Of a DNA stretch of 64,000 nt, positions 1 through 64,000 are shown piece after piece; position 1 is the first letter of the stretch; each line of letters begins with the position of its first letter. Where the stretch lies: positions 62,001 through 126,000 of the forward strand of contig JACVGT010000019.1 of the NCBI GenBank assembly GCA_018992685.1. The letters are read 5' to 3'. The position numbers and the translations under genes were made by a program. The notes below the pieces were generated by a model that had not been told where the DNA came from, did not search any database, and worked only from the letters and a program-made list of their open reading frames with translations. This stretch comes from Theionarchaea archaeon (GTDB lineage Archaea > Methanobacteriota_B > Thermococci > Methanofastidiosales > SZ-28-30).

Positions 1-360
1 CTGGAAACAATTCCCATAGAGTTCTCAGTGCTGGACACAGATGATAGAGTGCTGGCCTGGAACAAACATGACACACGAATCTTCAGAAGGCCTTCGGGAG
101 AGGTGGGAAGGAATGTCCGTGACTGTCACCCAAAGAAGAGCCTGCATAAGGTTGAGCAGATTCTGAAGGAAATGAAGGAAGGAAAAAGAGATAAAGCCAC
201 GTTCTGGATTGACCTGGAGAGGAATGGAAAAATCTCAAAAATCCTCATCGAATATTACGCTCTACGGGACGAGGAAGGGACCTACCTGGGCTGTCTGGAA
301 GCCAGTCAAGACATCACGGACATGAGAGAGCTGGAAGGCGAAAGACGGTTGCTTGAATAA
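1..360 (+). CDS. DUF438/PAS-domain protein, C-terminal part
   Basis: The frame is open from the first base of the window, so this is the 3' end of a longer gene; the GTG at 28 is internal. The visible 119 residues form one PAS domain with the phrases NVRDCHPKKSLHKVE, ATFWIDLE and GCLEASQDITDMRELEGERRLL, which are typical of the PAS module that closes DUF438 proteins. In that family the PAS domain follows a DUF438 and often a hemerythrin-like domain and is presumed to sense redox state or a small ligand. The upstream domains lie outside the window, so the family name is an inference from the PAS part only. Confidence 0.8.
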   Translation: METIPIEFSVLDTDDRVLAWNKHDTRIFRRPSGEVGRNVRDCHPKKSLHKVEQILKEMKEGKRDKATFWIDLERNGKISKILIEYYALRDEEGTYLGCLEASQDITDMRELEGERRLLE

Positions 361-433
361 GGATTGACACAGTGGTTCCCCTTTTTTATGTCTCTCTCAT
401 GCCGGTATTCTAGACGTTCTCTGTGAGGTGGGT

Positions 434-1315
434 TTACAGGTCAATGTTGAAGAACATCCTCATAAAAATTCCTATCACAAAGGTTATTCCTGCAATACCC
501 AGGCTGATAAGAGCCATCTCCAAGAATCGTTTCCTGAAGGACACATCCTGCACCACGGAAATGTAGAACGTGAACACCATAATCACTGTGACTGCAATGA
601 GCAGGGCAGCCCCCAGGCAGACAAAATATGAATCAAAAAGCACGTATGGAAAAATCAACAACAGGACTGTTCCCACATATGTGATACCCGTGTAAACAGA
701 TGCTTTCACTGCATTCTGATCGATCCTCTGGGACTTGGTGGACAAGTACTCTGAAGCTGCCATGGACAGAGAAGCAGCAATCCCTGTTATCAACCCCACC
801 ATGGCGATAAGGTCAGTTCGTTGTAGTGTCAGGGTAAACCCCGCAAGAGCCCCCAATAACTCCACCAGCGCATCATTCAACCCAAGGACAATTGAACCCA
901 CGTATCGGAGCTTTTCCTCGTCCAGCAGTGCTATGAGCTCGTGCTCATGAACATCCTCATCTTTCTGAATTTCATTGGCCTCGGGAATGGATTCAGAGAC
1001 TTTCTCGTATACGTGCTGTGCCTTCTCTTCTCCTCTTTCCATCAGCTTGATTCCGAAGGTCAATCCCAGCACTTTCGAGACTGCGCAGTAATAGCCGATT
1101 TTCAGTCGGGAGGGCTTCACCTCTTCCCTGGTAAACTTTTTCCAGAAATCATAGTGAGTTAATTCATCCTGGGAGATACGCTGCAGTATCTCTTTGTTGT
1201 GAGGATTCTTCACCCACCGGGCGAGATTGCTGTATATGTGGTGCTCTGTTATTTCAGTCCTCTGCACGTTCAACAAGATATTTCTGATCCTTTTGCCGAG
1301 GGGTTCGTGCACCAT
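434..1315 (-). CDS. Ferritin-like/VIT1-CCC1 family iron or manganese transporter
   Basis: The 293-residue protein has an N-terminal ferritin-like four-helix segment (about residues 1-145) with carboxylate-rich helices (QRTEITEHHIYSNLAR, ISQDELTHYDFW). A VIT1/CCC1 membrane domain follows, beginning with YVGSIVLGLNDALVELLGAL and containing about five hydrophobic helices. VIT1/CCC1 proteins move Fe(II) or Mn(II) across membranes, and the ferritin-like domain probably binds or oxidises the metal first. The ATG at 1315 lies about 20-28 bases after a TATA-like box, which suggests a nearly leaderless mRNA. The gene is monocistronic and divergent from the C11 peptidase. The metal specificity cannot be read from the sequence. 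Confidence 0.88.
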   Translation of the reverse strand: MVHEPLGKRIRNILLNVQRTEITEHHIYSNLARWVKNPHNKEILQRISQDELTHYDFWKKFTREEVKPSRLKIGYYCAVSKVLGLTFGIKLMERGEEKAQHVYEKVSESIPEANEIQKDEDVHEHELIALLDEEKLRYVGSIVLGLNDALVELLGALAGFTLTLQRTDLIAMVGLITGIAASLSMAASEYLSTKSQRIDQNAVKASVYTGITYVGTVLLLIFPYVLFDSYFVCLGAALLIAVTVIMVFTFYISVVQDVSFRKRFLEMALISLGIAGITFVIGIFMRMFFNIDL

Positions 1316-1334
1316 GAGGAAGAATGGTTTTTTT

Positions 1335-1344
1335 CATATATAAG
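1335..1344 (-). promoter_or_regulatory. TATA-like box for the ferritin-VIT1 gene
   Basis: On the minus strand this reads CTTATATATG and sits 20-28 bases before the ATG at 1315, the usual distance from an archaeal TATA box to the transcription start. Confidence 0.6.
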
Positions 1345-1409
1345 GGTTTGTAACTCCCGAATTACCACAGAATCTGTTCTTACTGCTTTGGAACCTGGTT
1401 TTCCGCAAG

Positions 1410-1418
1410 ATTTAAAAG
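1410..1418 (+). promoter_or_regulatory. TATA-like box for the C11 peptidase gene
   Basis: The sequence TTTAAAAGG lies about 40 bases before the start codon. That would give a short leader containing the Shine-Dalgarno-like GGAGAAG at 1446-1452. Confidence 0.5.
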
Positions 1419-1457
1419 GTTGCACCCTCATAGAAGTAGATCAATGGAGAAGACGTC

Positions 1458-3920
1458 ATGATGAAAAAGAAAGCACTCGGTTGCCTTGTCATCTTCATGG
1501 TCATGAGTGTGTTTATCCCCCCCGCCAGCTGTCAGTCCAGCTGGACGGTCATGGTCTACATGGACGGGGACAACAACCTGGAAGCTGCTGCCATTGATGA
1601 CCTGAATGAACTGGAAGCTATTGGATCATCAACTGAGGTGAATATTCTGGTGCAGCTCGATCGAATCGAGGGCTGGGACAGTTCAAATGGCGACTGGACG
1701 AGCACCCGAAGGTACTTTGTCCCTCAGGATCTTAATGGATATGATAGCCTCATTGTTTCTACACTGATTGCGGACCTCGGTGAGTTGAATATGGGTGACC
1801 CCACCACCCTGACGAATTTTGTCGATTGGGCACGTACGAATTATCCTGCAGATAACTATCTTCTTGTGTTGTGGGATCATGGTGATGGCTGGAAAACACG
1901 GCTAACCCAGATTACCACGAAAGGAAAAATCACCAGTATACAGAAAAAAGAGCCTCTAAAAGGCGTGTGTCTTGATGATACCAGTGGTGATTATTTGACC
2001 ATGCCTGATCTGAGGACCGCACTCAATGCTGCTACAAGCGGAGGAACGGATCCTCTTGATATCATTGGATTTGATGCGTGTCTCATGGCCATGCTGGAGG
2101 TGGAATATGAAGTCATGCCCTACTGTTCATACATGGTGGGGTCAGAGGAATCTGTACCCTTTGACGGGTGGGATTATCTCACCACCACCAACTGGCTGGT
2201 CACAAACTTTGCCTGCACGCCTGATCAGCTTGCTTCCCGGATTGTCACAGACTATATGAACTTCTATGGATTCCTGGGATTTGAAACCCATTCTGCAGTA
2301 GATTTGTCGCTCACCTCTGCTCTGGCAACTGCAGTCAGTACCATGGCAACTGATCTGGCCAATGGACTCCCCGGGTACTTTTCGGGAATTCAAGCTGCCC
2401 GGGACCAGGTAGAAGTCTATATGGATTATGATTTCATCGATTTATACCATTTTGCTCAGTTGCTTCAGGCTGAGATACCTGATGCTCAGATCCAGATTGA
2501 TACCCAGAACGTGATGAATGCTGTCACCGCTGCAGTAATCCAGGAAGGACATGGTGTATCCAACTCCGATTCCCACGGCGTCTCCATTTACTTTCCCTAT
2601 GGATTTTGTAGCTACCTCTCCTCATACTCTCTGGAAACGAGCTTTGCTGCTTCAACAGCATGGGATGAGTTCCTGATATCGTACTATACCACTGTTCCTC
2701 CGCCCACCCACTCTGTGGCTGTCATTGATGATGATAACGGAGGATGCGGAACCCTGACTAACGTTGAATCCTTCTACACCACCGTCCTGGATGCCTTGAG
2801 TATCCCCTATGATTACTATAACGCTGCCATCCATGGCACTCCGAGCCTGAGTTACCTGCAGTCTCATGCGTTTGTAATCTGGTTCACAGGGTCAGATTTT
2901 TCTACGACCCTGTCGCCTGCAGACGAGAATGTACTCATCCAGTACCTGATAGGAGGAGGGAAGCTCTTCTTTTCCAGCCAGGACTATGTATGGGACATAA
3001 AAAATGACGGCCGGTATCCCACCACGTTTCTGAGAACCTATCTGCACACAGAAACTGAAGGTGAAGACACGGGAGTGAACTACCTCACGGGAGAAGGAGG
3101 TAACGAAGTGGGGGATGGGTTCGCTTCTCTCCCCATGTGCTGGACCCCTCCTGCTTCCTGTGGATTCATGGACTATGCCGACAGAATAGATAAAGATGCT
3201 GCGTCAGAGTATGCTTTCCGTAATGAGGCAGGGGAATATGTGGCCCTGACCTTTTCGGGAACCTACGAAGTGGTGTTTTTTGCATTCAGGTTCGAAGGCA
3301 TCAGTTACGCAGATAGAGTCCTTATCATGCAGCGAATCTTTGATTTCCTTGGTCCTCTTCCCACCCTGGGCTCCCTCGCTGAACTGTTCAGCACGAATAC
3401 GTTCCTGGTCTCAGGAGACACAGCCTACGCCACTGATGTTCTGGGAGCCAGTAATATTGCTTTTGCCCTGGGACTTGCAGGTGCCTTGGAAAATCCAGAA
3501 GGAAGGACTGATCTCACCCTAACTACATGGGAGCACGACAACGGCAATTTGATTCCTGTCGGGGGACCTGCTGTTAACCCCATAGCCACTGAATTTAGTC
3601 TCTACTTCAACGTTACATACAACTACGTGCCGGGAGTGAGCTTTGAGATCTTTGCAGATGCCCAGTCAGCCTACCTGGATTTGACTCAGTATCCTCTGGA
3701 GGATATCGCAATGATCTATGTGGGTGAACAGAATAACCGGTACATTCTGCTGGTTTGGGGGTATGGGTGGCAGGGCACCTATGCGGCATCAGTATTCCTT
3801 GAAGATATTACCAACTGGAACCTGTATCAGGGAGCGCATATGATCATAGTGAGGTGGAATGATTTGAATATTGATGGGTTGGTGCAGGCTGGTGAAATTG
3901 TGGTGGAAGCATATGCATAA
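1458..3920 (+). CDS. Secreted clostripain-like cysteine peptidase (family C11)
   Basis: This 820-residue protein starts with a signal peptide (MMKKKALGCLVIFMVM..., cleavage near PPASCQ). The C11 domain follows: WTVMVYMDGDNNLE at the N-terminus, the catalytic histidine in LWDHGDGW (about His141) and the catalytic cysteine in GFDACLM (about Cys208), then the substrate-pocket region GSEESVPFDGWDY. After about residue 410 a second alpha/beta domain (VAVIDDDNGG ... VIWFTGSDFS ... GGGKLFFSSQD) resembles a class I amidotransferase or ThuA-type fold. The last 150 residues are beta-rich. C11 enzymes usually cleave after Arg or Lys, and export suggests digestion of external protein. The stop overlaps the start region of the next gene, so the two are probably co-transcribed. 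Confidence 0.92.
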   Translation: MMKKKALGCLVIFMVMSVFIPPASCQSSWTVMVYMDGDNNLEAAAIDDLNELEAIGSSTEVNILVQLDRIEGWDSSNGDWTSTRRYFVPQDLNGYDSLIVSTLIADLGELNMGDPTTLTNFVDWARTNYPADNYLLVLWDHGDGWKTRLTQITTKGKITSIQKKEPLKGVCLDDTSGDYLTMPDLRTALNAATSGGTDPLDIIGFDACLMAMLEVEYEVMPYCSYMVGSEESVPFDGWDYLTTTNWLVTNFACTPDQLASRIVTDYMNFYGFLGFETHSAVDLSLTSALATAVSTMATDLANGLPGYFSGIQAARDQVEVYMDYDFIDLYHFAQLLQAEIPDAQIQIDTQNVMNAVTAAVIQEGHGVSNSDSHGVSIYFPYGFCSYLSSYSLETSFAASTAWDEFLISYYTTVPPPTHSVAVIDDDNGGCGTLTNVESFYTTVLDALSIPYDYYNAAIHGTPSLSYLQSHAFVIWFTGSDFSTTLSPADENVLIQYLIGGGKLFFSSQDYVWDIKNDGRYPTTFLRTYLHTETEGEDTGVNYLTGEGGNEVGDGFASLPMCWTPPASCGFMDYADRIDKDAASEYAFRNEAGEYVALTFSGTYEVVFFAFRFEGISYADRVLIMQRIFDFLGPLPTLGSLAELFSTNTFLVSGDTAYATDVLGASNIAFALGLAGALENPEGRTDLTLTTWEHDNGNLIPVGGPAVNPIATEFSLYFNVTYNYVPGVSFEIFADAQSAYLDLTQYPLEDIAMIYVGEQNNRYILLVWGYGWQGTYAASVFLEDITNWNLYQGAHMIIVRWNDLNIDGLVQAGEIVVEAYA

Positions 3921-4938
3921 GATGCATGTGATGAAGGTAGCCATTCTTGGGCTCCTGATGGCTGGAATGATCTTCCCGGCATCCTGCTGCCTGTCAGATC
4001 CCACTGTGACGGTAATCTACAACCTGGATGTGAACATGGAATTGCTGAAACTCTTGAGTAAAGAAGGGTTTTCATTTCAACTGGTGGAGGACATTGTTCC
4101 TTCTTTTGGTGCTCCGGGCAGACGAGAATTCGCTGTGTACAGGGCGCATTACGGATTGGCCACGGCCATGGTCGCCTCTGACATGGTGGCCCTGAAGGCT
4201 CATGAAGAAAAGTACGACTGGGAAACCGGAGTAAAGACAGAACTGCTCTTTCTTCAGACAATTGGAGTCATTGGATACATCGATGTGGGAACAATCGCTC
4301 AGGTAGCTTCCTGGGACACTGCCTCTGGTAGGAATCTGTTTCTGGTTCCCGAAGGTGTGGACACCGTTGTGTTGGGGGATGACCAGTATCCTGCAGGACA
4401 ATCAGTGACAACTGACTACCTGTGCATCAAGAATGAGTGGCTTGCTGTTCCTGGAAATGCAACTGTCTCTGCACAGGGAAATGTTCTCACGGTGACCCTG
4501 TTGCGGTGCGGAGGAGAGATTATAGCAGACACGAGCAAACTGTCGCTATTTGGTCCCTTCAGAGAGGTAATTCTGGTGTGCAACTCAATAGACTATGAGA
4601 TGACTGGCAAAGAGCTGAGAACTATCCTCACTGAAAAAGGATACAGGGTAAGAAGGTTATCTCCCGATGAATTCAACGTATATCGGTGGTTTTCACCGAG
4701 AGTCGTCCTCCTGGGCGGTCATGAGGCGCCAGAAGGCATGGGAGATATTGTCGCGGCTCTCCTCAGTCAATCCGAAAAACAGATGATCGAAAAAACGGGT
4801 CCGTATCTCTTTGCCGTAGACGGCAGAGATTTCAGGAAGCAGTCCATGATTATTCTTGCTGGAAAAGATAGGGAGGGCACTCATGAAATTACACTGAGCA
4901 GAATCGATGATATTGTTATGTGGATTGAAGCATATTAG
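3913..4938 (+). CDS. Secreted or lipid-anchored protein of unknown function, partner of the C11 peptidase
   Basis: Three in-frame ATGs (3913, 3922, 3931) are possible starts. The one at 3913 has GGTGG eight bases upstream and overlaps the previous stop; the one at 3931 gives the neatest signal peptide (MKVAILGLLMAGMIFPASCC). The Cys-Cys at the cleavage point could be a lipobox. The mature part has no family I can name. Its C-terminal 120 residues (VILVCNSIDYEMTG, VVLLGGHEAPEGMGDI, MIILAGKDREGTHE) resemble the C-terminal repeats of archaeal S-layer proteins. The overlap with the peptidase gene points to a joint role at the cell surface, perhaps anchoring or inhibiting it. Confidence 0.7.
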   Translation: MHKMHVMKVAILGLLMAGMIFPASCCLSDPTVTVIYNLDVNMELLKLLSKEGFSFQLVEDIVPSFGAPGRREFAVYRAHYGLATAMVASDMVALKAHEEKYDWETGVKTELLFLQTIGVIGYIDVGTIAQVASWDTASGRNLFLVPEGVDTVVLGDDQYPAGQSVTTDYLCIKNEWLAVPGNATVSAQGNVLTVTLLRCGGEIIADTSKLSLFGPFREVILVCNSIDYEMTGKELRTILTEKGYRVRRLSPDEFNVYRWFSPRVVLLGGHEAPEGMGDIVAALLSQSEKQMIEKTGPYLFAVDGRDFRKQSMIILAGKDREGTHEITLSRIDDIVMWIEAY

Positions 4939-5202
4939 GAATGGACTTCATTCGCGGCCCGACTGGAAATCATCTTTCGAACTATTCCTGAAAATAAATG
5001 TAATCTGAAATATACAGTGCAAAAAAGCCCCCCACCTGTGAAGTGAGGAATTGACTGATATTCAGAATATCGCTGGACCCGTGTACAGAAATGAGGCAAA
5101 AACCAATATTCTCCTGTAACCTGCTACTCTTTTTTAGAATATTCGCAATTCATACACTTCATATTGTGTTTTTTACAATTTCCTGCCCATATTACTCAAA
5201 AA
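4939..5202. other. Intergenic AT-rich stretch
   Basis: There is no convincing reading frame or RNA gene here. Short T-runs near 5129-5135 may help stop transcription from the upstream pair of genes. Confidence 0.5.
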
Positions 5203-5212
5203 GCTTATAAGT
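5203..5212 (+). promoter_or_regulatory. TATA-like box for the radical SAM gene
   Basis: GCTTATAAGT lies about 40 bases before the ATG at 5249. A GAGGGAG ribosome site falls between the two. Confidence 0.55.
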
Positions 5213-5248
5213 CCAAATGGCAAAAAAGGGCAAAGAGGGAGACTTCCC

Positions 5249-6289
5249 ATGAAGAACCTTCATAGCCTAGTCCATAGCGTAGCAAAAGCCAAATACAGGC
5301 ATCAACCATACAAGATGACGTATGCGGTAACCTACCAGTGTAACGCACGGTGTAGAATCTGTAATATCTGGAAAGAATACGTGCAATTCCCCCAGAAGAT
5401 AGCAGAAGAATTGACTCTGCGGGAAATCAATGCCATTTTCTCGCAGTTCGATCTTTCATGGATTTCTCTGACCGGCGGGGAACCGTTTCTTCGGAATGAT
5501 CTTCTTGACGTTGTAACTACAATAGACGACTGCAGCCCCCGGTTGACCCTGCTGACTGTTCCCACCAATGGATCACTCCCTGAGACTACCCTTACCACGG
5601 TAGAGTCGATTCTGGAAGAGACTCACATTCCCAACGTTATTATCACCGTGAGTTTAGATGGGGATACGCTCCTCCATGACAGGCTGAGAGATGTACCCGG
5701 ATTGTGGAAAAAAGCCCGCACCACGTACGAACTTCTTTCAGCCATAGAAAATGACAGATTCAGTGTTTTGCTGGAGTTTACCGTCTCCAAGCACAACGCC
5801 GGCCATCTTGACAGAGCCATTAAATCCTTTGGCGCAGACTACTCAAAAGTGGTGATCACTGCTGCCCATTCGTCTTACTTCTACCGAACAGAACCTCACA
5901 GTCTCCATAATTCAGGTTCGGCCCTGCAGGTAGGCCAGTTCAATACTTCATGTCCAAAATATGATCCACAAAGTATTCTTTCTCTTCTTTATACCAAGAT
6001 ACTGGAAAAATATCTGATGGGAACTCCTATTTCTTTCCGCTGTGTTTCAGGTCGTTCATCCTTCTTTTTGGATCCTTATGGGGTCTTGTACCCGTGTATT
6101 ACCATGGATGCACCTTTTGGCAGCCTGCGTGAGGATTCGGTACAGGACATACTGGGCGGAGAACATGCTTCATCTATTGTCCATCGCATTAGAGAGGGTA
6201 AATGCCCAGGATGCTGGACTCCCTGCGAAGCATACCAGACAATAGTTGAGAACCTCCCGCAAGCAGTCATTGCAGCCTACATGAAGTGA
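5249..6289 (+). CDS. Radical SAM/SPASM-type enzyme
   Basis: The 346-residue protein has the CxxxCxxC cluster motif in YQCNARCRICNIW (about residues 30-42) and the glycine-rich SAM motif LTGGEPFLRNDLL. The C-terminal region has further cysteines (FRCVSGRSSFFLDP, YPCITMDAPFG, KCPGCWTPCEAY) arranged like a SPASM or twitch auxiliary cluster. Such enzymes modify peptides, build cofactors or alter other substrates by radical chemistry. No precursor peptide is visible next to it, and the neighbour is a GtrA membrane protein. The substrate is unknown. The start is supported by a ribosome site and an upstream TATA box. Confidence 0.85.
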   Translation: MKNLHSLVHSVAKAKYRHQPYKMTYAVTYQCNARCRICNIWKEYVQFPQKIAEELTLREINAIFSQFDLSWISLTGGEPFLRNDLLDVVTTIDDCSPRLTLLTVPTNGSLPETTLTTVESILEETHIPNVIITVSLDGDTLLHDRLRDVPGLWKKARTTYELLSAIENDRFSVLLEFTVSKHNAGHLDRAIKSFGADYSKVVITAAHSSYFYRTEPHSLHNSGSALQVGQFNTSCPKYDPQSILSLLYTKILEKYLMGTPISFRCVSGRSSFFLDPYGVLYPCITMDAPFGSLREDSVQDILGGEHASSIVHRIREGKCPGCWTPCEAYQTIVENLPQAVIAAYMK

Positions 6290-6326
6290 CACGCAGTTCT
6301 GGTACAGCTTGTCCGTGACGAGGGAA

Positions 6327-6336
6327 CATATTTAAG
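6327..6336 (+). promoter_or_regulatory. TATA-like box for the GtrA gene
   Basis: CATATTTAAG lies 22-31 bases before the ATG at 6358. This argues against the TTG at 6337 as a start and for a leaderless mRNA. Confidence 0.6.
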
Positions 6337-6357
6337 TTGTGGAATTCTGCTTGTCAA

Positions 6358-6759
6358 ATGCTGAAAGGAATGCTTATCCAGTTCGTCAAATTCTGCCTGG
6401 TAGGGAGCACCGGAGCTTTGATCAACCTGGGACTGCTCTACCTCCTTACTGAATTCTGTCACATGTGGTATATCCTTTCTGCTGCTGTGGGGTTCACGGT
6501 GGCTGTTCTAAACAACTTTGTGTGGAACAGATCGTGGACCTTCAAGAACAAAAGTCCCCGCATTCCCAGACAACTCCTCCTCTTCTTCATCATTAATGTC
6601 ATTTCTCTGTGTATCAACCTGTCTGTATTGTACATGCTCACTGAATACGCGGGGATGTGGTATATGAAAGCCCAGATTGTGGCTATTCTTGTGGCAGTCA
6701 GCAACAACTTCCTTGGAAACAGAAGGTTCACCTTCTCCCTTCTCGTCCTTAACTTTTGA
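6358..6759 (+). CDS. GtrA-family membrane protein
   Basis: The 133-residue protein has four predicted membrane helices and the GtrA hallmarks KFCLVGSTGALINLGLLYLL, NNFVWNRSWTF near the centre and NNFLGNRRFTF near the end. GtrA-like proteins help move or insert lipid-linked sugars, for example polyprenyl-phosphate-glucose, across the membrane for glycosylation of surface polymers. The start at 6358 is placed by the TATA box. No glycosyltransferase partner lies directly beside it. Confidence 0.88.
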   Translation: MLKGMLIQFVKFCLVGSTGALINLGLLYLLTEFCHMWYILSAAVGFTVAVLNNFVWNRSWTFKNKSPRIPRQLLLFFIINVISLCINLSVLYMLTEYAGMWYMKAQIVAILVAVSNNFLGNRRFTFSLLVLNF

Positions 6760-6845
6760 TGGTCTTCAATTCCGGACATACCCTCCCTGTCTGATATGGT
6801 TCCTGCCACATTCAGAGCCCGCTTACCAACCCTTAAAAGGAGTAC

Positions 6846-7595
6846 ATGGCTAGTACATCTGGTGATTTGTTGAACGCTCCATGCTTCAAAATCGAGGACA
6901 TTGAGCTGCCCACCATGATATGTGGATCAGCTCCTTTCATAGGACTTGGATACTTCGGATTCTCGGCTTTTAACTACAGAGTGAAATTCTACAATCATCC
7001 AGATAGTATGGCAGATATATTCGCCCATTTTGTCAGGCAGGGATGCAAGGGTGCACATGTCCTCTGCTATGACAATATTATCAAGGCGATAGAGATTGCA
7101 TATGAGGTAGAAAAATTCCCCATCATGGCGTCTCTGATTTCTGCAAAACCTGTAGCTTCTCAGCTCAAAGCCCTTTCTCGTCTGAAGACTGTCCTGGTCT
7201 TTGTGGATCCTTTACAGAGCGATGCCCTCGACGCGTCTGCGCTTCAGAATTCTGTCAAGTCCATACGAGATGCAGGAATGATTCCGGGTTTGGCAACGTA
7301 TACACCTGGTCACACAATCCCTGCAACTGAGAAAATGGGGCTGGATATTGCAGCATACCTCGTTCCGGTTAATAAAGAGGGGAGATACATGCACCCCACA
7401 AAAGAAAAGACGCTGGCTGCCATAGTCAGCACAGACAGGAAAATCGTCGCCATGAAGCCCCTGGCCATAGGGAAGATATCCCCTCGAGAAGGGTTCCCCT
7501 TCGTTCTGGATTACTGTGATGGATTCTGCGTGGGGTTCACCAGCAAGGAACAAGTTGACGAGGCGTATCAGGTTCTCAAAGAGATTACCCGCTAG
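6846..7595 (+). CDS. TIM-barrel-like protein of unknown function
   Basis: The 249-residue soluble protein alternates short hydrophobic strands and helices in a way that suggests a TIM barrel (IMASLISAKP, LKTVLVFVDPL, MIPGLATYTPG, IAAYLVPVNK, KIVAMKPLAIGK, FCVGFTSKEQVDEAYQVLKEI). The C-terminal pattern recalls aldo/keto-reductase-like or class I aldolase-like proteins, but I see no diagnostic catalytic motif and give no reaction. The ATG at 6846 follows AAGGAG at a good distance. It stops with TAG and is convergent with the next operon. Confidence 0.7.
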   Translation: MASTSGDLLNAPCFKIEDIELPTMICGSAPFIGLGYFGFSAFNYRVKFYNHPDSMADIFAHFVRQGCKGAHVLCYDNIIKAIEIAYEVEKFPIMASLISAKPVASQLKALSRLKTVLVFVDPLQSDALDASALQNSVKSIRDAGMIPGLATYTPGHTIPATEKMGLDIAAYLVPVNKEGRYMHPTKEKTLAAIVSTDRKIVAMKPLAIGKISPREGFPFVLDYCDGFCVGFTSKEQVDEAYQVLKEITR

Positions 7596-7634
7596 TCTTG
7601 GATTCCTGGATTGGCAATCGAACCTTGCTGTTGG

Positions 7635-8615
7635 CTAGGTCTGAGATCTGAGAACCTCATCAATGAGTGGTGTGCAGTCCAGTGCCAGCTCAGGGTACTC
7701 TTCAATAAATGTCTTTGAGGGAACAGTATTGGTCACCAGTAAGTCCTCTCCCAGAATCCCTACGAGTCTTCTCAGATTGTCTTCTCCAGTCATTAGCGGG
7801 AGAGCATGTGTCGCAGCAAAGGCAAACCGGCTGGCACCCTTTTTCAATGTGTGTTCTCTGGTCTTCAAGAGCGTCCCTCCTGTAAGAATAAGATCATCCA
7901 CAAAGGCCAGGGCTTTCCCTTCTACAGGAACGTCTCCCAGTAGTGTACTCTCAACTGAACTCGTCCTCTTCTTCCCAAATCCATCCAGTCCCAGACGGAC
8001 CTGCGCCCCCTCATCAGGAGCCACGAGTTCAGACCCGGGAAATCTCCTCCCGATCTCTTCAAGGAGGCGAGGCACCATTGACAGATCAATGACCTTCCCC
8101 GTGGCTTTCAGCGTGTTGAACCACTCCACGTTCCAGGGGTGGGGATCTATGATGCCCACTCGAGGACAGTAGTTCAGGAACAGGTCAAGGGCATTCCGTG
8201 CTGAATTACACTCACCTGTTCTCACTGCATGATCCTGCTTTCCTGAAGGCATGCAGGTAAGAAGCAGAAAGACGTCCCTGGGATTCTCAAGGGGAGTATT
8301 CACATACCGCTTGTGACCCACTTCTTCTACTGAATGTGGATCGTTCAGCAGATGCAGGATCTGGAGGACTTCGAAGATTCGATCCTGAGTCGTGAATTTC
8401 TCCTGCTCCAATTCACCTGAATAGCTCCCTGACTGGATGACACACACGTTCTCGCCCTGAAGCTTTTCAATTTCCTCTATGCGTGTGTACAGATCACCAT
8501 TGTAAAAGAATCGTTTTCCATCATAGTTCAGCCCTGAAGTGAACACCTGATACCCCTTCTTTTCGAGGGGCGCTTTCAGATGCTCAGCCCCTGAAGCCAG
8601 AATGAGCTTCCACAT
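7635..8615 (-). CDS. Ribose-phosphate diphosphokinase-like (PRPP synthetase family) protein
   Basis: The product of about 326 residues follows the PRPP-synthetase plan in diverged form. It has an N-terminal half with a KQDHAVRTGE segment in the place of the usual RQD loop, then IIDPHPWN where DLH is normal, VAPDEGAQVR in place of sPDaGgv.R, a KKR segment, and a PRPP-binding loop FVDDLILTGGTLL. The final TNTVPSKTF matches the family end. True enzymes make PRPP from ribose 5-phosphate and ATP. The altered loops leave open a related substrate or a regulatory role. The ATG at 8615 has a GGTGA site that overlaps the stop of the M28 gene just upstream. Confidence 0.75.
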   Translation of the reverse strand: MWKLILASGAEHLKAPLEKKGYQVFTSGLNYDGKRFFYNGDLYTRIEEIEKLQGENVCVIQSGSYSGELEQEKFTTQDRIFEVLQILHLLNDPHSVEEVGHKRYVNTPLENPRDVFLLLTCMPSGKQDHAVRTGECNSARNALDLFLNYCPRVGIIDPHPWNVEWFNTLKATGKVIDLSMVPRLLEEIGRRFPGSELVAPDEGAQVRLGLDGFGKKRTSSVESTLLGDVPVEGKALAFVDDLILTGGTLLKTREHTLKKGASRFAFAATHALPLMTGEDNLRRLVGILGEDLLVTNTVPSKTFIEEYPELALDCTPLIDEVLRSQT

Positions 8616-8619
8616 TTTC

Positions 8620-10566
8620 TCACCTTTTGAGCTCCAGGAGGCCATGCTCTTCCAGGAAGCTAAAATACCATTTCAGGAATTCCAGGGAGTTCTGCCCTGT
8701 TTCAAAGATGAGCAGCTCATTTATTTCTGAAAGTGTCCTCCTGCCATCGCTCCAGTAGACAGCCAGCGTTTCCAGAAGCCGGGATGTTTCAATTTCCCCC
8801 TGTTTTTTCTCGAACGCCTTTCGTTCTTCTAAGGACATGTCCAGGAGAACTCTGCGGGTGGAGATTGGCCCAGGGTATGTCCTCACAGGAACCCAGGTGC
8901 ATTCTTCTTGTTTCTTTTTCTCAGGAACCGTCTTATATGCTAACAATTTCTCTTTTTCAGAAGACACTACCTGATTCAGCTCCTTTTCAAGGGGCTCTGT
9001 AGAAAGTGTTGTAAGGGCCTTCACAGAACGTATGGCATGAATCTCCCTATCCAGGAGATAATCCATCTGTCCCAAGAAGTTCTGGGTCCCGTGGGGTTCT
9101 TTTTCCTTGTCTCCTTCTTTTCCCTTTTCCTTATCCTTTCCCCTTTTCCCGAGTTCATTTTCAGCCAGTATGGTAACAGCTTTCTGCACTCTATTGATGA
9201 CCCGTTCCTTGGCCTTTTCCAGGACAGTAAATGCCATCCACTGTGCTTCCTCTTCTCCTGCTGTAGCTATGAAATACGCATAGGTGGCTGTGAGAACGCC
9301 AACTCGTTTCATTGCGTCAGGATCGATCTTGTCCACTGTGTCCAGCGAAGAATGGTAAAACATGTCGGGCCATTGAATTATCATGGGGCAGGGAATCCCA
9401 ACAGAAGGATCTGATAGGACAAAGTGGTCACTTCCCCCAGAAAAAGGAGTTATCGCATGCCTGAATGTTGCGTACTTTGTGCTGTCAGAGAAATTGCCGA
9501 CCTCCTGGGTGAGCTCTCCGAATATCACCTCGGCCAGATCATTTGTGAAGGAAGGCATAGCATGAGGAGTTCTCTCCAGGAGCAGAGAAGACTTGCACAG
9601 GTCCTGGTTTTCCCCTACCATGTCCAGGTTAAGTGCTGCCACCATCCTGGGCAAGTCTTTCTCACGAGATGCAAGATACGCTACTGTACCATGGATTTCA
9701 GGCACCAGGAGAAATCGGATGCCTCTCCTTGGTTTTTTCAGCTTTCCGTCATTAATGAGATGGTTCAAACCCCTGGCCACCTCCATGAGTACACCATCTC
9801 CAGACGCATTGTCATTGGCGCTGGGCTGGGGATGGCAGAGGTGTGCTACCACTAAGACTTCCTCATCAGTCTCGCCAGGGATGAATGCATTCACGACTTC
9901 CATGTGCCCGGGGTATAATGATGACTTGATAGTTATTCTTCCTTTCACCTTCCTGTCTTGTGCCAGCAATTTCTTCAGATTCTCTCCTTGCCGGGGAGAG
10001 AGCACAAACCCAGATCCTCTCTCACCCCAGAATGAGAAGTAGTGAACAGCATCAGGAACATCAATCCGGGTTCTTCCACTGATTTCCCTGATTCCAGATG
10101 TCAGTATGGCTGCAGCCCCATAATGCAGGGCCAGATCTTTGATCTTTTCCAGAGGCAATGGTGAATGAACAATCTTCCCTTCGATATTCTGAAAATCCTT
10201 TTCATCGTCACCCTCAATATGGACGATTTCTGCTTCAACGCTCGCAGGATGACTTCTCTGTATCACTGAGGTTTTCTCATCTCTAAAATCTGCCCAGATT
10301 TTCCCATCAATTTCCAGGACAGCTGATTCAACTTTCCACTCATCGGGAAGCTGATACGACCAGTACATTGTCGTACCGTCTGCAGGAAACTCGTGCAGGT
10401 CACATTGAAGACCCCACTCCTTCATCCGGTTGCAGCACCACTGGGCTGCCTCCCTGAAATGTGGTGAAACCTGTATACGATGGAACCTCGCCACTTCGCT
10501 GGCCAGATTCTTTGCATTCCGGCCCGAAATCTCTTTCTCCACTGCGTGAAAGATGTAGTCAAACAT
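8620..10566 (-). CDS. M28-type zinc aminopeptidase-like protein with C-terminal helical extension
   Basis: The 648-residue protein has an N-terminal peptidase-like segment, an inserted PA-like domain (about residues 110-210) and an M28 catalytic core. Probable zinc ligands and catalytic residues lie in HLCHPQPSANDNASGDG, VPEIHGT, LNLDMVGENQ and MFYHSSLDTVDK. This layout matches the DUF4910/aminopeptidase group within M28. A highly charged linker (about residues 490-515, rich in Lys and Glu) leads to a C-terminal helical domain that looks like a winged helix (RTLSEINELLIFETG). There is no signal peptide, so it probably acts inside the cell on peptides. It is the first gene of a two-gene operon. 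Confidence 0.85.
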   Translation of the reverse strand: MFDYIFHAVEKEISGRNAKNLASEVARFHRIQVSPHFREAAQWCCNRMKEWGLQCDLHEFPADGTTMYWSYQLPDEWKVESAVLEIDGKIWADFRDEKTSVIQRSHPASVEAEIVHIEGDDEKDFQNIEGKIVHSPLPLEKIKDLALHYGAAAILTSGIREISGRTRIDVPDAVHYFSFWGERGSGFVLSPRQGENLKKLLAQDRKVKGRITIKSSLYPGHMEVVNAFIPGETDEEVLVVAHLCHPQPSANDNASGDGVLMEVARGLNHLINDGKLKKPRRGIRFLLVPEIHGTVAYLASREKDLPRMVAALNLDMVGENQDLCKSSLLLERTPHAMPSFTNDLAEVIFGELTQEVGNFSDSTKYATFRHAITPFSGGSDHFVLSDPSVGIPCPMIIQWPDMFYHSSLDTVDKIDPDAMKRVGVLTATYAYFIATAGEEEAQWMAFTVLEKAKERVINRVQKAVTILAENELGKRGKDKEKGKEGDKEKEPHGTQNFLGQMDYLLDREIHAIRSVKALTTLSTEPLEKELNQVVSSEKEKLLAYKTVPEKKKQEECTWVPVRTYPGPISTRRVLLDMSLEERKAFEKKQGEIETSRLLETLAVYWSDGRRTLSEINELLIFETGQNSLEFLKWYFSFLEEHGLLELKR

Positions 10567-10855
10567 AAAAAAAAATGAGGACTATGGCTTATAATCGTTG
10601 CGGTTTAAGCTGTGCAATAGCAGGAGCAGGAAATATGGTATTCCGGGAATCCCTGCCCTCAGAGATACTGTCTTTTCCTGGTAAGGAGATAGCACCATAG
10701 GCTACAGGGATGTGCTGCACGAAGGCAACTCCTTCCAGGCAGTGATACAGAAAAGAACCTGCTACTTTCCCTGCCTTGGAGAAAATAAAAGTAAAAATCG
10801 TTCCAGAATGGAACAATCGTCAGGTATCTTGTGCGAGTCTTTCGGTTCATCTCTC
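10567..10855. other. Intergenic region with M28 promoter
   Basis: A minus-strand TATA-like box (GATTATAAGCC at 10586-10596) sits 20-30 bases before the ATG at 10566. The rest of the region shows no gene I can support. Confidence 0.55.
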
Positions 10856-11650
10856 CTACGTGAGTGTTATCAGCCGTCCAATCCGTCCCACGCTGAGCTG
10901 GAGTACACCTCCATATGAATCCACGTACCCATTCTCGATTCGTACCCTGTCTCCAACTCCTGCCCAGCCTACCTGCTCATTCCAGAGGACGAGTACCACT
11001 CGGCCTGTATCATCCTTGAGAGCAGCATTACTGACACTGAGCGGTTCACCCCTCCGAGAACGTACAGGGCGAGGTTCTGACTTTTCCACGATCTCACCTT
11101 CAATTGTGACATTTTTCATGCCGACCCGTAGGTCCTGCACCTTTGTCATATCATACTGGTCGGATGGGTCCCTAACTAACTGATACCAGCGCCCCCTCCA
11201 TCCAGGCTCTCCGAATTCCCAGCCTATCTGGGTGAACCCCTGCTTCTCATAAAAGTTGGAGGTCCTCACATTCCACTCAGGAGTTCCCAACGTCCACAAT
11301 TTTACGTCAGGATGGATTTCCCAGAGAATCTCACATGCTCGCGTTCCTATACCCTGTCTGTGAACCTGGGGATCCACAAAGATGCGCTCCAGCACCCTGT
11401 GCGTTTTCCCCACAACACCCACCATGATGCCTCCCACGATAGTCTCATCCATCACGATCTTGAAGTAGTCTAGAAAACTCATGAACCGTACCTGCGCCTC
11501 CGGCGAATCGTAACCCGGAGGACCTCCCGGTTCAGGGCCTGGAGATCCCACTTCAATGTCTGTATGAAATGCTCTCTTACAGATATCTGCCAGAACAGCT
11601 GCATCTTCTTCCTGCGCCAATTCCAGCCGGACAGCCTTTTCTATCTCCAT
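10856..11650 (-). CDS. GNAT acetyltransferase fused to an OB-fold domain
   Basis: Residues 1-165 form a GNAT N-acetyltransferase, with the acetyl-CoA loop in RIFVDPQVHRQGIGTRACEIL and the fold-closing SNFYEKQGFTQIGWE. After a linker, residues about 175-264 (DLRVGMKNVTIEGEIVEKS ... ALKDDTGRVVLVLWNEQ ... VRIENGYVDSYGGVLQLSVG) are an OB fold of the archaeal single-strand-binding (RPA-like) kind. The fusion suggests acetylation of a nucleic-acid-bound target, or an enzyme steered by nucleic acid. The ATG at 11650 follows a strong GGAGGGAG site, so a longer reading from 11695 is less likely. The gene stands alone. Confidence 0.85.
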   Translation of the reverse strand: MEIEKAVRLELAQEEDAAVLADICKRAFHTDIEVGSPGPEPGGPPGYDSPEAQVRFMSFLDYFKIVMDETIVGGIMVGVVGKTHRVLERIFVDPQVHRQGIGTRACEILWEIHPDVKLWTLGTPEWNVRTSNFYEKQGFTQIGWEFGEPGWRGRWYQLVRDPSDQYDMTKVQDLRVGMKNVTIEGEIVEKSEPRPVRSRRGEPLSVSNAALKDDTGRVVLVLWNEQVGWAGVGDRVRIENGYVDSYGGVLQLSVGRIGRLITLT

Positions 11651-11847
11651 ACTTCTCTCCCTCCTTGAAGGTGCTGTTAAGAGATATTGTCTCATCTGGA
11701 TATCTCTTGCTGCATCCTATGTCTTCCTTCATCATCTTCTGCATGAAGAGATTCTTATAAAACTTGAGGTATTCCCTTCCGCGGCCAGTCCCTGTTCTCA
11801 GTCCCTTTTCCGCAACACAGACTCTCCTGCATGAAGGGTCCATACAT

Positions 11848-12960
11848 TCACGAACTGTCACCAGGTGGCTGCTTGTTACTGACGAGATACAACCCTGCGA
11901 AAATCAACAATAATATAGAAGGGAAAAATGACACATCAATGCACATGACAAAAACTGCCAGGACAATCGCATAGTACGGGAGGTTGCGTTGGTCTTTGAG
12001 AGCCTTCCTGTATAGGGTATTCAGCCCGGCACCAAAGAACCCCATCACTCCCAGTTCAAGAATGCCACCATCGAAAATCAGAGGCCCCATAATGGTGGAA
12101 GTGATATTACATGGATACCCAAACAGAAAAGGACCAATCACACTGGAAGAACTGAAATTCGACCATAACCCACCATGTGCAATGCCCCACCATCCTGCTT
12201 CGTGCACAATAGAATGTACGACGCCACAGGTGAAAGCTGAACGGTACAGGAGCAATTCCAGAGCATTGAATTTCCAGTCCTGGTACATCACACCGAGATA
12301 TCCCATGCCCACCACCAGCAGGAACAGGGGGACTGCTGAAACAACCATGTGACGAATCCTGATCTTGTCCAGCATATACAGAGATACAAAGACCACAAGT
12401 ATCAATTCCAGAATGTAAGCTCTGTAGGTAAATAATGATAGCAGAGCCAGAGCAGCCACAAAAGATAATCCTACCCTTTTCAGATCCCACTCTCTGGTCA
12501 TGAATGCCAGTCCCAGAAACACAAAAACATATCCTGCAATAAACACGATATTGACATTTGCCTGTCTCAATTCCGGGTCAAGAGCAGGGACTCCTTTCAG
12601 TACCAGCTGGGTCAAGATCAACACGATTCCAAGGGGAAAAAACCATTTCTTATCCAGACTCTGAATTGCTGCAAGAGAACCAATTGTCACAAAGGGCAAA
12701 ATGAGTCCGGGGAGGTGATATTCCTGATACGCGTAGAAGGTGGCCAGTACCACTGTTATGGCATAGTACAGGGTTCTGCTGTCTGGAAGGACTATCTGGC
12801 ATCCTGCTATATACCAAATGAGTCCCACGCCAACAAAGAGCACGGTCCGGGGATATAAGAAGAACCTGTCAGAAACATAGGAAAAACTCAGAACTCCAAT
12901 GACCGTGTACGCCACAAATCCAACGACAAAAATGTAGGGAGACACCAGCTTGTACTGCAT
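11848..12960 (-). CDS. Polytopic membrane protein, possible oligosaccharide polymerase-like
   Basis: The 370-residue protein has about eleven hydrophobic helices and few charged loops. A large loop region (about residues 225-290, with YRSAFTCGVVHSIVHEAGWWG and FLFGYPCNITSTIMGPLIFDGG) lies between late helices. This layout resembles O-antigen polymerase (Wzy)-like proteins of archaeal surface-glycan systems, but sequence identity in that group is low and there is no glycan gene cluster here. The ATG at 12960 lies 21-30 bases behind a TATA-like box, so the mRNA is probably leaderless. Confidence 0.6.
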   Translation of the reverse strand: MQYKLVSPYIFVVGFVAYTVIGVLSFSYVSDRFFLYPRTVLFVGVGLIWYIAGCQIVLPDSRTLYYAITVVLATFYAYQEYHLPGLILPFVTIGSLAAIQSLDKKWFFPLGIVLILTQLVLKGVPALDPELRQANVNIVFIAGYVFVFLGLAFMTREWDLKRVGLSFVAALALLSLFTYRAYILELILVVFVSLYMLDKIRIRHMVVSAVPLFLLVVGMGYLGVMYQDWKFNALELLLYRSAFTCGVVHSIVHEAGWWGIAHGGLWSNFSSSSVIGPFLFGYPCNITSTIMGPLIFDGGILELGVMGFFGAGLNTLYRKALKDQRNLPYYAIVLAVFVMCIDVSFFPSILLLIFAGLYLVSNKQPPGDSS

Positions 12961-12980
12961 GCACCATCACAGGGAGTACC

Positions 12981-12990
12981 TTTAAAATCT
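12981..12990 (-). promoter_or_regulatory. TATA-like box for the polytopic membrane protein
   Basis: On the minus strand this reads AGATTTTAAA, 21-30 bases before the ATG at 12960 and inside the end of the top6A gene. Confidence 0.5.
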
Positions 12991-14064
12991 TTACGGCAGG
13001 AAGTCCTTGTGCTCGATCTTCTCAGGAAGATACTCCTTTGCCACAAATTCAAGGCTCTTATTGGCCAGAGCCTGCTGCTCAATTCTCACTCCCAATTTCA
13101 AGCACAATTCCAGCTCTTTCTGCCATTTCTTATGTCTGAACCATTCGTAGGACTTCAGTTCCTTTATCCGTGACTTGTCAGTGTTTTTCAATTTCTCTGT
13201 CACTGAATGCAGCCCATACTGTTCAATGTCTCTCATGGTCATGCCCACGAATTTGGCATCCGGCACACTCAGTCGTTTGGAAAGGTATGCCAGATTCATA
13301 GACCCTTGTTTAATGGTGGAATAGATGTACCATCCATACGGGTCGCCATCAGTAAAGATGATAACAGGTAAGGTCCTCTCATAGTGTAATCGGTGTATCA
13401 GCCGTCTCACGCCCCGGGGAGCCTGACCCTGACAGGCAATGATGATTGCGCCATTATTCTGAGCGAATTTTTCCTCAATCAGTCGATCTGCCATGGCAGC
13501 AGTCTCTACCACCAGAATGTACTCTGCACTGACCTCAGGGAACTCAATATCTTCCACAGTACCAGGAACGGCCCATCCTCCCCTCCCCAGTCTGCTGGCA
13601 TTGAATTCATCACCATCATCTCGTATCACAATATCACCGTACATGTACCCGCGCCTGTCAGCCGTTAGATTGAGTTGCTCTCTCAGGAGATCAAGGGAGA
13701 CTTCAATGTCCTCAGCAATGGCATTGCTCTCGGTCTGATCATCAAACGTGTTCTCTCTCGATCCTGAAATACTGTGTTTCAGGGCATAGTACAGTTCACG
13801 AATGCCGGCATGCTTTCCTTCCTCCACCAGCCTCCTGCAGTAGCTGGCCACTAGCAACGTCTGCATGAACTTTCGTGTATGAGCCACATTCATGTAGTAT
13901 CTCTTGGAATGCTTGTCTCCCAGGACCAGCATTCTGCTGCTCTCGTCGAAACTGACATTACCCAATCCCCGTTGGGGAATCTTCATATAGGGACTTCTTC
14001 CCTTGTCAATCTGATCGTATACTGATAGCCCGAATTGTTCAAGGCTTTCTTCAATTTTCTTCAT
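12991..14064 (-). CDS. top6A: DNA topoisomerase VI subunit A
   Basis: This is the DNA-cleaving subunit of the archaeal type IIB topoisomerase, which relaxes and decatenates DNA together with subunit B. The winged-helix (5Y-CAP) domain has the catalytic tyrosine in [10 protein letters not shown]. The Toprim domain shows the acidic glutamate in [10 protein letters not shown] and the Asp pair in [10 protein letters not shown]. About 357 residues is normal for the family. A GTG at 14073 overlaps the top6B stop as GTGA; the ATG at 14064 has a better-placed GGAG and is used here. It is translated together with top6B. Confidence 0.97.
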
Positions 14065-14069
14065 GATAA

Positions 14070-15626
14070 TCACTCCGCCTGTTCACCATATTTCTTGGCA
14101 ATGACTGCATACAGCTTCTCTTCCACAGAAGAGTTCTTTTCCATCTTGATAAGGTTGCTCAGAGCGCGTGCAGTCTCTGGAGCATACTTACGGAGAGTAT
14201 CCCGTTTCTTCTTCTTCTCGTGAGCCCGTCTCTTTCCTCTGAGAAAACTCTTCAGGGATCTGCCTGCATCCATGACTCCATTCCTGATTTCAGAGTAGAT
14301 CTCCTCTTCCATGGCGACGGCCTGCTTCCCTGCAGACGTGTAGGGGATGTGTGTGGAAACCAGGTTAATAAAGAGGGTCAGAGGTGTCTTGTCCTCTTCT
14401 TTCACTCCATACCGCTTCCATTCTACAGAGTTTACTGCTTCAGTAATAGCACAGCCTCCCTGGTCAAAAATGAGAGGTGCGCTATTGGCGTAGCGAATAA
14501 TGTCGATACCATTGGTGGAGTTGTGGTTTCCCCCATATGCAACGCCCACTTCTACAATAAAGGGAATTCCTCCTTTGTAGGTGACTGCAGAGCGGGTGGT
14601 GGCATACACAAACTCTGGGTCTATGGTGGATTCCAGGCCCTTCCTCACATTCTCATCTCCTATGGCGATCAGTCCTTCTGTAGGTGGTGCCATGAATTTC
14701 ACCTGACTGAAGGCCTGCACCAGCTCTTCTGCTTCCTTCCAGGTCAGCTTGCCGGGATTCTTGCCCAGAGAAAAGGAAATCAACTTCTCTATATCTCTCA
14801 GGCGAGTCTTACTTATGCGAACGAAATCATTGAGGAGAAATGAGGAAACGGTTCTCTTATCCGTATGCCTGGCCATCAAGAGCATGTCATGAGGAGAAAT
14901 TCCCTGCGGGTGGGGTTTGATCTCCTTGGGAGATTTAGGAATTGTGGTGATGCTGCGCTCGAAGAGGAGCTTTGAGCCATCGGGCTCGACAAACGTGATG
15001 GTAGCATGAGGGTTGGAAATGGATGTCATCCGCAAGTAATTGTACGGGCTATACCGGGATTTGTTGTACAGCACTTTCTTGGCCTCAACCAAGAGCTTTG
15101 TCCCCCTCCACTTCTCGTCATTCTTCCGTTTTTTCTTGTGGACAATTCTCCCGATGTTGTGTTCCACATCAATCTGTACTTCGCATTTTACGATATGTGA
15201 ATCGCCGGTAGAAGTAATGACAACTGAGGGTTTCCCAGTGGTAACCTGAGAGTACATGACTGCGCCCGAAATGCCGATTCCCTGCTGGCCCCGGGACTGG
15301 ATATTACGGTGGGCTTTACTTCCTGCCAGCATGCGTCCAAAGACCTCCGGAATATAACCCAAGGGAATGCCTGATGCATTATCCTCAATGGCAACCCTGT
15401 AGTGCTCGCTACCCAGTTCCTCAATTTCAACTCTGATATCGGGGAGAATTCGTGCATCTTCGCACGCATCCAGTGCATTGGTTACTCCTTCGTGGATCAA
15501 GGTGGTCAACGAGCGAATCTTCCCCGTGTAGCCCAGCATGGCTGCATTCTTCCTGAAGAATTCGGAAACACTCTGCACCCTGAAATCCTTGAAGATGTCA
15601 TTAGCGTGACGGCTTTCCTGATTCAT
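14070..15626 (-). CDS. top6B: DNA topoisomerase VI subunit B
   Basis: This is the ATPase subunit of topoisomerase VI. The GHKL ATP-binding motifs are visible: [13 protein letters not shown] (N box), IEDNASGIP (G1) and [17 protein letters not shown] (G2). The helix-two-turn-helix and transducer domains follow. The transducer includes the lysine switch region near the conserved [18 protein letters not shown]. The C-terminus is short (518 residues) and lacks the extra Ig-like domain found in some methanogen versions. It forms a two-gene operon with top6A. Confidence 0.97.
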
Positions 15627-15702
15627 GAAGATACCTCATTTGTAGTAATTCCGATCTTTTCATGGTTTACGTAATATTCTACTGTTTCATCTTTTCGGGC
15701 AT

Positions 15703-15713
15703 ACCTTATAAAA
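15703..15713 (-). promoter_or_regulatory. TATA-like box for the top6BA operon
   Basis: The minus-strand reading AATTTTATAAGG falls about 80 bases before the ATG at 15626, which implies a leader of about 50 bases. Confidence 0.45.
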
Positions 15714-15783
15714 TTTGCGGTAGTGCAGGAGAAAAGTGAAAATCGCAGAGAGTGCACCGTCGGAAGGCGATGACAAGACGTTC

Positions 15784-16155
15784 TCAACCCTTCCTGGTAA
15801 CCAGCACATCTTCCTTTTCTAACAAATAGTAAATCGTTCTCCTGGGAATTCTTAATCTCCTGGAGATTTCAGTTATTGGCGTACCTTCCTTCAAAAGCCT
15901 GGAAATCTCCTTGATATCCTGTTCTGTGTAGCGAGGGGGTCTTCCCACTGGAATATCTCCTTTCTGTAGGGAGACACGGGCTTTCTCCAGGTAGGCCCTG
16001 ACTCGCTGAGAAGTCTGGACAAAAATGCTGGGAGGCAGGATGACGACCTTGAGGTTTTCTCCATGCTCCAGGAGGGCCAAAAGCACATCCATACCCAGAA
16101 TACGTGGAACATATACCCTTCTTTCTGAGAATCCTTCCTTGATCTCAGCGATCAA
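15784..16155 (-). CDS. Small helix-turn-helix protein of unknown role
   Basis: The protein has about 123 residues. Its C-terminal third (GRPPRYTEQDIKEISRLLKE ... ITEISRRLRIPRRTIYYLLE) is a resolvase-type HTH. The N-terminal part (RVYVPRILGMDVLLALLEHG) has no family I know. The frame opens straight after the GGGP-synthase stop, and the only usual start is TTG at 16155, which is just two bases from AAGGAGG. An ATT further upstream would add 11 residues, so the true start is uncertain. It is the last gene of the tsr3 operon. Confidence 0.7.
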   Translation of the reverse strand: MIAEIKEGFSERRVYVPRILGMDVLLALLEHGENLKVVILPPSIFVQTSQRVRAYLEKARVSLQKGDIPVGRPPRYTEQDIKEISRLLKEGTPITEISRRLRIPRRTIYYLLEKEDVLVTRKG

Positions 16156-16188
16156 TGCCTCCTTATTTCTGGACTCAAAGACTTTAAT

Positions 16189-16944
16189 TCAGGATTCCCC
16201 CTTGATTGCTCTTACTATGGGAGACAATACACGTTCAATGTTCTCTGCCTTCTCTATGATGGTGCCTGTCACCACAATATCTGCCCCTGCTTTTACCACC
16301 CGGGAGGCCTGTTCTGGGGTGCGAATTCCTCCTCCCACCACAATAGGAATATCCACCATCATCCGCACCATGGAAATCATGCTGTCAGGTACTGGCTCTG
16401 AAGCACCCGACCCTGCCTCCAGATAGATCAGGTCCATGCCCATGAACTGAGCAGCTAGGGCATAGGCAGCTGCTATCTTGGGTTTCCTCCGTGGGATAGC
16501 ATCGGCCTCAGCTACCCATCCCACTGTTTCCCCGGGCTCCACCACAAGGTACCCCATGGGCAGTGGTTCCAACTGGAACATTTTCACAGAATATGCCCCC
16601 AGGGCCTGGGCCTTCGTGATGAAGTAGGGATTTCTAGAGTTCAGAATACTCATGAAGAAGATGGCATCTGCATACGAAGAAACTGCAGACCAATTACCGG
16701 GGAAAATGATCACTGGCAGGGTACAGCCCTTCTTGATGCCCTTAATGGTGAGATCATTAATCTGCCCTACTGCAGAGCTAGAACCCCCCACCATGATGGC
16801 GTCACATCCTGCCTTTTCAATGGCAGCAGCCATTTTGTCAACAGTTTCAATATCCACTCCATCGGGGTCAATCAGGGCAAAATGAAGCTTTTCCGTGGCA
16901 AGCTTCCTGGCAATGTAGTCAGAGACCTTTCCCATGACCTTCAC
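16189..16944 (-). CDS. Geranylgeranylglyceryl phosphate synthase
   Basis: This enzyme joins sn-glycerol-1-phosphate to geranylgeranyl diphosphate, the first committed step of archaeal ether lipid synthesis. The 251-residue TIM barrel has the family motifs [11 protein letters not shown] near the start, [33 protein letters not shown] and [12 protein letters not shown]. Group II (bacterial PcrB-related) versus group I was not resolved. A GTG start overlaps the L40e stop as GTGA; an ATG at 16935 is the alternative. It is the third gene of the tsr3-L40e operon. Confidence 0.95.
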
Positions 16945-17084
16945 GCCCTGCGTTCTTTTGCCTTGGGCCTGAGTTTATCATATCCACATTTTCTGCATCG
17001 CTTCGCCCGCCAGGCGTTTCTGGCATTGCACTTCATACAGATTCTCACGTTGAACAGTCTTTTCTGAGCTTCAGGTGATTTCAA
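16941..17084 (-). CDS. rpl40e: 50S ribosomal protein L40e
   Basis: This 47-residue gene lies between tsr3 and GGGP synthase. The product carries a zinc-ribbon with two Cys pairs ([10 protein letters not shown] and KRCRKCGYD) and a basic tail (RPKAKERRA), exactly the L40e pattern. L40e is a small protein of the large ribosomal subunit. The start is a TTG four bases after the tsr3 stop; an in-frame TAG a few codons upstream excludes a longer form. Its stop overlaps the GTG of the next gene. Being next to tsr3 gives the operon a ribosome-biogenesis theme. Confidence 0.93.
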
Positions 17085-17088
17085 ATTC

Positions 17089-17580
17089 TCACTCTCCTAA
17101 GTATGTTTGCTGAATACTGATGACTTCCTTGCTGGATTGAGCTTGGGCATACGATTCAAGCAATTCTTGGTTCAGACGCATAAAAGTCTTTCCCCACCTG
17201 AACTTCGAGAGGATACTTAAAGCTTTCGACTTTTCCTCCAGAATGTACAGAGCAGCAGCGAGAGCTTCCGCTGTAGACAGCTTGGTGGGCTTGCCGAAGT
17301 TCACAGGGTTTGCTGCCACAAGGTAAGGGAGGGCTCTCCTGTGTCTGAACTTCTTGGTGAACTGGGGTTTCCTATTCCAGGAATAGTCCAGGGCTGTCAA
17401 AGAAGAGTACATGGCATCTTCAGGGGAGAGGGCTCTGATACTGAATGGATCCAAGACAAGGGTGGAATAGGGGATCTCCCGGAATGAATGAACAATAGTA
17501 ACTAGGTTGAATTTAGCAAGCCGAAGAGCGGTGCATTTCTTTGGGTCGCAGTGTCCAGCGTGATAAACATAAATATTCAC
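17089..17580 (-). CDS. tsr3: Tsr3-type 18S/16S rRNA aminocarboxypropyltransferase
   Basis: Tsr3 transfers the 3-amino-3-carboxypropyl group of S-adenosylmethionine onto a small-subunit rRNA nucleotide. The 163-residue protein has the typical features [18 protein letters not shown] at the N-terminus, [56 protein letters not shown] and [19 protein letters not shown]. It is the first gene of an operon with L40e, GGGP synthase and an HTH gene. A TATA-like box lies 21-30 bases before the ATG. Confidence 0.94.
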
Positions 17581-17600
17581 AGATTCACAAAAGAAGGAAC

Positions 17601-17610
17601 CTTTTTAAAG
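17601..17610 (-). promoter_or_regulatory. TATA-like box for the tsr3 operon
   Basis: The minus strand reads CTTTAAAAAG, 21-30 bases before the ATG at 17580, as expected for a leaderless start. Confidence 0.55.
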
Positions 17611-17919
17611 TTCACCGTTCTCCATCTCGGAAGAACGTGGACTGTGAGTGTGGGATTTTGAATACCTTCACTCTGTGTACGCCGGCCAGCTGATTATCTC
17701 CATATGTTGTTTCTTCTCCCAGGTGCGAGAAGCTCTCCACAATAGTTCCTGGTGGAAGCAATGCCCAGAACGGTGCAACCCCCTGGAATGACCACAGTGC
17801 TCATGATGTGTGAGAGCCCATACCGAGGCTGCCCAGTCCAGGAATCAGCCAAAAGATATATATTACTTAAACGCAGGATGAAGAGGTAGAAAAGAACCGT
17901 CGAATTGGAGATGTACATC
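17611..17919. other. Intergenic region between divergent genes
   Basis: No supported coding frame or RNA gene is seen. A TATA-like ATATATATTA at 17855-17864 probably serves the small membrane protein to the right. Confidence 0.45.
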
Positions 17920-18144
17920 ATGAACTGGCTCGGCAAAATTGGGGTTACGCTTTTCCTGGCAGGGTGGACGTGCTTCTTCAGTATGTTTGTTGCTGCATTC
18001 CTGGGAGGTCCGAAGTTTCTGTTCCAGATTCTCCTCATGGGATTTTCCTTGGATGCCTTTCTGGGATTTGTTCTTATGTTCATATCGGTCTTGTATGATC
18101 GGTACAGGCAGTTGAAAACCGAAGAGATTCACCCCCGGATCTAG
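17920..18144 (+). CDS. Small two-helix membrane protein, unknown
   Basis: The 74-residue protein begins MNWLGKIGVTLFLAGW and has two or three hydrophobic segments followed by a charged tail (YDRYRQLKTEE). The ATG at 17920 is favoured because a GGAG lies nine bases upstream; an ATG at 17911 is also possible. The gene ends with TAG. I do not recognise the family. The hydrophobic pattern, the ribosome site and the upstream TATA-like box make it a likely real gene. Confidence 0.6.
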   Translation: MNWLGKIGVTLFLAGWTCFFSMFVAAFLGGPKFLFQILLMGFSLDAFLGFVLMFISVLYDRYRQLKTEEIHPRI

Positions 18145-18208
18145 GGATGATGCTGAAGGTGTGAGAACACGTTCTCAATGGCGCTCCTGGGTGCAGAGAG
18201 GAGAACAA

Positions 18209-18221
18209 CCTTTTTAACATT
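18209..18221 (+). promoter_or_regulatory. TATA-like box for the lipoate ligase gene
   Basis: CCTTTTTAACATT sits 18-30 bases before the ATG at 18239 and supports that start over the TTG at 18221. Confidence 0.55.
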
Positions 18222-18238
18222 TGACAAAACACTGTTTC

Positions 18239-19306
18239 ATGGTATGGCGCTACCTTGAAGTCAGAGAACGTGATGTGCCCAGATGCAATGCAATCCATGC
18301 TGTTCTGGCAAAGGGCATCAATCAGGGAATAACCCCCAATACTGTCTTTCTGGAGGAATGTCCAGACTATGTTCTATCTCTGGGAAGAAACCAATGTCCT
18401 GAGGAGGAAATACACATTGAAGCATGCAGAGCCCTGAATGTGAAGATTGAGCGCAGGGACACAGGAGGAGGAGCAGGGCTCATGGTCCCCGGTTCTACCT
18501 CATGGGGAGTCTGTGTTGATATTGCAGATCCTCTGGTCTCCCATGACATGAATGAAAACATGAGAAGGTTTTCTGAAGGAGTTGTGAGAGGTCTTCAGAT
18601 TTTAGGACTGAACGCCTACTTTTCCCCTGTCAATGATATTGACGTTGATGGAAAAAAAATAGGGGGAATCACTGCCCTGGTGAGAGGGAAGGCTCTCCTG
18701 ATTTATGGATCAGTGATTGCAGATTTTGACGCAGAGAAGTGGACACACGTCTCAAGGGCCCCGCCCATAAAGCTAGAGAAAAAGGGCGTTTCCTCAATAA
18801 GAAAGAGAATGACCACCCTCACGCAAGAACTGGGTGGAACGACCCCCCCTTCACAGGTTCGGGAAGCTCTTGTCAAGGGATATGAAGAAAGTCTTCATGT
18901 CACCCTGGAGAAGAAAGGGCTGTCTCCCGCTGAACTGGAGATTTGGGAAAAAGAAATCAAGCGGTTTTCTTCGCCAGATTTCGTCTTGAGACCCCGACAT
19001 CCATGTAGGCTGCGGCTGGGAAAATACGTACATCCTGCAGAAAAAGGGATTATCATTGTTTCTGTGTACCTGCTCGAGGGGAAGATAGCTGATCTCGGCA
19101 TATCGGGAGATTTCATGCAGATTTCTGATTTCGACTTTGAAGAACTGACAGGCCACCTCTTTGGCCTCCCCGCAGAAAAGGAGTGTATTTACACGGCAGT
19201 TACAAATTTCTTCCAAAAGAAGAACGCAACTCTCCTGGGAGTCACCCCGGAAGACTTTGCACAGGCAATCACTGGTGCTGTATCATCGTTTCAAGAAGAT
19301 GAGTGA
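18239..19306 (+). CDS. Lipoate-protein ligase family protein with fused C-terminal domain
   Basis: The protein of about 355 residues belongs to the LplA/LipB/BirA fold. It has LSLGRNQCPEEE near residue 50, the lipoyl-AMP region RRDTGGGAGLMVPGSTSWG (usual form RRxSGGGAVxHDxGN), and the ligase lysine region NDIDVDGKKIGGI. The C-terminal about 95 residues (LRLGKYVHPAEKGIIIVSVY ... ADLGISGDF) form the accessory LplA domain that many archaea encode as a separate protein. It should attach lipoate to a carrier protein, and the GcvH-like gene 400 bases downstream is the obvious substrate. The altered glycine loop is odd and may change the acyl donor. Its 3' end overlaps the convergent peptidase gene by 38 bases. 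Confidence 0.85.
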   Translation: MVWRYLEVRERDVPRCNAIHAVLAKGINQGITPNTVFLEECPDYVLSLGRNQCPEEEIHIEACRALNVKIERRDTGGGAGLMVPGSTSWGVCVDIADPLVSHDMNENMRRFSEGVVRGLQILGLNAYFSPVNDIDVDGKKIGGITALVRGKALLIYGSVIADFDAEKWTHVSRAPPIKLEKKGVSSIRKRMTTLTQELGGTTPPSQVREALVKGYEESLHVTLEKKGLSPAELEIWEKEIKRFSSPDFVLRPRHPCRLRLGKYVHPAEKGIIIVSVYLLEGKIADLGISGDFMQISDFDFEELTGHLFGLPAEKECIYTAVTNFFQKKNATLLGVTPEDFAQAITGAVSSFQEDE

Positions 19307-19727
19307 TCAGACGTGCAGCCTCAGGAATCGCCTTCTGGACGGGTTCTGTCGGTGACTCAGAAAAGGTCTCTGTGTCCTGAACCTCAATTCCCACCACGAC
19401 GATGCGAGAAGGCATTTCCCCAGGAAAGAGGGTCTTCCCCAGGTTGATGGCTTCAGAGAACGACACATCATGGCTGGAAGACGTGTGAAGCGCCCCTGAG
19501 ATCTGTGATTCATTCAGAACAGAAATAGTCCCTGGAGGGTTACCAAGCTTTACTGCATCCACTACGATCACCACGTCATATCCCAGAATGTGGTCCAGCA
19601 AGGAAAATCCACCAACAGACGCCTCCACCACATTTGCCGGGACATCCTCCAGTTCTCTCACGGTAAGAATCCCCACGGCATCATCACTCAAAATGGGATT
19701 TCCAATGCCCATAACAAGTATTTTCAT
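19269..19727 (-). CDS. Hydrogenase maturation endopeptidase (HycI/HybD family)
   Basis: The 152-residue protein has the family motifs MGIGNPILSDDAVGI (with the nickel-binding acidic residue), VVIVVDAVKLGNPPGTI and SSHDVSFSEAI (His ligand region), followed by VVVGIEVQDTETFSE. These peptidases remove the C-terminal extension of [NiFe] hydrogenase large subunits after nickel insertion. The large subunit in this window (43.1-44.1 kb) ends directly at its last ligand motif and would not need it, so the target is probably another hydrogenase elsewhere. It overlaps the GcvH-like gene by four bases (ATGA), so they are co-translated. Confidence 0.9.
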   Translation of the reverse strand: MKILVMGIGNPILSDDAVGILTVRELEDVPANVVEASVGGFSLLDHILGYDVVIVVDAVKLGNPPGTISVLNESQISGALHTSSSHDVSFSEAINLGKTLFPGEMPSRIVVVGIEVQDTETFSESPTEPVQKAIPEAARLITHLLETMIQHQ

Positions 19728-20152
19728 TTTTTGTCCTTTTGCACAGCTTTGATTTCTGCGTCCAGCCAGTGATGTATCTCATCTCGCTCTGACATCAGGT
19801 GAGCCAGGTCATCCATAGAATCTGGTTTCACCAGAATGAGCCATCCATCACCGTACGGATCATCATGTACGGGGGAGGGAGCATCCAGGAGAGGGGCATT
19901 CGTGTCCACCACCTCTCCAGATACCGGCATGACCATTTCTCCAACCCATTTCCCCGATTCCACAGTGCCAAAGATGTCATCTCTTTCAAAGTGTGTCCCC
20001 TTTGGAGGAAGATCTACATATTCGATCTTTCCAGCCAGTTTCACTGCAAAATCGATGACACCTATCCTGAGAACATCTCCTTCACGACGTACCCATGCAT
20101 ACTCTCTGGAATAGAACAGGTCGTCAGGCATGTCGTAGTCTCCAACCTTCAT
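19724..20152 (-). CDS. GcvH-like lipoyl carrier protein
   Basis: The 142-residue protein matches glycine-cleavage H proteins: FYSREYAWVRREGDVLRIGV near the start, a lipoylation site ESGKWVGEMVMPVSGEV with the modifiable lysine in ESGK, and LLDAPSPVHDDPYGDGWLILVK. The C-terminal tail is longer and charged. The ATG at 20152 is chosen because a TATA-like box lies 20-28 bases upstream. No glycine cleavage P or T genes are seen, so it may carry lipoate in a sulfur or folate-linked reaction. It shares an operon with a hydrogenase-type peptidase and faces a lipoate ligase. Confidence 0.88.
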   Translation of the reverse strand: MKVGDYDMPDDLFYSREYAWVRREGDVLRIGVIDFAVKLAGKIEYVDLPPKGTHFERDDIFGTVESGKWVGEMVMPVSGEVVDTNAPLLDAPSPVHDDPYGDGWLILVKPDSMDDLAHLMSERDEIHHWLDAEIKAVQKDKK

Positions 20153-20170
20153 GAAAGAAGGTACGAGACA

Positions 20171-20180
20171 GTCTATAAAA
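20171..20180 (-). promoter_or_regulatory. TATA-like box for the GcvH-like gene
   Basis: The minus strand reads TTTTATAGAC, 20-28 bases before the ATG at 20152. Confidence 0.55.
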
Positions 20181-20183
20181 AGA

Positions 20184-20850
20184 TGCTGGTACTGGGAAAG
20201 AAGGTATCTCCCGCCAGTGTGCCTGTTGGACACTCCACAAGGGCTCAGCCATCCACATGGGATAGCATGGCGCGTGAGAACCCGGGGACGTCTTCCTGGC
20301 CCCGTCCCTCTCCGGACAGCAAGCACCATTACACAGGTACCCATCAGCTACTCTCTGATCCCTTCCTGCCTCATCTTTTGTGCATGGGAAGCTGTATTTG
20401 TTGTATCATTGCGAAAGAAACCACACGGAAAGAGGAAAATCAACTTCTCGGTATTTTCAGCGGGCTCTCAGCTAAAAAGAATATCTCAAAAACACAGAAC
20501 ATAAGAAAGATCGAATTACGCATTTAAGAAACCCAAAGATTTATAAAGTAAATGATACCCATTGTAGATGATTGGGAGGGTAAATCCCCCAGAGGCTCAA
20601 CAAACTATTGCCCCCATATTCTCCTTCTTAAACACGAGGCCTCTCAAGTGGAGAGCCCATATCCCAATCAATATTGTGAGTCCATGGTCTTACTTTTTCA
20701 CCTCTCTCGCATCAGAAGGGTTCGCAGTCCCACTATATGGATTCTCCAAGCACCAGAAAGAGGCATGACAGGATCTTTGCGGGGATTCTCCTCTTGAAGT
20801 GCATCAGGTCGCATCGCATGAATTCCAGCATCAGAAGGTGAGAACCGTAA
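20184..20850. other. Long intergenic region between divergent genes
   Basis: About 670 bases have no frame with recognisable protein features and no tRNA-like fold that I could build. A TATA-like ATTTATAAAG at 20539-20548 could drive an unannotated short or non-coding RNA running toward the KaiC gene; this is speculative. Confidence 0.4.
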
Positions 20851-20860
20851 TCTATAAATA
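20851..20860 (+). promoter_or_regulatory. TATA-like box for the KaiC-like gene
   Basis: TCTATAAATA lies 23-32 bases before the ATG at 20883, which fixes that start rather than one 84 bases upstream. Confidence 0.6.
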
Positions 20861-20882
20861 TTGTCATTTGGAAAGAGAGAAC

Positions 20883-21587
20883 ATGAAAAAGGTGAAAACA
20901 GGTGTTGCTGGATTGGACAAGATGCTAAACGGCGGTCTCATTGCAGAACGACCCTATCTTGTTTCAGGTGTCCCGGGTGCAGGAAAATCTATATTCGGGA
21001 TGCAATTTCTCATGCAGGCTGTCCAGGAAGGCAAGAGTGGTATCTACATTACCATGGAAGAAAGGAAAAGGGGATTGAAGCAGAACTTCGAGGTCTTTGG
21101 CTGGGATATTGACAAAGTCCGCGTGGTGGAAGCTACGCCTGAGCTGGGCAACAACATGTGGGAAATCCGGGCTGAAGCATCCTTCATTAACATGACTCTT
21201 AACATGAACAATCTTACTGACACCATTCGACAGCATCTGGTTTCAGGCGTTGATCGGATTGTACTGGATTCAATCACCACGCTCAAGATGCTGTATCCGT
21301 CCCAGGTAGATGCCAGAAGGGAAATTCTCTCCATGATTCACTTTCTGACCGATACAGGCTGCACATCCTTGCTGCTGGCAGAGAAGTGGGATGATGGAAG
21401 ATCAATGGAAAGCTTCCTGGCAGAGGGATCAATTGAACTACGGATCATTGAAGAAAAAGGAATAAAGAAAAGGGCTATTGAAATAAAGAAAATGCGAGGG
21501 ACTGACTTCGACGAGCAGTGGAGGCCCATGAAGATCACCAGACAGGGAATCATTGTCTACGCAGATGAAGCGCTGTTCAAGCCGTGA
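20883..21587 (+). CDS. Single-domain KaiC-type RecA-fold ATPase
   Basis: The 234-residue protein has a KaiC domain: TGVAGLDKMLNGGL at the start, Walker A GVPGAGKS, the glutamate region YITMEERKRGL, and Walker B VDRIVLDSITTLKML. The C-terminal strand region RAIEIKKMRGTDFDEQWRPM is also typical. Archaea carry many such proteins. Most have unknown roles in signalling, motility or gene regulation, and they are not recombinases. The next gene begins five bases after its stop and is probably a functional partner. Confidence 0.9.
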   Translation: MKKVKTGVAGLDKMLNGGLIAERPYLVSGVPGAGKSIFGMQFLMQAVQEGKSGIYITMEERKRGLKQNFEVFGWDIDKVRVVEATPELGNNMWEIRAEASFINMTLNMNNLTDTIRQHLVSGVDRIVLDSITTLKMLYPSQVDARREILSMIHFLTDTGCTSLLLAEKWDDGRSMESFLAEGSIELRIIEEKGIKKRAIEIKKMRGTDFDEQWRPMKITRQGIIVYADEALFKP

Positions 21588-21591
21588 TACC

Positions 21592-22023
21592 ATGTTTGAA
21601 GTGGCCATTTCTTTGAACAGCAAAGAGGCCAGTTCACGACTTTTGGCGTTGCTAGAAGAACAGAAATTCGATTATCAGATCATCAGAGGAATCCGTGACC
21701 CAGAAGGATACAGGGAGCTGGAAGTGAGAGTGCTCTATCCCTCGATTTTCTGGGTTACCATTACACCCTCGAAAGACAAGAAATTCAAGGTTGCATCATT
21801 ATTCAGTGTACATGGGTTAGAAAGCAAATTCGAGCAACAGGGAGAAACGTACGAGCTGGGACCTCAACTGGCCCGTCAGCACATGGAAAGTCTGCTCTTC
21901 AAGTTCATTTACGCAGGGGAAAGACCTTGGAGTTTTGAGAAGGGCTCCTTCTTCTCTCGGGTGGAGCCAGAAAAAGTAGCCGCCAAGCAGAAATGGGAAA
22001 AATTTTTGGGAGAGGAACTGTAG
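21592..22023 (+). CDS. Uncharacterised soluble protein paired with the KaiC-like ATPase
   Basis: The 143-residue protein starts MFEVAISLNSKEASSRLLAL at an ATG five bases after the KaiC stop. It shows mixed alpha/beta content (FDYQIIRGIRDPEGYRELEV, YPSIFWVTITPSKD) and ends with a charged helix (KVAAKQKWEKFLGEEL). I know no family for it. The tight spacing implies co-translation with the ATPase. It stops with TAG. Confidence 0.65.
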   Translation: MFEVAISLNSKEASSRLLALLEEQKFDYQIIRGIRDPEGYRELEVRVLYPSIFWVTITPSKDKKFKVASLFSVHGLESKFEQQGETYELGPQLARQHMESLLFKFIYAGERPWSFEKGSFFSRVEPEKVAAKQKWEKFLGEEL

Positions 22024-22031
22024 AACCAGAA

Positions 22032-22229
22032 CTATCCTCCCTGAGTAAAAGCCATGAGCAAGAACCAGCCGATGATTACTGCAAAAGACCCGTAGAACAG
22101 CAATTGAGTCCTTCGAGCTTTCTTTCTCCTCTCTTCGTAGATACTTTCACATCGATCCGAGCAGAACTTTTCATCTGTCGGAATTGCTTTTTCGCAAATA
22201 ATGCAGTGTCTGTGTTGCTGAATTGCCAT
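22032..22229 (-). CDS. DUF2116-like zinc-ribbon membrane protein
   Basis: The 65-residue protein carries a zinc ribbon (HCIICEKAIPTDEKFCSDRCE), a basic stretch (ERRKKARRTQ) and one membrane helix (LLFYGSFAVIIGWFLLMAF). This is the plan of DUF2116 proteins, which are widespread in euryarchaea and of unknown function. A TATA-like box lies about 30 bases upstream of the ATG. The gene is convergent with the KaiC pair. Confidence 0.8.
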   Translation of the reverse strand: MAIQQHRHCIICEKAIPTDEKFCSDRCESIYEERRKKARRTQLLFYGSFAVIIGWFLLMAFTQGG

Positions 22230-22258
22230 GTCATCACCTACACCGGTTTCAAGAGCAC

Positions 22259-22269
22259 ACTTATAAGGG
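22259..22269 (-). promoter_or_regulatory. TATA-like box for the DUF2116 gene
   Basis: The minus strand reads ACCCTTATAAG, about 30-40 bases before the ATG at 22229. Confidence 0.5.
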
Positions 22270-22341
22270 TTTGCATGATCATTATCATCTTCAAAATGCA
22301 GAAAACCTCACCAGAAGCTGCAGGATTTGTCACAACCATCG

Positions 22342-22716
22342 TCACGTCTCGAGGTATCCCTCATCATCAACCTCTCCGAACAGGCTTTGCATCATTTCCT
22401 CCATGAATTCTCTTCCCTTGTTGAACAATTCCCTGCCCCTGTCAGTAATAGCGTAGTATTTCCGATTGGGTCTTCCTTCTTTGCTTTCCACCCATTCCGT
22501 AGTTACATACCCTTCCTTTTTCAGGTTGTAAAAGACCACATAGCTGGTAACAGTGGCAGCCTCCCACTCAAACCGGTTCCTTATCTGTTTTTTTATCTCA
22601 TATGCATACATCGGTCGCTCCATCAGCAGGCGTAGCACGTACAGCCACATGACTTCTTTGGTCATCTTGGTTTTCAGTCGCTCCAGTGGCACTATATCAC
22701 CATCATTTCTAATCAT
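22342..22716 (-). CDS. PadR-family transcription regulator
   Basis: The product of up to 124 residues is a winged helix of the PadR type: LYVLRLLMERPMYAYEIKKQ, a wing region ESKEGRPNRKYYAITDRGREL and a short C-terminal helix. PadR proteins are usually repressors of nearby or effector-linked genes. It is divergent from the inositol-phosphate synthase gene and may control it. The start is uncertain. A TATA-like TTTTAAAGG at 22724-22733 is too close to the first ATG, so GTG at 22692 or ATG at 22665 may be the true start. Confidence 0.85.
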   Translation of the reverse strand: MIRNDGDIVPLERLKTKMTKEVMWLYVLRLLMERPMYAYEIKKQIRNRFEWEAATVTSYVVFYNLKKEGYVTTEWVESKEGRPNRKYYAITDRGRELFNKGREFMEEMMQSLFGEVDDEGYLET

Positions 22717-22762
22717 TGATTCCTTTAAAACATTTTTGCCGGTGCACTATTTTCTAACCATA

Positions 22763-22774
22763 AAATATATAAAG
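22763..22774 (+). promoter_or_regulatory. TATA-like box for ino1
   Basis: AAATATATAAAG lies 21-32 bases before the ATG at 22795, giving a leaderless mRNA. Confidence 0.65.
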
Positions 22775-22794
22775 CATATGTCAGTACTAGTTCC

Positions 22795-23886
22795 ATGGCG
22801 AAAATCAAGATCGCAATAGCAGGAGTAGGGAATTGTGCCTCCTCTCTCATACAAGGACTGGAATACTACAAGAATGCAGAACCTGAACAAGTGATCGGAT
22901 TAATGCATCATGATGTGAATGGGTATGAACTCTCAGATGTTGAAGTAGTTTGTGCTTTTGATATCGATGAACGGAAAGTGGGGAAGGACGTGTCCCAGGC
23001 CATTTTTGCTCCCCCCAACTGCACGGTAGTGTTTTCGGAGGTTCCCTATCGTGGAATAGAGGTTAAGATGGGCCCCGTTCTGGATGGAGTTGCCCCTCAC
23101 ATGGCACAATACGATGAAGACAAGACCTTCAAACCAAAGAATTCCGAGCCCTGCGATGTAGTGGAAGAGCTCAAGAAGAGCAAGGCTGATATGCTGATCA
23201 ACTATGTTCCTGTGGGATCCGAGCAGGCTGCCCAATTCTATGCTCAGGCCTGTCTGGACGCAGGATGTGGATTCGTTAACTGTATGCCCGTGTTCATTGC
23301 ATCTAATCTAGCATGGGGAAAGAAATTTGAGAAAGCAGGAATACCAGTTGTGGGAGATGACATCAAATCCCAGCTGGGAGCTACTATTGTTCACAGAGTC
23401 CTTACCAAATTATTCAACGATAGAGGGATTAAACTGGATCGGACGTACCAGCTCAATACTGGAGGAAATACAGATTTCTTGAACATGCTAGCCATGGATC
23501 GATTGAAGTCCAAGAAGATCTCCAAGACTGAGGCAGTGCAGTCCCAGCTCGATACACCACTCAACCCAGACAACATCCATATTGGACCTTCCGATTATGT
23601 GCCCTGGCAGAAAGACAATAAGATCTGTTTTCTGCACATGGGGGGACGGATGTTTGGAAGTGTTCCTCTTGAATTGGAGCTCCGGTTGTCAGTAATTGAT
23701 TCTCCGAATTCGGGAGGATGTGCCATTGATGCCATCAGGTGCCTTAAATTAGCTCTTGACCGAGGAATTTCAGGCCCGCTGCTGTCCATCTCATCGTATA
23801 CAATGAAACATCCGCCTGTTCAGTACTCAGATTCGGAAGCCCGAATCTTCGTAGAAGAGTACATCAAAGGAACAAGAGAGCGCTAA
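22795..23886 (+). CDS. ino1: Myo-inositol-1-phosphate synthase
   Basis: The enzyme converts glucose 6-phosphate to L-myo-inositol 1-phosphate with an internally recycled NAD. Its 363 residues show the NAD-binding start IAIAGVGNCASSLIQGLEYY, the segments ADMLINYVPVGSEQAAQFYAQ and GIPVVGDDIKSQLGATIVHR, the catalytic region QLNTGGNTDFLNM, and DSPNSGGCAIDAIRCLKLA. In archaea the product feeds archaetidylinositol lipids or the solute di-myo-inositol phosphate. The gene is monocistronic and divergent from a PadR regulator. Confidence 0.96.
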   Translation: MAKIKIAIAGVGNCASSLIQGLEYYKNAEPEQVIGLMHHDVNGYELSDVEVVCAFDIDERKVGKDVSQAIFAPPNCTVVFSEVPYRGIEVKMGPVLDGVAPHMAQYDEDKTFKPKNSEPCDVVEELKKSKADMLINYVPVGSEQAAQFYAQACLDAGCGFVNCMPVFIASNLAWGKKFEKAGIPVVGDDIKSQLGATIVHRVLTKLFNDRGIKLDRTYQLNTGGNTDFLNMLAMDRLKSKKISKTEAVQSQLDTPLNPDNIHIGPSDYVPWQKDNKICFLHMGGRMFGSVPLELELRLSVIDSPNSGGCAIDAIRCLKLALDRGISGPLLSISSYTMKHPPVQYSDSEARIFVEEYIKGTRER

Positions 23887-24006
23887 CACTGCAACACGGA
23901 ATTGCGGGGATTCTCTTTTCTTCTTCTGCCCGCCTGCAATGGTACGCTGTAATTCCCTCTGCCGTCACAATCTCTTTGAGGGTCCTGTGTCACACTGCGG
24001 GAAATG

Positions 24007-24747
24007 CTACAGTTCCATGGGGGCCAGGTAGAAGGTCAGCCTGAGCCCTTCCACAGGAAAGCTTATTCGTAAGGGAAGGTTCTTGTTTCCCATGTTGATG
24101 CGCACTCTGTCTGAAATATAGGAAGAATGGAGAAAACTGATGAGGTAACCCAAATTAAATCTGGAACAACACTTCTCTTTAACTTCAAATTGCTTTATTG
24201 ATTCACTACTCCTCTCAATGCAGATTCTTGCTCTTTCTGTGTCCCCTTCGGCAGATATGACCAGTGCTTCAGGTGTAGCCTCAAACAAGACAGAATTAGC
24301 AACTATGGCAGCGTCACCAATCCCTTCCTTGAACACAGAAACATCCATCTCTATGGAAACGGGATAATCCACATCAATGGACGGCAAAACCTCCACCTGG
24401 GGTTCCAGCAGCAGGCACTGGAACTGACGTTCGATGGAACTCTTCAGGATAAAATCCATGGTTCCCCCATTCAATTCCATGAACATGCCATCCCCCATAT
24501 GAATTCTCCTGGATACTTTCCTAAGCGCATTCATGGAAAGGCCAATAGTCTGCTCGTCCGTAGAAGAATATTCATTGAAGAACGAGCTGTACAAATCTAA
24601 TTCCACCTTGCACACGAGTGAAGGATCACAGGCTTCCATGCTCAGTTGGTTCTCCCTCAAAAAGAAGATGGCCTCATCTACAAGGTCAGACATTGATTCT
24701 ATAATGTATTTCAAGTTCTTGGCGTCACTGAGGAAAGCCCTGAACAT
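24007..24747 (-). CDS. pcn: DNA polymerase sliding clamp (PCNA)
   Basis: The 246-residue protein has the two-domain clamp fold: FRAFLSDAKNLKYIIESMSDLVDEA, the QLSMEACDPSLVCKVELDL strand region, the interdomain connector near LEPQVEVLPSIDVDYP, and the C-terminal LTFYLAPMEL that binds client PIP-box proteins. It encircles DNA as a trimer and tethers polymerase, ligase and nucleases. The sequence is more diverged than most euryarchaeal PCNAs, but the length and motifs fit. A minus-strand TATA-like box lies at 24769-24780. It stops with TAG. Confidence 0.9.
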   Translation of the reverse strand: MFRAFLSDAKNLKYIIESMSDLVDEAIFFLRENQLSMEACDPSLVCKVELDLYSSFFNEYSSTDEQTIGLSMNALRKVSRRIHMGDGMFMELNGGTMDFILKSSIERQFQCLLLEPQVEVLPSIDVDYPVSIEMDVSVFKEGIGDAAIVANSVLFEATPEALVISAEGDTERARICIERSSESIKQFEVKEKCCSRFNLGYLISFLHSSYISDRVRINMGNKNLPLRISFPVEGLRLTFYLAPMEL

Positions 24748-24768
24748 AGTGATTTTCTTCTTTCTAGG

Positions 24769-24780
24769 CTATTAAAGCTT
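24769..24780 (-). promoter_or_regulatory. TATA-like box for pcn
   Basis: The minus strand reads AAGCTTTAATAG, 22-33 bases before the ATG at 24747. Confidence 0.5.
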
Positions 24781-25054
24781 TCGCTCAATCGGGTGTGTTC
24801 AATGAGGAAGCGATTTTTCTGTTACATACAGATGGAACCAGGTATTCCTATTTTGGAGACTATCCCGAGATTAAATGATTTTTAGAAAAATATGAGTACT
24901 CTAGTTACTATGCAAAGGAAGAATATGCTGCTTCTGAAGAATGATCACAAAATGCAGAATATCTTGCTGGAAAAGAATTGACCAGGACAATGGAGAATTG
25001 GGAGGTACCTTCCTACAAAAACCAGCAAAATAGTAAGGCTGCAATAACCTTAAA
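24781..25054. other. AT-rich intergenic stretch
   Basis: No gene is supported here. It separates the pcn promoter from the terminator of the C25 peptidase gene. Confidence 0.45.
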
Positions 25055-25081
25055 TGGAAAGAAAAAGAAAAGAAAGAAGGA
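25055..25081 (-). terminator. Pyrimidine-rich terminator after the C25 peptidase gene
   Basis: Just after the stop, the minus strand is a long run of C and T with repeated TTTT and TTTCTT blocks. This is the oligo-T type of archaeal terminator. Confidence 0.55.
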
Positions 25082-27430
25082 TTATCTTCTTATTCTTACG
25101 GCAGCACCTAACAGCATAAGCAGTCCAACCAGGGTCGTTCCCAGACAGCTGCTGGCGTTGCTGACCTCGCACGTGACAGAGTCTTCAGTCTCGTACACAC
25201 CATCAACGTATCCCTCGGCCTTTACAGTGTGGTCACCATCGGAGTATGCGGTGGTATCCCAGCTGTACTGGAAGGGTGCTGATGTGTCTTCTGCCTTGTA
25301 CGTACCATCAATGTACCACTTGACAGAGTCGCAGTTACTGGATGCAGTACAGGTAACAGTGTCAGAGACTGTCTCTCCTGACGTTGGGTCGGTGACAGTT
25401 ACGTAGTACTCCACTTCATTGTCCACCGTGACGGTGACTGAGTCACTGTCTTTCAGTGAGCCAGACACGTAGCCCTCGGCAAGTACGGTGTGGCTGCCCT
25501 CAGAGTATGAGGTAGTATCCCAGGTGTAGTCGAAGGGTGATGCTGTGTCATCCTTTACCAGTGAGCCATCGATGTAGAACTTGACTTCGTCGATTGATCC
25601 AGTAATGGATGTGGTAACGCCCACAGTTCCAGAAACGGTTGATCCGTTGGACGGGTTGGTAATAGTCACTGAGTCAGGTGGCGGAGTTGTTCCTCTCTGG
25701 GTAAGGCAGGGTGACTCGGGGTCTCCTACCAGATTTCTCTCGTAGAAGCACCATCTGTAGGTGGTGTTGCTGCTGGCGGAAGATGCTAGGTAGCTTCTTG
25801 CCTTGTTCAGCATATCACCGAGCTTCTCCTGACCATCACTCCAGCAGGCTCTGAACTCAGCAATACAGAACTCACCAGAGTATGTACATGCATTCAGAGT
25901 GGAGAACCAGCCATAGTTGTCATTGTAGATTGCTGCAATTGCACCATTGTTGGCGTCCATGACGTATGCTTCTGCTAGGCAGTCGTCAGCCTCAATCTGT
26001 CCTGTAATACAGGCAACACTGGTGGTCCAGGGCCAGAAGGTGTTGGTCATGCTGGCGACATTTGAGTTGTACCAGCTTACCGTACCGCCAACCTCGTAGT
26101 TGAGATAGTAGACGTTGGTATTTCCGTGTCCAATATGGGCCACTGCAATGGTGTCCTGAGCCCAGTGGGAGATCCACGCTGAGGTGGTAACAGTACCATC
26201 CTCTTCGAAGAGGTAGTCAATGTAGTAACCAGATGGAATGTAGTTGTCACACCCGTAGGCCAGGCATGTGGAATCGGGGCTGTTGTTAGCCTGCACTCTG
26301 GACTGGTGGAGCAAGACTCTCTCAGGCTTGGCAGCCTGTTCATAGGCGATTACCTTGTTGACAAAGTTCGAGGCCTCTGTTACACTCTGACAGGGTGCTC
26401 TTCCGACAGCAACCTCTGCACCGAAGTCGACCCCATCGCCAGTCTCACCATATGTGCTGTCACCATCTGAGTTGTGGGAACCATCCAGGTGCCCGAAGTA
26501 CATGTCAGCCAGCATATCAGAATCAGTGTATCCACCAGTGGACACGTAGAATCCTCTGTAGGGGACAGCAGAAACGTCTCCACCAAGCAGGACGTACTTT
26601 GTACCATTGTTGGTGTACTTGTCAATGATGAAGTTTCTCATCTTCATCGGTGTGTCTGTACCGCTGTAGTTTGAACTGATCCAGCTCACTGTGTAGACAG
26701 TTGCTCCGTTGACAAATCCGGCCTTGTGGGTAGCCAGGGTCTGGAATGTTGACTGCATGGTATCGTTGGTGATGATGATGTACTCTTCTGTTGCCAGGGG
26801 GACTGCGCCATCTTCGTATGTTACCAGGACTTCAGGGTTGTCCACGAGAGCCGAAACATCTGCCTTGTCAGCAGCCAGTCCTCTGTACAGCTTGTTCTTC
26901 ATACCCTTTCCGAACTGTACTTCTACAGTCATCTTTGGATAGAACTTCACTGTTCCAGACTTTGGCATGTACTGAACAGGGAACAGGTTCACCTTCAATA
27001 TGGCAAATCCCTTGACGTAATCTACACCGACAACCTGGAATACCTCGCTGGGGTACATGTTGTTGGAGCCGTAGATTGCCTCGTTCCTGCCAATAGTCAC
27101 GGGGGTGTCACTGTATGTGCAGGGCAGCTGAGCCCATGGGAGTTCGATTCCCTTCTGCACAATTGGCTGTCCGTGCTTTACCTTGACGTCCTTTAATTCT
27201 GCACCCTGTGGAAGCAGGATGCTCACTGCTCTGTAAGGTACCAAAGGCGCTCCGGGTTCCTCCCAAATCTGAGTGTCAGCTACCATGTAATCACCGCATG
27301 TTGGGCAGGCACTCATCTGGACCACTTCAAATGTGTAGTCCGCACCGAAATTGTCGTTCGTAGAAAAAGCTGCAGGCAAACTCAGACTTAGCATTATCAC
27401 GAGCGCTATCGTTATAGTTTTACCTTTCAT
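25082..27430 (-). CDS. Secreted gingipain-like cysteine peptidase (family C25) with Ig-like repeats and C-terminal anchor
   Basis: The 782-residue protein has a signal peptide (ITIALVIMLSLSLPAAFS), a propeptide-like beta region, and a C25 domain with strands VLLGGDVSAVPYRG and AEVAVGRAPC. The catalytic histidine lies in VAHIGHGN (about residue 430) and the cysteine in SVACITGQ (about residue 473). Two Big_3/Ig-like modules follow, each with a VKFYIDG or VKWYIDG strand and a WDTT.YS(E/D)G turn. The protein ends SSCLGTTLVGLLMLLGAAV plus basic residues, a sorting-type tail. It probably degrades external protein at the cell surface. A perfect GGAGGTGA site sits seven bases before the ATG, suggesting high expression. 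Confidence 0.9.
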   Translation of the reverse strand: MKGKTITIALVIMLSLSLPAAFSTNDNFGADYTFEVVQMSACPTCGDYMVADTQIWEEPGAPLVPYRAVSILLPQGAELKDVKVKHGQPIVQKGIELPWAQLPCTYSDTPVTIGRNEAIYGSNNMYPSEVFQVVGVDYVKGFAILKVNLFPVQYMPKSGTVKFYPKMTVEVQFGKGMKNKLYRGLAADKADVSALVDNPEVLVTYEDGAVPLATEEYIIITNDTMQSTFQTLATHKAGFVNGATVYTVSWISSNYSGTDTPMKMRNFIIDKYTNNGTKYVLLGGDVSAVPYRGFYVSTGGYTDSDMLADMYFGHLDGSHNSDGDSTYGETGDGVDFGAEVAVGRAPCQSVTEASNFVNKVIAYEQAAKPERVLLHQSRVQANNSPDSTCLAYGCDNYIPSGYYIDYLFEEDGTVTTSAWISHWAQDTIAVAHIGHGNTNVYYLNYEVGGTVSWYNSNVASMTNTFWPWTTSVACITGQIEADDCLAEAYVMDANNGAIAAIYNDNYGWFSTLNACTYSGEFCIAEFRACWSDGQEKLGDMLNKARSYLASSASSNTTYRWCFYERNLVGDPESPCLTQRGTTPPPDSVTITNPSNGSTVSGTVGVTTSITGSIDEVKFYIDGSLVKDDTASPFDYTWDTTSYSEGSHTVLAEGYVSGSLKDSDSVTVTVDNEVEYYVTVTDPTSGETVSDTVTCTASSNCDSVKWYIDGTYKAEDTSAPFQYSWDTTAYSDGDHTVKAEGYVDGVYETEDSVTCEVSNASSCLGTTLVGLLMLLGAAVRIRR
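25100..25690 (-). repeat. Two tandem Ig-like modules within the C25 peptidase gene
   Basis: Two stretches of about 85-90 codons encode the same pattern (TNPSNGSTVSGTV / TDPTSGETVSDTV, then YIDG, then HTVLAEGYV / HTVKAEGYV). They look like a duplicated surface-extending module. Confidence 0.8.
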
Positions 27431-27437
27431 GTATCTT

Positions 27438-27489
27438 TCACCTCCTATGAGATGTGTGTGTACTTTATCCCCTTTGTCTTTATAAACTT
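27438..27489 (-). promoter_or_regulatory. Promoter and strong ribosome site of the C25 peptidase gene
   Basis: On the minus strand a TATA-like AAGTTTATAAAGA (27477-27489) is followed by GGAGGTGA (27438-27445), seven bases before the ATG at 27430. Together they give a leader of about 25 bases. Confidence 0.65.
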
Positions 27490-27830
27490 TTCGGTTTTAA
27501 TTACGTGTGTGAATAAATCTCTCCGATTCTGCATACCAAAATCTAAACATATACATGTAGAGATCATCTGTTGACACAAAAGTCCGAATTTTGTTACATT
27601 AGGAAACTTCATCCTAATTCGAATAAAAGGAATTCTTTCATATTCCCTCTTTTTCTAAAGATGTCTGACACTGGTTCAAAGATCAGATTTGGGCTACCGA
27701 ATAGAACTTCTATTTTGAATAGAATTCCGAAATGTCTCCGTGACTCTGGAGCGAATTCTGGAAAATCCTCAAATACTCACTGTCGGACAGAGAGCAGTAT
27801 GAATGTGGAGTGTCTGACTGCACGATAAGT
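27490..27830. other. Intergenic stretch upstream of the C25 peptidase
   Basis: About 340 AT-rich bases contain only short shadow frames. I see no gene and no clear structured RNA. Confidence 0.45.
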
Positions 27831-29807
27831 CTACGAACTGAAGTTCTCGAGTATTTTTCCATAGATGGCCTTCTCTTTCCCCGAGCTCTTCTTGAACAAT
27901 TTTTCCACAATGAGCTCCGGTGTTGACTTTCCCACCGTTCCAAACACAGGTTGTCTGTCAACCACCAATTCTAACCGTTCATCCAGCCCTGTGGCTTCAA
28001 TGCCGTCGATGCGTGCTGTGGTCAATTCCGAGATCTCTTTCCCCAGGTGGGTAACCAGAGTGCACAACGCATGTTCGTTTTGAGCCAGAAATGTCAGGAA
28101 AGATGCGATGATTTTAGCCGCAGAGCCGGGTTCAGTTATCGCCTCCAGCTCATCAATGAGCACCAACTTTTTGGTTATTGACAAGGCCAGGGGAATCAAG
28201 CTTCTGATGGTGCTTTCAAAGGCGCCTGCATCCTGGCTCTTGGGCTTCCTCAGATAGATGATCTCTTCACAGATCGGGCAAAAACACTCCTCAGCAGGGA
28301 CAAAGAACCCCATCTGAGCCAGGATCTGGATATACAGTATAGTCTCCAGCAACGTGGTCTTTCCTCCAGAATTGGCACCTGTCAGGACCACCGTGCGATC
28401 CGAGGTTGCAAATTCATGGGGAGTCTTCCCAATCTTGTAGGAAACAGGCTGCGCATTCTTAATGGTGATGCTTGTCCCGCCTGTGAAGCTCAATCCAGTC
28501 TCCACAAAAGAGGGAGCAGTCATCTTATATTCAGAAAAGAACCTCCCGACAGCTAGCTTGAAGTCCAGTTCGTGCATGTCCCTCTCTTTTTCTAGGAGGT
28601 ATTCCCAGTTCTTGCCAACGCGGGCAGCATTTCGTGATGCTTTGAACTCCTTCAAGGCCTGACCTTTTCTGATGTCATCTTTCAGTTCCTCAATTCCATC
28701 CCTGTCAGCTTCAACAGGGTACGTCAGTTCGAGAGAGAATGGTTCTGCACGTATGCCAACCTTCTCAGTAACCTCCCTGTTGGCTTCACCTACCAGTCGA
28801 CCATACAGTGAAACAACAGAATCCGGGATGGATTTCCTCAGAGCCAGCACAGGGTCTGTCCGCATCTGCTGCATCATGGACAGGATCTCTTTTCCCTTGA
28901 GCTCAATCTGCTCCTGCTGCATAGCCTCATCAAATTGCCTGTTTATTCTGTCTTCCAGTTCAGCCACCAGAGCTTCAATATCGTACTCTTTGAATGAAGT
29001 TTTCTCCTTCAATGTTTCCAGAGCGGATCGAACCTCCTTTAATCGAAGATCCTCCTGGTGAAGGATCTCACTGATTTCACACATCAAAGAGATTGTTCTC
29101 TCATTCTCAGCGAATTTTTCAACCTCAAGTTCGGGAATAACTTCTTCAAGTGCAAAGTCGTCATACAGAAACTGCACATCAGAGCATTCCAGCAAGTGTT
29201 CATACAGGGCTGATTCTGCAGTATAAACATAAAACACCAGAGGGTACTGCTCTACGGCAGAAATATCTGCAGGGTCTTCCACAAGCAGTACATCACAATA
29301 TTCATTTTTCAGGTCTGCGTATACCTCAACCGAATCAACGACAATGACCCGATCCCTGTACTTCTTCTTTCTGGGTACTGTAAGAGGACTGAGGCGACGC
29401 AGGTTCTCCAGTAGCTGAGACACAGCTTCATCGGTGAGAAGCCTGACAAACTCAGCTGCCTCTTTCGAGTATTGAAGTCTCTTCTTAATGATATCTTCAC
29501 TGGTAACGGGGTAGTAGACCAGGATCCTGTTTTTTCCGTTCTGCGTACAGGGGTATTCCTGCAGTCTCTCCAGAAGATCCTCATAGACGTCTGAGGCATC
29601 GCCACACAGAATGTCCTGGAATTTCTCCCCTGTCTGTACCTCGTAGGCCTGACGCAGTATGCTGAGAGCTGTCTTCCTGCCCAGCCCGGGAACCTCCATC
29701 AACTTTTCGATCTCCAGATTCTCAACAATCTGTTCAGCAGAAGAGCCGTAGTACTCTCTGATCTTTCTGGCTATTCCGGGAGTAGTTACCTTGTCCAGCA
29801 TAATCAT
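27831..29807 (-). CDS. Archaeal MutS-like ATPase with N-terminal helix-hairpin-helix
   Basis: The protein has about 658 residues. It begins with a helix-hairpin-helix region (IEKLMEVPGLGRKTALSILRQ), continues with a long helical lever and clamp region (coiled coil near residues 240-300) and ends with a MutS-type ABC ATPase. The ATPase has Walker A TGANSGGKTTLLET, signature region QDAGAFESTIRSLIPLA, Walker B KLVLIDELEAITEPGSA and switch THLGKE. The mismatch-recognition domain of true MutS and the Smr nuclease of bacterial MutS2 are both absent. A role in DNA junction processing or recombination control fits. The ATG at 29807 overlaps the trmO stop (TGATG), in an operon with DNA ligase. Confidence 0.88.
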   Translation of the reverse strand: MIMLDKVTTPGIARKIREYYGSSAEQIVENLEIEKLMEVPGLGRKTALSILRQAYEVQTGEKFQDILCGDASDVYEDLLERLQEYPCTQNGKNRILVYYPVTSEDIIKKRLQYSKEAAEFVRLLTDEAVSQLLENLRRLSPLTVPRKKKYRDRVIVVDSVEVYADLKNEYCDVLLVEDPADISAVEQYPLVFYVYTAESALYEHLLECSDVQFLYDDFALEEVIPELEVEKFAENERTISLMCEISEILHQEDLRLKEVRSALETLKEKTSFKEYDIEALVAELEDRINRQFDEAMQQEQIELKGKEILSMMQQMRTDPVLALRKSIPDSVVSLYGRLVGEANREVTEKVGIRAEPFSLELTYPVEADRDGIEELKDDIRKGQALKEFKASRNAARVGKNWEYLLEKERDMHELDFKLAVGRFFSEYKMTAPSFVETGLSFTGGTSITIKNAQPVSYKIGKTPHEFATSDRTVVLTGANSGGKTTLLETILYIQILAQMGFFVPAEECFCPICEEIIYLRKPKSQDAGAFESTIRSLIPLALSITKKLVLIDELEAITEPGSAAKIIASFLTFLAQNEHALCTLVTHLGKEISELTTARIDGIEATGLDERLELVVDRQPVFGTVGKSTPELIVEKLFKKSSGKEKAIYGKILENFSS

Positions 29808-30121
29808 CAAACCGGTCTCAAGTCGATAATGGTGGAGTCTATCCGGGCTTTCAGCCCATGAACAATCAGGAGATTGCCTTCCACCGTGGCAAGTTCTGCA
29901 ATGTCAACGCCCAGGGGATTCGGTCTTCCTGTGTATTCTGTTGCAAAGACTCCTCGCTGCTCGTAGAAGGGCTTGTTCTCAGGATTCTGAACCCAGTATA
30001 TGACCATGACTTTGTGATGGCTATCCAATCCAGCGAGCTGTTCTTCATATTCTTTATCTATGAGCAATTTGAAGGTATCTCCTTCGATTTCGATGATTTT
30101 TCCAATGGATTTCAGCTGCAT
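29807..30121 (-). CDS. TrmO/TsaA-like protein (tRNA t6A methyltransferase family)
   Basis: The 104-residue protein has the UPF0066/TrmO signatures VIYWVQNPENKP, GVFATEYTGRPNPLGVDIAEL and VHGLKARIDSTIIDLRP. Bacterial TrmO methylates N6 of t6A37 in tRNA-Thr with S-adenosylmethionine. The archaeal short form lacks the C-terminal domain of E. coli TrmO, so the exact tRNA target is uncertain. It lies four bases after the ligase stop and overlaps the MutS-like start by one base. Confidence 0.85.
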   Translation of the reverse strand: MQLKSIGKIIEIEGDTFKLLIDKEYEEQLAGLDSHHKVMVIYWVQNPENKPFYEQRGVFATEYTGRPNPLGVDIAELATVEGNLLIVHGLKARIDSTIIDLRPV

Positions 30122-30125
30122 TCTG

Positions 30126-31760
30126 TCACTCTCCTAAGATCTCATGCAGTCGGTCTATGTCATCTGCTTCTTCCGGACTCTTGTCTTCTCTCATCCTGAC
30201 CACCCGCGGAAATCGAAGTGCATAGCCCGATTCATAGTTGGGTGATTTTTGGACTTCTTCATACGCCACTTCCACCACCAGGTAGGGTATTAACTTAACG
30301 GTCTTCCCCTTCTGTTCTATGATGTACGGGGTGAGCTTATCGGTCAATTCCTTGAACAGTTCATCAGTGATGCCTGTACCCACCTTGCCAATTTCCATGA
30401 AGGTGCCCTGCTCATCCCTGATCCCCAGGAGGAAAGAGGCCAGCCAGTGGGCCCTCCGTCCTTCTCCCCATTCAGCTCCAATGATGGCCAGATCCAGAGT
30501 CTCCATGGTCTCTTTAATTTTCAGCCATTTCTTCCCCCGAGCACCCGGCTGGTACACAGATTCCACATCTTTAATCATCAATCCCTCATGCCCCATCTTG
30601 ATTGACTGGTTGAAGAACTCCTGAGCCTCTTCAACATCCTCTGTAACCAGAACGGTAGATATCTGAGCTGATGCTCCTTCCCTGACGAGAGCCTCCAGGA
30701 CTTCGCGTCTCTTTCTGAAAGGAAAATCAAGGAGGGGACCATCTTTGTACAGCACGTCAAAGACATACAGGCTCAACGGGATCTTCTCCATCATCTCCTG
30801 TATATCATATTTTCGTCTCAGTCTCCTCAGAACGTACTGGAAAGGACGGGGGTGATCATGTTCCATGGCCACAATCTCTCCTTCGACAATGGCATCTTCC
30901 ACAATACTCTTTCTCACGGCTCCCACCACATCGGGGAGGGCAGAGGTGATGTCCTCCAGCCTCCGGGAAAAAATTTTTATCTTCTTTCCCTTCTTGTGAA
31001 TCTGTGCCCTTGATCCATCATACTTTATCTCGCAGGATAAGAGATGCATGCGCTCTTTTGCCTCCTGGAGGGTGGCTACCTGGGCAAGCATGAACTTGAT
31101 GGGCCTGAAAAATGTTATGTCCAGCTTATCCAAATCTGCCACATTCTTCCTGGCTGTCTTTGCCACCAACCCGAAATCATTGGTCAGCATGTATGCTCTC
31201 TCCACCTGAGAGGGATCGCAGCCGAACCCCCGGGCTACAGCATCCCGCACAGTCCCTTCTCCAATGCCTGTGCGCATGGTGCCCAGAACAATCCGTACCA
31301 GGTACCGAGCTTCCTTTCCTGTAGCTGAGGAAAACAGATTAGACAAATACTTGAGCTTTTTCTCCTGAGAACGTGCTCCAGAAAACTCACTGAGCTTAGT
31401 CAATATTTCATATACATATTCAACAGATAACTCTTCTGAAAATAGAATGACCTGTTTTTTCTCATTGATGGCTCTTTCACAGGCTTTCCCCATGTCCCCT
31501 TCTTCTCTGACATATTCTTCGATCATAGATTCAGGGACACCTGACACGGTGGAAACTACACGGATTACCAGTTTGGTGCCTACCCCGAGTTCTGCATCCA
31601 TCCAATCAGGAAACACTTTCCCCAGGAGGAAGTAAACCACAACATCTAGGACATCTTCTGGACTCTCCTTCAAGAACTGGGAGACAATGTCTGTCATTTC
31701 CAACCTCTTTGTCGTGTCCTCCAGAGATTCATATACACTGATGAGTGTGGAAAACTTCAT
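30126..31760 (-). CDS. lig: ATP-dependent DNA ligase
   Basis: The enzyme seals DNA nicks using ATP and is the replicative ligase of archaea. It has an N-terminal DNA-binding domain, then nucleotidyltransferase motif I with the adenylated lysine in CEIKYDGSRAQIHK, motif III in LYVFDVLYKDG, motif IV GHEGLMIKDVES, motif V KWLKIKE and a C-terminal OB fold ending in RFPRVVRMREDKSPEEAD. The ATG at 31760 is preferred over 31784 because a TATA-like box at 31781-31790 ends just 21 bases upstream. It leads the lig-trmO-mutS-like operon. Confidence 0.95.
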   Translation of the reverse strand: MKFSTLISVYESLEDTTKRLEMTDIVSQFLKESPEDVLDVVVYFLLGKVFPDWMDAELGVGTKLVIRVVSTVSGVPESMIEEYVREEGDMGKACERAINEKKQVILFSEELSVEYVYEILTKLSEFSGARSQEKKLKYLSNLFSSATGKEARYLVRIVLGTMRTGIGEGTVRDAVARGFGCDPSQVERAYMLTNDFGLVAKTARKNVADLDKLDITFFRPIKFMLAQVATLQEAKERMHLLSCEIKYDGSRAQIHKKGKKIKIFSRRLEDITSALPDVVGAVRKSIVEDAIVEGEIVAMEHDHPRPFQYVLRRLRRKYDIQEMMEKIPLSLYVFDVLYKDGPLLDFPFRKRREVLEALVREGASAQISTVLVTEDVEEAQEFFNQSIKMGHEGLMIKDVESVYQPGARGKKWLKIKETMETLDLAIIGAEWGEGRRAHWLASFLLGIRDEQGTFMEIGKVGTGITDELFKELTDKLTPYIIEQKGKTVKLIPYLVVEVAYEEVQKSPNYESGYALRFPRVVRMREDKSPEEADDIDRLHEILGE

Positions 31761-31780
31761 GGGAAACGGTAGAAAACGAT

Positions 31781-31790
31781 TCATATAAAG
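31781..31790 (-). promoter_or_regulatory. TATA-like box for the lig operon
   Basis: The minus strand reads CTTTATATGA, 21-30 bases before the ATG at 31760. It overlaps a longer possible start at 31784, which is therefore unlikely. Confidence 0.6.
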
Positions 31791-31902
31791 GTTATGTGCA
31801 TGGGGATGGGGATTGCAGGTGGAATATTCTATATCTTCTCCTGGTGTCTTCTGTCTCGGGGTGTTTCTGAACCATGACGATCCGGCCTTGCCACTGGTTC
31901 AC

Positions 31903-32328
31903 TCATCCTGAGTAGGATTCAAGTGTTCTCCTATTCCTGAACCTGAAATAGAGAAGAAGGCACACGGTAGTATTTCCTACCAGGAGGAGGAAAAGTCTCT
32001 GTACGTCCGACGGTGCCACAAAAATAGCAAGATACACGCAAAAAACGATGACACAAAAAATGTCTACGTAGAATTCCAAAATGGCACCGAACCACAAAGG
32101 GTATCCTCCCCCGACTTTTCTCTTCCAAAAGTCATAGGAGAGTCCAAATTTCGTTCCCGTCATCATGAAAAATCCATTAATTATGCCGAAAATCGCCAAA
32201 GGAATCCCCGCAAGGAAAGGGCGGATTACTCTGCCCGTATAGAACTGAAGGTACAGAAAGATTACTAGAAGGCCAAATGAGAGACAGAGCGAGGCAAACC
32301 CAAATAACTTCCTGATTTCTGGCTCCAT
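31903..32328 (-). CDS. Four-helix membrane protein, tandem paralogue 1
   Basis: The 141-residue protein has four hydrophobic helices and a central charged loop (FFMMTGTKFGLSYDFWKRK). It shares length, the MMTG.K.GLSYDF loop, IVFCVYLAIFV and VQRLFLLLVGNTTVC with the gene at 32654-33079. The family is unknown to me. A TATA-like box (32349-32358, minus strand) precedes the ATG by about 25 bases. Confidence 0.7.
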   Translation of the reverse strand: MEPEIRKLFGFASLCLSFGLLVIFLYLQFYTGRVIRPFLAGIPLAIFGIINGFFMMTGTKFGLSYDFWKRKVGGGYPLWFGAILEFYVDIFCVIVFCVYLAIFVAPSDVQRLFLLLVGNTTVCLLLYFRFRNRRTLESYSG

Positions 32329-32358
32329 GAGGTAGGTTGATGAGTGAGAATAAAAGTG

Positions 32359-32653
32359 TTTCTATCCCCTCTTGTCTCCTTTTCTTGAAGAGACACATGG
32401 GGTGCTTGTTGGCTCAAGACGAGATATTCATCTCTCTCTGATTTGTGGTGGTAATGTGGCTCAAAGCCTTCAACTGAGTGAGTGTACTGAAATCCTGAAC
32501 ATTTAGATGGGCACCTGCCATAAAAGCACATTGAAATGTCAGACCTTTAGGTCAGACTATACGAGTTTACAGGTTTTCAGATTCGCCAAAATTCTTGAAT
32601 GAATTCCATTCTCAATCTCAAAAGGAGAAATCTTGCAGCCCATCTCGTTCTTT
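32359..32653. other. Intergenic region between the tandem paralogues
   Basis: No gene is supported in these 295 bases. The sequence shows no sign of a third degraded copy. Confidence 0.45.
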
Positions 32654-33079
32654 TCACCGTGAGTCAATGTAGGGCCTCTCATTGTCAAACCTCAGATAAA
32701 GAAGAACACACACAATAGTATTTCCCGCCAGCAACACGAATAGTCGCTGTACGATTGAATGTGTAACAAAGACGGCAAGAAAAACACAGAAAATGATAAT
32801 ACTCCCTATGACAACATACGACGTAAGAAGTGGTCCCAGCCATTGAGGCCACTTCAACCGGGACCTTGGTTTTCCGAAATCGTACGAGAGGCCCGGTTTC
32901 TTTCCAGTCATCATGTGGAGTCCCCTGATCATGACTGTGACACAAAGCAGGAGCAGGGGAGCAAGAAGTCGAAGACTCCATATCCCTGTATAGGCCTGAA
33001 GTAGCAGGACTCCTATGAGGAATGCGAAGGAAAAACACACAGCAGCAAACCCTGTTATCCTGGTGACCTGGGGTTGCAT
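32654..33079 (-). CDS. Four-helix membrane protein, tandem paralogue 2
   Basis: The 141-residue protein is clearly related to the preceding paralogue: LHMMTGKKPGLSYDFGK, IIFCVFLAVFV and VQRLFVLLAGNTIVCVLLYLRF occupy the same places. Four membrane helices are predicted. The TATA-like box (33100-33107, minus strand) is followed by a similar AAAAG.GTTTCTATTC run, so the promoter seems to have been copied with the gene. Function unknown. Confidence 0.7.
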   Translation of the reverse strand: MQPQVTRITGFAAVCFSFAFLIGVLLLQAYTGIWSLRLLAPLLLLCVTVMIRGLHMMTGKKPGLSYDFGKPRSRLKWPQWLGPLLTSYVVIGSIIIFCVFLAVFVTHSIVQRLFVLLAGNTIVCVLLYLRFDNERPYIDSR

Positions 33080-33290
33080 GAGTCATGTTACCAAGTATTC
33101 TTAAAAGAGTTTCTATTCCTATGTTGTGAGTTTCCTCCATGAACAAAGGTATTCGTCAGTCTATCAAGAAATTCAGAATCTCTATTGTCTGAAATTCTAG
33201 AAAAGGATTTACCTCCCAACACAAGGAGTTTACTTACATGAATATAGAATCAATAGTCACTCCAGAATATATAGAATGTATAGGCAAGCC

Positions 33291-33300
33291 TTTTATATAG
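33291..33300 (+). promoter_or_regulatory. TATA-like box for the FIST gene
   Basis: TTTTATATAG lies 28-37 bases before the ATG at 33328. AGGTGA at 33319-33324 is a nearby ribosome site. Confidence 0.6.
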
Positions 33301-33327
33301 GGTATCCCTTACCACTCAGGTGACATT

Positions 33328-34560
33328 ATGAAGGGTCCTTTAAGTATTGGAATTGGATTTAGTGACACTGGCGATGCTGAAAAAGCAGCAAAAGACGCAC
33401 AAGAGATGGCAGGAACGAAAATTGGCTTTGCTATTCTGTTCTCCTCCTCTCACTATGATCCCACCAAGGTATATGAGGACACATCCTCAGTGTTCAAAGA
33501 CGCAAACATCATTGGGTGTACGACAGCAGGCGAACTGTGCAACCTGGCAAAGAATACTACCACAGATTCTGTGGCTGTTCTGGGCATCGGTGGAGCTCGT
33601 ATGCGAACAGCAGTGGGTGTGGGAACTGGTCTCTCACAACGAGGAGAGCAGGCAGGTGCAGAGGCTGCTACTTCAGCGTATCAATCTTTGAATTTTGATC
33701 CTTATACCATGTTTGTGGGAATGATGCATAAGACGCCTCTTGACCTGGTTAAGATGAAGATGTTCTTGAATGTCATCATACCAGACGGTCTTTCTGCAGG
33801 GGAAGAGAATTTTCTGAGAGGACTGGTAACAGTGACAGGACGAAATTCTCCCATAATTGGCGGTTCTGCTGGAGACGATCTCGACCTGAAGAAGACATAC
33901 CAATTCGGCAATGGAGTGTACAGTGATGCAGGAGTCCTGGGAGTTATTACCGGGGGCATCAAGCTGGGAACTGCTATCGGAAACAGTTATGTCCCTGTCT
34001 CGGGGAAAGGAGCCGCAGTGACCAAGTCCAAAGGGAGAACAGTTCAGGAGTTTAACAACAGACCCGCAGGTGAGGTGATGAAAGAACTGCTGGGCGTTGA
34101 CGAGCTGACCTTTGACCTCAATGCACAGAAACCCCTGGGATTCAAGAGTGTGGATGTCTCCAATGAGTATGTGATACGCAGCATCAGCCAGGAGAACCCT
34201 GATGGGAGTCTGAATTTCTTTTCTGAGATTCCTCAGGGTGTGTACTTCAGCGTTATGGAGACTAACAAAGAACTCCTGGAAAAGCGATTCAGTGAGACAC
34301 TGAGAAAGGCTTTATCTGACGCTGGGAATCCCAAGGAAGTGGGCGCTGTGGTAGTATTCAATTGTATTTACAAGCACCTTGCCAACGTCCGGTGCGGGTG
34401 CAATGACTTTTCTGTCATACGAGAAGAACTGGGAAGGGATGTTCCAGTAATTGGGTTCAATACGTATGGTGAGCAAGGCTCAACCTCAGGAGGCGCAGTG
34501 GGACATCACAACCAGACCTCATCGCTCATGATTATTGGGAATGAGCTGGTATCACAGTGA
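33328..34560 (+). CDS. FIST-domain sensory protein
   Basis: The 410-residue protein has an N-terminal FIST domain (AILFSSSHYDPTKVYE, ANIIGCTTAGELCN, SPIIGGSAGDDLDL, GVITGGIKLGTAIGNSYVPV) and a C-terminal FIST_C domain (RPAGEVMKELLG, KPLGF, ... CNDFSVIREELGRDVPVIGFNTYGEQG). FIST domains are predicted ligand sensors, probably for amino acids or other small molecules. They often sit with kinases or cyclases, but here the protein stands alone. Such a sensor would fit a cell that lives on peptides. Confidence 0.92.
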   Translation: MKGPLSIGIGFSDTGDAEKAAKDAQEMAGTKIGFAILFSSSHYDPTKVYEDTSSVFKDANIIGCTTAGELCNLAKNTTTDSVAVLGIGGARMRTAVGVGTGLSQRGEQAGAEAATSAYQSLNFDPYTMFVGMMHKTPLDLVKMKMFLNVIIPDGLSAGEENFLRGLVTVTGRNSPIIGGSAGDDLDLKKTYQFGNGVYSDAGVLGVITGGIKLGTAIGNSYVPVSGKGAAVTKSKGRTVQEFNNRPAGEVMKELLGVDELTFDLNAQKPLGFKSVDVSNEYVIRSISQENPDGSLNFFSEIPQGVYFSVMETNKELLEKRFSETLRKALSDAGNPKEVGAVVVFNCIYKHLANVRCGCNDFSVIREELGRDVPVIGFNTYGEQGSTSGGAVGHHNQTSSLMIIGNELVSQ

Positions 34561-34900
34561 CGATTCTCTCAGATCAAGACCAGAGTTATATCCTCCTACC
34601 TTTCCTTTTTTGCAGAAAACATCTTTGTCTTCGGTGGTTTGCTGGTAGAATGGTTCTTTGCAGTTCGATTCTTTCATTACCTCATTGATGCAGACAACTT
34701 CTCACGTGGTGCCCTCCCCATAGGTCTGTCGACCTGTGTTCTGCCACTTCTCGTCACCTTGCCAGCATACGACATGGTCTGAACGTGTTTTCTGCACTTC
34801 ATGCAAGTATCTCCTGTTGTGGCTCTATCCTTGCGACCTCAGAGAGCGTGGGGGTGCACGTTTTTCCTGTGACACAAATGAAGACGCCGTGAAGAAAGGT
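34561..34900. other. Intergenic stretch with terminator
   Basis: A T-run (CCTTTTTT, 34604-34611) soon after the FIST stop is a likely terminator. The rest of the stretch carries no supported gene. Confidence 0.5.
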
Positions 34901-34910
34901 ATCTTTAAAA
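34901..34910 (+). promoter_or_regulatory. TATA-like box for the secreted helical protein
   Basis: ATCTTTAAAA lies 23-32 bases before the ATG at 34933, with AAGGAGT between the two. Confidence 0.55.
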
Positions 34911-34932
34911 AGAAGGACGCAAAGGAGTAAAG

Positions 34933-35313
34933 ATGAAAGTGAAACTAGCAATACTCTTGGGCATACTTCTCCTATCCAGCTACCCAGTTGCTGGCCTTGC
35001 AGTCATACCGCCTCCTCCTCCCCCATCTGTTCCTCAGCCCCCGAATTCAAATAGCATGATGGCTCCTCTTGCTCAGAACAGGCTTTCAATCGTTCTTTCC
35101 TTACAGCAAGAAGCCTACGATCTTCTGGATCAGGCCAGTGAACAGGGACTGGACGTTGAGGATATTGCGAATTCCATTTCGGAAGCGGATGCCCTTGTGG
35201 AGAAAGCCAGACAGATTGTCCTGTCAAACCCCATTTCTGCCCTCAATATGCTGAGGGAAGCTGCTAAAATCTACGAAAAGGCAATATCAGACCTCGAGAC
35301 ACTCCTGAGTTAG
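34933..35313 (+). CDS. Small secreted proline-rich/helical protein, unknown
   Basis: The 126-residue protein has a signal peptide (MKVKLAILLGILLLSSYPVAG), a run of proline residues (IPPPPPPSVPQPP) and then a helical tail with heptad-like leucine spacing (AYDLLDQASEQGLDVEDI, ADALVEKARQIV, ALNMLREAAKIYEKAI). The tail resembles TPR-like or coiled helices, but no family is named. A strong ribosome site and terminator frame the gene. It stops with TAG. Confidence 0.7.
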   Translation: MKVKLAILLGILLLSSYPVAGLAVIPPPPPPSVPQPPNSNSMMAPLAQNRLSIVLSLQQEAYDLLDQASEQGLDVEDIANSISEADALVEKARQIVLSNPISALNMLREAAKIYEKAISDLETLLS

Positions 35314-35342
35314 GTTTTATTTCTATTTTCTTATTTTTGTTC
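35314..35342 (+). terminator. Oligo-T terminator
   Basis: Several T-blocks (GGTTTTATTTC, TATTTTC, TTATTTTTG) follow immediately after the stop at 35313, the typical archaeal intrinsic terminator. Confidence 0.6.
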
Positions 35343-35377
35343 ATTTCCACAGCCTTTGCTCACTCATGTCTACGAGG

Positions 35378-35821
35378 TTATGGTTCCTCCTTCGTGGTAA
35401 AGAAGCACCCACAGGTCACTGACTTTCCCACGCCTTTTACCTCCCTCAATCTGTCAATCACCAATTCGCCGATCTTTTCCAGGGAAGAAGATCGTACCTT
35501 GATCATAATGTCCCACTCCCCTGATATGAGATGGACCTCGCACACACCCTCCAATTCAGCAATCTTCTGTGCTACTTCCCGCTGCTTGACGTCCGCTGTG
35601 GGGAGGAATGAGACCAGAATAAAGGCAGTCACCGGGATTCCAATCTTTTTGTAATCAGGGATGACAGTGAACTTCTTGATTATTCCGTCCTGGATCATTT
35701 TCTTGATTCTGTGATGAACAGTTGTCCTGGGAATTCCCATCTTCTTGGAAATCTCCTTCGTTTTCAGTCGTGAATTGCTCTTCAACATCTTGATGATTGT
35801 CTCATCCTTATCATCCAACAT
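35378..35821 (-). CDS. AsnC/Lrp-family transcription regulator
   Basis: The 147-residue protein has the Lrp layout: an N-terminal HTH (LDDKDETIIKMLKSNSRLKT, KEISKKMGIPRTTVHHRIKKM) and a C-terminal RAM ligand-binding domain (GIPVTAFILVSF, LEGVCEVHLISGEWDIMIKV). Such regulators bind amino acids and control amino acid and central carbon genes. The ATG at 35821 is chosen because the TATA-like box at 35841-35852 lies 20-31 bases upstream; a longer reading would start inside the promoter. It is divergent from the PEPCK-like gene, and an asparagine-synthetase-like gene lies 2 kb away. Confidence 0.93.
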   Translation of the reverse strand: MLDDKDETIIKMLKSNSRLKTKEISKKMGIPRTTVHHRIKKMIQDGIIKKFTVIPDYKKIGIPVTAFILVSFLPTADVKQREVAQKIAELEGVCEVHLISGEWDIMIKVRSSSLEKIGELVIDRLREVKGVGKSVTCGCFFTTKEEP

Positions 35822-35840
35822 GATTATCATAATGACAATT

Positions 35841-35852
35841 ACTATATATAAA
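35841..35852 (-). promoter_or_regulatory. TATA-like box for the Lrp gene
   Basis: The minus strand reads TTTATATATAGT, 20-31 bases before the ATG at 35821. Confidence 0.65.
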
Positions 35853-35894
35853 TGCTTGCATACATCCAACAATATGACCATTTTTTTATCCAAA

Positions 35895-35903
35895 AGTTTA
35901 AGA
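35895..35903 (+). promoter_or_regulatory. TATA-like box for the PEPCK-like gene
   Basis: AGTTTAAGA lies 18-26 bases before the ATG at 35921. It is 43 bases from the divergent Lrp TATA box, so an Lrp dimer bound here could affect both. Confidence 0.45.
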
Positions 35904-35920
35904 AGGGTTCCCGGACTACA

Positions 35921-37750
35921 ATGAGAATGCTTGAAGTAGAGCCAGGGTACTACCTGGATGAATCCCAGGTGATGGTAGCCCCACAGGACCAGGATTTCAT
36001 GTCACTGTTGAAAGACTACTATGTCATAACGAAAGATGGTCAGTACCTGTTTGCTTCCCAACAGACAGGAAGAAGGCCTGACAGAGTCTTCTATATGGTG
36101 CCTCCGGGGTACAGGCTGGGAAAGAACCAGAAAGCTTTTGACCCGGAGACAGGACACCAGCTCTACGCCATTGTGAAAGAGTATCTCAGAACCGTTCCTA
36201 CCATCGTTCAGGATGGAATTCAGGGGGATCCGGGATATGAAACGGGGATCAGGGTGGTCATAAGCATAGAGAATCCACACAGTGCGTATCTTGGTTGGTT
36301 TGGAAAGCTGATGATTTTTCCTCCCAAAAAGTCCGTGAAGGTGAGCTGCTTCAACTACATTGTACCAGAAAGACTTCCCACACGGTACATCACGAAGATC
36401 AGGAGCGTCTGGCCTGATTACAGCCCCGGTGAGCCCATTACGCTGTATGACTTTACTGGCATTGAAACGGATGTACGACGGGTGATCAGTCTGGGAGTGG
36501 ACTACTTCGGTGGTGCCTACAAGAAGCCCAACCTGACAATGGTGTGGAACAGGGGGGAGTATGACGGTCTCATATCATACCATGCTGGATGTACAAGGGA
36601 CATGGTCATGAAAGGACTGAGTGGTACGGGGAAGACCACGCTCACGGTGGGACCAACCATTGAACAAGATGACGCACTGCTTGGAATTCCCGAATACACC
36701 AACGGAAGAATCGCCCGTGTCCGTATCATAGGACTGGAGGCTGCAAGCTTCGCTAAATCAGAAGAACTCACCCCGGAAAGCCCCGAGTGGGAAGGGTTGA
36801 TGAAATCCAGGTCCGTGGAATCAGGAACCCGCCACATTGTCCTGGCCCTGAATATTGATTGTGAGGGTGTGTTCTTTGTCACAAGGACAAGCGGCAATCA
36901 CAGAGTCAGAGTCCCCCTGAAAATACCGGGACATCCCATTGGCTCACTCCTGTGCACAGACTATACACAGAGCAGGACCACCAATGGACGATTCATCTTC
37001 CAGTTCAACGAGCTTAATAAAGAGTGGAGCAGGGAGCCCCTGTACCTGAGATGCGAAGGTCTTGCTTTCAAGAGAGCCACCATTCTTGATCCCGTATTCC
37101 GGGTCCTTGACCCTCTCATGGCTGTCGCCCTAGACAGTGCCTGCGAGACCAAGATAACCTCAGCCATTGCTGGCCAGACAATTGGAAAAAAAGTCATGTC
37201 CTATGCCGCAACTGATTTCATGGCAGGCGAGGAATCCCGTCAGGCTCTGCTGAAGCTGACAGTATATCAGGATCTGGGACTGGATTTCTCAGGGGGCCTG
37301 TTGTTCTTCATAGTGAATTCCGGATACTATGGAAGTACAGAGAGGAAAAAAGGAGAGAAGATACCAGTGAAGGACACGAAGAGACTCATCGATCTAGTCA
37401 TCCATAAGAGAATTAAGAAGTGGCTGCCACATCCCATTTTCAGGTATCTGATTCCGCACCCAGAAGAACTTGAATGTGAACACTGCATAAAAAACTACGC
37501 ACGACGGTTTAATCCCCTGAATTACTACAGCCCTGAGAAGGTCCTGGAGCTGGCAAGAAGGGACATAAAAGAGAGAACAGCCTTTCTGGAGGGGCTATTC
37601 GGTAATGAAGAGGGCGGAGACGAACTATATGAGGTTATCCATGTGTGGGACTCACTTGACCTTCCCACTGTCGATGAGCTGGAGGCTTTCTATGAAGCAC
37701 ACTATGCTGTAACCGAGGAACCCCTGACTCAGGCTCTTTACTGGTTTTGA
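35921..37750 (+). CDS. Phosphoenolpyruvate carboxykinase (ATP)-like protein
   Basis: The 609-residue protein follows the ATP-type PEPCK plan. It has an N-terminal substrate region (NPHSAYLGWFGKLMIFPP), a phosphate loop KGLSGTGKTTLT (residues about 231-242) matching the family signature, an acidic segment EQDDALLG in place of the usual LIGDDEHxW, and a C-terminal FFIVNSGYYGST with VKDTKRLIDLVI like the conserved NTGW...IKDTR block. The long middle insert and altered metal segment make it a distant member. Classical enzymes turn oxaloacetate and ATP into phosphoenolpyruvate and CO2; here the substrate may differ. A cysteine pair near the end (ECEHCIKNY) could bind zinc. The ATG at 35921 is supported by a TATA box. 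Confidence 0.8.
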   Translation: MRMLEVEPGYYLDESQVMVAPQDQDFMSLLKDYYVITKDGQYLFASQQTGRRPDRVFYMVPPGYRLGKNQKAFDPETGHQLYAIVKEYLRTVPTIVQDGIQGDPGYETGIRVVISIENPHSAYLGWFGKLMIFPPKKSVKVSCFNYIVPERLPTRYITKIRSVWPDYSPGEPITLYDFTGIETDVRRVISLGVDYFGGAYKKPNLTMVWNRGEYDGLISYHAGCTRDMVMKGLSGTGKTTLTVGPTIEQDDALLGIPEYTNGRIARVRIIGLEAASFAKSEELTPESPEWEGLMKSRSVESGTRHIVLALNIDCEGVFFVTRTSGNHRVRVPLKIPGHPIGSLLCTDYTQSRTTNGRFIFQFNELNKEWSREPLYLRCEGLAFKRATILDPVFRVLDPLMAVALDSACETKITSAIAGQTIGKKVMSYAATDFMAGEESRQALLKLTVYQDLGLDFSGGLLFFIVNSGYYGSTERKKGEKIPVKDTKRLIDLVIHKRIKKWLPHPIFRYLIPHPEELECEHCIKNYARRFNPLNYYSPEKVLELARRDIKERTAFLEGLFGNEEGGDELYEVIHVWDSLDLPTVDELEAFYEAHYAVTEEPLTQALYWF

Positions 37751-37817
37751 CACAAAGACAATATTTCGGTAAGGAATTGTACTTTTTTCAACATAGAGAC
37801 GACATTTTTAACAAAAT

Positions 37818-37828
37818 GTTTAATAAGG
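37818..37828 (+). promoter_or_regulatory. TATA-like box for the asparagine-synthetase-like gene
   Basis: GTTTAATAAGG lies 20-30 bases before the ATG at 37848. Confidence 0.5.
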
Positions 37829-37847
37829 TGGGGAATATGAACACTGT

Positions 37848-38784
37848 ATGAAATCAATCGAAGACGCTGTCAGATTCAGGTATTTGAATATACGCACTGA
37901 CAGGTCACGAGCTATCCTGAAGATACAACACGTACTCATAGGCGCCCTGAGAGAGTTCCTCACAGAACATGGATTCTGCCAGATTCTGGCACCTGTGGTG
38001 GGTCCAGTTACTGATCCGGGTATCAGAGGGGCTGGCATCGTTCACTTTGATTTTTATGGAACGTCCTACGCCATTATGAGCAGTATGATTCTGTACAAGC
38101 AAATGGCTTTGGGCGCTTTTGAGAGCATTTTTTCTCTGTCACCCAATGTGCGGCTTGAGGAAGCATCCACCATTGACACCGGAAGGCATCTGGCTGAATT
38201 CTACCAGCTTGACCTTGAGTCTGCCAGGAAGAGTTGCCAGGAGATGATGGACCTGGGAGAAGGAATGATATGTCACTCTATGGACGCAATACGAGAATGC
38301 TCGGAGGAACTGGATACCCTGGGCAGACATCTTCCTTCTTTACACCCCCCCCTTCAAGAGGATAGCCCATAGAACACTTGAAGAACAGCTGTCCATACAC
38401 GGTGAAATACCGTTTGAGAAAGAATATGATCTTTCCAGGGCTTCTTCAGAACCATTTTGGATCTATGATTATCCTGTGGGGTCTCGAGGGTTTTACTACC
38501 TGGAAAAAGATGGGGTTCTCAAGTCCATGGATTTGATCATGCCTGAAGGGTTTGGAGAAGTCATCTCCGGGGGAGAACGAGAGGTTAGATATGAGGAAGT
38601 GAGAAGGCTCCTCACGAAAGAGGGAATTGCTGATGAGTACTCCTGGTATCTGGATATGTTGAAGGCAGGTGTCCCGCCTTCAGCAGGATTTGGGTTGGGC
38701 ATTGAACGGTTTACACGCTATGTGTGCGGGCTGGACCACATCTGGGAGAGTTCCCCCTTCCCAAAAGTTCCCGGTATTCCATAA
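37848..38784 (+). pseudogene. Archaeal asparagine synthetase (AsnRS paralogue), frameshifted
   Basis: The gene encodes a class II aminoacyl-tRNA-synthetase-like core without an anticodon-binding domain, like the archaeal asparagine synthetase related to AsnRS (AS-AR), which makes asparagine from aspartate and ammonia. Motif 2-like LSPNVRLEEASTIDTGRHLAEFYQLDLE is interrupted in the list here by function, with the second half in the first frame and motif 3 GFGLGIERFTRYVCGL in another. The first frame ends at 38372. A run of eight C at 38345-38352 shifts the reading; with seven C the protein would run through to 38784 at about 311 residues. Either an assembly error or a real mutation could explain it. 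Confidence 0.85.
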
Positions 38785-38901
38785 TGGTGATGGATACGTG
38801 GTGACTCAGGGTTCCAGGAGCACAGGCAGGGGAATCTGCACTTTAATCTCCTGTAATTCGTGGATAGAGAAGAGAGGAGTCTGTCCTCCTCCACCACATT
38901 C

Positions 38902-39993
38902 TCAGAATTCTCGAGCAACAGGCCTGTGGGCATTCCATAGTTGAGCCGGATTGAGACAGGTGAATTCCTTTGAAAGGCAGGGAGCTATCAGTGACATAAC
39001 ATTCCCTCCACCACTGATCCATTTTTCCCACGCCTGTTTGGCGCGGCCGTCGGAAGCGTACAATCCCATGCTCTTGAACGGTTCCAGACTCTCCTGGTCG
39101 TACAGGAAACTCCATATCGCCAATTCCATTTCAAGGTCCTGAGTTAGCTTGAAAAACCTTTCAACAAATTCGGCTTGTTCTGATTCGCTGCTCTCCCAAC
39201 CTGGAGGACTGGAATCTGTGTGCTAGCCAATCTCAACAAATGCGATGGGGTTTTGTGTGTGCTGTTGAATGTCTGTGTAGTAGTCTGCGGGGATTTTTGA
39301 AGGCGTCTCATATATCAATCCCGGATAGGTGGTGAAGGCTGCAATGTCTGAAGCGAATCTATCAAGGAGGAACCAGTGAGCAGTCTCTGGATCATTTGCA
39401 CCGCCATATAATCCGCCGTTCAGTCCTTTCATTTTTTCCAGTTGAAAGACAGTGAAGACCACAGTGCTTGGTGACACTTCTTTCACTGCATCATACACCT
39501 CACGGTAGAGCGTGACGAATTTCTCAAAGTCAGCAGGGGACTTTTGATAGAGAACATTCACCTCAATGCCGAAGCCGAGATATTCGGGGCTATGTGTTCG
39601 GGCAAAGGTGACTGCACTGGTCACGTAAGTCTGGGTTGTCGCTTCATTCAGGGGGCGTGCTACCCTTCCAGTAGACTGTGTGAAAAATTGAGTTAATACG
39701 AGGGGAGTATAGTGGTAGGTTGAAGCCAAGTCTGTTATGACGGCTGGACCGCCCCTGTCTGTCTCAAGCTCAATCCAATCTCCAGTCCAGGATATGATTT
39801 CTCCTGCCAGGACCGCTTTCTCAAAGAACTCTGTGAAATCATCAGCCCGGAAGCTCTTTGGAGAAAGACTGACACCTTTCAGTGGAATGGATTCCCTTCT
39901 GGTTTCTGCCAGATGACTGTCTTCCTGCCCAATGCAGGTAGTCAGTAGGGCCACAATGACAAGGATGATCATTATTCCTGCTGGGTTCTTCAT
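38902..39993 (-). pseudogene. Glycoside-hydrolase-like lipoprotein gene interrupted by an in-frame UAG
   Basis: The frame starts with a lipoprotein signal (MIILVIVALLTTCIGQ) and encodes a TIM-barrel glycosidase-like protein, with a likely acid/base glutamate in GFGIEVNVLYQ and a nucleophile glutamate in AFVEIG. A TAG at 39223-39225 follows immediately. The same frame then continues for about 105 codons with sensible protein (SSPPGWESSESEQAEFVERF, MELAIWSFLYDQESLEPF, GLYASDGRAKQAWEKW). In such barrels a tryptophan usually follows E-I-G, so TAG may be a mutated TGG. At least 12 clear genes in this window end in TAG, which argues against routine pyrrolysine insertion. The shorter form is 256 residues. 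Confidence 0.7.
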
Positions 39994-40179
39994 GGCATCG
40001 TCTTGTTCTCACCAGTTAAGTGGTTTACCCTTGCAGGGCCAGGAGACCCAGAAGCTGAACCCAGAGATTCCAGTCCTCCCGGTGTTGCCTTCTTGTGCTG
40101 TAGCGACGGCATTCATTTCCGTGCCGGCCCCACCCTTGTGAACAAAAACCCTTTTGTAGGTCGAGGTCTGAGATAGCTC

Positions 40180-40704
40180 ATGAGGATCGCCATTACAGGG
40201 ACCCCGGGTGTGGGAAAGACTTCTGTAGCAAGAGAAATATCTGAAGCATTGGGACTAACCCTTATCGACATATCTGCAGTGGCTGAGAAAAGTGGGGCAG
40301 TAGTGGGAAAAGAAGAAGACAGTCTGGTGGTGGATGTAGAGACCGTGAAGAAATCTCTTGAATCGGTGGATAATATCGTTATCGATTCACATTTCGCAGA
40401 AATGTTCGATGTGGATTTCGTGTTTGTGCTGCGCTGTGAACCCTCGACTCTCTGTGAGAGATTGAAAGCGAGAGGATATTCACAGGAAAAGATACGGGAG
40501 AACGTTTTGGCCGAGATACTGGACTATTCTCTGCAAAATGCTCTCACATTTCACCAACCAGAGAAGATCTTTGAAATTCTTGAGAATCCTGTCCGAGAAA
40601 TAGTGAGTGTCATTAACAATCCAGATACCAAGAGAAGCGCAGCCTGTGGGAGTAAAACCCAGTTCCTCACTGAAGAGAATTTAGCCTTGGTGAGAGAATG
40701 CTAA
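40180..40704 (+). CDS. Adenylate kinase-like protein AK6/Fap7
   Basis: The 174-residue protein has a P-loop at the N-terminus (MRIAITGTPGVGKTSVAREI), a short NMP-binding region (VVDVETVKKSLESVDNIVIDSHFAEMF) and the lid region RCEPSTLCERLKARGYSQEKIRENVLAEI. This is the AK6/Fap7 family, which acts as an ATPase in maturation of the small ribosomal subunit and has adenylate kinase activity. The N-terminal core is typical; the last 40 residues are less conserved. The ATG at 40180 fits a start directly at the P-loop strand. Confidence 0.92.
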   Translation: MRIAITGTPGVGKTSVAREISEALGLTLIDISAVAEKSGAVVGKEEDSLVVDVETVKKSLESVDNIVIDSHFAEMFDVDFVFVLRCEPSTLCERLKARGYSQEKIRENVLAEILDYSLQNALTFHQPEKIFEILENPVREIVSVINNPDTKRSAACGSKTQFLTEENLALVREC

Positions 40705-40760
40705 CCTGTCTGCTGGAGGCAGGTTCATATGATGTGATGAAGACAGGATACTCACACCAT

Positions 40761-40773
40761 GAACCTTTTTTAG
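40761..40773 (+). promoter_or_regulatory. TATA-like box for the radical SAM photolyase-like gene
   Basis: GAACCTTTTTTAG lies 23-35 bases before the ATG at 40796. The match is weak. Confidence 0.35.
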
Positions 40774-40795
40774 CAATGGGAACGTAGGGTTCACA

Positions 40796-41629
40796 ATGAT
40801 CATTCGGGAGTTTGATCCCTGGAAGTCACGCCTGTGTACCTGTCCACCCAAATACTCTCTGAATCCCTACACAGGATGTGATCATCGATGTGTGTACTGT
40901 TATATTACGGGGTACATTACGAATGCTTTCCACTGCAGGCCAAAATCTGATCTGTTGACCAGTTTGAAAAGGGAATTGAAGAAGATCGACAGCCATAAAA
41001 TCATCTCTATGGCAAACAGTTCAGATCCCTACCCTCAGCTGGAGAGGAAGATGGAATTGACCAGGAAGGTGGTTCTCCTGTTTGCCAGGGAGAACTTCAT
41101 GTTCCACATTGTCACCAAGTCTGATCTCGTAACCCGGGACATTGATGTGTTGAAAGATGCAGCCTGCGCTGTTGCAATCACGATTACCACCATGGACGAG
41201 GTCCTTGCCAGGAGGCTGGAACCAGGGGCGCCTCCTCCTGAAAAGAGAGTTGAAGCACTGAGACGACTGAAAGAGAGCGGAATTCCAGTCTCTGTGAGAA
41301 TTGATCCCATTATCCCTGGGGTTACAGCCCCTGAAGAAGTGCTTCAACAGGTCCCCTTTGTCGACCATGTGACAGCTTCCACACTGAAACTGCGACCTGA
41401 TGCAATCAGGAGAATGATGGCAGCAGTTCCAGAGGTAATGGCAACTCTGAAACCCCTCTATACCGAAAGGATTGGAAATGCCCTGTACTTACCTGAAAGA
41501 GTCCGGTTTCATACGTTGAACTCACTTGAAAAAGCGTGCAGAGAGAACAACGTGTCATTTGGCACCTGCAGAGAAGGGTTGAACAGTGGAAGTAGCTGTG
41601 ATGGGAGTCATCTTATACGTGACAGGTGA
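40796..41629 (+). CDS. Radical SAM protein of the spore-photolyase-like (SplB/Rv2578c) group
   Basis: The 277-residue protein has the cluster motif in NPYTGCDHRCVYCYI (CxxxCxxC), then MANSSDPYPQLERKMELTRKVV, FHIVTKSDLVTRD, AITITTMDEVLARRLEPGAPPPEKR and RIDPIIPG. This block order is typical of the SPL-like family annotated as DNA repair photolyase. Most members are not true spore-photoproduct lyases and their substrate is unknown. It is convergent with the hydrogenase operon and unrelated to it by position. Confidence 0.9.
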   Translation: MIIREFDPWKSRLCTCPPKYSLNPYTGCDHRCVYCYITGYITNAFHCRPKSDLLTSLKRELKKIDSHKIISMANSSDPYPQLERKMELTRKVVLLFARENFMFHIVTKSDLVTRDIDVLKDAACAVAITITTMDEVLARRLEPGAPPPEKRVEALRRLKESGIPVSVRIDPIIPGVTAPEEVLQQVPFVDHVTASTLKLRPDAIRRMMAAVPEVMATLKPLYTERIGNALYLPERVRFHTLNSLEKACRENNVSFGTCREGLNSGSSCDGSHLIRDR

Positions 41630-41655
41630 GAGAGTTCCCACCGGGTGTAGTGCAA

Positions 41656-42168
41656 TCAGATAGGCTGAGAAGCCTCAATAGCCTCTCGGGCAAATTGGTC
41701 CTTCTTGCATGATATACAGTAAGATTCAATGTTGTTCCTGTCCTTATCAAGGAGTCCGACCTTTTCTATCTTCTTTCTGATCTCTTCCATGTGTCTCCTG
41801 GTAGTAATCACTTTCCCACATCCCTGACACAGGATAAGGTCATGTTCAATCTCATCATAGGACTCTGCCCTGTTTAAGGTGGCCATTTCAAACTTCTGGG
41901 TAAGGTTGATCCCCTCCCAGGGGCAGATATCCTGGCAGCTCCGGCAAAAAATGCACAACCCATGGTCGATTCTCATGGTCCTGGTCTTTTTCTCATCTAC
42001 AATGGTGATGGCCTTTGGGGGGCACACCGCAGCGCAGGCGCCGCACCCAACGCACTCATCGGTGAACTCTGTCCTCCCTCTGAATCCTTCAGGGGCTGGA
42101 GAAGGCTCAAACGGATATTTTACTGTAAAAGGTTTCTTAAACAAGGAAAATAGTGCTTCAAGTTCCAT
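41656..42168 (-). CDS. mbhN: Membrane-bound hydrogenase ferredoxin-type subunit MbhN
   Basis: The 170-residue protein has two [4Fe-4S] motifs (ECVGCGACAAVCPPKA and LCIFCRSCQDICPWEG) that relay electrons from ferredoxin to the hydrogenase small subunit. Two more Cys pairs follow (LILCQGCGK and SYCISCKKD) and may form a zinc site, as in other group 4 NuoI-like subunits. It is the last gene of the 15-gene operon. Its ATG overlaps the mbhM stop by one base (TAATG). Confidence 0.92.
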   Translation of the reverse strand: MELEALFSLFKKPFTVKYPFEPSPAPEGFRGRTEFTDECVGCGACAAVCPPKAITIVDEKKTRTMRIDHGLCIFCRSCQDICPWEGINLTQKFEMATLNRAESYDEIEHDLILCQGCGKVITTRRHMEEIRKKIEKVGLLDKDRNNIESYCISCKKDQFAREAIEASQPI

Positions 42169-43052
42169 TAAATCACCACCCTTACGAGATCAATGACTGC
42201 CAGAACCGCCATGTATTTCCAGAAGAAAACAAAACTCTGTTCTGTCTTCACCCTGGCTGAAATGACCTTGATAAAAATGAACAGGAGCCACAACAGCCCA
42301 CCAGTAATCAAGAACATCCACCAGTTCTGCCAGAAGAACAGGATAACTACCAGAGAGATCACCGTAAACACTTTGACCTGGTTGGAAAGGGTGAAAATTG
42401 CCAACCTGTACCCGGAGTACTCCACCAGAGGTCCTCCCAGAATTTCCTGTTCGGCTTCTGGTATGTCGAAGGGTTGCAACCCGATCTTGGCGGGTACAAT
42501 GCTCAAGAAGGCAATGCAGGCAAAGGGAAGCTGGTAGAACAACATGCCGTGAACTTCCTGGGCCTCAGCTATTCCTGTCAAGGAAAAACTGCCTGCCCTC
42601 ACTGCCACCGCCACAATGGAAATTGCCAGGGGCAGTTCATAGGCAAAGAGCTGGGTTACTTCTCTCGATCCTCCCACAGCGCCAAAGGGGCTGGCTGAAG
42701 AAAATCCTCCAACTGCCAGCATGATTGACGACATGTTCAGCACATAAATGACCACAATCACATCGCCAGCAAAGGACAGTCCCCACACCGGGAACAGCAT
42801 GGGCACCACCAGGATAGAAGCCAGAGCAATGATGGGAGCCCAGGTGAACAGAGCGCCCGCTTTCTCAGGCCTAACACTGTCTTTGGACAGTAACTTCACG
42901 AAATCATAGAAGGGCTGCAAAAATGGTGGGCCACGTCTGTTCTGCATGCGTGCTCTCACCTTTCGGTACATCCCTGCATACAGGAACGTCATCACCGAGG
43001 TGAATAACAGCCCCGGAATGATGAAAATCGAAATCAATGGATTGAGACTCAT
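42168..43052 (-). CDS. mbhM: Membrane-bound hydrogenase subunit MbhM (NuoH-like)
   Basis: The protein of about 294 residues has eight hydrophobic helices and the NuoH-type loops RRGPPFLQPFYDFVKLLSKD, SREVTQLFAYELPLAI and QPFDIPEAEQEILGGPLVEYSG. It anchors the hydrogenase arm in the membrane and couples electron transfer to the ion-pumping module. The ATG at 43052 comes four bases after the mbhL stop; a longer reading would overlap mbhL by some 60 bases. Confidence 0.93.
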   Translation of the reverse strand: MSLNPLISIFIIPGLLFTSVMTFLYAGMYRKVRARMQNRRGPPFLQPFYDFVKLLSKDSVRPEKAGALFTWAPIIALASILVVPMLFPVWGLSFAGDVIVVIYVLNMSSIMLAVGGFSSASPFGAVGGSREVTQLFAYELPLAISIVAVAVRAGSFSLTGIAEAQEVHGMLFYQLPFACIAFLSIVPAKIGLQPFDIPEAEQEILGGPLVEYSGYRLAIFTLSNQVKVFTVISLVVILFFWQNWWMFLITGGLLWLLFIFIKVISARVKTEQSFVFFWKYMAVLAVIDLVRVVI

Positions 43053-43056
43053 GATA

Positions 43057-44142
43057 TCACCTATCCGTACAGCAGAAACACGGGTCAATGCTTGCCAGCG
43101 TAATAGGAACGTCACCCAGGGTGTCCCCCTCCAGCATCACCGGGACTGCCTGTACATTGGCATATGTGGGGGCACGTATTTTCACCCGCTCAGGATAAAA
43201 GGTGCCGTTGGACCTGACATAGTGGAACACTTCTCCGCGAGGAGCTTCGTATCTTCCAACTCCTTCGCCAGGTGGGATTTCTTTCACTGGAACTGCTATT
43301 TCCTTTCCCTTCAACCCCTTGAGAGCTGCTACTGCCTGTCTGATGATTTTCACTGATTCGAAAACCTCAAGGAGCCTGACTTTTGCCCTGGCCATATTAT
43401 CTTCTTCATCCAGGACGATTTTCTCGAAGTCCACTCTATCATATGCAAGGTGTGGATCATCCTTCCTCACATCAACAGCATAGCCTGACGCTCGGGCCAG
43501 AGGACCTACTGTACACAGCCTCCGTGCATCGTCTCTGGGCAGTGTCCCAGTTCCTACCAGTCGTGCTCTGATGGTCCTGTTTCTCAGGAAAGAATCAATG
43601 TAGTGTTCTGTCCTGCGCTCCACAACCTCGAGAGCGGTCAGCAGACCCGGGATCTGCTTTTCAGTGATGTCCTTCCTGCATCCTCCAACAGTATTCCATG
43701 CGTAATGGTTCCTGTTACCCGTTATTGTTTCAAGCTGATCCAGAACGAATTCTCTGTCTCTCCACGTGTACATGAACAGTGTTTCAATCCCTATTATTTC
43801 AGCAGCTATTCCCGCCCACAACAAGTGGGAGTGAATCCTTTCCAGCTCAGCAATGATCATCCTCGAGTATTCAGCTCTTTCAGGCAGTGTGACACCAGCA
43901 ATGTCCTCTACTGCCTGTGTGAATGCCAGAGGATGGGACATGGAACAGATGCCGCAGATTCGTTCCACCAGTAGTATGTCCTGTTCATAGGTTTTTCTTT
44001 CTGCAAGCTTCTCTACGCCTCTGTGGTTGTATCCCATGGTAATATCTACGTTGATGACTTTTTCTCCTTCTGCATACACTTTCAAGCGCTCAGGTTCTGC
44101 CAGAGCCAGGTGCTGGGGTCCAAATTGTACAACGACATCCAT
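43057..44142 (-). CDS. mbhL: [NiFe] hydrogenase large subunit MbhL (group 4)
   Basis: The 361-residue protein carries the catalytic nickel-iron site. The N-terminal ligand motif is RICGICSMSH and the C-terminal motif is DPCFCCTDR, so all four ligand cysteines are present, unlike in the sulfur-reducing Mbx/Mbs relatives. Other family blocks are GYNHRGVEKLAERKTY, HLLWAGIAAEIIG and RNHYAWNTVGGCRKD. The reading frame stops directly after the final arginine, so there is no C-terminal extension for a maturation peptidase to remove. An AGGAGG site precedes the ATG. It should reduce protons with electrons from MbhN and MbhJ. Confidence 0.95.
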   Translation of the reverse strand: MDVVVQFGPQHLALAEPERLKVYAEGEKVINVDITMGYNHRGVEKLAERKTYEQDILLVERICGICSMSHPLAFTQAVEDIAGVTLPERAEYSRMIIAELERIHSHLLWAGIAAEIIGIETLFMYTWRDREFVLDQLETITGNRNHYAWNTVGGCRKDITEKQIPGLLTALEVVERRTEHYIDSFLRNRTIRARLVGTGTLPRDDARRLCTVGPLARASGYAVDVRKDDPHLAYDRVDFEKIVLDEEDNMARAKVRLLEVFESVKIIRQAVAALKGLKGKEIAVPVKEIPPGEGVGRYEAPRGEVFHYVRSNGTFYPERVKIRAPTYANVQAVPVMLEGDTLGDVPITLASIDPCFCCTDR

Positions 44143-44143
44143 T

Positions 44144-44563
44144 TCAATACCTCCTCAAAGGATATTCTGTATAGTCATCAGGAAGGAACAGGTGCCGGGG
44201 ATCGGGGTGATTGACCACAATGATACCCATCATTTCCATGGCTTCCCTCTCGTACCAGGCTGCAGATGGGTAGAAATCAGATATGGTCTCAATCCTGGGA
44301 TTTCCCCGTGGAGCAGACGTCTTCAGGCTCACCTGCAGGGGGGTAATCTCGAAGTGATAGACCAGTTCCAGCTCTTCGCCCAGGTCCACAGAAGAGATCA
44401 CTGAGAGGTGGCCTCCCATATCCTGAAAGAGCTTGACTGCCTGTCTGTGGGATCCATTCTGCACCTTGATAAATACTCTGTTTCTCCGCGTCGGGGTAAC
44501 CTCCAGCACATTCTCCCTGAGATGAGTTCTCAACATTTCTTTCAACTCCGGAACAGTGACCAT
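44144..44563 (-). CDS. mbhK: Membrane-bound hydrogenase subunit MbhK (NuoC-like)
   Basis: The 139-residue protein shows the NuoC/30-kDa subunit features: LSVISSVDLGEELELVYHFE, SDFYPSAAWYEREAMEMMGI and NHPDPRHLFLPDDYTEYPLR. It is a structural subunit of the peripheral arm. Its ATG follows the mbhJ stop directly, and the AGGAGG site for mbhL lies in its last codons. Confidence 0.92.
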   Translation of the reverse strand: MVTVPELKEMLRTHLRENVLEVTPTRRNRVFIKVQNGSHRQAVKLFQDMGGHLSVISSVDLGEELELVYHFEITPLQVSLKTSAPRGNPRIETISDFYPSAAWYEREAMEMMGIIVVNHPDPRHLFLPDDYTEYPLRRY

Positions 44564-44992
44564 TTACTCACCCCACAGAGCATTCAGTGCCGTGACAACC
44601 CCGTGCAGAATGGCCTGAGGCCTCGGTGGACATCCCGGAATGTATGCAGCCACCGGAATTACCTTGTCCGCAGGGCCATATGATGCATAGGTCTCATTGA
44701 AGATGCCTTTGGTGATGGCACAGGAACCAATGGCTACTGCAGCCTTTGGGTCCATGGTTTGCTCATATAATCGTTTCAGTACATCCCTTGTCTTTAGTGT
44801 AATAATTCCAGTCACTACGATGATATCTGCATGACGAGGATTTGGCTTTAAGACTCCTCCAAACCGTTCCACATCAAACCGGGGGGCAAGAGCGGCCAGA
44901 ACTTCGATATCGCAGTTATTGCATGACCCGCAGCTCACGTGAAGCAGCCAGGGGGATTTCTTCCTGCAGTAATTCACCATTTTATCCAGCAT
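44564..44992 (-). CDS. mbhJ: [NiFe] hydrogenase small subunit MbhJ
   Basis: The 142-residue protein is the NuoB-like small subunit that holds the proximal [4Fe-4S] cluster. The cysteine ligands lie in HVSCGSCNNCDIEV, GSCAITKG and IPGCPPRPQAI. The ATG at 44992 overlaps the mbhH stop (TAATG), so a start at 45007 is unlikely. Confidence 0.94.
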   Translation of the reverse strand: MLDKMVNYCRKKSPWLLHVSCGSCNNCDIEVLAALAPRFDVERFGGVLKPNPRHADIIVVTGIITLKTRDVLKRLYEQTMDPKAAVAIGSCAITKGIFNETYASYGPADKVIPVAAYIPGCPPRPQAILHGVVTALNALWGE

Positions 44993-46809
44993 TAAACCAC
45001 CCTCCACAAATACACGATCACCACAACAAGAGTGAATACTACCCAGAACACGTAGTTCTGCAGCAGTCCGCTGTGTTCAGATTTCAGGTACCGGTAGAAT
45101 CGGCCAAGCGGAGCCATGATACCATAGTACAGGTTTGAACCACCTATATTGACATAGTAGTCTTCTTCCCCACAGATATATACGTCGTCTCTGGCATCAG
45201 GCTTCTTGTCTGATTTGTCTGATTCTGGCGCCAACGCTTTCCCTGTCCTTAGGGTCAAGAACACAAAGGCCATGAGAAACAGCAGTACCAGCGAGATCAT
45301 GACAGGACTCCAGTACGCATATTCAAGGTTCAACCCCAGGTTGTAGGCACCCACGTCCACCGGGACACCCAGGAGGGAAGAGGACGCTTTCCCTACCAGC
45401 GTCAGAGGCAGCCTGGGGTAGACGCCAAATATGATGCATGTTACCGCAAGGATACCCATGGGGACCTTCATCAGGAAGGGAACATCTTTCACCTCTCTGA
45501 ATTCCTCTTTGAGCTGGCCCAGGAATGCAGAGTCCAGAGCCTTCAAGAACGAGCTCAAGGTGCCAACACTGGCCAGGATCAGGACTACGGTGAAAAAGTA
45601 GTACTCCTTCTGGTAGGTACCCACGTAAAGCATCCACTTGCTGACGAACCCATTGAAGGGAGGGACTCCTGAAATTGCCAGCGCCCCTATGAAAAAGCAG
45701 AACGTGGTAAAAGGCATCTTCTTGGAAAGTCCACCCATCCTGTCAAGGTCCCACGTGCCAATCCGGTAGAAAACAGCCCCTGCACACAGGAAGAGGAGCC
45801 CTTTGTATACGGCATTGTTCATGAGATGGAACAGCCCTCCTGAGACTCCCAGAGGTGTCGCCAGTCCGATACCTGCTATAATATAGCCGAGCTGGGAGAC
45901 AGCGTGATAGGACAGCAGCCGTTTGAAGTCGTGCTGCACCAGAGCCATCATGACACCCACGAAGGCTGTAATCACGCCGAAGGTTGCAATCATAGGGCTC
46001 GTGGCATCCATGGCATCAAACACCACGTACAGGACACGGGCAAGAAGATAGACACCAGCCACCTTGAAGGTACCTGCCAGGAGCATGCCCGTGGGAGTGG
46101 GAGCTGCAGGGTAACTGTCAGCAGCCCAGAAATGGAGCGGTACAATCCCTGCCTTGAATCCGAATCCCACAACAAAGAATGCCAGAGCAACAATGTCCAC
46201 AGATGACATGACGATCTTTGACGTGAGGTCCACCATGTTCAGAGTCTGGTACTGGGCATACAGCAGTGCCACTCCAAACAGGATAAACGTGGATACGACA
46301 CCACCCAACGTCAACAACTTGAAAGCAGCTTCCGCTGAATCCCATTTTCTGTGATATGACACCAGAGCATAGGTGGAAACTGACATGATCTCAAAGAAGA
46401 CGTACAGGTTAAACATGTCCCCTGTGAGGACGACACCTGAAATTCCTGCAATCTGGAGACAGAACAGCGTGTAAAACTTTCCTCTGCGGGGATCTTTCCT
46501 CATATAGGGGACAGCATACAGTGCAGAGAAAGAAGCCATTCCTGCTGCCACGCACGCTGCAAAGAGGGATAGTGCGTCAACATACAAGGTAATACCATAG
46601 GGGGGGCTCCTGTTACCCAGTGCATAGACAATCACATCACCAGAGAGAACCTGCGATATCATGGTCAGTCCGCATACCAGGCTCCCTACAAACGCCAGGA
46701 AGGGAATGTAATCCCGCAGCCGGCCTGACCCCAGTCCTACAAGGGGAGTTATGAACGCTGCAGACAGAGGCAGCAAAACCATGAAAATGGGTGCATGTTC
46801 AGTAATCAT
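44992..46809 (-). CDS. mbhH: Mrp-type antiporter subunit MbhH, apparently fused to MbhI
   Basis: The 605-residue protein belongs to the NuoL/M/N-MrpD family of ion-pumping subunits, with typical blocks NLYVFFEIMSVSTYALVSYH, GFKAGIVPLHFWAADSYPAAPTP, LLSYHAVSQLGYIIAGIG and SGVPPFNGFVSKWMLY. Known archaeal MbhH proteins are about 500 residues long. Here about 100 residues are added: one helix, a soluble loop (ICGEEDYYVNIGGSNLYYGI) and another helix. This matches the expected shape of the separate MbhI, which is missing between H and J in this operon. It should move Na+ or H+ during proton reduction. Confidence 0.92.
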   Translation of the reverse strand: MITEHAPIFMVLLPLSAAFITPLVGLGSGRLRDYIPFLAFVGSLVCGLTMISQVLSGDVIVYALGNRSPPYGITLYVDALSLFAACVAAGMASFSALYAVPYMRKDPRRGKFYTLFCLQIAGISGVVLTGDMFNLYVFFEIMSVSTYALVSYHRKWDSAEAAFKLLTLGGVVSTFILFGVALLYAQYQTLNMVDLTSKIVMSSVDIVALAFFVVGFGFKAGIVPLHFWAADSYPAAPTPTGMLLAGTFKVAGVYLLARVLYVVFDAMDATSPMIATFGVITAFVGVMMALVQHDFKRLLSYHAVSQLGYIIAGIGLATPLGVSGGLFHLMNNAVYKGLLFLCAGAVFYRIGTWDLDRMGGLSKKMPFTTFCFFIGALAISGVPPFNGFVSKWMLYVGTYQKEYYFFTVVLILASVGTLSSFLKALDSAFLGQLKEEFREVKDVPFLMKVPMGILAVTCIIFGVYPRLPLTLVGKASSSLLGVPVDVGAYNLGLNLEYAYWSPVMISLVLLFLMAFVFLTLRTGKALAPESDKSDKKPDARDDVYICGEEDYYVNIGGSNLYYGIMAPLGRFYRYLKSEHSGLLQNYVFWVVFTLVVVIVYLWRVV

Positions 46810-47156
46810 TCTTTCAACCCCCTGATTTCTGTAATGTCCAGGGTGCCATAATGTCGGTAGAGGACAATAGCTATACTCAAGGCAAGAGCAGTGACACTGA
46901 GCCCGATGACAATGCTGGTCAGCACCAGTGCCTGGGGCAAGGGATCTACCATGACAGCAGTTTCAGAGGTTACGTCAGGCAGGACCACAATGGGAGGTGA
47001 CCCGCCCTGAACGTACCCTGTGGCAATAAGGAAATATTGAACCGCATAGTCCATCAGACTGAGTCCCACCACGATTTTGATGAGATTCTTCTTTACCATG
47101 ACAGCATACAATCCAATGACAAATACAATAGTGCAGACGATATAGTCGATATTCAT
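46806..47156 (-). CDS. mbhG: Membrane-bound hydrogenase subunit MbhG (MrpC/NuoK-like)
   Basis: The 116-residue, three-helix protein has the NuoK/MrpC pattern (IGLYAVMVKKNLIKIVVGLSLM, NY.L.ATGYV-like stretch QYFLIATGYVQGGSPP, DPLPQALVLTSIVIGLSVTALALS). It belongs to the ion-translocating module. It overlaps mbhF and mbhH by four bases each. Confidence 0.92.
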   Translation of the reverse strand: MNIDYIVCTIVFVIGLYAVMVKKNLIKIVVGLSLMDYAVQYFLIATGYVQGGSPPIVVLPDVTSETAVMVDPLPQALVLTSIVIGLSVTALALSIAIVLYRHYGTLDITEIRGLKE

Positions 47157-47581
47157 GGGGGACTCCTCCTCATGTTGTTGAAAATGGCTGTCAGCTCTGT
47201 CCCCACTTTAACACCAATTGCAATGTAGATCGGACCCAGAATCCCTGCGCTGAGCAACGTTCCTGGTTGTCCCAGTCCAACAGCATTCCACAGGAAATTT
47301 CCTCCTTTCAGTATGCCAATACACCCGAGGCCAATGAAACACAAGGCTGCTACACTTTCGAGAGCAGTCATCACTGATTCGGGAATTCTCAGTGTGCCAA
47401 ATCCCAGGTAGAGCAGGATGATGCTTGAAGCAATGATGGTACCTCCCTGAAACCCACCTCCAGGTGTCAGATGGCCATGAACAAAGATATAGACCCCATA
47501 CACAAAAGCCAGGGGGAAAACCACGCGGGTTATGCTCTTCACAATGACACTGGGTTCGCGGGGGTCCTCATTCTTTTTCAT
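47153..47581 (-). CDS. mbhF: Membrane-bound hydrogenase subunit MbhF (MrpB-like)
   Basis: The protein of about 142 residues has four helices and the MrpB signatures SIITRV-like VIVKSITRVVFPLAFVYGVY, IFVHGHLTPGGGFQGGTIIA and FLWNAVGLGQPGTLLSAG. The ATG at 47581 overlaps the end of mbhE by 14 bases; a longer reading from 47686 would run through mbhE and is rejected. It is part of the Mrp antiporter module. Confidence 0.9.
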   Translation of the reverse strand: MKKNEDPREPSVIVKSITRVVFPLAFVYGVYIFVHGHLTPGGGFQGGTIIASSIILLYLGFGTLRIPESVMTALESVAALCFIGLGCIGILKGGNFLWNAVGLGQPGTLLSAGILGPIYIAIGVKVGTELTAIFNNMRRSPP

Positions 47582-47849
47582 TGTCTTCCCTCCGCTTCCT
47601 CCAGAATAGTGCAGCCACTCCTGTCGTCGCAGTGAACAGGACAGTGACTTCTCCCAGCGTGTCATATCCTCTATAGTCCAGCACAATATTCGTCACCAGG
47701 TTGGTGGCTCCGGCTTCTTCAAGTCCGTCTTCCAGGTAGTGCTCTCCGACCCCGATAGAATGGTCTCCAAACCTGTTGACACCAGTAACTGTGTAGATCA
47801 GAACTGACATCAGTAATCCCAGCAAGAGATAGCTCAGTGCACGCTTCAT
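47568..47849 (-). CDS. mbhE: Membrane-bound hydrogenase subunit MbhE
   Basis: The 93-residue protein has two helices and the conserved block TNIVLDYRGYDTLGEVTVLFTATTGV, which matches the MrpA/MrpB junction part found in MbhE. It is a small membrane subunit of the antiporter module. It overlaps mbhD by four bases. Confidence 0.88.
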   Translation of the reverse strand: MKRALSYLLLGLLMSVLIYTVTGVNRFGDHSIGVGEHYLEDGLEEAGATNLVTNIVLDYRGYDTLGEVTVLFTATTGVAALFWRKRREDNEKE

Positions 47850-48082
47850 TCTTCTGACCTCCGGGTATGGCTAATGGCTAAAAGCAGGATAAATGTGGAC
47901 AGAGCAGCCCCAATAGCAACTTCTGTCATGGCTACATCTGGAGCCTGCAGCTGATAGAAGAGTAAAGCCAGGCACAGGCTGCACATCCCCAGAGACACGG
48001 CTGTATATATCAGATCTTTGAACTCTACGGCCACCAGCGCACTGGCAGCAAAGAGCACCAGCAAGATGAGATGTGAGATCAT
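47846..48082 (-). CDS. mbhD: Membrane-bound hydrogenase subunit MbhD (MrpA C-terminal-like)
   Basis: The 78-residue, three-helix protein carries the pattern VAVEFKDLIYTAVSLGMCSL followed by YQLQAPDVAMTEVAIGAALST, typical of the DUF4040 part of MrpA and of MbhD. It overlaps both neighbours by four bases. Confidence 0.9.
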   Translation of the reverse strand: MISHLILLVLFAASALVAVEFKDLIYTAVSLGMCSLCLALLFYQLQAPDVAMTEVAIGAALSTFILLLAISHTRRSEE

Positions 48083-48405
48083 TCAAACTCCTCCTTGAAC
48101 GCGTCATAACTCCCGATTTTCATGCGGGTTCCTGATCTGTATGCAGCCCGGGCTATTGCATGGGCAGATGTTGGATTTCCCAGGACAATGAAGACGATGA
48201 TAATGACAGCTTTGATGGCCACTTCTCCCTGCATGAGGAGTGCCACACCCAGAAGCGTGCACATGGCACCCAGCGTGGTGCATTTGGTGGCTGCATGCAT
48301 CCGGGTGAACATGTCGGGAAGTCGAAGCAATCCAATAGCACCCACCAGGAGAAAGAAGGTGCCTATTGCGATGAGAATATCTGCGATGAGAGTTCCTGCC
48401 ATCAT
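48079..48405 (-). CDS. mbhC: Membrane-bound hydrogenase subunit MbhC (MrpG-like)
   Basis: The protein of about 108 residues has three helices and the MrpG/PhaG motif GAIGLLRLPDMFTRMHAATK. The ATG at 48405 overlaps the mbhB stop as ATGA, so the longer frame from 48489 is not used. It is part of the antiporter module. Confidence 0.92.
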   Translation of the reverse strand: MMAGTLIADILIAIGTFFLLVGAIGLLRLPDMFTRMHAATKCTTLGAMCTLLGVALLMQGEVAIKAVIIIVFIVLGNPTSAHAIARAAYRSGTRMKIGSYDAFKEEFE

Positions 48406-48665
48406 AATCCTCCCTCCAAGTAACGTGCAATGGCAATAACAGCAATAAAACTCAGCAGCGCGTAGATAATTGCCACATCTATCAACCACGTTCTATTATA
48501 GACAACGCCAAGAACAACCAGGAGAGCAGTAGTAATGGTGGTAGCAGCATCCAGAGCAATGACCCGGTCCCCTGCTGTAGGACCTTTCACGGCTCTCAAG
48601 AATGAAAGCAGAAATGCGAAAGAAATGACAAATACTGCACCCTGCAGAAAAGAGAGTTCCATCAT
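48402..48665 (-). CDS. mbhB: Membrane-bound hydrogenase subunit MbhB (MrpF-like)
   Basis: The 87-residue, three-helix protein has the MrpF core AVKGPTAGDRVIALDAATTI and the closing ALLSFIAVIAIARYLEGG. It overlaps mbhA and mbhC by four bases each. Confidence 0.92.
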   Translation of the reverse strand: MMELSFLQGAVFVISFAFLLSFLRAVKGPTAGDRVIALDAATTITTALLVVLGVVYNRTWLIDVAIIYALLSFIAVIAIARYLEGGL

Positions 48666-49153
48666 GAAAACACCTTGTTCAAGAATCTCATGAATCGGCC
48701 AGTAATCATCTCTGCAGCTTCCTGTGGGTTATACGTTTGAATGTTCAGCCAGTGCACATAGAAATTAGTGCCCACAACGTCCAGCGTAAGGGTCCCGGGA
48801 GTCAGAGTAATTGAATTTGCCAGAAGAGTCCTTCCGTAGTCTGACTGCAGGGATACAGGTACCCGGACGATTCCTGGGTTTATGGGCATTCTCGGATGGA
48901 GCACTCGATAGGCCACATCAAGGTTGGATTTGATGATCTCCCAGAGCAGGGCAGGGATATACACGAGGAAGAAGACCACTCTCCTGGGATGAAGGCTCAC
49001 AGCAGGGAACAGGTTCCTGGACAGGACTGCCACGATGAAAGCTGCAAGCAACCCCACTGCAAGAGGAGGATACCCCTGTTCCTGGATTTCAGACCAGGTC
49101 AGAAGAACCCACAGGATCAACGTTGCGATGAATGCAGAGATACATTGCTTCAT
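48662..49153 (-). CDS. mbhA: Membrane-bound hydrogenase subunit MbhA (MrpE-like)
   Basis: The 163-residue protein has two or three N-terminal helices and the MrpE blocks LLWEIIKSNLDVAYRVLHPRMP, NPGIVRVPVSLQSDYGRTLLANSITLTPGTLT and HWLNI. It starts the Mrp half of the hydrogenase. A GAGGTGA ribosome site lies in the four-base gap after the mini-CooS stop. Confidence 0.92.
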   Translation of the reverse strand: MKQCISAFIATLILWVLLTWSEIQEQGYPPLAVGLLAAFIVAVLSRNLFPAVSLHPRRVVFFLVYIPALLWEIIKSNLDVAYRVLHPRMPINPGIVRVPVSLQSDYGRTLLANSITLTPGTLTLDVVGTNFYVHWLNIQTYNPQEAAEMITGRFMRFLNKVFS

Positions 49154-49157
49154 AGGT

Positions 49158-50336
49158 TCACCTCAGAACTTCCACCACTTTGGTAGAGTCCATTTCCACT
49201 CTAATACCCGCGTCAGCCAGTTGATTCCGTACTGAAGGGGTTATAAACGGCATTGTTCCCATGATCACAGGGATCTTTTGTGACGCCAGTGCAAGAGCAG
49301 CTGTCAACATCCTGGGGTCTCTCCACCTGGGCATGAGGACCGTGAGGGCTCGTATCCCCAGGAGTTTTGCCGGCTCGCAGCATCCCGCATTGATCACACA
49401 GGGGACCTGGAATTCGTTCATGAGAGCACATTGATGATCAGGATGTTCCAGCAGGCCACATGTCAAGTTCAGAACCATGAATTTCTGGCTGATCAACTGG
49501 TGAACGATGGCATCGAGGTTCCAGGTGCTCTTTCCAGACGCACAGCCCATGATTGCCACCACTCCCGCAATGAGACCAGAATCCACCGCCTTGTTGAGTG
49601 TTTCAGTGTCCACAGGATAACCCACTGTTGCACGTCGAGGAGTAACCTTTCTGAACGATGCCTGGTCCCTCCTGGAGAAATTTTCAACAGCAGTCTCACA
49701 GGCAGCAGCCACATCTCCACCTTGATACACATAGTCTATCATGTCGCCCGCTTCTTCAAGAATGTCAATTCCACCCAGCAGGGGAATCCCGAAATTCGAG
49801 GCAGCTTCCGCCCCTTCACACAGGGCACCTACAAGGTTAATCCCTCTGGCAGTGCGTCCCCTGGCCAGATCCCTCATTTTCTGACTTCTGGCCTGCTTTA
49901 TTATGTCAGGAGAGTATACAGTGGTCACAATGTTCACTGCGTCCTTCTGTAAGACTCCAAGGCCAGACTCAACATTCCGAGGTTTTTTCTGATCTGACTG
50001 CCACTGGCCAACCAGCGTCTGCGAAGGTTCCAGAATGGAACCACTGGCTTTCACCAGATCCTGAATAGTAACCCCTGCCTCATGGGTGTGAATCATCCTA
50101 TCTAGTGAAAGAGGCACAGAGATTCCCACTCCATAATCAGTCAATCCCTTGAGGACATGCAGTCCCAGGTTCACAACATTCATACCTTCTGCATCAATCC
50201 CACAGGCCCCCACGTGGGGTTCTTCATCAAAAGGGTTTACAATACATGGCCCTAAATCACAATACGTACACATCATACCGGCAGAAGCCAGCTCATTCTG
50301 AGGCTTCTGAGCCTGTAATCGATCCATTGTTTTCAT
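49158..50336 (-). CDS. Shortened CO-dehydrogenase-like (mini-CooS) protein
   Basis: The 392-residue protein aligns by eye with anaerobic Ni-CO dehydrogenase CooS (normally about 630). Near the N-terminus Cys23-x2-Cys26-x4-Cys31-x13-Cys45 matches the B-cluster spacing exactly, but the two D-cluster cysteines are missing. C-cluster-like cysteines appear in GALCEGAE (173), AIMGCASGKS (265), VLNLTCGLL (293) and INAGCCEPAK (319). The usual C-cluster histidine block is replaced by VYSPDII, and the VDxQC cysteine by MIDYVYQ. The alignment is from memory of the family. It is co-translated with a CooF-like ferredoxin (ATGA overlap) and lies just upstream of the hydrogenase genes. The reaction is unproven. 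Confidence 0.85.
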   Translation of the reverse strand: MKTMDRLQAQKPQNELASAGMMCTYCDLGPCIVNPFDEEPHVGACGIDAEGMNVVNLGLHVLKGLTDYGVGISVPLSLDRMIHTHEAGVTIQDLVKASGSILEPSQTLVGQWQSDQKKPRNVESGLGVLQKDAVNIVTTVYSPDIIKQARSQKMRDLARGRTARGINLVGALCEGAEAASNFGIPLLGGIDILEEAGDMIDYVYQGGDVAAACETAVENFSRRDQASFRKVTPRRATVGYPVDTETLNKAVDSGLIAGVVAIMGCASGKSTWNLDAIVHQLISQKFMVLNLTCGLLEHPDHQCALMNEFQVPCVINAGCCEPAKLLGIRALTVLMPRWRDPRMLTAALALASQKIPVIMGTMPFITPSVRNQLADAGIRVEMDSTKVVEVLR

Positions 50337-50797
50337 GCCTTTCCTCTCCTCTCTTTCATGATCTGTGAAAACTCACCATATACGAGAGCATTGGTGGGGC
50401 AGGCACGGACACATGCGGGTCCTCCTACATTCCTGCACAGGTCACACTTTACCATTATCTGTCCACGGGAATCAGGTTCAATGATTCCAATGGGACAGGC
50501 CACACTGCACGATCTGCACCCGATACACAGACCATCATCGATAACCACGATGCCATCGTCTCCCTTTTCAATGGCGTCCACCGGGCAGGCTTCCATGCAG
50601 GGAGGAACCTCACAGTGACGGCAGCTGAGCACAACAGTCTGTGTATTATCACCCTTCAGGAAAATCCGAGTCTTGGGAAGAAGAGGTGCAGTAAGAGCCT
50701 GGTATACCGTGTCTGCATGCTTCCATGCCATGGAACATGCTACTTCACAATTGCGGCAAGCCACACATCGCTCTGAATCATAATAAAGTGCTTTCAT
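50333..50797 (-). CDS. CooF-like ferredoxin with four [4Fe-4S] motifs
   Basis: The 154-residue protein has four cysteine clusters: CVACRNCEVAC, CRHCEVPPCMEAC, CIGCRSCSVAC and CDLCRNVGGPACVRAC, 16 cysteines in all. It belongs to the CooF/HydN/HycB group, which passes electrons between an oxidoreductase (CO or formate dehydrogenase) and a hydrogenase. It is the first gene of the operon, behind a TATA-like box, and overlaps the mini-CooS gene by four bases. By position it should connect the mini-CooS to the Mbh module. Confidence 0.92.
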   Translation of the reverse strand: MKALYYDSERCVACRNCEVACSMAWKHADTVYQALTAPLLPKTRIFLKGDNTQTVVLSCRHCEVPPCMEACPVDAIEKGDDGIVVIDDGLCIGCRSCSVACPIGIIEPDSRGQIMVKCDLCRNVGGPACVRACPTNALVYGEFSQIMKERRGKA

Positions 50798-50820
50798 TCG
50801 GGAACCCCTTCTGGTGCTAC

Positions 50821-50830
50821 CTTTTAAATT
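50821..50830 (-). promoter_or_regulatory. TATA-like box for the CooF-mini-CooS-Mbh operon
   Basis: The minus strand reads AATTTAAAAG, 24-33 bases before the ATG at 50797. It is the only clear promoter seen for the whole 9.1-kb gene group. Confidence 0.6.
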
Positions 50831-51278
50831 TTACGCATGAAAACACATGTCCTCCGTGGACCCCCATGTCTCCCCTCTCATCGGGCAATAGTATCCTAGA
50901 ATCTGTATTTATCGTGTGGATGTGCCTTGTCAAATCCATGGTACCTCCTCACAGCCAGGTAGCCCACGCTGCTTCTGTATCTTGCCAGGCTATCGATTTC
51001 AGCACAGACAATGATCTGGAAAAGTGTCAACGAAAGAAGAGAAAGCATTCTCCTGGGTGTGAAAGATTACGATACGATTCCTGGGTTGAAAGGTATTGCC
51101 TGTTCCCGCCCCAGGTTCGACAGCATGCCACGGATTATCAGTATCTGTAGAACCCAACTCCTGAACGTGGGTAGAGAATGGTTACGAGCTTCTTTCCCTC
51201 AAGAAGTATGACTACTCCTCTTTCAGTCTCAGCTGGGCGATCACTCATAGGGCAGGCCTCGCACCCTGACCGGGGAAA
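50831..51278. other. Intergenic region between the hydrogenase operon and the cyclase gene
   Basis: About 450 bases carry no recognisable gene. A 66-codon plus-strand frame near 51011 has no family features, and I do not call it. Regulatory sites for the redox operon might lie here. Confidence 0.4.
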
Positions 51279-51289
51279 AGTTTTTATGC
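51279..51289 (+). promoter_or_regulatory. TATA-like box for the diadenylate cyclase gene
   Basis: AGTTTTTATGC lies about 65-75 bases before the ATG at 51352, which implies a leader of about 40 bases. Confidence 0.45.
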
Positions 51290-51304
51290 TCACCTCCATC
51301 ATGT

Positions 51305-51323
51305 AATAACGCTAAGAGTTATT
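51305..51323 (+). promoter_or_regulatory. Short inverted repeat in the cyclase leader
   Basis: AATAAC and GTTATT are perfect inverted copies separated by seven bases. The hairpin or operator would fall at the start of the predicted leader. Confidence 0.4.
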
Positions 51324-51351
51324 GATTAACAACATCGGCCCGAGGCACACC

Positions 51352-52152
51352 ATGAGCAAAGAACTGCTGATCCAGAAAGGCAAAGAAATGCTGCTCGAAA
51401 CGGGAGCCAAAGCTCTGCTGTTGTATGTTGAATCAGATTCAGATTTGGGACTTGCGCCTGAGAACACCATTTTTGTGTATGACAACAAGAAGTTCAGTGA
51501 AATTGATGACACGGGAGTTCTCATTCCACTGAACGTAAGTCCTGAAGAGAGAATGAACCTCGCTATTGCCGGAGCCATGGAAAAAGGCCTGCTCCACAAG
51601 AATGACAAAGTGATATACGTGAATAATAACAGTATTTCATTAAAAACAGCGAAAGAACAAATGGATAAAGGGATATACAAGATCCTGTTCACTGCCGCAA
51701 ATATTGACCCTGACGTGGTCAAAGAAGTCCTGGAAATCGCTGTTGAATTGGGGAAGAAAGGGCGAGAAGGAAAGCCTGTAGGAAGCACCTTCATCATTGG
51801 AGACTCAGGAGAAGTCATGAACAGGTCAACTCAGATCACATACAATCCCTTTCAGGGGAGCATGGTCAATATTCAGGACGACGTGGTGCGCAGCATGATA
51901 AAGGAGTATTCAAGGTTGGATGGAGCTTTTATCATTAGTGGCAAAGGGAAGATCATTGCGGCAGCACGATTTCTTGAATGCGGAAAGGAAGGAATCAAGA
52001 TGCCCAAAGGATTGGGTGCTCGTCACATGGCTGCAGCATGGATAACCAAGAAGACAGATAGCATTGGTGTTGTCCTCTCAGAATCAGATAATATGATTCG
52101 TGTCTTCTGGGACGGTGAGATGATTGAAGAGCTCGATCCTGAGAAGTTGTAG
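51352..52152 (+). CDS. dacZ: Diadenylate cyclase, DacZ-type
   Basis: The 266-residue protein joins an N-terminal alpha/beta domain (about residues 1-140) to a C-terminal DAC (DisA_N) domain. The catalytic DGA motif is in RLDGAFIISGKGKIIAAARF, and the second motif is LPKGLGARH-like MPKGLGARHMAAAWITKKT, with Met in place of the usual second Arg of RHR. DacZ makes cyclic di-AMP from two ATP, a messenger in archaeal osmotic and potassium control. The ATG at 51352 is chosen by the family N-terminus. The MscS-type channel gene follows seven bases after its TAG stop. Confidence 0.9.
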   Translation: MSKELLIQKGKEMLLETGAKALLLYVESDSDLGLAPENTIFVYDNKKFSEIDDTGVLIPLNVSPEERMNLAIAGAMEKGLLHKNDKVIYVNNNSISLKTAKEQMDKGIYKILFTAANIDPDVVKEVLEIAVELGKKGREGKPVGSTFIIGDSGEVMNRSTQITYNPFQGSMVNIQDDVVRSMIKEYSRLDGAFIISGKGKIIAAARFLECGKEGIKMPKGLGARHMAAAWITKKTDSIGVVLSESDNMIRVFWDGEMIEELDPEKL

Positions 52153-52158
52153 GAGGTG

Positions 52159-52983
52159 ATGCTGATTTCATTTATTGAGGAATGGTTTGGACAAGTGATC
52201 AATCAACTGGAAGAACTGATCCCTCGACTGGTTAAATTCCTGGGAATCCTCATAGTCGCCTATATTCTGGGGAGAATTCTCGCCTGGCTGGTAGCCACAA
52301 TTCTTCGCAAACTGGAGTTTGAGCGGCTGACCAAGAAATCAGAGGCAGAGAGAATTGCACGACGATTCGGCATGTCGTTAATTGGACTGATTGGATCGGT
52401 TGTGAAGTGGACCATTTATCTGATCGGGCTGCAGGTGGCTGTTGAAGCTGCTGGTCTTGATATTCTCAATCGGTTGATGCGGGGGATTGTCAGTTACATG
52501 CCCAACCTCATTCTGGCTCTAGCTATCTTCATTGTGGGAATACTGATAGCTGAGAAAGTGGGCAACTTTGTGCAGGGTCTGGCCGAAGATGAAAAGGTTC
52601 CTCGATTCTGGATCCTGGGAAACCTTGTGCGGTACACAATATATCTGGTCGTAATGATTATGGCCCTCTCACAACTGAAGATATCCACTGATGTCCTGAT
52701 AATCGTTACCGGTTCGATCTTTGCTGCCATCGGGTTGATTGTAGTCATTAGTTTGAGAGATGTTGGACCAAACGTTGCTGCAGGGATCCATTTGCTGTAC
52801 GAAAAGACATTGAACGTCGGAGATACAGTCAAAGTCGGCCGGTATGAAGGGATCATTGAAGATATTGGCATTGTGAAATCTATCATAAAGAATGAAGAGG
52901 GAGAGTTCATTGTCATCCCCAACTCACAGTTGATGAGAAGCATCATAATAAAGAAACTGTCTCCTGAAGAAGCACTGGAGTAG
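52159..52983 (+). CDS. Small-conductance mechanosensitive channel (MscS family)
   Basis: The 274-residue protein has four to five predicted helices, an MscS pore-type helix (FAAIGLIVVISLRDVGPNVAAGIHLL) and a beta domain (KTLNVGDTVKVGRYEGIIEDIGIVKSIIKNEEGEFIVIPNSQLM). MscS channels open under membrane tension and release solutes in osmotic down-shock. The start region is unusual: GGAGGTG almost touches the ATG at 52159, and a GTG at 52156 is the alternative. Being in an operon with a c-di-AMP synthase fits joint osmotic control. Confidence 0.92.
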   Translation: MLISFIEEWFGQVINQLEELIPRLVKFLGILIVAYILGRILAWLVATILRKLEFERLTKKSEAERIARRFGMSLIGLIGSVVKWTIYLIGLQVAVEAAGLDILNRLMRGIVSYMPNLILALAIFIVGILIAEKVGNFVQGLAEDEKVPRFWILGNLVRYTIYLVVMIMALSQLKISTDVLIIVTGSIFAAIGLIVVISLRDVGPNVAAGIHLLYEKTLNVGDTVKVGRYEGIIEDIGIVKSIIKNEEGEFIVIPNSQLMRSIIIKKLSPEEALE

Positions 52984-53090
52984 TCAGAGGCTTCTCATTT
53001 GTTTTGGCTGAGAAGGGGACACAGTCACGAGGCTCGTGATGTCATTACAGTCCCGGACCACAGAAAGAACATGGCTCTATGGGGGTTTCC

Positions 53091-53096
53091 TTTTTT
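53091..53096 (+). terminator. Oligo-T terminator after the MscS gene
   Basis: A run of six T, preceded by GTTTCC, lies about 110 bases after the channel stop and before the next promoter. Confidence 0.4.
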
Positions 53097-53135
53097 CTCT
53101 TGTTCCTGATTGAGAGAAGTGACTGATTGGGAAAG

Positions 53136-53146
53136 TATTTAAAGGA
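53136..53146 (+). promoter_or_regulatory. TATA-like box for the phosphodiesterase gene
   Basis: GTATTTAAAGG lies 19-29 bases before the ATG at 53165. Confidence 0.55.
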
Positions 53147-53164
53147 ACAACAATCTTGAAGGAT

Positions 53165-54358
53165 ATGAAAGTTCTGGCTGTATTCATGACTCTTTTGCTG
53201 GTAACAATGTCAGCATATGGGGAATTTGGACACGCCTCGCAGGTCATACTTCTGGTGGTTGATGGGGGTGACCCAGAGGTACTGTCTTTGGAAGGATTTC
53301 CTGTTGAAGGTCAAGGTACTGCTGTCTTCCCCCCCATGACCAGCACTGGACATATATCTCTTCTAACTGGAGTGTATCCCTCCCACCACGGCATCCTGGC
53401 CAATGAGTACAATGATGAACAGAAAACCCGGACCTACACATCCGATATGATAGAAGCTAAGACTCTCTTTGAAATCCTGAAGGAAAACAGGAAGAAGGGA
53501 ATATTCATTTCTGGCAAGAAGGGATTGGCCGCCCTTGCAGGTGCAACAGCGAATCTGACAGTAAGTCCCGACTCCTATCCAGTGTACCTGAGAGATCCAC
53601 CTCAGGATCAGGAGGGACTGACCCGCTGGCTCTTTGAAGCGATTACAGAAATTGACATACGAGAGCATCCTGACTTTTTTTGTGTCAATATTCCCATTCT
53701 AGATGGTGTTGGACATACGTACGGACCTTCCTCAGAGGAGTGTGAAGAGGCTGCCAGATTGGTGGAGGATTTGATTTATTCCTTGAGAGATTCCCTGGAC
53801 AGTGAGACAGCCCTGATCGTGACCAGTGACCATGGAATGAGTTCTGTGTCCAAAACTGTCCCCATTCATGCCCTGTTGAGGGCGGCGGGCTATGCGACCT
53901 GGCCACTGCATGTGGGTCGATGTGCATTCCTCTATGACGTGGAAGAGGGTGCAAGAGAGTTTGTTTCTAACCTTGAAGGAGTAGAGAGGATTGTTGAGCC
54001 TGACGCGTATCCCACGTTACATGTTGATCATGAGAGTGCTCCTGATCTGATCCTTGTGGCAAAGAAGGGATACCTGTTCATTCCAGAACCATTGCTGCAA
54101 TACTACAGAGGGATGCATGGTTCATTTGATGAACAGGATATACCTCTTTATATGACTGGAGCGGGGATTTCCTCTGGGTATGTTGAGTGTAGTCAGGTGG
54201 ACATTGCTCCTCTGGTGGTGGAGCTTCTTGGTCTTGAACCTGGGGTTGCATTTGATGGTTCAGTGCCCCAGGTACAAGAGAAAAAGGTTCAAGGGTACGG
54301 AATCCTGGTGGTAGCAGGAGTCGTCCTCTACCTCATCGGAAGGAACCTGTGGAGGTAA
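53165..54358 (+). CDS. Secreted type I phosphodiesterase/nucleotide pyrophosphatase-like protein
   Basis: The protein of about 397 residues has a signal peptide (MKVLAVFMTLLLVTMSAYG) and an alkaline-phosphatase-superfamily domain with a full set of metal ligands: LLVVDGGD, the nucleophile threonine in PMTSTGHISLLTG, ILDGVGHTYGP, TSDHGMSS and MHGSFDEQDIP. A C-terminal helix (YGILVVAGVVLYLIGRNLW) with a final arginine anchors it in the membrane facing outwards. It should hydrolyse phosphodiester or pyrophosphate bonds outside the cell. AAGGA precedes the ATG at 53165. Confidence 0.9.
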   Translation: MKVLAVFMTLLLVTMSAYGEFGHASQVILLVVDGGDPEVLSLEGFPVEGQGTAVFPPMTSTGHISLLTGVYPSHHGILANEYNDEQKTRTYTSDMIEAKTLFEILKENRKKGIFISGKKGLAALAGATANLTVSPDSYPVYLRDPPQDQEGLTRWLFEAITEIDIREHPDFFCVNIPILDGVGHTYGPSSEECEEAARLVEDLIYSLRDSLDSETALIVTSDHGMSSVSKTVPIHALLRAAGYATWPLHVGRCAFLYDVEEGAREFVSNLEGVERIVEPDAYPTLHVDHESAPDLILVAKKGYLFIPEPLLQYYRGMHGSFDEQDIPLYMTGAGISSGYVECSQVDIAPLVVELLGLEPGVAFDGSVPQVQEKKVQGYGILVVAGVVLYLIGRNLWR

Positions 54359-54484
54359 GACCTCCATTCAGCGCAGATGCGGGTTGTCACAGTAAAGCTC
54401 ATATACATTGAGGTCCGTGCATTGATTGATGGTTGAGCTAACTCAGGTTGGATGCTCACGAGAAGCCACCATGAGGTGCTGGCT

Positions 54485-55924
54485 ATGGATATTTTGAATG
54501 TGCAGCAACGGTTGAATTCTGATGTAGAGAAAATGATAACAGAGAGGGACATTCAGGGACTGGTAACCACATTAGAGAAGGGAAAAGACTTTGCAACCCG
54601 AATGAGAGCAGCTGAAGGCCTAGGATTTATCAGAGATGAGAGAGCCATTACACCATTAATGAACCTATTGAAGAGGAACCGAGGTGACGTCAAAGCTCTT
54701 GCACTCGTAGCTCTGGGGAGAATTCAGGGCAGAAGGGCTACTCAACTCCTTATTGACACGTTGAAAGATGATTCTCCTTACTGCCGCGAAGTATCAGCGA
54801 TGATGCTCGGAGACTCAGGGGATGAGAGAGCTGTCGCCCCACTGATAGAGGCATTGAATGACCTGGATCATATTGTCGGGGAGAAAGCACGGTGGGCTCT
54901 GGTGGAGTTTGGAACGATGGCATTGTATCCGCTGATAGATGCACTTGAACATGGAAGCTCAGGAACTCGAGAGGCAGCAATCCGGGCTCTGGGAGAAATA
55001 GGTGATGAACAGGCTACCTCTCCTCTGATACGGGCACTTGAGGACGAAAAGGATACCATACGCGAGGCGGCAGCTCAGGCCCTGGGAAGGATGAAGGGTA
55101 AGAGAGCTGTTCAACCCTTGATTCGCCTTCTTGAGGACAGGAACCCCAGTTGCCGCGAAGAAGCTGCTCGGGCTTTAGGTCTGATCAAGGATGGAGGAGC
55201 AGTAGGTGCTCTAATCAACATCTGTGGAGACGAAAACAAGGACGTTCGAGAGTCCGCAGTTCAAGCACTGGGAGAACTGGGTGATAAACGAGCCGTTGCT
55301 TCATTAACGAATTCTCTCCAAGACACGAATAAAGAGGTTCGGAAAGCAGCAGTTCAATCCCTCGGCAAAATAGGAGAAGAACAGGTGAAAGAACTTCTTA
55401 TTCGGCTGTTACAGGAGAGTGACCGTACGTTACGGGAAGGAGCAGCAATGGCCCTGGGAGAGCTTCAGGAACTCAGAGCAGTAGATCCTCTCATATACGC
55501 TCTAGAGGACCCCAGTGGAAGGGTCCGTGAAGCAGCAATCAGAGCACTGGGGATGCTCAGAGATAGAAGAGCTCTTGAACCATTGAGACGGGCGCTCAAA
55601 GAAGAATGGATTCGATGTAGCGTCAGGATGATGGGCTTTGAAACCAGAGTTACCAATTTGCCGGTCCTTGACAATAATTGGAATCAAATGCAGATTCTGA
55701 GCGCTCTCTACGAAATTCAGGGTGATAAGACCACACAATCTTTGATTGAAGCCCTCGAGGAGGCACAAATCAACATTGGGAGAGATCTGACGCAGACCAT
55801 CCACGACTACATTGAGAGATGGGGCGAAGTATTCCCTGGAGTCACCCGTGCTCAAAACAGATTCTTGAGAGCCTGGAGAATTCTCAAAGAAGGATTGACA
55901 GACACAGAGCGGGAATCGCAGTAG
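54485..55924 (+). CDS. HEAT-repeat (PBS lyase type) protein
   Basis: The 479-residue protein is built of about eleven 31-residue HEAT repeats. The pattern is E.A..ALG.i.D.rA..pLi..L.D, visible in MRAAEGLGFIRDERAITPLM, TREAAIRALGEIGDEQATSP and VREAAIRALGMLRDRRALEP. The repeats form a curved helical scaffold for protein binding. The last 90 residues form a different helical cap. The target is unknown. The ATG at 54485 is used because GAGGTG lies seven bases upstream; an ATG at 54452 lacks one. It ends with TAG. Confidence 0.9.
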   Translation: MDILNVQQRLNSDVEKMITERDIQGLVTTLEKGKDFATRMRAAEGLGFIRDERAITPLMNLLKRNRGDVKALALVALGRIQGRRATQLLIDTLKDDSPYCREVSAMMLGDSGDERAVAPLIEALNDLDHIVGEKARWALVEFGTMALYPLIDALEHGSSGTREAAIRALGEIGDEQATSPLIRALEDEKDTIREAAAQALGRMKGKRAVQPLIRLLEDRNPSCREEAARALGLIKDGGAVGALINICGDENKDVRESAVQALGELGDKRAVASLTNSLQDTNKEVRKAAVQSLGKIGEEQVKELLIRLLQESDRTLREGAAMALGELQELRAVDPLIYALEDPSGRVREAAIRALGMLRDRRALEPLRRALKEEWIRCSVRMMGFETRVTNLPVLDNNWNQMQILSALYEIQGDKTTQSLIEALEEAQINIGRDLTQTIHDYIERWGEVFPGVTRAQNRFLRAWRILKEGLTDTERESQ

Positions 55925-55985
55925 TTACCTGTACAGAGCGAGGCACCACAAGAAGAAAAGGCAGAAAAAAGGTTATAAAGACTAT

Positions 55986-56492
55986 CTAGGAAACCTCGAG
56001 ATCAGTGACCCACCATACCCAGGCTTCAGGAGCATACACCTCTTGAGCGTCCTCTGAAAATACAATCTTCAATGGTCCACCTGACTTGGTGCCAATCTCC
56101 TCACCATCTGCAGTATAGGCAATGAGAATACCGAGACCCAGATCCTCTGCCTTAATCACTGCAGAATAACCATCAGTTGCCACCACTGTTACTTCTGCGA
56201 AATTCTCTGCCCCGAGGTAATCCAGGATGTCCTTCAGTAAGACACCGCCATACTCTATGGTGACCTCCAGGTGGGGATCTGGTATGACAATTGTGGTGTA
56301 GAGCAGTGACTTCAGAGTTTCCATGTCAAATTGAAATGAGCTTCCTGCGTTGACCTTTCCAATGTTTCCAGATACGGTGAGTACCACTTCCCCCTGTGGC
56401 CCGGGGACACTCACAGATTCCGTCTGTGAATCAGGTTGTTGAGTGAGGCACCCCACCATGAACATCAGTCCTATAACAAGCAGCCGTTTCAT
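55986..56492 (-). CDS. Lipoprotein with oxidoreductase molybdopterin-binding-like fold
   Basis: The 168-residue protein has a lipoprotein signal (MKRLLVIGLMFMVGCLTQQ) and a single domain whose pattern (LTVSGNIGKV, IEYGGVLLKDILDYLG, VVATDGYSAVIKAEDL, GGPLKIVFSEDAQ, WVWWVTDLEV) matches small sulfite-oxidase-like folds. There is no cysteine to hold molybdenum, so it is probably a binding protein and not an enzyme. The ATG at 56492 has a GGAGGTGA site that overlaps the end of the upstream membrane gene. Confidence 0.75.
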   Translation of the reverse strand: MKRLLVIGLMFMVGCLTQQPDSQTESVSVPGPQGEVVLTVSGNIGKVNAGSSFQFDMETLKSLLYTTIVIPDPHLEVTIEYGGVLLKDILDYLGAENFAEVTVVATDGYSAVIKAEDLGLGILIAYTADGEEIGTKSGGPLKIVFSEDAQEVYAPEAWVWWVTDLEVS

Positions 56493-56497
56493 TGCTA

Positions 56498-58063
56498 TCA
56501 CCTCCTTACAAAGTTGGTTAGTCCGAATCTTTTTAAAGGAATAATTACCCCAATCCCAAATACGGTGGCAAAAAACGCCATGAACATTCTCTCCACTGGA
56601 TAAATAAATAGAAATGCCCTGAAGATTCCTGTATTTAATTCAAGAACCTGAACAGCCAGGAAATTTCCAATCATCAAGTCAGAAAGAACTGCAAATCCAG
56701 AGATCACAAAGTATGCTACAGAGAGTTTCTCCAGAGAAATGTTCAAGAAGAAGGATATGCCCAGAATCACCAGAGCTGCGAATATCAGAAGCCATCCCAG
56801 ATGATTCATATAGAGGGGCAGGACTTTTTCACCATAGTACGTGAAGGTACTGATCAGAGTAATTTCATGCCCAAGAGATTCTGTGGAGAAGGGGATTCTT
56901 TCATCCAGCCGTAACAGTTCAGTTCTCATGACCTGGGACTGCAACGAGAGCAGGAGAACCTGCTGCATCAATCCCAGAATCCCCGCAGCAAGAAATGTAA
57001 ATCCGCACCATTTCCTCAGTGATTCGACAGGTTTCAGATGCACTACAGCGAACAGAAGAACTCCCAGAATGACTGCAGCATAAGCCAGAAGCCTGAACCC
57101 GGAGTACCATCCTGACTCACCCATTGAGGATGATACCTCAATTCCCAGAGTGGCAATTACTGACACGAGCAGTCCACAGAGAGACACCAGGAACCACACC
57201 TTGAACGTATCAGAATCAAGAGCCAGGACTCCAAGAGCACAGGTACTGCAGAAAAGTACGGTACTCACCAACAGAAGGCTTTCACCATACGTCCCGTACG
57301 CTCCTGCAATGGCGAGTATCCCACTGACCACAGTAAGACCACCGGAGATCTTCCTTACTCTGGGCAGGTCTCTCATCACAGCAATCAGGATTCCAGCAAC
57401 ACCTGCTGTGCCACACACAATGCCTGTGCCCAGAATCCACAATCCACTGAGGGTCACGACTATCCACGCACCTCCTACTAAACTCACCCCTGCTAGCAGA
57501 AACCATATTCCTGCTCCTCTGAACCCTACCAGCTCACCATACTGCACGTGGATCCATTCTCCCAGGTGCTCTCTGAATAGCAGTCCCAATCCCAGAAAGA
57601 GAAGCGGCATATAGGGGTAGTAGTACAGTTCCCTCCCGATTGAAGTTGAATACCACAGCAGAAGAACCCCCACCATGACTACACAGGCTGTCTTCCATTT
57701 CTTGTGGGCCAGTAACCCTGCAGTGGCTGCTCCCACAGTGGGAGGAATGAACGTCAGCAACCCAAAAATCGCTCCTTGAGGCGCGAGAATCTGTCCCACA
57801 AAACCCCCTGCAGCAGCAGCATATGTCCCCAGGACGGGTCCCAGAAGGACACCCACCAGGGGCTCCAATGCCACCGCAGCAGAAATCACCTTGCCAACAC
57901 CTGCTACCACAGTCACCGGAATGAATGCAGCTACTGCCATAACTGCTGCCATTATCCCGCTAAAAGCGATTTCCTGTGCAGTTAGCCTTTGAGGAACTAT
58001 CGCACCAATTCTATCACGCAGTCGCTGACCAAGTGTCATCGATATCCATCCTGTGTAGATCAT
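56498..58063 (-). CDS. Polytopic membrane protein with N-terminal ECF-transporter-S-like domain
   Basis: The 521-residue protein begins with a hydrophobic module (LTAQEIAFSGIMAAVMAVAAFIP, VISAAVALEPLVGVLLGPVLGTYAAAAGGFVGQI) that resembles ECF transporter substrate-binding (S) components for small cofactors. About ten more helices follow, with no family I can name. It is co-transcribed with a small lipoprotein, which suggests a two-part uptake or sensing device. The start at 58063 is 58 bases from the divergent regulator gene. Confidence 0.65.
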   Translation of the reverse strand: MIYTGWISMTLGQRLRDRIGAIVPQRLTAQEIAFSGIMAAVMAVAAFIPVTVVAGVGKVISAAVALEPLVGVLLGPVLGTYAAAAGGFVGQILAPQGAIFGLLTFIPPTVGAATAGLLAHKKWKTACVVMVGVLLLWYSTSIGRELYYYPYMPLLFLGLGLLFREHLGEWIHVQYGELVGFRGAGIWFLLAGVSLVGGAWIVVTLSGLWILGTGIVCGTAGVAGILIAVMRDLPRVRKISGGLTVVSGILAIAGAYGTYGESLLLVSTVLFCSTCALGVLALDSDTFKVWFLVSLCGLLVSVIATLGIEVSSSMGESGWYSGFRLLAYAAVILGVLLFAVVHLKPVESLRKWCGFTFLAAGILGLMQQVLLLSLQSQVMRTELLRLDERIPFSTESLGHEITLISTFTYYGEKVLPLYMNHLGWLLIFAALVILGISFFLNISLEKLSVAYFVISGFAVLSDLMIGNFLAVQVLELNTGIFRAFLFIYPVERMFMAFFATVFGIGVIIPLKRFGLTNFVRR

Positions 58064-58121
58064 TACACTGGATGATCATATTGTACAATAGGTATATAAG
58101 GTTTTTCCCCCATGGTACCAC
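58064..58121. promoter_or_regulatory. Divergent promoter with 10-base palindrome
   Basis: The 58-base gap contains TATATAAG (58093-58100) for the rightward gene and a perfect palindrome ATTGTACAAT (58080-58089) at the TATA position of the leftward gene. The regulator encoded on the right could bind this palindrome and control both. Confidence 0.5.
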
Positions 58122-58622
58122 ATGGAACAACCGCTGCTTTCCATAACTGATGACGTGCTGCCGTATGTCATATTCCTTCCCTCAGACAGAGATACACAGA
58201 TGAAAATGCTGTCTGCTGTTTTTGGGTCTGAAGTCAACCTGAAGATACTCACCCAGTTCTGTGGGAGTGACAGGGTATATCAAAAGGCGCTCATTGACGA
58301 GTTACCCTACTCCAACAAGACTATTATCAATCATTTGAAGGAGTTGGTATCCCTGGAGGTCTTGAAAGAAGGAATGGAAAAACAGGAGGGGGAAAAAAAT
58401 GTGTGGGTCAAGTATTTTGAAGTAGAACCGTCCAGGAGATGGCTTATTTTCCTCATCTATGATCCTGAAACTATTTCTCCAGAGACCATGCAGGAGCTTA
58501 TAGTGGAAGTGGTCCGGTATTATGTCAAGAGAATCATGGAGCTGGCTGCTGAGTTTGGGATAGACGAACAGGTCATCAGAAACCTCTTTGAGGATGGAAT
58601 CCATGGGCAAGAAGGTGGATAA
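58122..58622 (+). CDS. Winged-helix regulator (ArsR-like)
   Basis: The 166-residue protein has a winged-helix domain in the first 100 residues (VFGSEVNLKILTQFCGSDRVYQK, ALIDELPYSNKTIINHLKEL, VSLEVLKEG) and a C-terminal helical tail for dimers (MQELIVEVVRYYVKRIMELA). Such archaeal regulators often control the divergent gene, here the ECF-like membrane protein. The PfkB kinase gene starts inside its last codons. Confidence 0.85.
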   Translation: MEQPLLSITDDVLPYVIFLPSDRDTQMKMLSAVFGSEVNLKILTQFCGSDRVYQKALIDELPYSNKTIINHLKELVSLEVLKEGMEKQEGEKNVWVKYFEVEPSRRWLIFLIYDPETISPETMQELIVEVVRYYVKRIMELAAEFGIDEQVIRNLFEDGIHGQEGG

Positions 58623-59538
58623 TTTCAGTTCCTCATCTCTGGAAAACGGGACTATCAGTGACGACCACATCCTTAGAACCGGCACGCCAATTTTGAATGA
58701 TGTAGTGTGTATTGGCCCTGCAGCTGTAGATACTGTTTTCCTGGTGAAGGAATTCCCTGTATCGGATGAGATTTCTCTTGCCTCCTGGTCAAGAGAATTC
58801 TTCGGGGGTTCATCAGCAAATGTGGCAGTGGGACTGTCACGGCTGGGGTTCTACTCAGGACTGGTCAGCAAGGTGGGGAGAGATTCAAGGGGCGTTGGCC
58901 TTCTCAGCAAGCTGATCTCAGAAGGAGTTGATATCCGAAAGATCTCTATCTGTGATAAGACTGCTCAGAGCGTAGTCCTGATCAACGAGGAGGGGGAGAA
59001 AGTAATTGTGGCAGATACGCAGTGTGCACTGAGAACAGAAGAGGATGTACCTGCAGGGTATCTTGCCAAGAGTAGAGCGTTATATCTTGGAGAGTGCTTC
59101 CTACCAGCAGCTGCGAAAGCAGTGGAACGAGCTCTGGAGGAGGGGCTACACATCTTTCTCAGGCTGAAAAATGTCCATCTCTCCTTTTTGCTGGATCTGG
59201 AAAGGATTGTCAGGAATGCTGACTTTGTCATCATGAATGAAAAGACTCATGCACAAATGAAGGAGACCCGTGAGAATTTTGTCATCACCAGGGGAAAAAG
59301 AGGGTGTTACCACCCGGCAGAAGACATTGAAGTACAGGGTATGTCTGTTCCCTGTCTAGATACGACGGGAGCAGGAGACGCCTTCTGTGCAGGATTCATC
59401 TGTCAGGTGATGGAAGGGAAGTCTGTGCCAGAGGCCCTCAGGTTTGCCAATGCAGCGGGAGCAGCATCCACAACACGGTATGGGGCCATGGATAGCATGC
59501 CTTCACTCAGTGAAGTGGAATCACTCCTGAAGCACTGA
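58603..59538 (+). CDS. PfkB-family carbohydrate or nucleoside kinase
   Basis: The product of about 311 residues has the PfkB fold with the N-terminal block GGSSANVAVGLSRLG, the middle SKVGRDSRG and the phosphate-binding site DTTGAGDAFCAGFI with the catalytic aspartate. The family phosphorylates sugars, nucleosides or sugar phosphates; the substrate is not evident. The ATG at 58603 overlaps the regulator gene by 20 bases; ATG 58594 is the alternative. Its 3' end overlaps the convergent archaemetzincin gene by 18 bases. Confidence 0.88.
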   Translation: MGKKVDNFSSSSLENGTISDDHILRTGTPILNDVVCIGPAAVDTVFLVKEFPVSDEISLASWSREFFGGSSANVAVGLSRLGFYSGLVSKVGRDSRGVGLLSKLISEGVDIRKISICDKTAQSVVLINEEGEKVIVADTQCALRTEEDVPAGYLAKSRALYLGECFLPAAAKAVERALEEGLHIFLRLKNVHLSFLLDLERIVRNADFVIMNEKTHAQMKETRENFVITRGKRGCYHPAEDIEVQGMSVPCLDTTGAGDAFCAGFICQVMEGKSVPEALRFANAAGAASTTRYGAMDSMPSLSEVESLLKH

Positions 59539-60006
59539 ATGGAACTTCCTCAGGCATGCTCGGCAGAATTCAACACTCTTGTAATCGGTATCAGACAGGA
59601 TGTTGGAAAAGTGCATCACACATTGGGGATTCGGACAGTGAACAAGTGATAGTACGTGGCCCAACTCATGAACAGCTTCCTTTGTTATCCGTTCTTCCAG
59701 ACGAGGTCCCTGCAGCCTGGCAGTGGAGATTATGGCATTGGCACCAGGTGCATAGCCGAAAATGTAATTGAGGCCTTGAGCATACAGGTCCACAGTGGTG
59801 ATGAGGAGATGGTGACCTTTCCTGATTTCCACTATATCCATAAAGGGATACACCAGGTATTGTCCTCTTGTAGGGTCGTATGCTTTCTCTGGTATTGGCT
59901 GTTCCTCTCCAATAGAACAAGAAAAGCCCATGGACTCCAAGTGGGACTTAACTACCTCCAGCAGGGTTCTTTCAATAGTTCCAACGGACACAATGATCAC
60001 TTCCAT
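59521..60006 (-). CDS. amzA: Archaemetzincin (zinc metallopeptidase)
   Basis: The 161-residue protein has the extended zinc motif HELGHVLSLVHC with the conserved catalytic glutamate. It is followed by the cysteine pattern CPNPQCVMHFSN and EFCRACLRKF, which holds a second zinc and gives the metzincin Met-turn (VMHF). It fits the family length of about 170-180 residues. The physiological substrate of archaemetzincins is unknown. It is convergent with the PfkB gene. Confidence 0.95.
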   Translation of the reverse strand: MEVIIVSVGTIERTLLEVVKSHLESMGFSCSIGEEQPIPEKAYDPTRGQYLVYPFMDIVEIRKGHHLLITTVDLYAQGLNYIFGYAPGANAIISTARLQGPRLEERITKEAVHELGHVLSLVHCPNPQCVMHFSNILSDTDYKSVEFCRACLRKFHSVLQE

Positions 60007-60146
60007 GATTTCTCTTGGCTCAAGGACATAAAGAGTCTTCTTCGTTACACGGTGGATAATTCAAGAGCGTCCATAATTCCAAGAGGAATCTCCAACAGTC
60101 ATGGTCGAGACCGCGACACTTCACCAACATTTCCTGACCTTCACAA

Positions 60147-60158
60147 CCTTTTTATACC
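60147..60158 (+). promoter_or_regulatory. TATA-like box for uvrA
   Basis: CCTTTTTATACC lies about 33-44 bases before the ATG at 60191. Confidence 0.5.
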
Positions 60159-60190
60159 TCGACTATTCTTCCCATGTGCTGGGTTTTACT

Positions 60191-63049
60191 ATGGCAACTG
60201 ACAGAATCTTCATCAAAGGTGCATCTCAGCACAACCTGAAAAATATAGACGTAGAGATACCGCGGAACAGTCTGGTGGTGATTACTGGTGTTTCAGGTTC
60301 AGGGAAGTCCTCTTTGGCCTTTGATACCATCTATGCTGAGGGACAGAGGCGCTATGTGGAATCCTTATCGGCCTACGCCCGTCAGTTTCTGGAACAGATG
60401 GACAAGCCCGATGTGGAATACATTGAAGGGTTGTCTCCCGCCATCTCTATTGAACAGAAAGGAGTGAGCAAGAACCCCCGCTCTACCGTGGGGACGGTTA
60501 CTGAAATATATGATTATTTACGATTGCTGTACGCCAGAATTGGTGTCCCTCATTGTCCCGAATGTGGGAAAGAGATCAGAAAGCAGACGCCGCAGGAGAT
60601 TGTGGACCAGGTGCTGGTATTCCAGGGGAAAGAAATCTCTGTGTTGTCCCCCATTGTGAGAGGCAGAAAAGGGATCTATAAGAGAGAGCTGGAGAACCTC
60701 CTGGCCCAGGGATTTACCAGAGCACGCGTTGACGGGGTAATCAGGCACCTGGATGAGGAAGAAATAGACCTGGAGAAGTACAAGAAACATGACATTGAGG
60801 TAGTGGTGGACACCCTTACTGTCTCTCCAGACGAGAAAGAACGAATCGCTGATTCTGTGGAAATGGCCCTGGATCTCAGTGAGGGACTGGTGATCATATC
60901 GACCCCTGAAGACCACATGTATTCTGAACATTTCTCGTGTCCTGACTGTGGCATTTCTTTTGAAGAACTGGAACCCCGGATGTTCTCATTCAACTCACCT
61001 TTTGGGGCCTGTCCTGAATGCCACGGGCTGGGAGAGAGGATGCGCATTGACCCTGAAAAAGTGCTTGACAGCAGACGGTCCATCCGAGAAGGTGCCATTC
61101 GACCCTGGAAGTCTTCCAACCAGGACGGGTACTACATGTCAAAATTGTCCCAGCTGGCAGCGCATCTGAAAATCCCCATGGACAAGCCACTGAAAGAGGT
61201 TCCTCAGAAGACCCTTGATATAATATTATATGGTACACGAGAGCCCATTCATTATGTATTTGAAGGTGACAGGTCCAGATGGGAATATACCGGAGGATTT
61301 GAAGGAGTCATCACCAACCTCAAGAGACGGTACAGCCAGACCAAGTCTGAGTACATCCGATCAGAAATTGAAACCTTCATGAGCAGCATAGCGTGTCCTG
61401 TTTGCAAGGGAAAGCGGCTGAAGCCAGAGAGCCTGTCAGTGACCATACAGGATATGTGCATCACAGACATTACAGAAATGTCCATAAAGGAAGCACAAGA
61501 GTTCTTTGATACACTTGACCTGTCAGAAAAGGAACAGATAATTGCAAAGCAGATTTTGAAGGAGATCAACGAACGGCTGGGGTTCATGGTTTCAGTCGGG
61601 CTGGAATACCTCACCCTTGATAGAAAAGCTGCTACATTATCTGGAGGAGAAGCTCAGAGGATTCGCCTGGCAACCCAGATAGGGTCATCGTTGATGGGTG
61701 TTCTGTACATACTGGATGAACCTTCCATCGGACTGCACCAGAGGGACAATGCCAGGCTGCTGGCCACCTTGCAGCAGCTGAGAGACCTGGGGAACACCGT
61801 GATTGTCATTGAGCACGACGAAGCTACCATGAGAGCTGCAGACCACATCATTGATATGGGACCAGGAGCAGGACTGCATGGAGGGTACGTCGTTGCCCAT
61901 GGAACAGTCACTGATGTCTGTCAGAACCCTCGATCACTGACAGGAAAATACTTGAAGGGTGAACTGTCCATTGAAGTGCCGGCGCAGAGGCTGGAATGGA
62001 ATCGGAGTCTCACCATGAAGGGCGTGCGCCATAATAATTTGAAGAATGTTGATGTGGAAATACCACTGGGAGTATTTGTCTGTATAACAGGTGTCTCAGG
62101 ATCTGGGAAATCATCACTGGTGGATGATACACTGCACAAGGCACTAGCCCAGTACTTCTACGGTTCCTCAGAGAAACCAGGAGCATTTGATGGCATGGAA
62201 GGACTGGAAGCTGTGGATAAGGTAATTATTATTGATCAATCTCCCATTGGAAGGACTCCCCGGTCCAATCCTGCCACATATACGGGTGCCCTCTCCCCCA
62301 TACGACAGCTGTTTTCTCAGATGCCTCAATCCAAGAAGCGGGGGTATAGGCCAGGACGATTCTCGTTCAATGTGAAGGGAGGGCGATGTGAGGCCTGCAA
62401 GGGACATGGACTGGTGAAAATTGAGATGCACTTTTTGCCAGATGTGTATGTACCATGCGAAGTGTGCAAGGGCAGACGGTTCAACAGAGACACACTGAGT
62501 GTCCGATACAAGGGAAAGAGCATTGCAGATGTTCTGGACATGAGCGTGGAAGAGGCTTTGGATTTCTTTGAGAACATACCCACAGTCAAGAGAAAGTTGA
62601 AAACGCTGTATGATGTGGGAATGGGATATATCAAACTGGGGCAACCTGCCACCACGTTGTCTGGAGGAGAGGCCCAGAGAGTGAAACTGTCCCGTGAACT
62701 GTCCAAGAAAGGAACTGGAAGCACCCTGTACATACTGGATGAACCCACCACTGGACTGCATTTTGATGATATCTTGAAACTGCTCAATGTGCTCAAGAAG
62801 CTGGTGAAGCGAGGAAACACTATCCTGGTCATTGAACACAACCTGGACGTGATAAAGACTGCAGACTACATCATTGACCTGGGACCTGAGGGGGGAGAAG
62901 AGGGAGGATATGTTGTGGCCACGGGTACTCCTGAGCAGGTGGCCCAGACAGACACTCACACAGGGAGATTCCTGAGAAAGGTACTTCATGAAGAAGCACA
63001 CAGCATTGAGGAGTCAAGCTCAGAAAGAGCCGGTATCTCTGCATCCTAG
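60191..63049 (+). CDS. uvrA: Excinuclease ABC subunit UvrA
   Basis: The 952-residue protein is a complete UvrA, the damage sensor of bacterial-type nucleotide excision repair. It has two ABC ATPase modules (Walker [15 protein letters not shown] and [13 protein letters not shown]; signatures [12 protein letters not shown] and [16 protein letters not shown]) and zinc modules ([19 protein letters not shown]...[14 protein letters not shown]...CEVCKGRR). Archaea usually gain uvrABC from bacteria. UvrB and UvrC are not in this window. The ATG at 60191 matches the usual start ([18 protein letters not shown]). Confidence 0.97.
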
Positions 63050-63242
63050 AGGCAAGCAAAGAATACTCCTTTTCTCCTTCATCATCTCTTCTTATGAGGG
63101 TGCACCAACCGTGTCTTGATGGGGTCTTGCTACGTGACCTCTCTCCGATATTTTTCCACTGCTCTTGCGTAACCTCTTTATGGTGTGTTCTGCTAAACAC
63201 AAATGTGTTCGTAGCATACAGAAATGAACAGAGGTAGTTCAA

Positions 63243-63521
63243 ATGGAAAAGCAGGAAGAATTCATCAAAATGCTGGGTTCTAAGGCCACTCGGAGTATAC
63301 TGCAGTTTCTGGACAGGGAGGAGAAAGCGAGATACAAGCAATTTCAGGAGTTTGTGAATACACACACCCTGAACACCCGCCTCAGAGAACTCATGGACTA
63401 TGACCTCATTCAGCACCACATGGTTAGAGAAGACACCAGGAAGGAATGGTACGAACCAACTGAACGAGGCCGAAAGGCTCTCCAACTGCTGAATGAACTG
63501 GCAGAAATGGTAGACTGTTGA
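63243..63521 (+). CDS. Small winged-helix regulator
   Basis: The 92-residue protein consists of one winged helix (MLGSKATRSILQFLDREEKARY, FVNTHTLNTRLRELMDYDLI, YEPTERGRKALQLLNELAEM) close to HxlR or ArsR-type archaeal regulators. No sensing domain is present. The target is unknown. AGGTAG before the ATG is a weak ribosome site. Confidence 0.8.
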   Translation: MEKQEEFIKMLGSKATRSILQFLDREEKARYKQFQEFVNTHTLNTRLRELMDYDLIQHHMVREDTRKEWYEPTERGRKALQLLNELAEMVDC

Positions 63522-63821
63522 GATTTCCGGAGCAGTTCTGTTCCGGCGTGAGTTCGTACGGTCCAAAAAGTCATCTGCTGGGCTCGGAGGGGCGAAAAAA
63601 CATTCATTTTTTTCTGCTGTTAACAGACCAGATTCACTTTTTCAGTAGTCATTCATCCGCAGACTGAAGAATCACATTAAGACCACAAAATCACTTCATG
63701 AGAAAAAGAAGGCAATTCAGAAGATTTTCGGCCTATTTCGCATAAATTCTTTCAGCCTATCATGGGGAGATAGAGATGATCAACCACAAAAGTTAATAAG
63801 TATTTGAAGCATATAGAAATC
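63522..63821. other. Intergenic stretch with T-run terminator
   Basis: A T-run (CATTTTTTTC, 63605-63614) follows the small regulator and may end its transcript. A weak TATA-like AGTTAATAAG at 63791-63800 precedes the last gene by about 25 bases. I see no gene in between. Confidence 0.45.
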
Positions 63822-64000
63822 ATGAAGAGAGTAGCACTCGTGGCGTTGGTGTTGATGATCCCGGTTCCCGCTATGGCACAGCAGATGTGCTGGATTTCAC
63901 CTGCAGAAGGCAGTGAGAATATTGTGATACTGAGGGTTGAGCACACTGCCACGATTCCAAATGATGAGTATGTTGTCATCTATAATACTGGTAGGACATC
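63822..64000 (+). CDS. Start of a secreted protein, possible lamin-tail domain
   Basis: Only 59 codons lie inside the window. They encode a signal peptide (MKRVALVALVLMIPVPAMAQ) and then an extracellular beta-type segment with IPNDEYVVIYNTG, a pattern close to the start of lamin-tail (LTD) domains, which are common in secreted archaeal nucleases and surface proteins. The rest is beyond the window, so the function is open. Confidence 0.65.
   Translation, partial: MKRVALVALVLMIPVPAMAQQMCWISPAEGSENIVILRVEHTATIPNDEYVVIYNTGRT

Follow-up and report, generated by a model that had tools for sequence, protein, structure and literature searches.

A Mrp-Mbh hydrogenase operon of Theionarchaea with a putative input arm of CooF and a degenerate CO dehydrogenase scaffold

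Related respiratory hydrogenases

The diversity of respiratory hydrogenases is attributed to exchange of the enzyme carried on a common CooF-type adaptor, such as a CO dehydrogenase (CODH) or a formate dehydrogenase. One cluster of Thermococcus onnurineus and its relatives among the Thermococcales, the Codh-Mrp-Mbh system (CODH-Mch-Mnh3), encodes CooF together with a CODH-fold protein and a Mrp-Mbh hydrogenase. The same combination occurs in the operon described here, which lies in a 64-kb stretch of DNA (the window) from an uncultured sediment Theionarchaea archaeon. Both systems possess an MbhN subunit with a CxxC...CxxC extension, and their MbhL subunits are 43-46% identical. The T. onnurineus cluster has been expressed in P. 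furiosus (PMC4731540). However, the Thermococcales cluster encodes a full-length catalytic CooS and includes CooC, its K and L subunits are fused, and its hydrogenase and Mrp genes follow a different order. In the window K and L are separate, the order is Mbh-like, the operon contains no CooC gene, the hydrogenase occupies its own deep branch, and the CODH subunit has only 392 amino acids and is devoid of the catalytic ligands.

The MBH of Pyrococcus furiosus (6CFW) has the same subunits in the same order, A to N, but uses free ferredoxin as the donor and its MbhN lacks the Cys-quartet extension. In the window, genes for CooF and the CODH-fold protein precede this set, and MbhI is fused to MbhH, whereas Thermococcales have a separate MbhI gene. 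E. coli FHL-1 (7Z0S/7Z0T) and the archaeal Mfh share with the window operon a CooF homolog (HycB), a HycF-type MbhN and the proposed docking mode, but in them electrons come in through a molybdopterin formate dehydrogenase rather than a CODH-fold protein, and FHL-1 has no Mrp module. For the group 4 hydrogenase of Saganbacteria, too, sequence has led to the proposal that Mrp-Mbh is joined by CooF and an uncommon input module; this lineage is bacterial, and the input subunits (AsrAB and a Mo-oxidoreductase) are unrelated (PMC6349859). With CooF and a CODH-fold gene beside Mrp-Mbh and a HycF-type MbhN extension, the window operon belongs to the trimodular CODH/FDH-Mrp-Mbh family, as a variant without a catalytically complete CooS.

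The operon and its hydrogenase

The operon comprises 15 minus-strand genes (41656-50797), the identities of which are all backed by Pfam/NCBIfam profile matches. When in-frame ATGs are taken as the starts of MbhC, MbhF and MbhM, on reading of the frames, neighboring genes overlap, by 16 bases at most, or are separated by no more than 5 bases. An earlier sequence-only reading had described fifteen minus-strand genes, nearly all overlapping or within five bases, and its gene count, spacing, coordinates and assignments stand. A BRE/TATA-like element, AAAATTTAAAAGG, is located at 50820..50832 on the minus strand; it precedes the start codon of cooF by ~29 nt, a position that suits a leaderless archaeal transcript. 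From 41.6 to 51.4 kb this strand showed no other such motif, so that on motif evidence alone the single promoter claimed by the same reading is upheld. The operon is flanked at its end by a convergent radical SAM gene, ending at 41629, and at its start by a divergent DacZ-like gene, starting at 51322. RNA and tRNA searches of the 64-kb window found none.

The Mrp module, like all genes of the operon, is on the minus strand and consists of MbhA (MrpE/MnhE; 48662..49153; PF01899, 1.9e-42), MbhB (MrpF; 48402..48665; PF04066, 2.2e-18), MbhC (MrpG; 48079..48405; PF03334, 2.2e-28), MbhD (47846..48082; PF13244, 1.1e-18), MbhE (47568..47849; PF20501, 6.7e-12), MbhF (MrpB; 47153..47581; PF04039, 5e-23) and MbhG (MrpC; 46806..47156; PF00420, 5.4e-26). 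It is followed by the MrpD-like antiporter subunit MbhH, a protein of 605 residues (44992..46809; PF00361, 7.8e-62; 6cfw_H, 4.2e-91), whose residues ~498-589 match stand-alone MbhI proteins (E 5e-7). MbhI is thus fused to the end of MbhH; the operon has one MrpD-like subunit, MbhI and the full Mrp set, as expected for Mbh, and the hydrogenase is complete, as had been claimed.

The [NiFe]-hydrogenase small subunit MbhJ (44564..45007; PF01058, 2.7e-27) has C29, C32, C96 and C126 in the alignment, with C29 and C32 of the proximal cluster two residues apart, the Mbh-type spacing. MbhK (44144..44563; PF00329, 1.6e-26) is the 30-kDa/NuoC-like subunit and MbhM (42168..43052; PF00146, 2.8e-65) the NuoH-like membrane anchor. 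The large subunit MbhL (361 residues; 43057..44142; 6cfw_L, 1.8e-81) has no C-terminal tail, and all of its NiFe ligands, C63, C66, C355 and C358, are present in the alignment. The sulfur reductase MBS retains just two of the four NiFe cysteines (PMC7684303); by the criteria of that work, the four cysteines and the MbhJ spacing identify the complex as a hydrogenase and rule out an MBS-type enzyme.

The trees place MbhL and MbhM on a deep branch apart, which does not support horizontal acquisition of the Thermococcales Mch cluster, and show a weak affinity of the MbhN core to Mbh (90/96). A common ancestry of the docking mode therefore does not follow from these trees.

CooF, the short CooS-like protein and MbhN

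The operon starts with the gene of a CooF/HycB-type polyferredoxin of 154 residues (50333..50797, minus strand; Pfam Fer4_11, 8.3e-18), whose 16 cysteines make up four [4Fe-4S] motifs. Its PDB matches are HycB4/HycB3 of HDCR and HycB of E. coli FHL; in the tree it lies on a long branch without resolved placement. The gene is translationally overlapped with that of the short CooS-like protein, and the two form the head of the operon.

The short protein (49158..50336, minus strand) matches Pfam Prismane (1.8e-22) and TIGR01702 (E 1e-25), the latter with 90 bits against a cut-off of 478. Its AlphaFold model (pLDDT 75) superimposes on 6b6v_A over 352 residues at 2.8 A (Z 25.5). In C. hydrogenoformans numbering, the C-cluster ligands are taken here to be His261, Cys295, Cys333, Cys446, Cys476 and Cys526. 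In the alignment four of these six are kept in both the host and its sister species (Cys 173, 265, 293 and 320, equivalent to C295, C446, C476 and C526), while His261 is replaced by Tyr and Cys333 is deleted; the equivalents of the catalytic His93 and Lys563 are likewise gone in both. The B-cluster cysteines (C23, C26, C31 and C45) are kept, and the D-cluster is lost, with Asn14 and Met22 occupying its Cys positions. The description of the protein as ligand-poor is thereby borne out, and by these residues it is a CODH-fold protein, yet not a CO dehydrogenase. The same fold is found in the HCPs (Z 23.6 between the model and class III HCP), whose His, Glu and Cys ligands presumably correspond to the CODH positions His261, Cys295 and Cys333. 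The short protein has Tyr, Cys and a deletion there and thus lacks the hybrid-cluster ligand set, and an NCBIfam search with it reported no HCP model.

The gene is under strong purifying selection (omega 0.067, similar to its operon neighbors), which rules out a pseudogene or decaying passenger. It had been said to keep the leading position in the operon; the operon is intact and selected, and in it the gene does occupy the CooS slot next to CooF. The name mini-CooS, in contrast, is not supported. It belongs to a protein of Thermosinus, reportedly described by Techtmann 2012 and placed in clade G by Inoue 2022. That protein is likewise small and CODH-like but has a complete cluster motif (PMC8776680), unlike the protein of the window. 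Two large CODH surveys exclude proteins under 400 amino acids (PMC8776680, PMC13056359), and would therefore have missed the short CooS-like family by design.

The assembly contains no Prismane/CODH-family gene other than the short CooS-like one, and the proposed check for a full-length cooS elsewhere confirmed its absence there. The same assembly, which is 91% complete, lacks CdhA, CdhC and CdhD/E, while the sister species has CdhA (the CODH/ACS alpha subunit) and CdhC; a single assembly gap could explain the missing genes. A CooC-type ATPase is encoded elsewhere in the genome (G000:C8:82239), which makes nickel loading of some CODH-like protein conceivable.

The sister species, the other member of the genus examined, has the same gene order, with 14 genes 85-97% identical; of its CooF a 41-residue end is present and the rest is cut off by the contig edge. 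The arrangement is known from these two species of one genus. Related short proteins, ~30% identical, form a clade in Methanofastidiosales relatives, where no Mbh adjoins them; in the alignment these distant relatives have lost three of the four C-site cysteines. Searched for MbhN at E 1e-12, the genomes of four such relatives yielded no match. Judged by the refuting condition of the sequence-only reading, rare co-occurrence with Mbh in relatives, the outcome is mixed: the association holds for two of two genomes in the genus and for none of the four relatives. The wider search consisted of one scan of genome contigs with narrow peptide patterns, which matched four Methanofastidiosia-type genomes besides the sister species and no others, and of protein searches within the phylum; searches of IMG/VR and plasmids gave no match.

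MbhN, the last subunit (170 residues; 41656..42168, minus strand), contains two [4Fe-4S] motifs, matches 7z0s_F over residues 14-157 (5.7e-19), and carries the HycF-type C-terminal extension C114-x2-C117-x33-C151-x2-C154. Its model resembles 7z0t_F (Z 10.4), a match that is corroborative only given the low confidence of the model (pLDDT 55). In the E. coli FHL structure the CxxC-x34-CPxC extension of HycF contacts HycB and faces FdhF, and a role of the metal site in regulating docking was proposed (PMC9474812). The quartet is invariant in the 11 aligned Thermococcales clusters, both CODH-linked (Mch) and Mo-enzyme/CooF-linked (Mfh); one Mo-enzyme-linked type, Mfh_c, retains half of it. It is missing from MbhN of the examined Mbh clusters without a partner gene, a feature of ferredoxin-fed Mbh from which the window operon departs, and also from the host's own Ehb-like complex. 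The best matches to the window MbhN within the phylum are those ~7 kb from full-length CODH genes. The new element is the CxxC-x33-CxxC extension of MbhN; by these alignments, the quartet largely separates partner-docked from partner-less Mbh-type hydrogenases in the phylum examined.

Possible routes of electron input

As the extension is that of partner-docked hydrogenases, and its counterpart in FHL contacts the CooF homolog, CooF and the short protein together most likely constitute a docked electron-input arm. Electrons from an unknown substrate had been postulated to enter through the short protein; entry through CooF and this protein is indeed likely, while the unknown substrate is conceivable but a leap. 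With His261, Cys333, His93 and Lys563 gone, a role as adaptor for a soluble donor has at least the same likelihood, and the view favored here is that the protein admits electrons as an adaptor and is not itself a new catalyst, although the four C-site cysteines would not strictly be needed by a pure adaptor. The wider proposal, a Mrp-Mbh respiratory hydrogenase in which a dedicated docked arm of CooF and the degenerate CODH-scaffold subunit replaces the landing site of free ferredoxin, is given about an even chance; against it stands that the arrangement is known from genes alone, in two genomes of a single genus.

Alternatively, the short protein could catalyze oxidation of a non-CO substrate by a remodelled cluster, of the Fe-S or Fe-S-O type, at the former C site, feeding the hydrogenase via CooF. 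The four ligands retained in both species and the strong selection agree with this, as do the CooC-type ATPase and the usual pairing of CooF with a catalytic subunit in CODH-, Mo-enzyme- and FHL-type complexes. The HCPs offer a precedent, as does Carboxydothermus CooS-V (CODH-V), a CODH scaffold that has altered active-site ligands and an Fe-S-O cluster and shows no activity towards CO (PMC9311411). CooS-V and class III HCP are full length, show other ligand losses (Cys295 to Glu) and have no hydrogenase operon. However, CooS-V and HCPs reduce oxidized nitrogen species, and H2 evolution cannot be driven at such high potentials. Two ligands and both catalytic residues are lost in the short protein, and the operon contains no substrate-specific genes. 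A catalyst of this kind is possible though doubtful, and its more specific form, a new input module in which a non-nickel four-cysteine cluster oxidizes a low-potential substrate to drive the ion-pumping hydrogenase via CooF, is unlikely. That the complex still oxidizes CO with a minimal CODH is suggested by gene order and partners like those of CO-fed hydrogenases (PMC4731540), by the fold and again by the ATPase; with these ligands, the catalytic residues and the D-cluster missing from both species, CooC absent from the operon and a TIGR01702 score far below the cut-off, it is highly improbable, and the residue losses rule out CO oxidation as the likely function.

Free ferredoxin could also feed the complex directly. 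If this were an Mbh of the usual ferredoxin-fed kind, CooF and the short protein would be passengers, assembly factors or redox regulators gating access; the gene set and order A-N, the weak grouping of the MbhN core with Mbh and the regulatory role proposed for the HycF metal site (PMC9474812) are all compatible with this. The MbhN extension, a mark of partner-docked clusters, and the conserved, overlapping and non-decaying genes at the operon head make it distinctly unlikely.

The docked arm would receive its electrons from a donor of low potential, for which reduced ferredoxin or a ferredoxin-dependent oxidoreductase of peptide or acid breakdown is the likeliest candidate. The electrons would enter the short protein by its B-cluster and perhaps a cluster rebuilt on the four cysteines of the former C site, and pass through the four [4Fe-4S] clusters of CooF, the two of MbhN and one of MbhJ to the NiFe site of MbhL, where H2 is formed, coupled with Na+/H+ exchange by the Mrp subunits. 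Binding of CooF and the short protein to the complex, and flow in this direction, are predicted.

The MbhN Cys quartet provides a sequence mark that can be tested in any genome. In the window operon the slot of the CODH is filled by a CODH scaffold that can apparently no longer be a CODH, yet is strongly selected, and the operon would represent an adaptor stage through which input arms evolve, or else the use of a new substrate.

Operon architecture and type of hydrogenase

The operon runs from 50797 to 41656 and comprises 15 minus-strand genes that overlap or almost touch, as the sequence-only reading had described. Pfam and NCBIfam assign them, in gene order, to a CooF/HycB-type polyferredoxin, a prismane/CODH protein, MrpE, F, G, MbhD, E, MrpB, C, D and MbhJ, K, L, M, N; the C-terminal end of MbhH is a fused MbhI (E 5e-7 vs separate MbhI proteins). 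A single BRE/TATA-like motif, 29 nt upstream of the cooF ATG, was found on the minus strand across the operon, and this motif evidence agrees with the earlier proposal of one promoter.

Both CxxC pairs are present in MbhL and the MbhJ cysteines are spaced as in Mbh, so by the criteria of the MBS structure paper (PMC7684303) the complex is a hydrogenase rather than an MBS. In the MbhL and MbhM trees it forms its own deep branch next to the Mch/Mfh and Mbh groups, which argues against an Mch cluster having been transferred recently from Thermococcales, and the MbhN core leans weakly to Mbh. Tandem pairs of Mbh-type clusters were observed in Thermococcales genomes (stretches L115/L116), the second cluster having a large-subunit end DPCMCC and a small-subunit motif CNAC.

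The short CooS-like protein

The second gene (49158..50336, minus strand) encodes a protein of 392 aa, as opposed to about 590–670 aa in the full-length CODHs aligned. Between the B-cluster and the first Rossmann domain, a large part of the helical domain is missing; so is the stretch bearing the Cys333 ligand. Alignment to Thermococcales CODHs shows that the B-cluster cysteines are kept (23, 26, 31 and 45), as are the equivalents of Cys295, Cys446, Cys476 and Cys526 (173, 265, 293 and 320). The D-cluster positions are occupied by Asn and Met, Tyr is found at both His93 and His261, the Cys333 position is empty and Lys563 is replaced by Arg. Residue numbering and the roles given to the ligands follow C. 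hydrogenoformans CODH-II.

The predicted model (pLDDT 75, pTM 0.74, first 44 residues weak) matches CODH, with Z 25.5 vs the D. vulgaris enzyme over 352 residues, and class III HCP with Z 23.6. Identity to the sister-species protein is 86% with dN/dS of 0.067, within the range of the other operon genes (0.016–0.091). The ligand losses, the model match and the dN/dS indicate a CODH scaffold under selection that is predicted not to be a CO dehydrogenase. The earlier view that a small, ligand-poor form replaces CODH at the leading position of the operon proved right. The name mini-CooS should be qualified, because its original bearer has a complete cluster motif (PMC8776680).

Distribution and genome setting

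The wider scan of genome contigs used narrow patterns, while the protein-level search was within the phylum. The Theionarchaea short proteins group with those of four Methanofastidiosales relatives in a single clade (96/100); full-length CooS occurs in other families of the order. The anticipated co-occurrence with Mbh holds for both Theionarchaea, which carry the operon, but not for the four Methanofastidiosales proteins, in which three of the four cysteines at the C site are gone and whose genes lie in different surroundings, one beside soluble-type hydrogenase genes. An NM3-family short CooS-like protein (G003:C21; L041 4906-9552) has the B-cluster and a single C-site cysteine only, its gene being divergent to soluble-type [NiFe] hydrogenase genes and a maturation protease gene.

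The window derives from contig 15 of a 3.03-Mb genome of the same phylum as Thermococcales; the only other species of the genus in the genome collection is the Theionarchaea MAG JACVGW010000098. The suggested check for a full-length cooS elsewhere in the genome found no full CODH in this 91%-complete assembly; the sister species has CdhA and CdhC, and the window's genome has a stand-alone CooC-type ATPase (G000:C8:82239; L127 9210-10046; 46% to Thermococcus CooC). No MCR gamma subunit was found in this genome, which fits the published account of Theionarchaea as having retained Ehb after loss of both Mcr and Mtr (PMC9635834). The contig also carries, some 58 kb upstream of the window, a second group 4 hydrogenase (C15:625-7924, L045) that has every NiFe cysteine and looks like that Ehb.

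On contig C1 of this genome (L046 6527-14001), a NuoF-like gene and a molybdopterin formate-dehydrogenase-like gene accompany those of a soluble [NiFe] hydrogenase, and together they may encode a bifurcating formate/hydrogen complex. At window positions 37848-38784 (plus strand), two ORFs in different frames look like a single class II synthetase-like (AsnA/AspRS-type) protein split in two; as the break is close to an eight-C run (~38340), it probably reflects a frameshift or an error of assembly.

MbhN docking and electron entry

MbhN (170 aa), the last gene product, ends in C114-x2-C117-x33-C151-x2-C154. E. coli HycF has C117, C120, C155 and C158 (CxxC-x34-CPxC). The C-terminal extension with these cysteines touches HycB and sits opposite FdhF in the structure of FHL (PMC9474812). 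A sequence search aligns MbhN with HycF over residues 14–157; in a low-confidence model HycF alone matches strongly (Z 10.4, 128 residues), with Z 2.8 vs P. furiosus MBH MbhN. HycB is homologous to CooF.

Thermococcales clusters were retrieved and their MbhN proteins aligned, the Mo-enzyme partner genes being verified by Pfam. The cysteine quartet is invariant across the aligned Mch (CODH-linked) and Mfh (Mo-enzyme/CooF-linked) clusters and one CODH-less Mch-type cluster; a further Mo-enzyme-linked type has the first pair only, and the quartet is absent in the aligned Mbh clusters without partner genes and in Ehb-like and Methanofastidiosum complexes. Across 115 genomes of the phylum, the best matches to the operon MbhN are those ~7 kb from full-length CODH genes. 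This distribution, the HycF likeness and the CODH-proximal matches suggest that the hydrogenase bears the mark of a partner-docked complex, whose natural partners would be the two genes heading the operon, CooF and the short CooS-like protein. The Mch-type Mrp-hydrogenase cluster of a Thermococcales contig (G085:C10; L105 5023-14641) has the quartet, and no CODH or CooF gene was found in the 19 kb examined around it.

Electrons would pass from a donor through the short CooS-like protein, CooF, MbhN and MbhJ to the NiFe site, yielding H2, with ion exchange driven by Mrp; the sequence of steps between CooF and the NiFe site is based on homology to FHL. Electron exchange with ferredoxins and CooF is intrinsic to CODHs, and as the B-cluster is kept and the catalytic residues are gone, we infer that the protein acts as an electron-entry adaptor. 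At the C site, the four kept cysteines might bind a standard [4Fe-4S] cluster, as in an adaptor, or an open cluster, as in a catalyst. Entry of electrons from a substrate here, as first proposed, is possible given these cysteines, and CooS-V, a CODH scaffold with one ligand swapped, has an Fe-S-O cluster and no CO chemistry (PMC9311411); with the catalytic residues lost, catalysis at the old C site is nevertheless unlikely, and the adaptor role is preferred.

Two recent CODH surveys left out proteins of <400 aa (PMC8776680, PMC13056359) and no account of the short family was found in the literature searched, which makes it likely that the family is undescribed. In kind, the Theionarchaea operon comes closest to the T. 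onnurineus Codh-Mrp-Mbh complex (PMC4731540); judged by its genes, it is a variant whose CODH-fold subunit looks non-catalytic.
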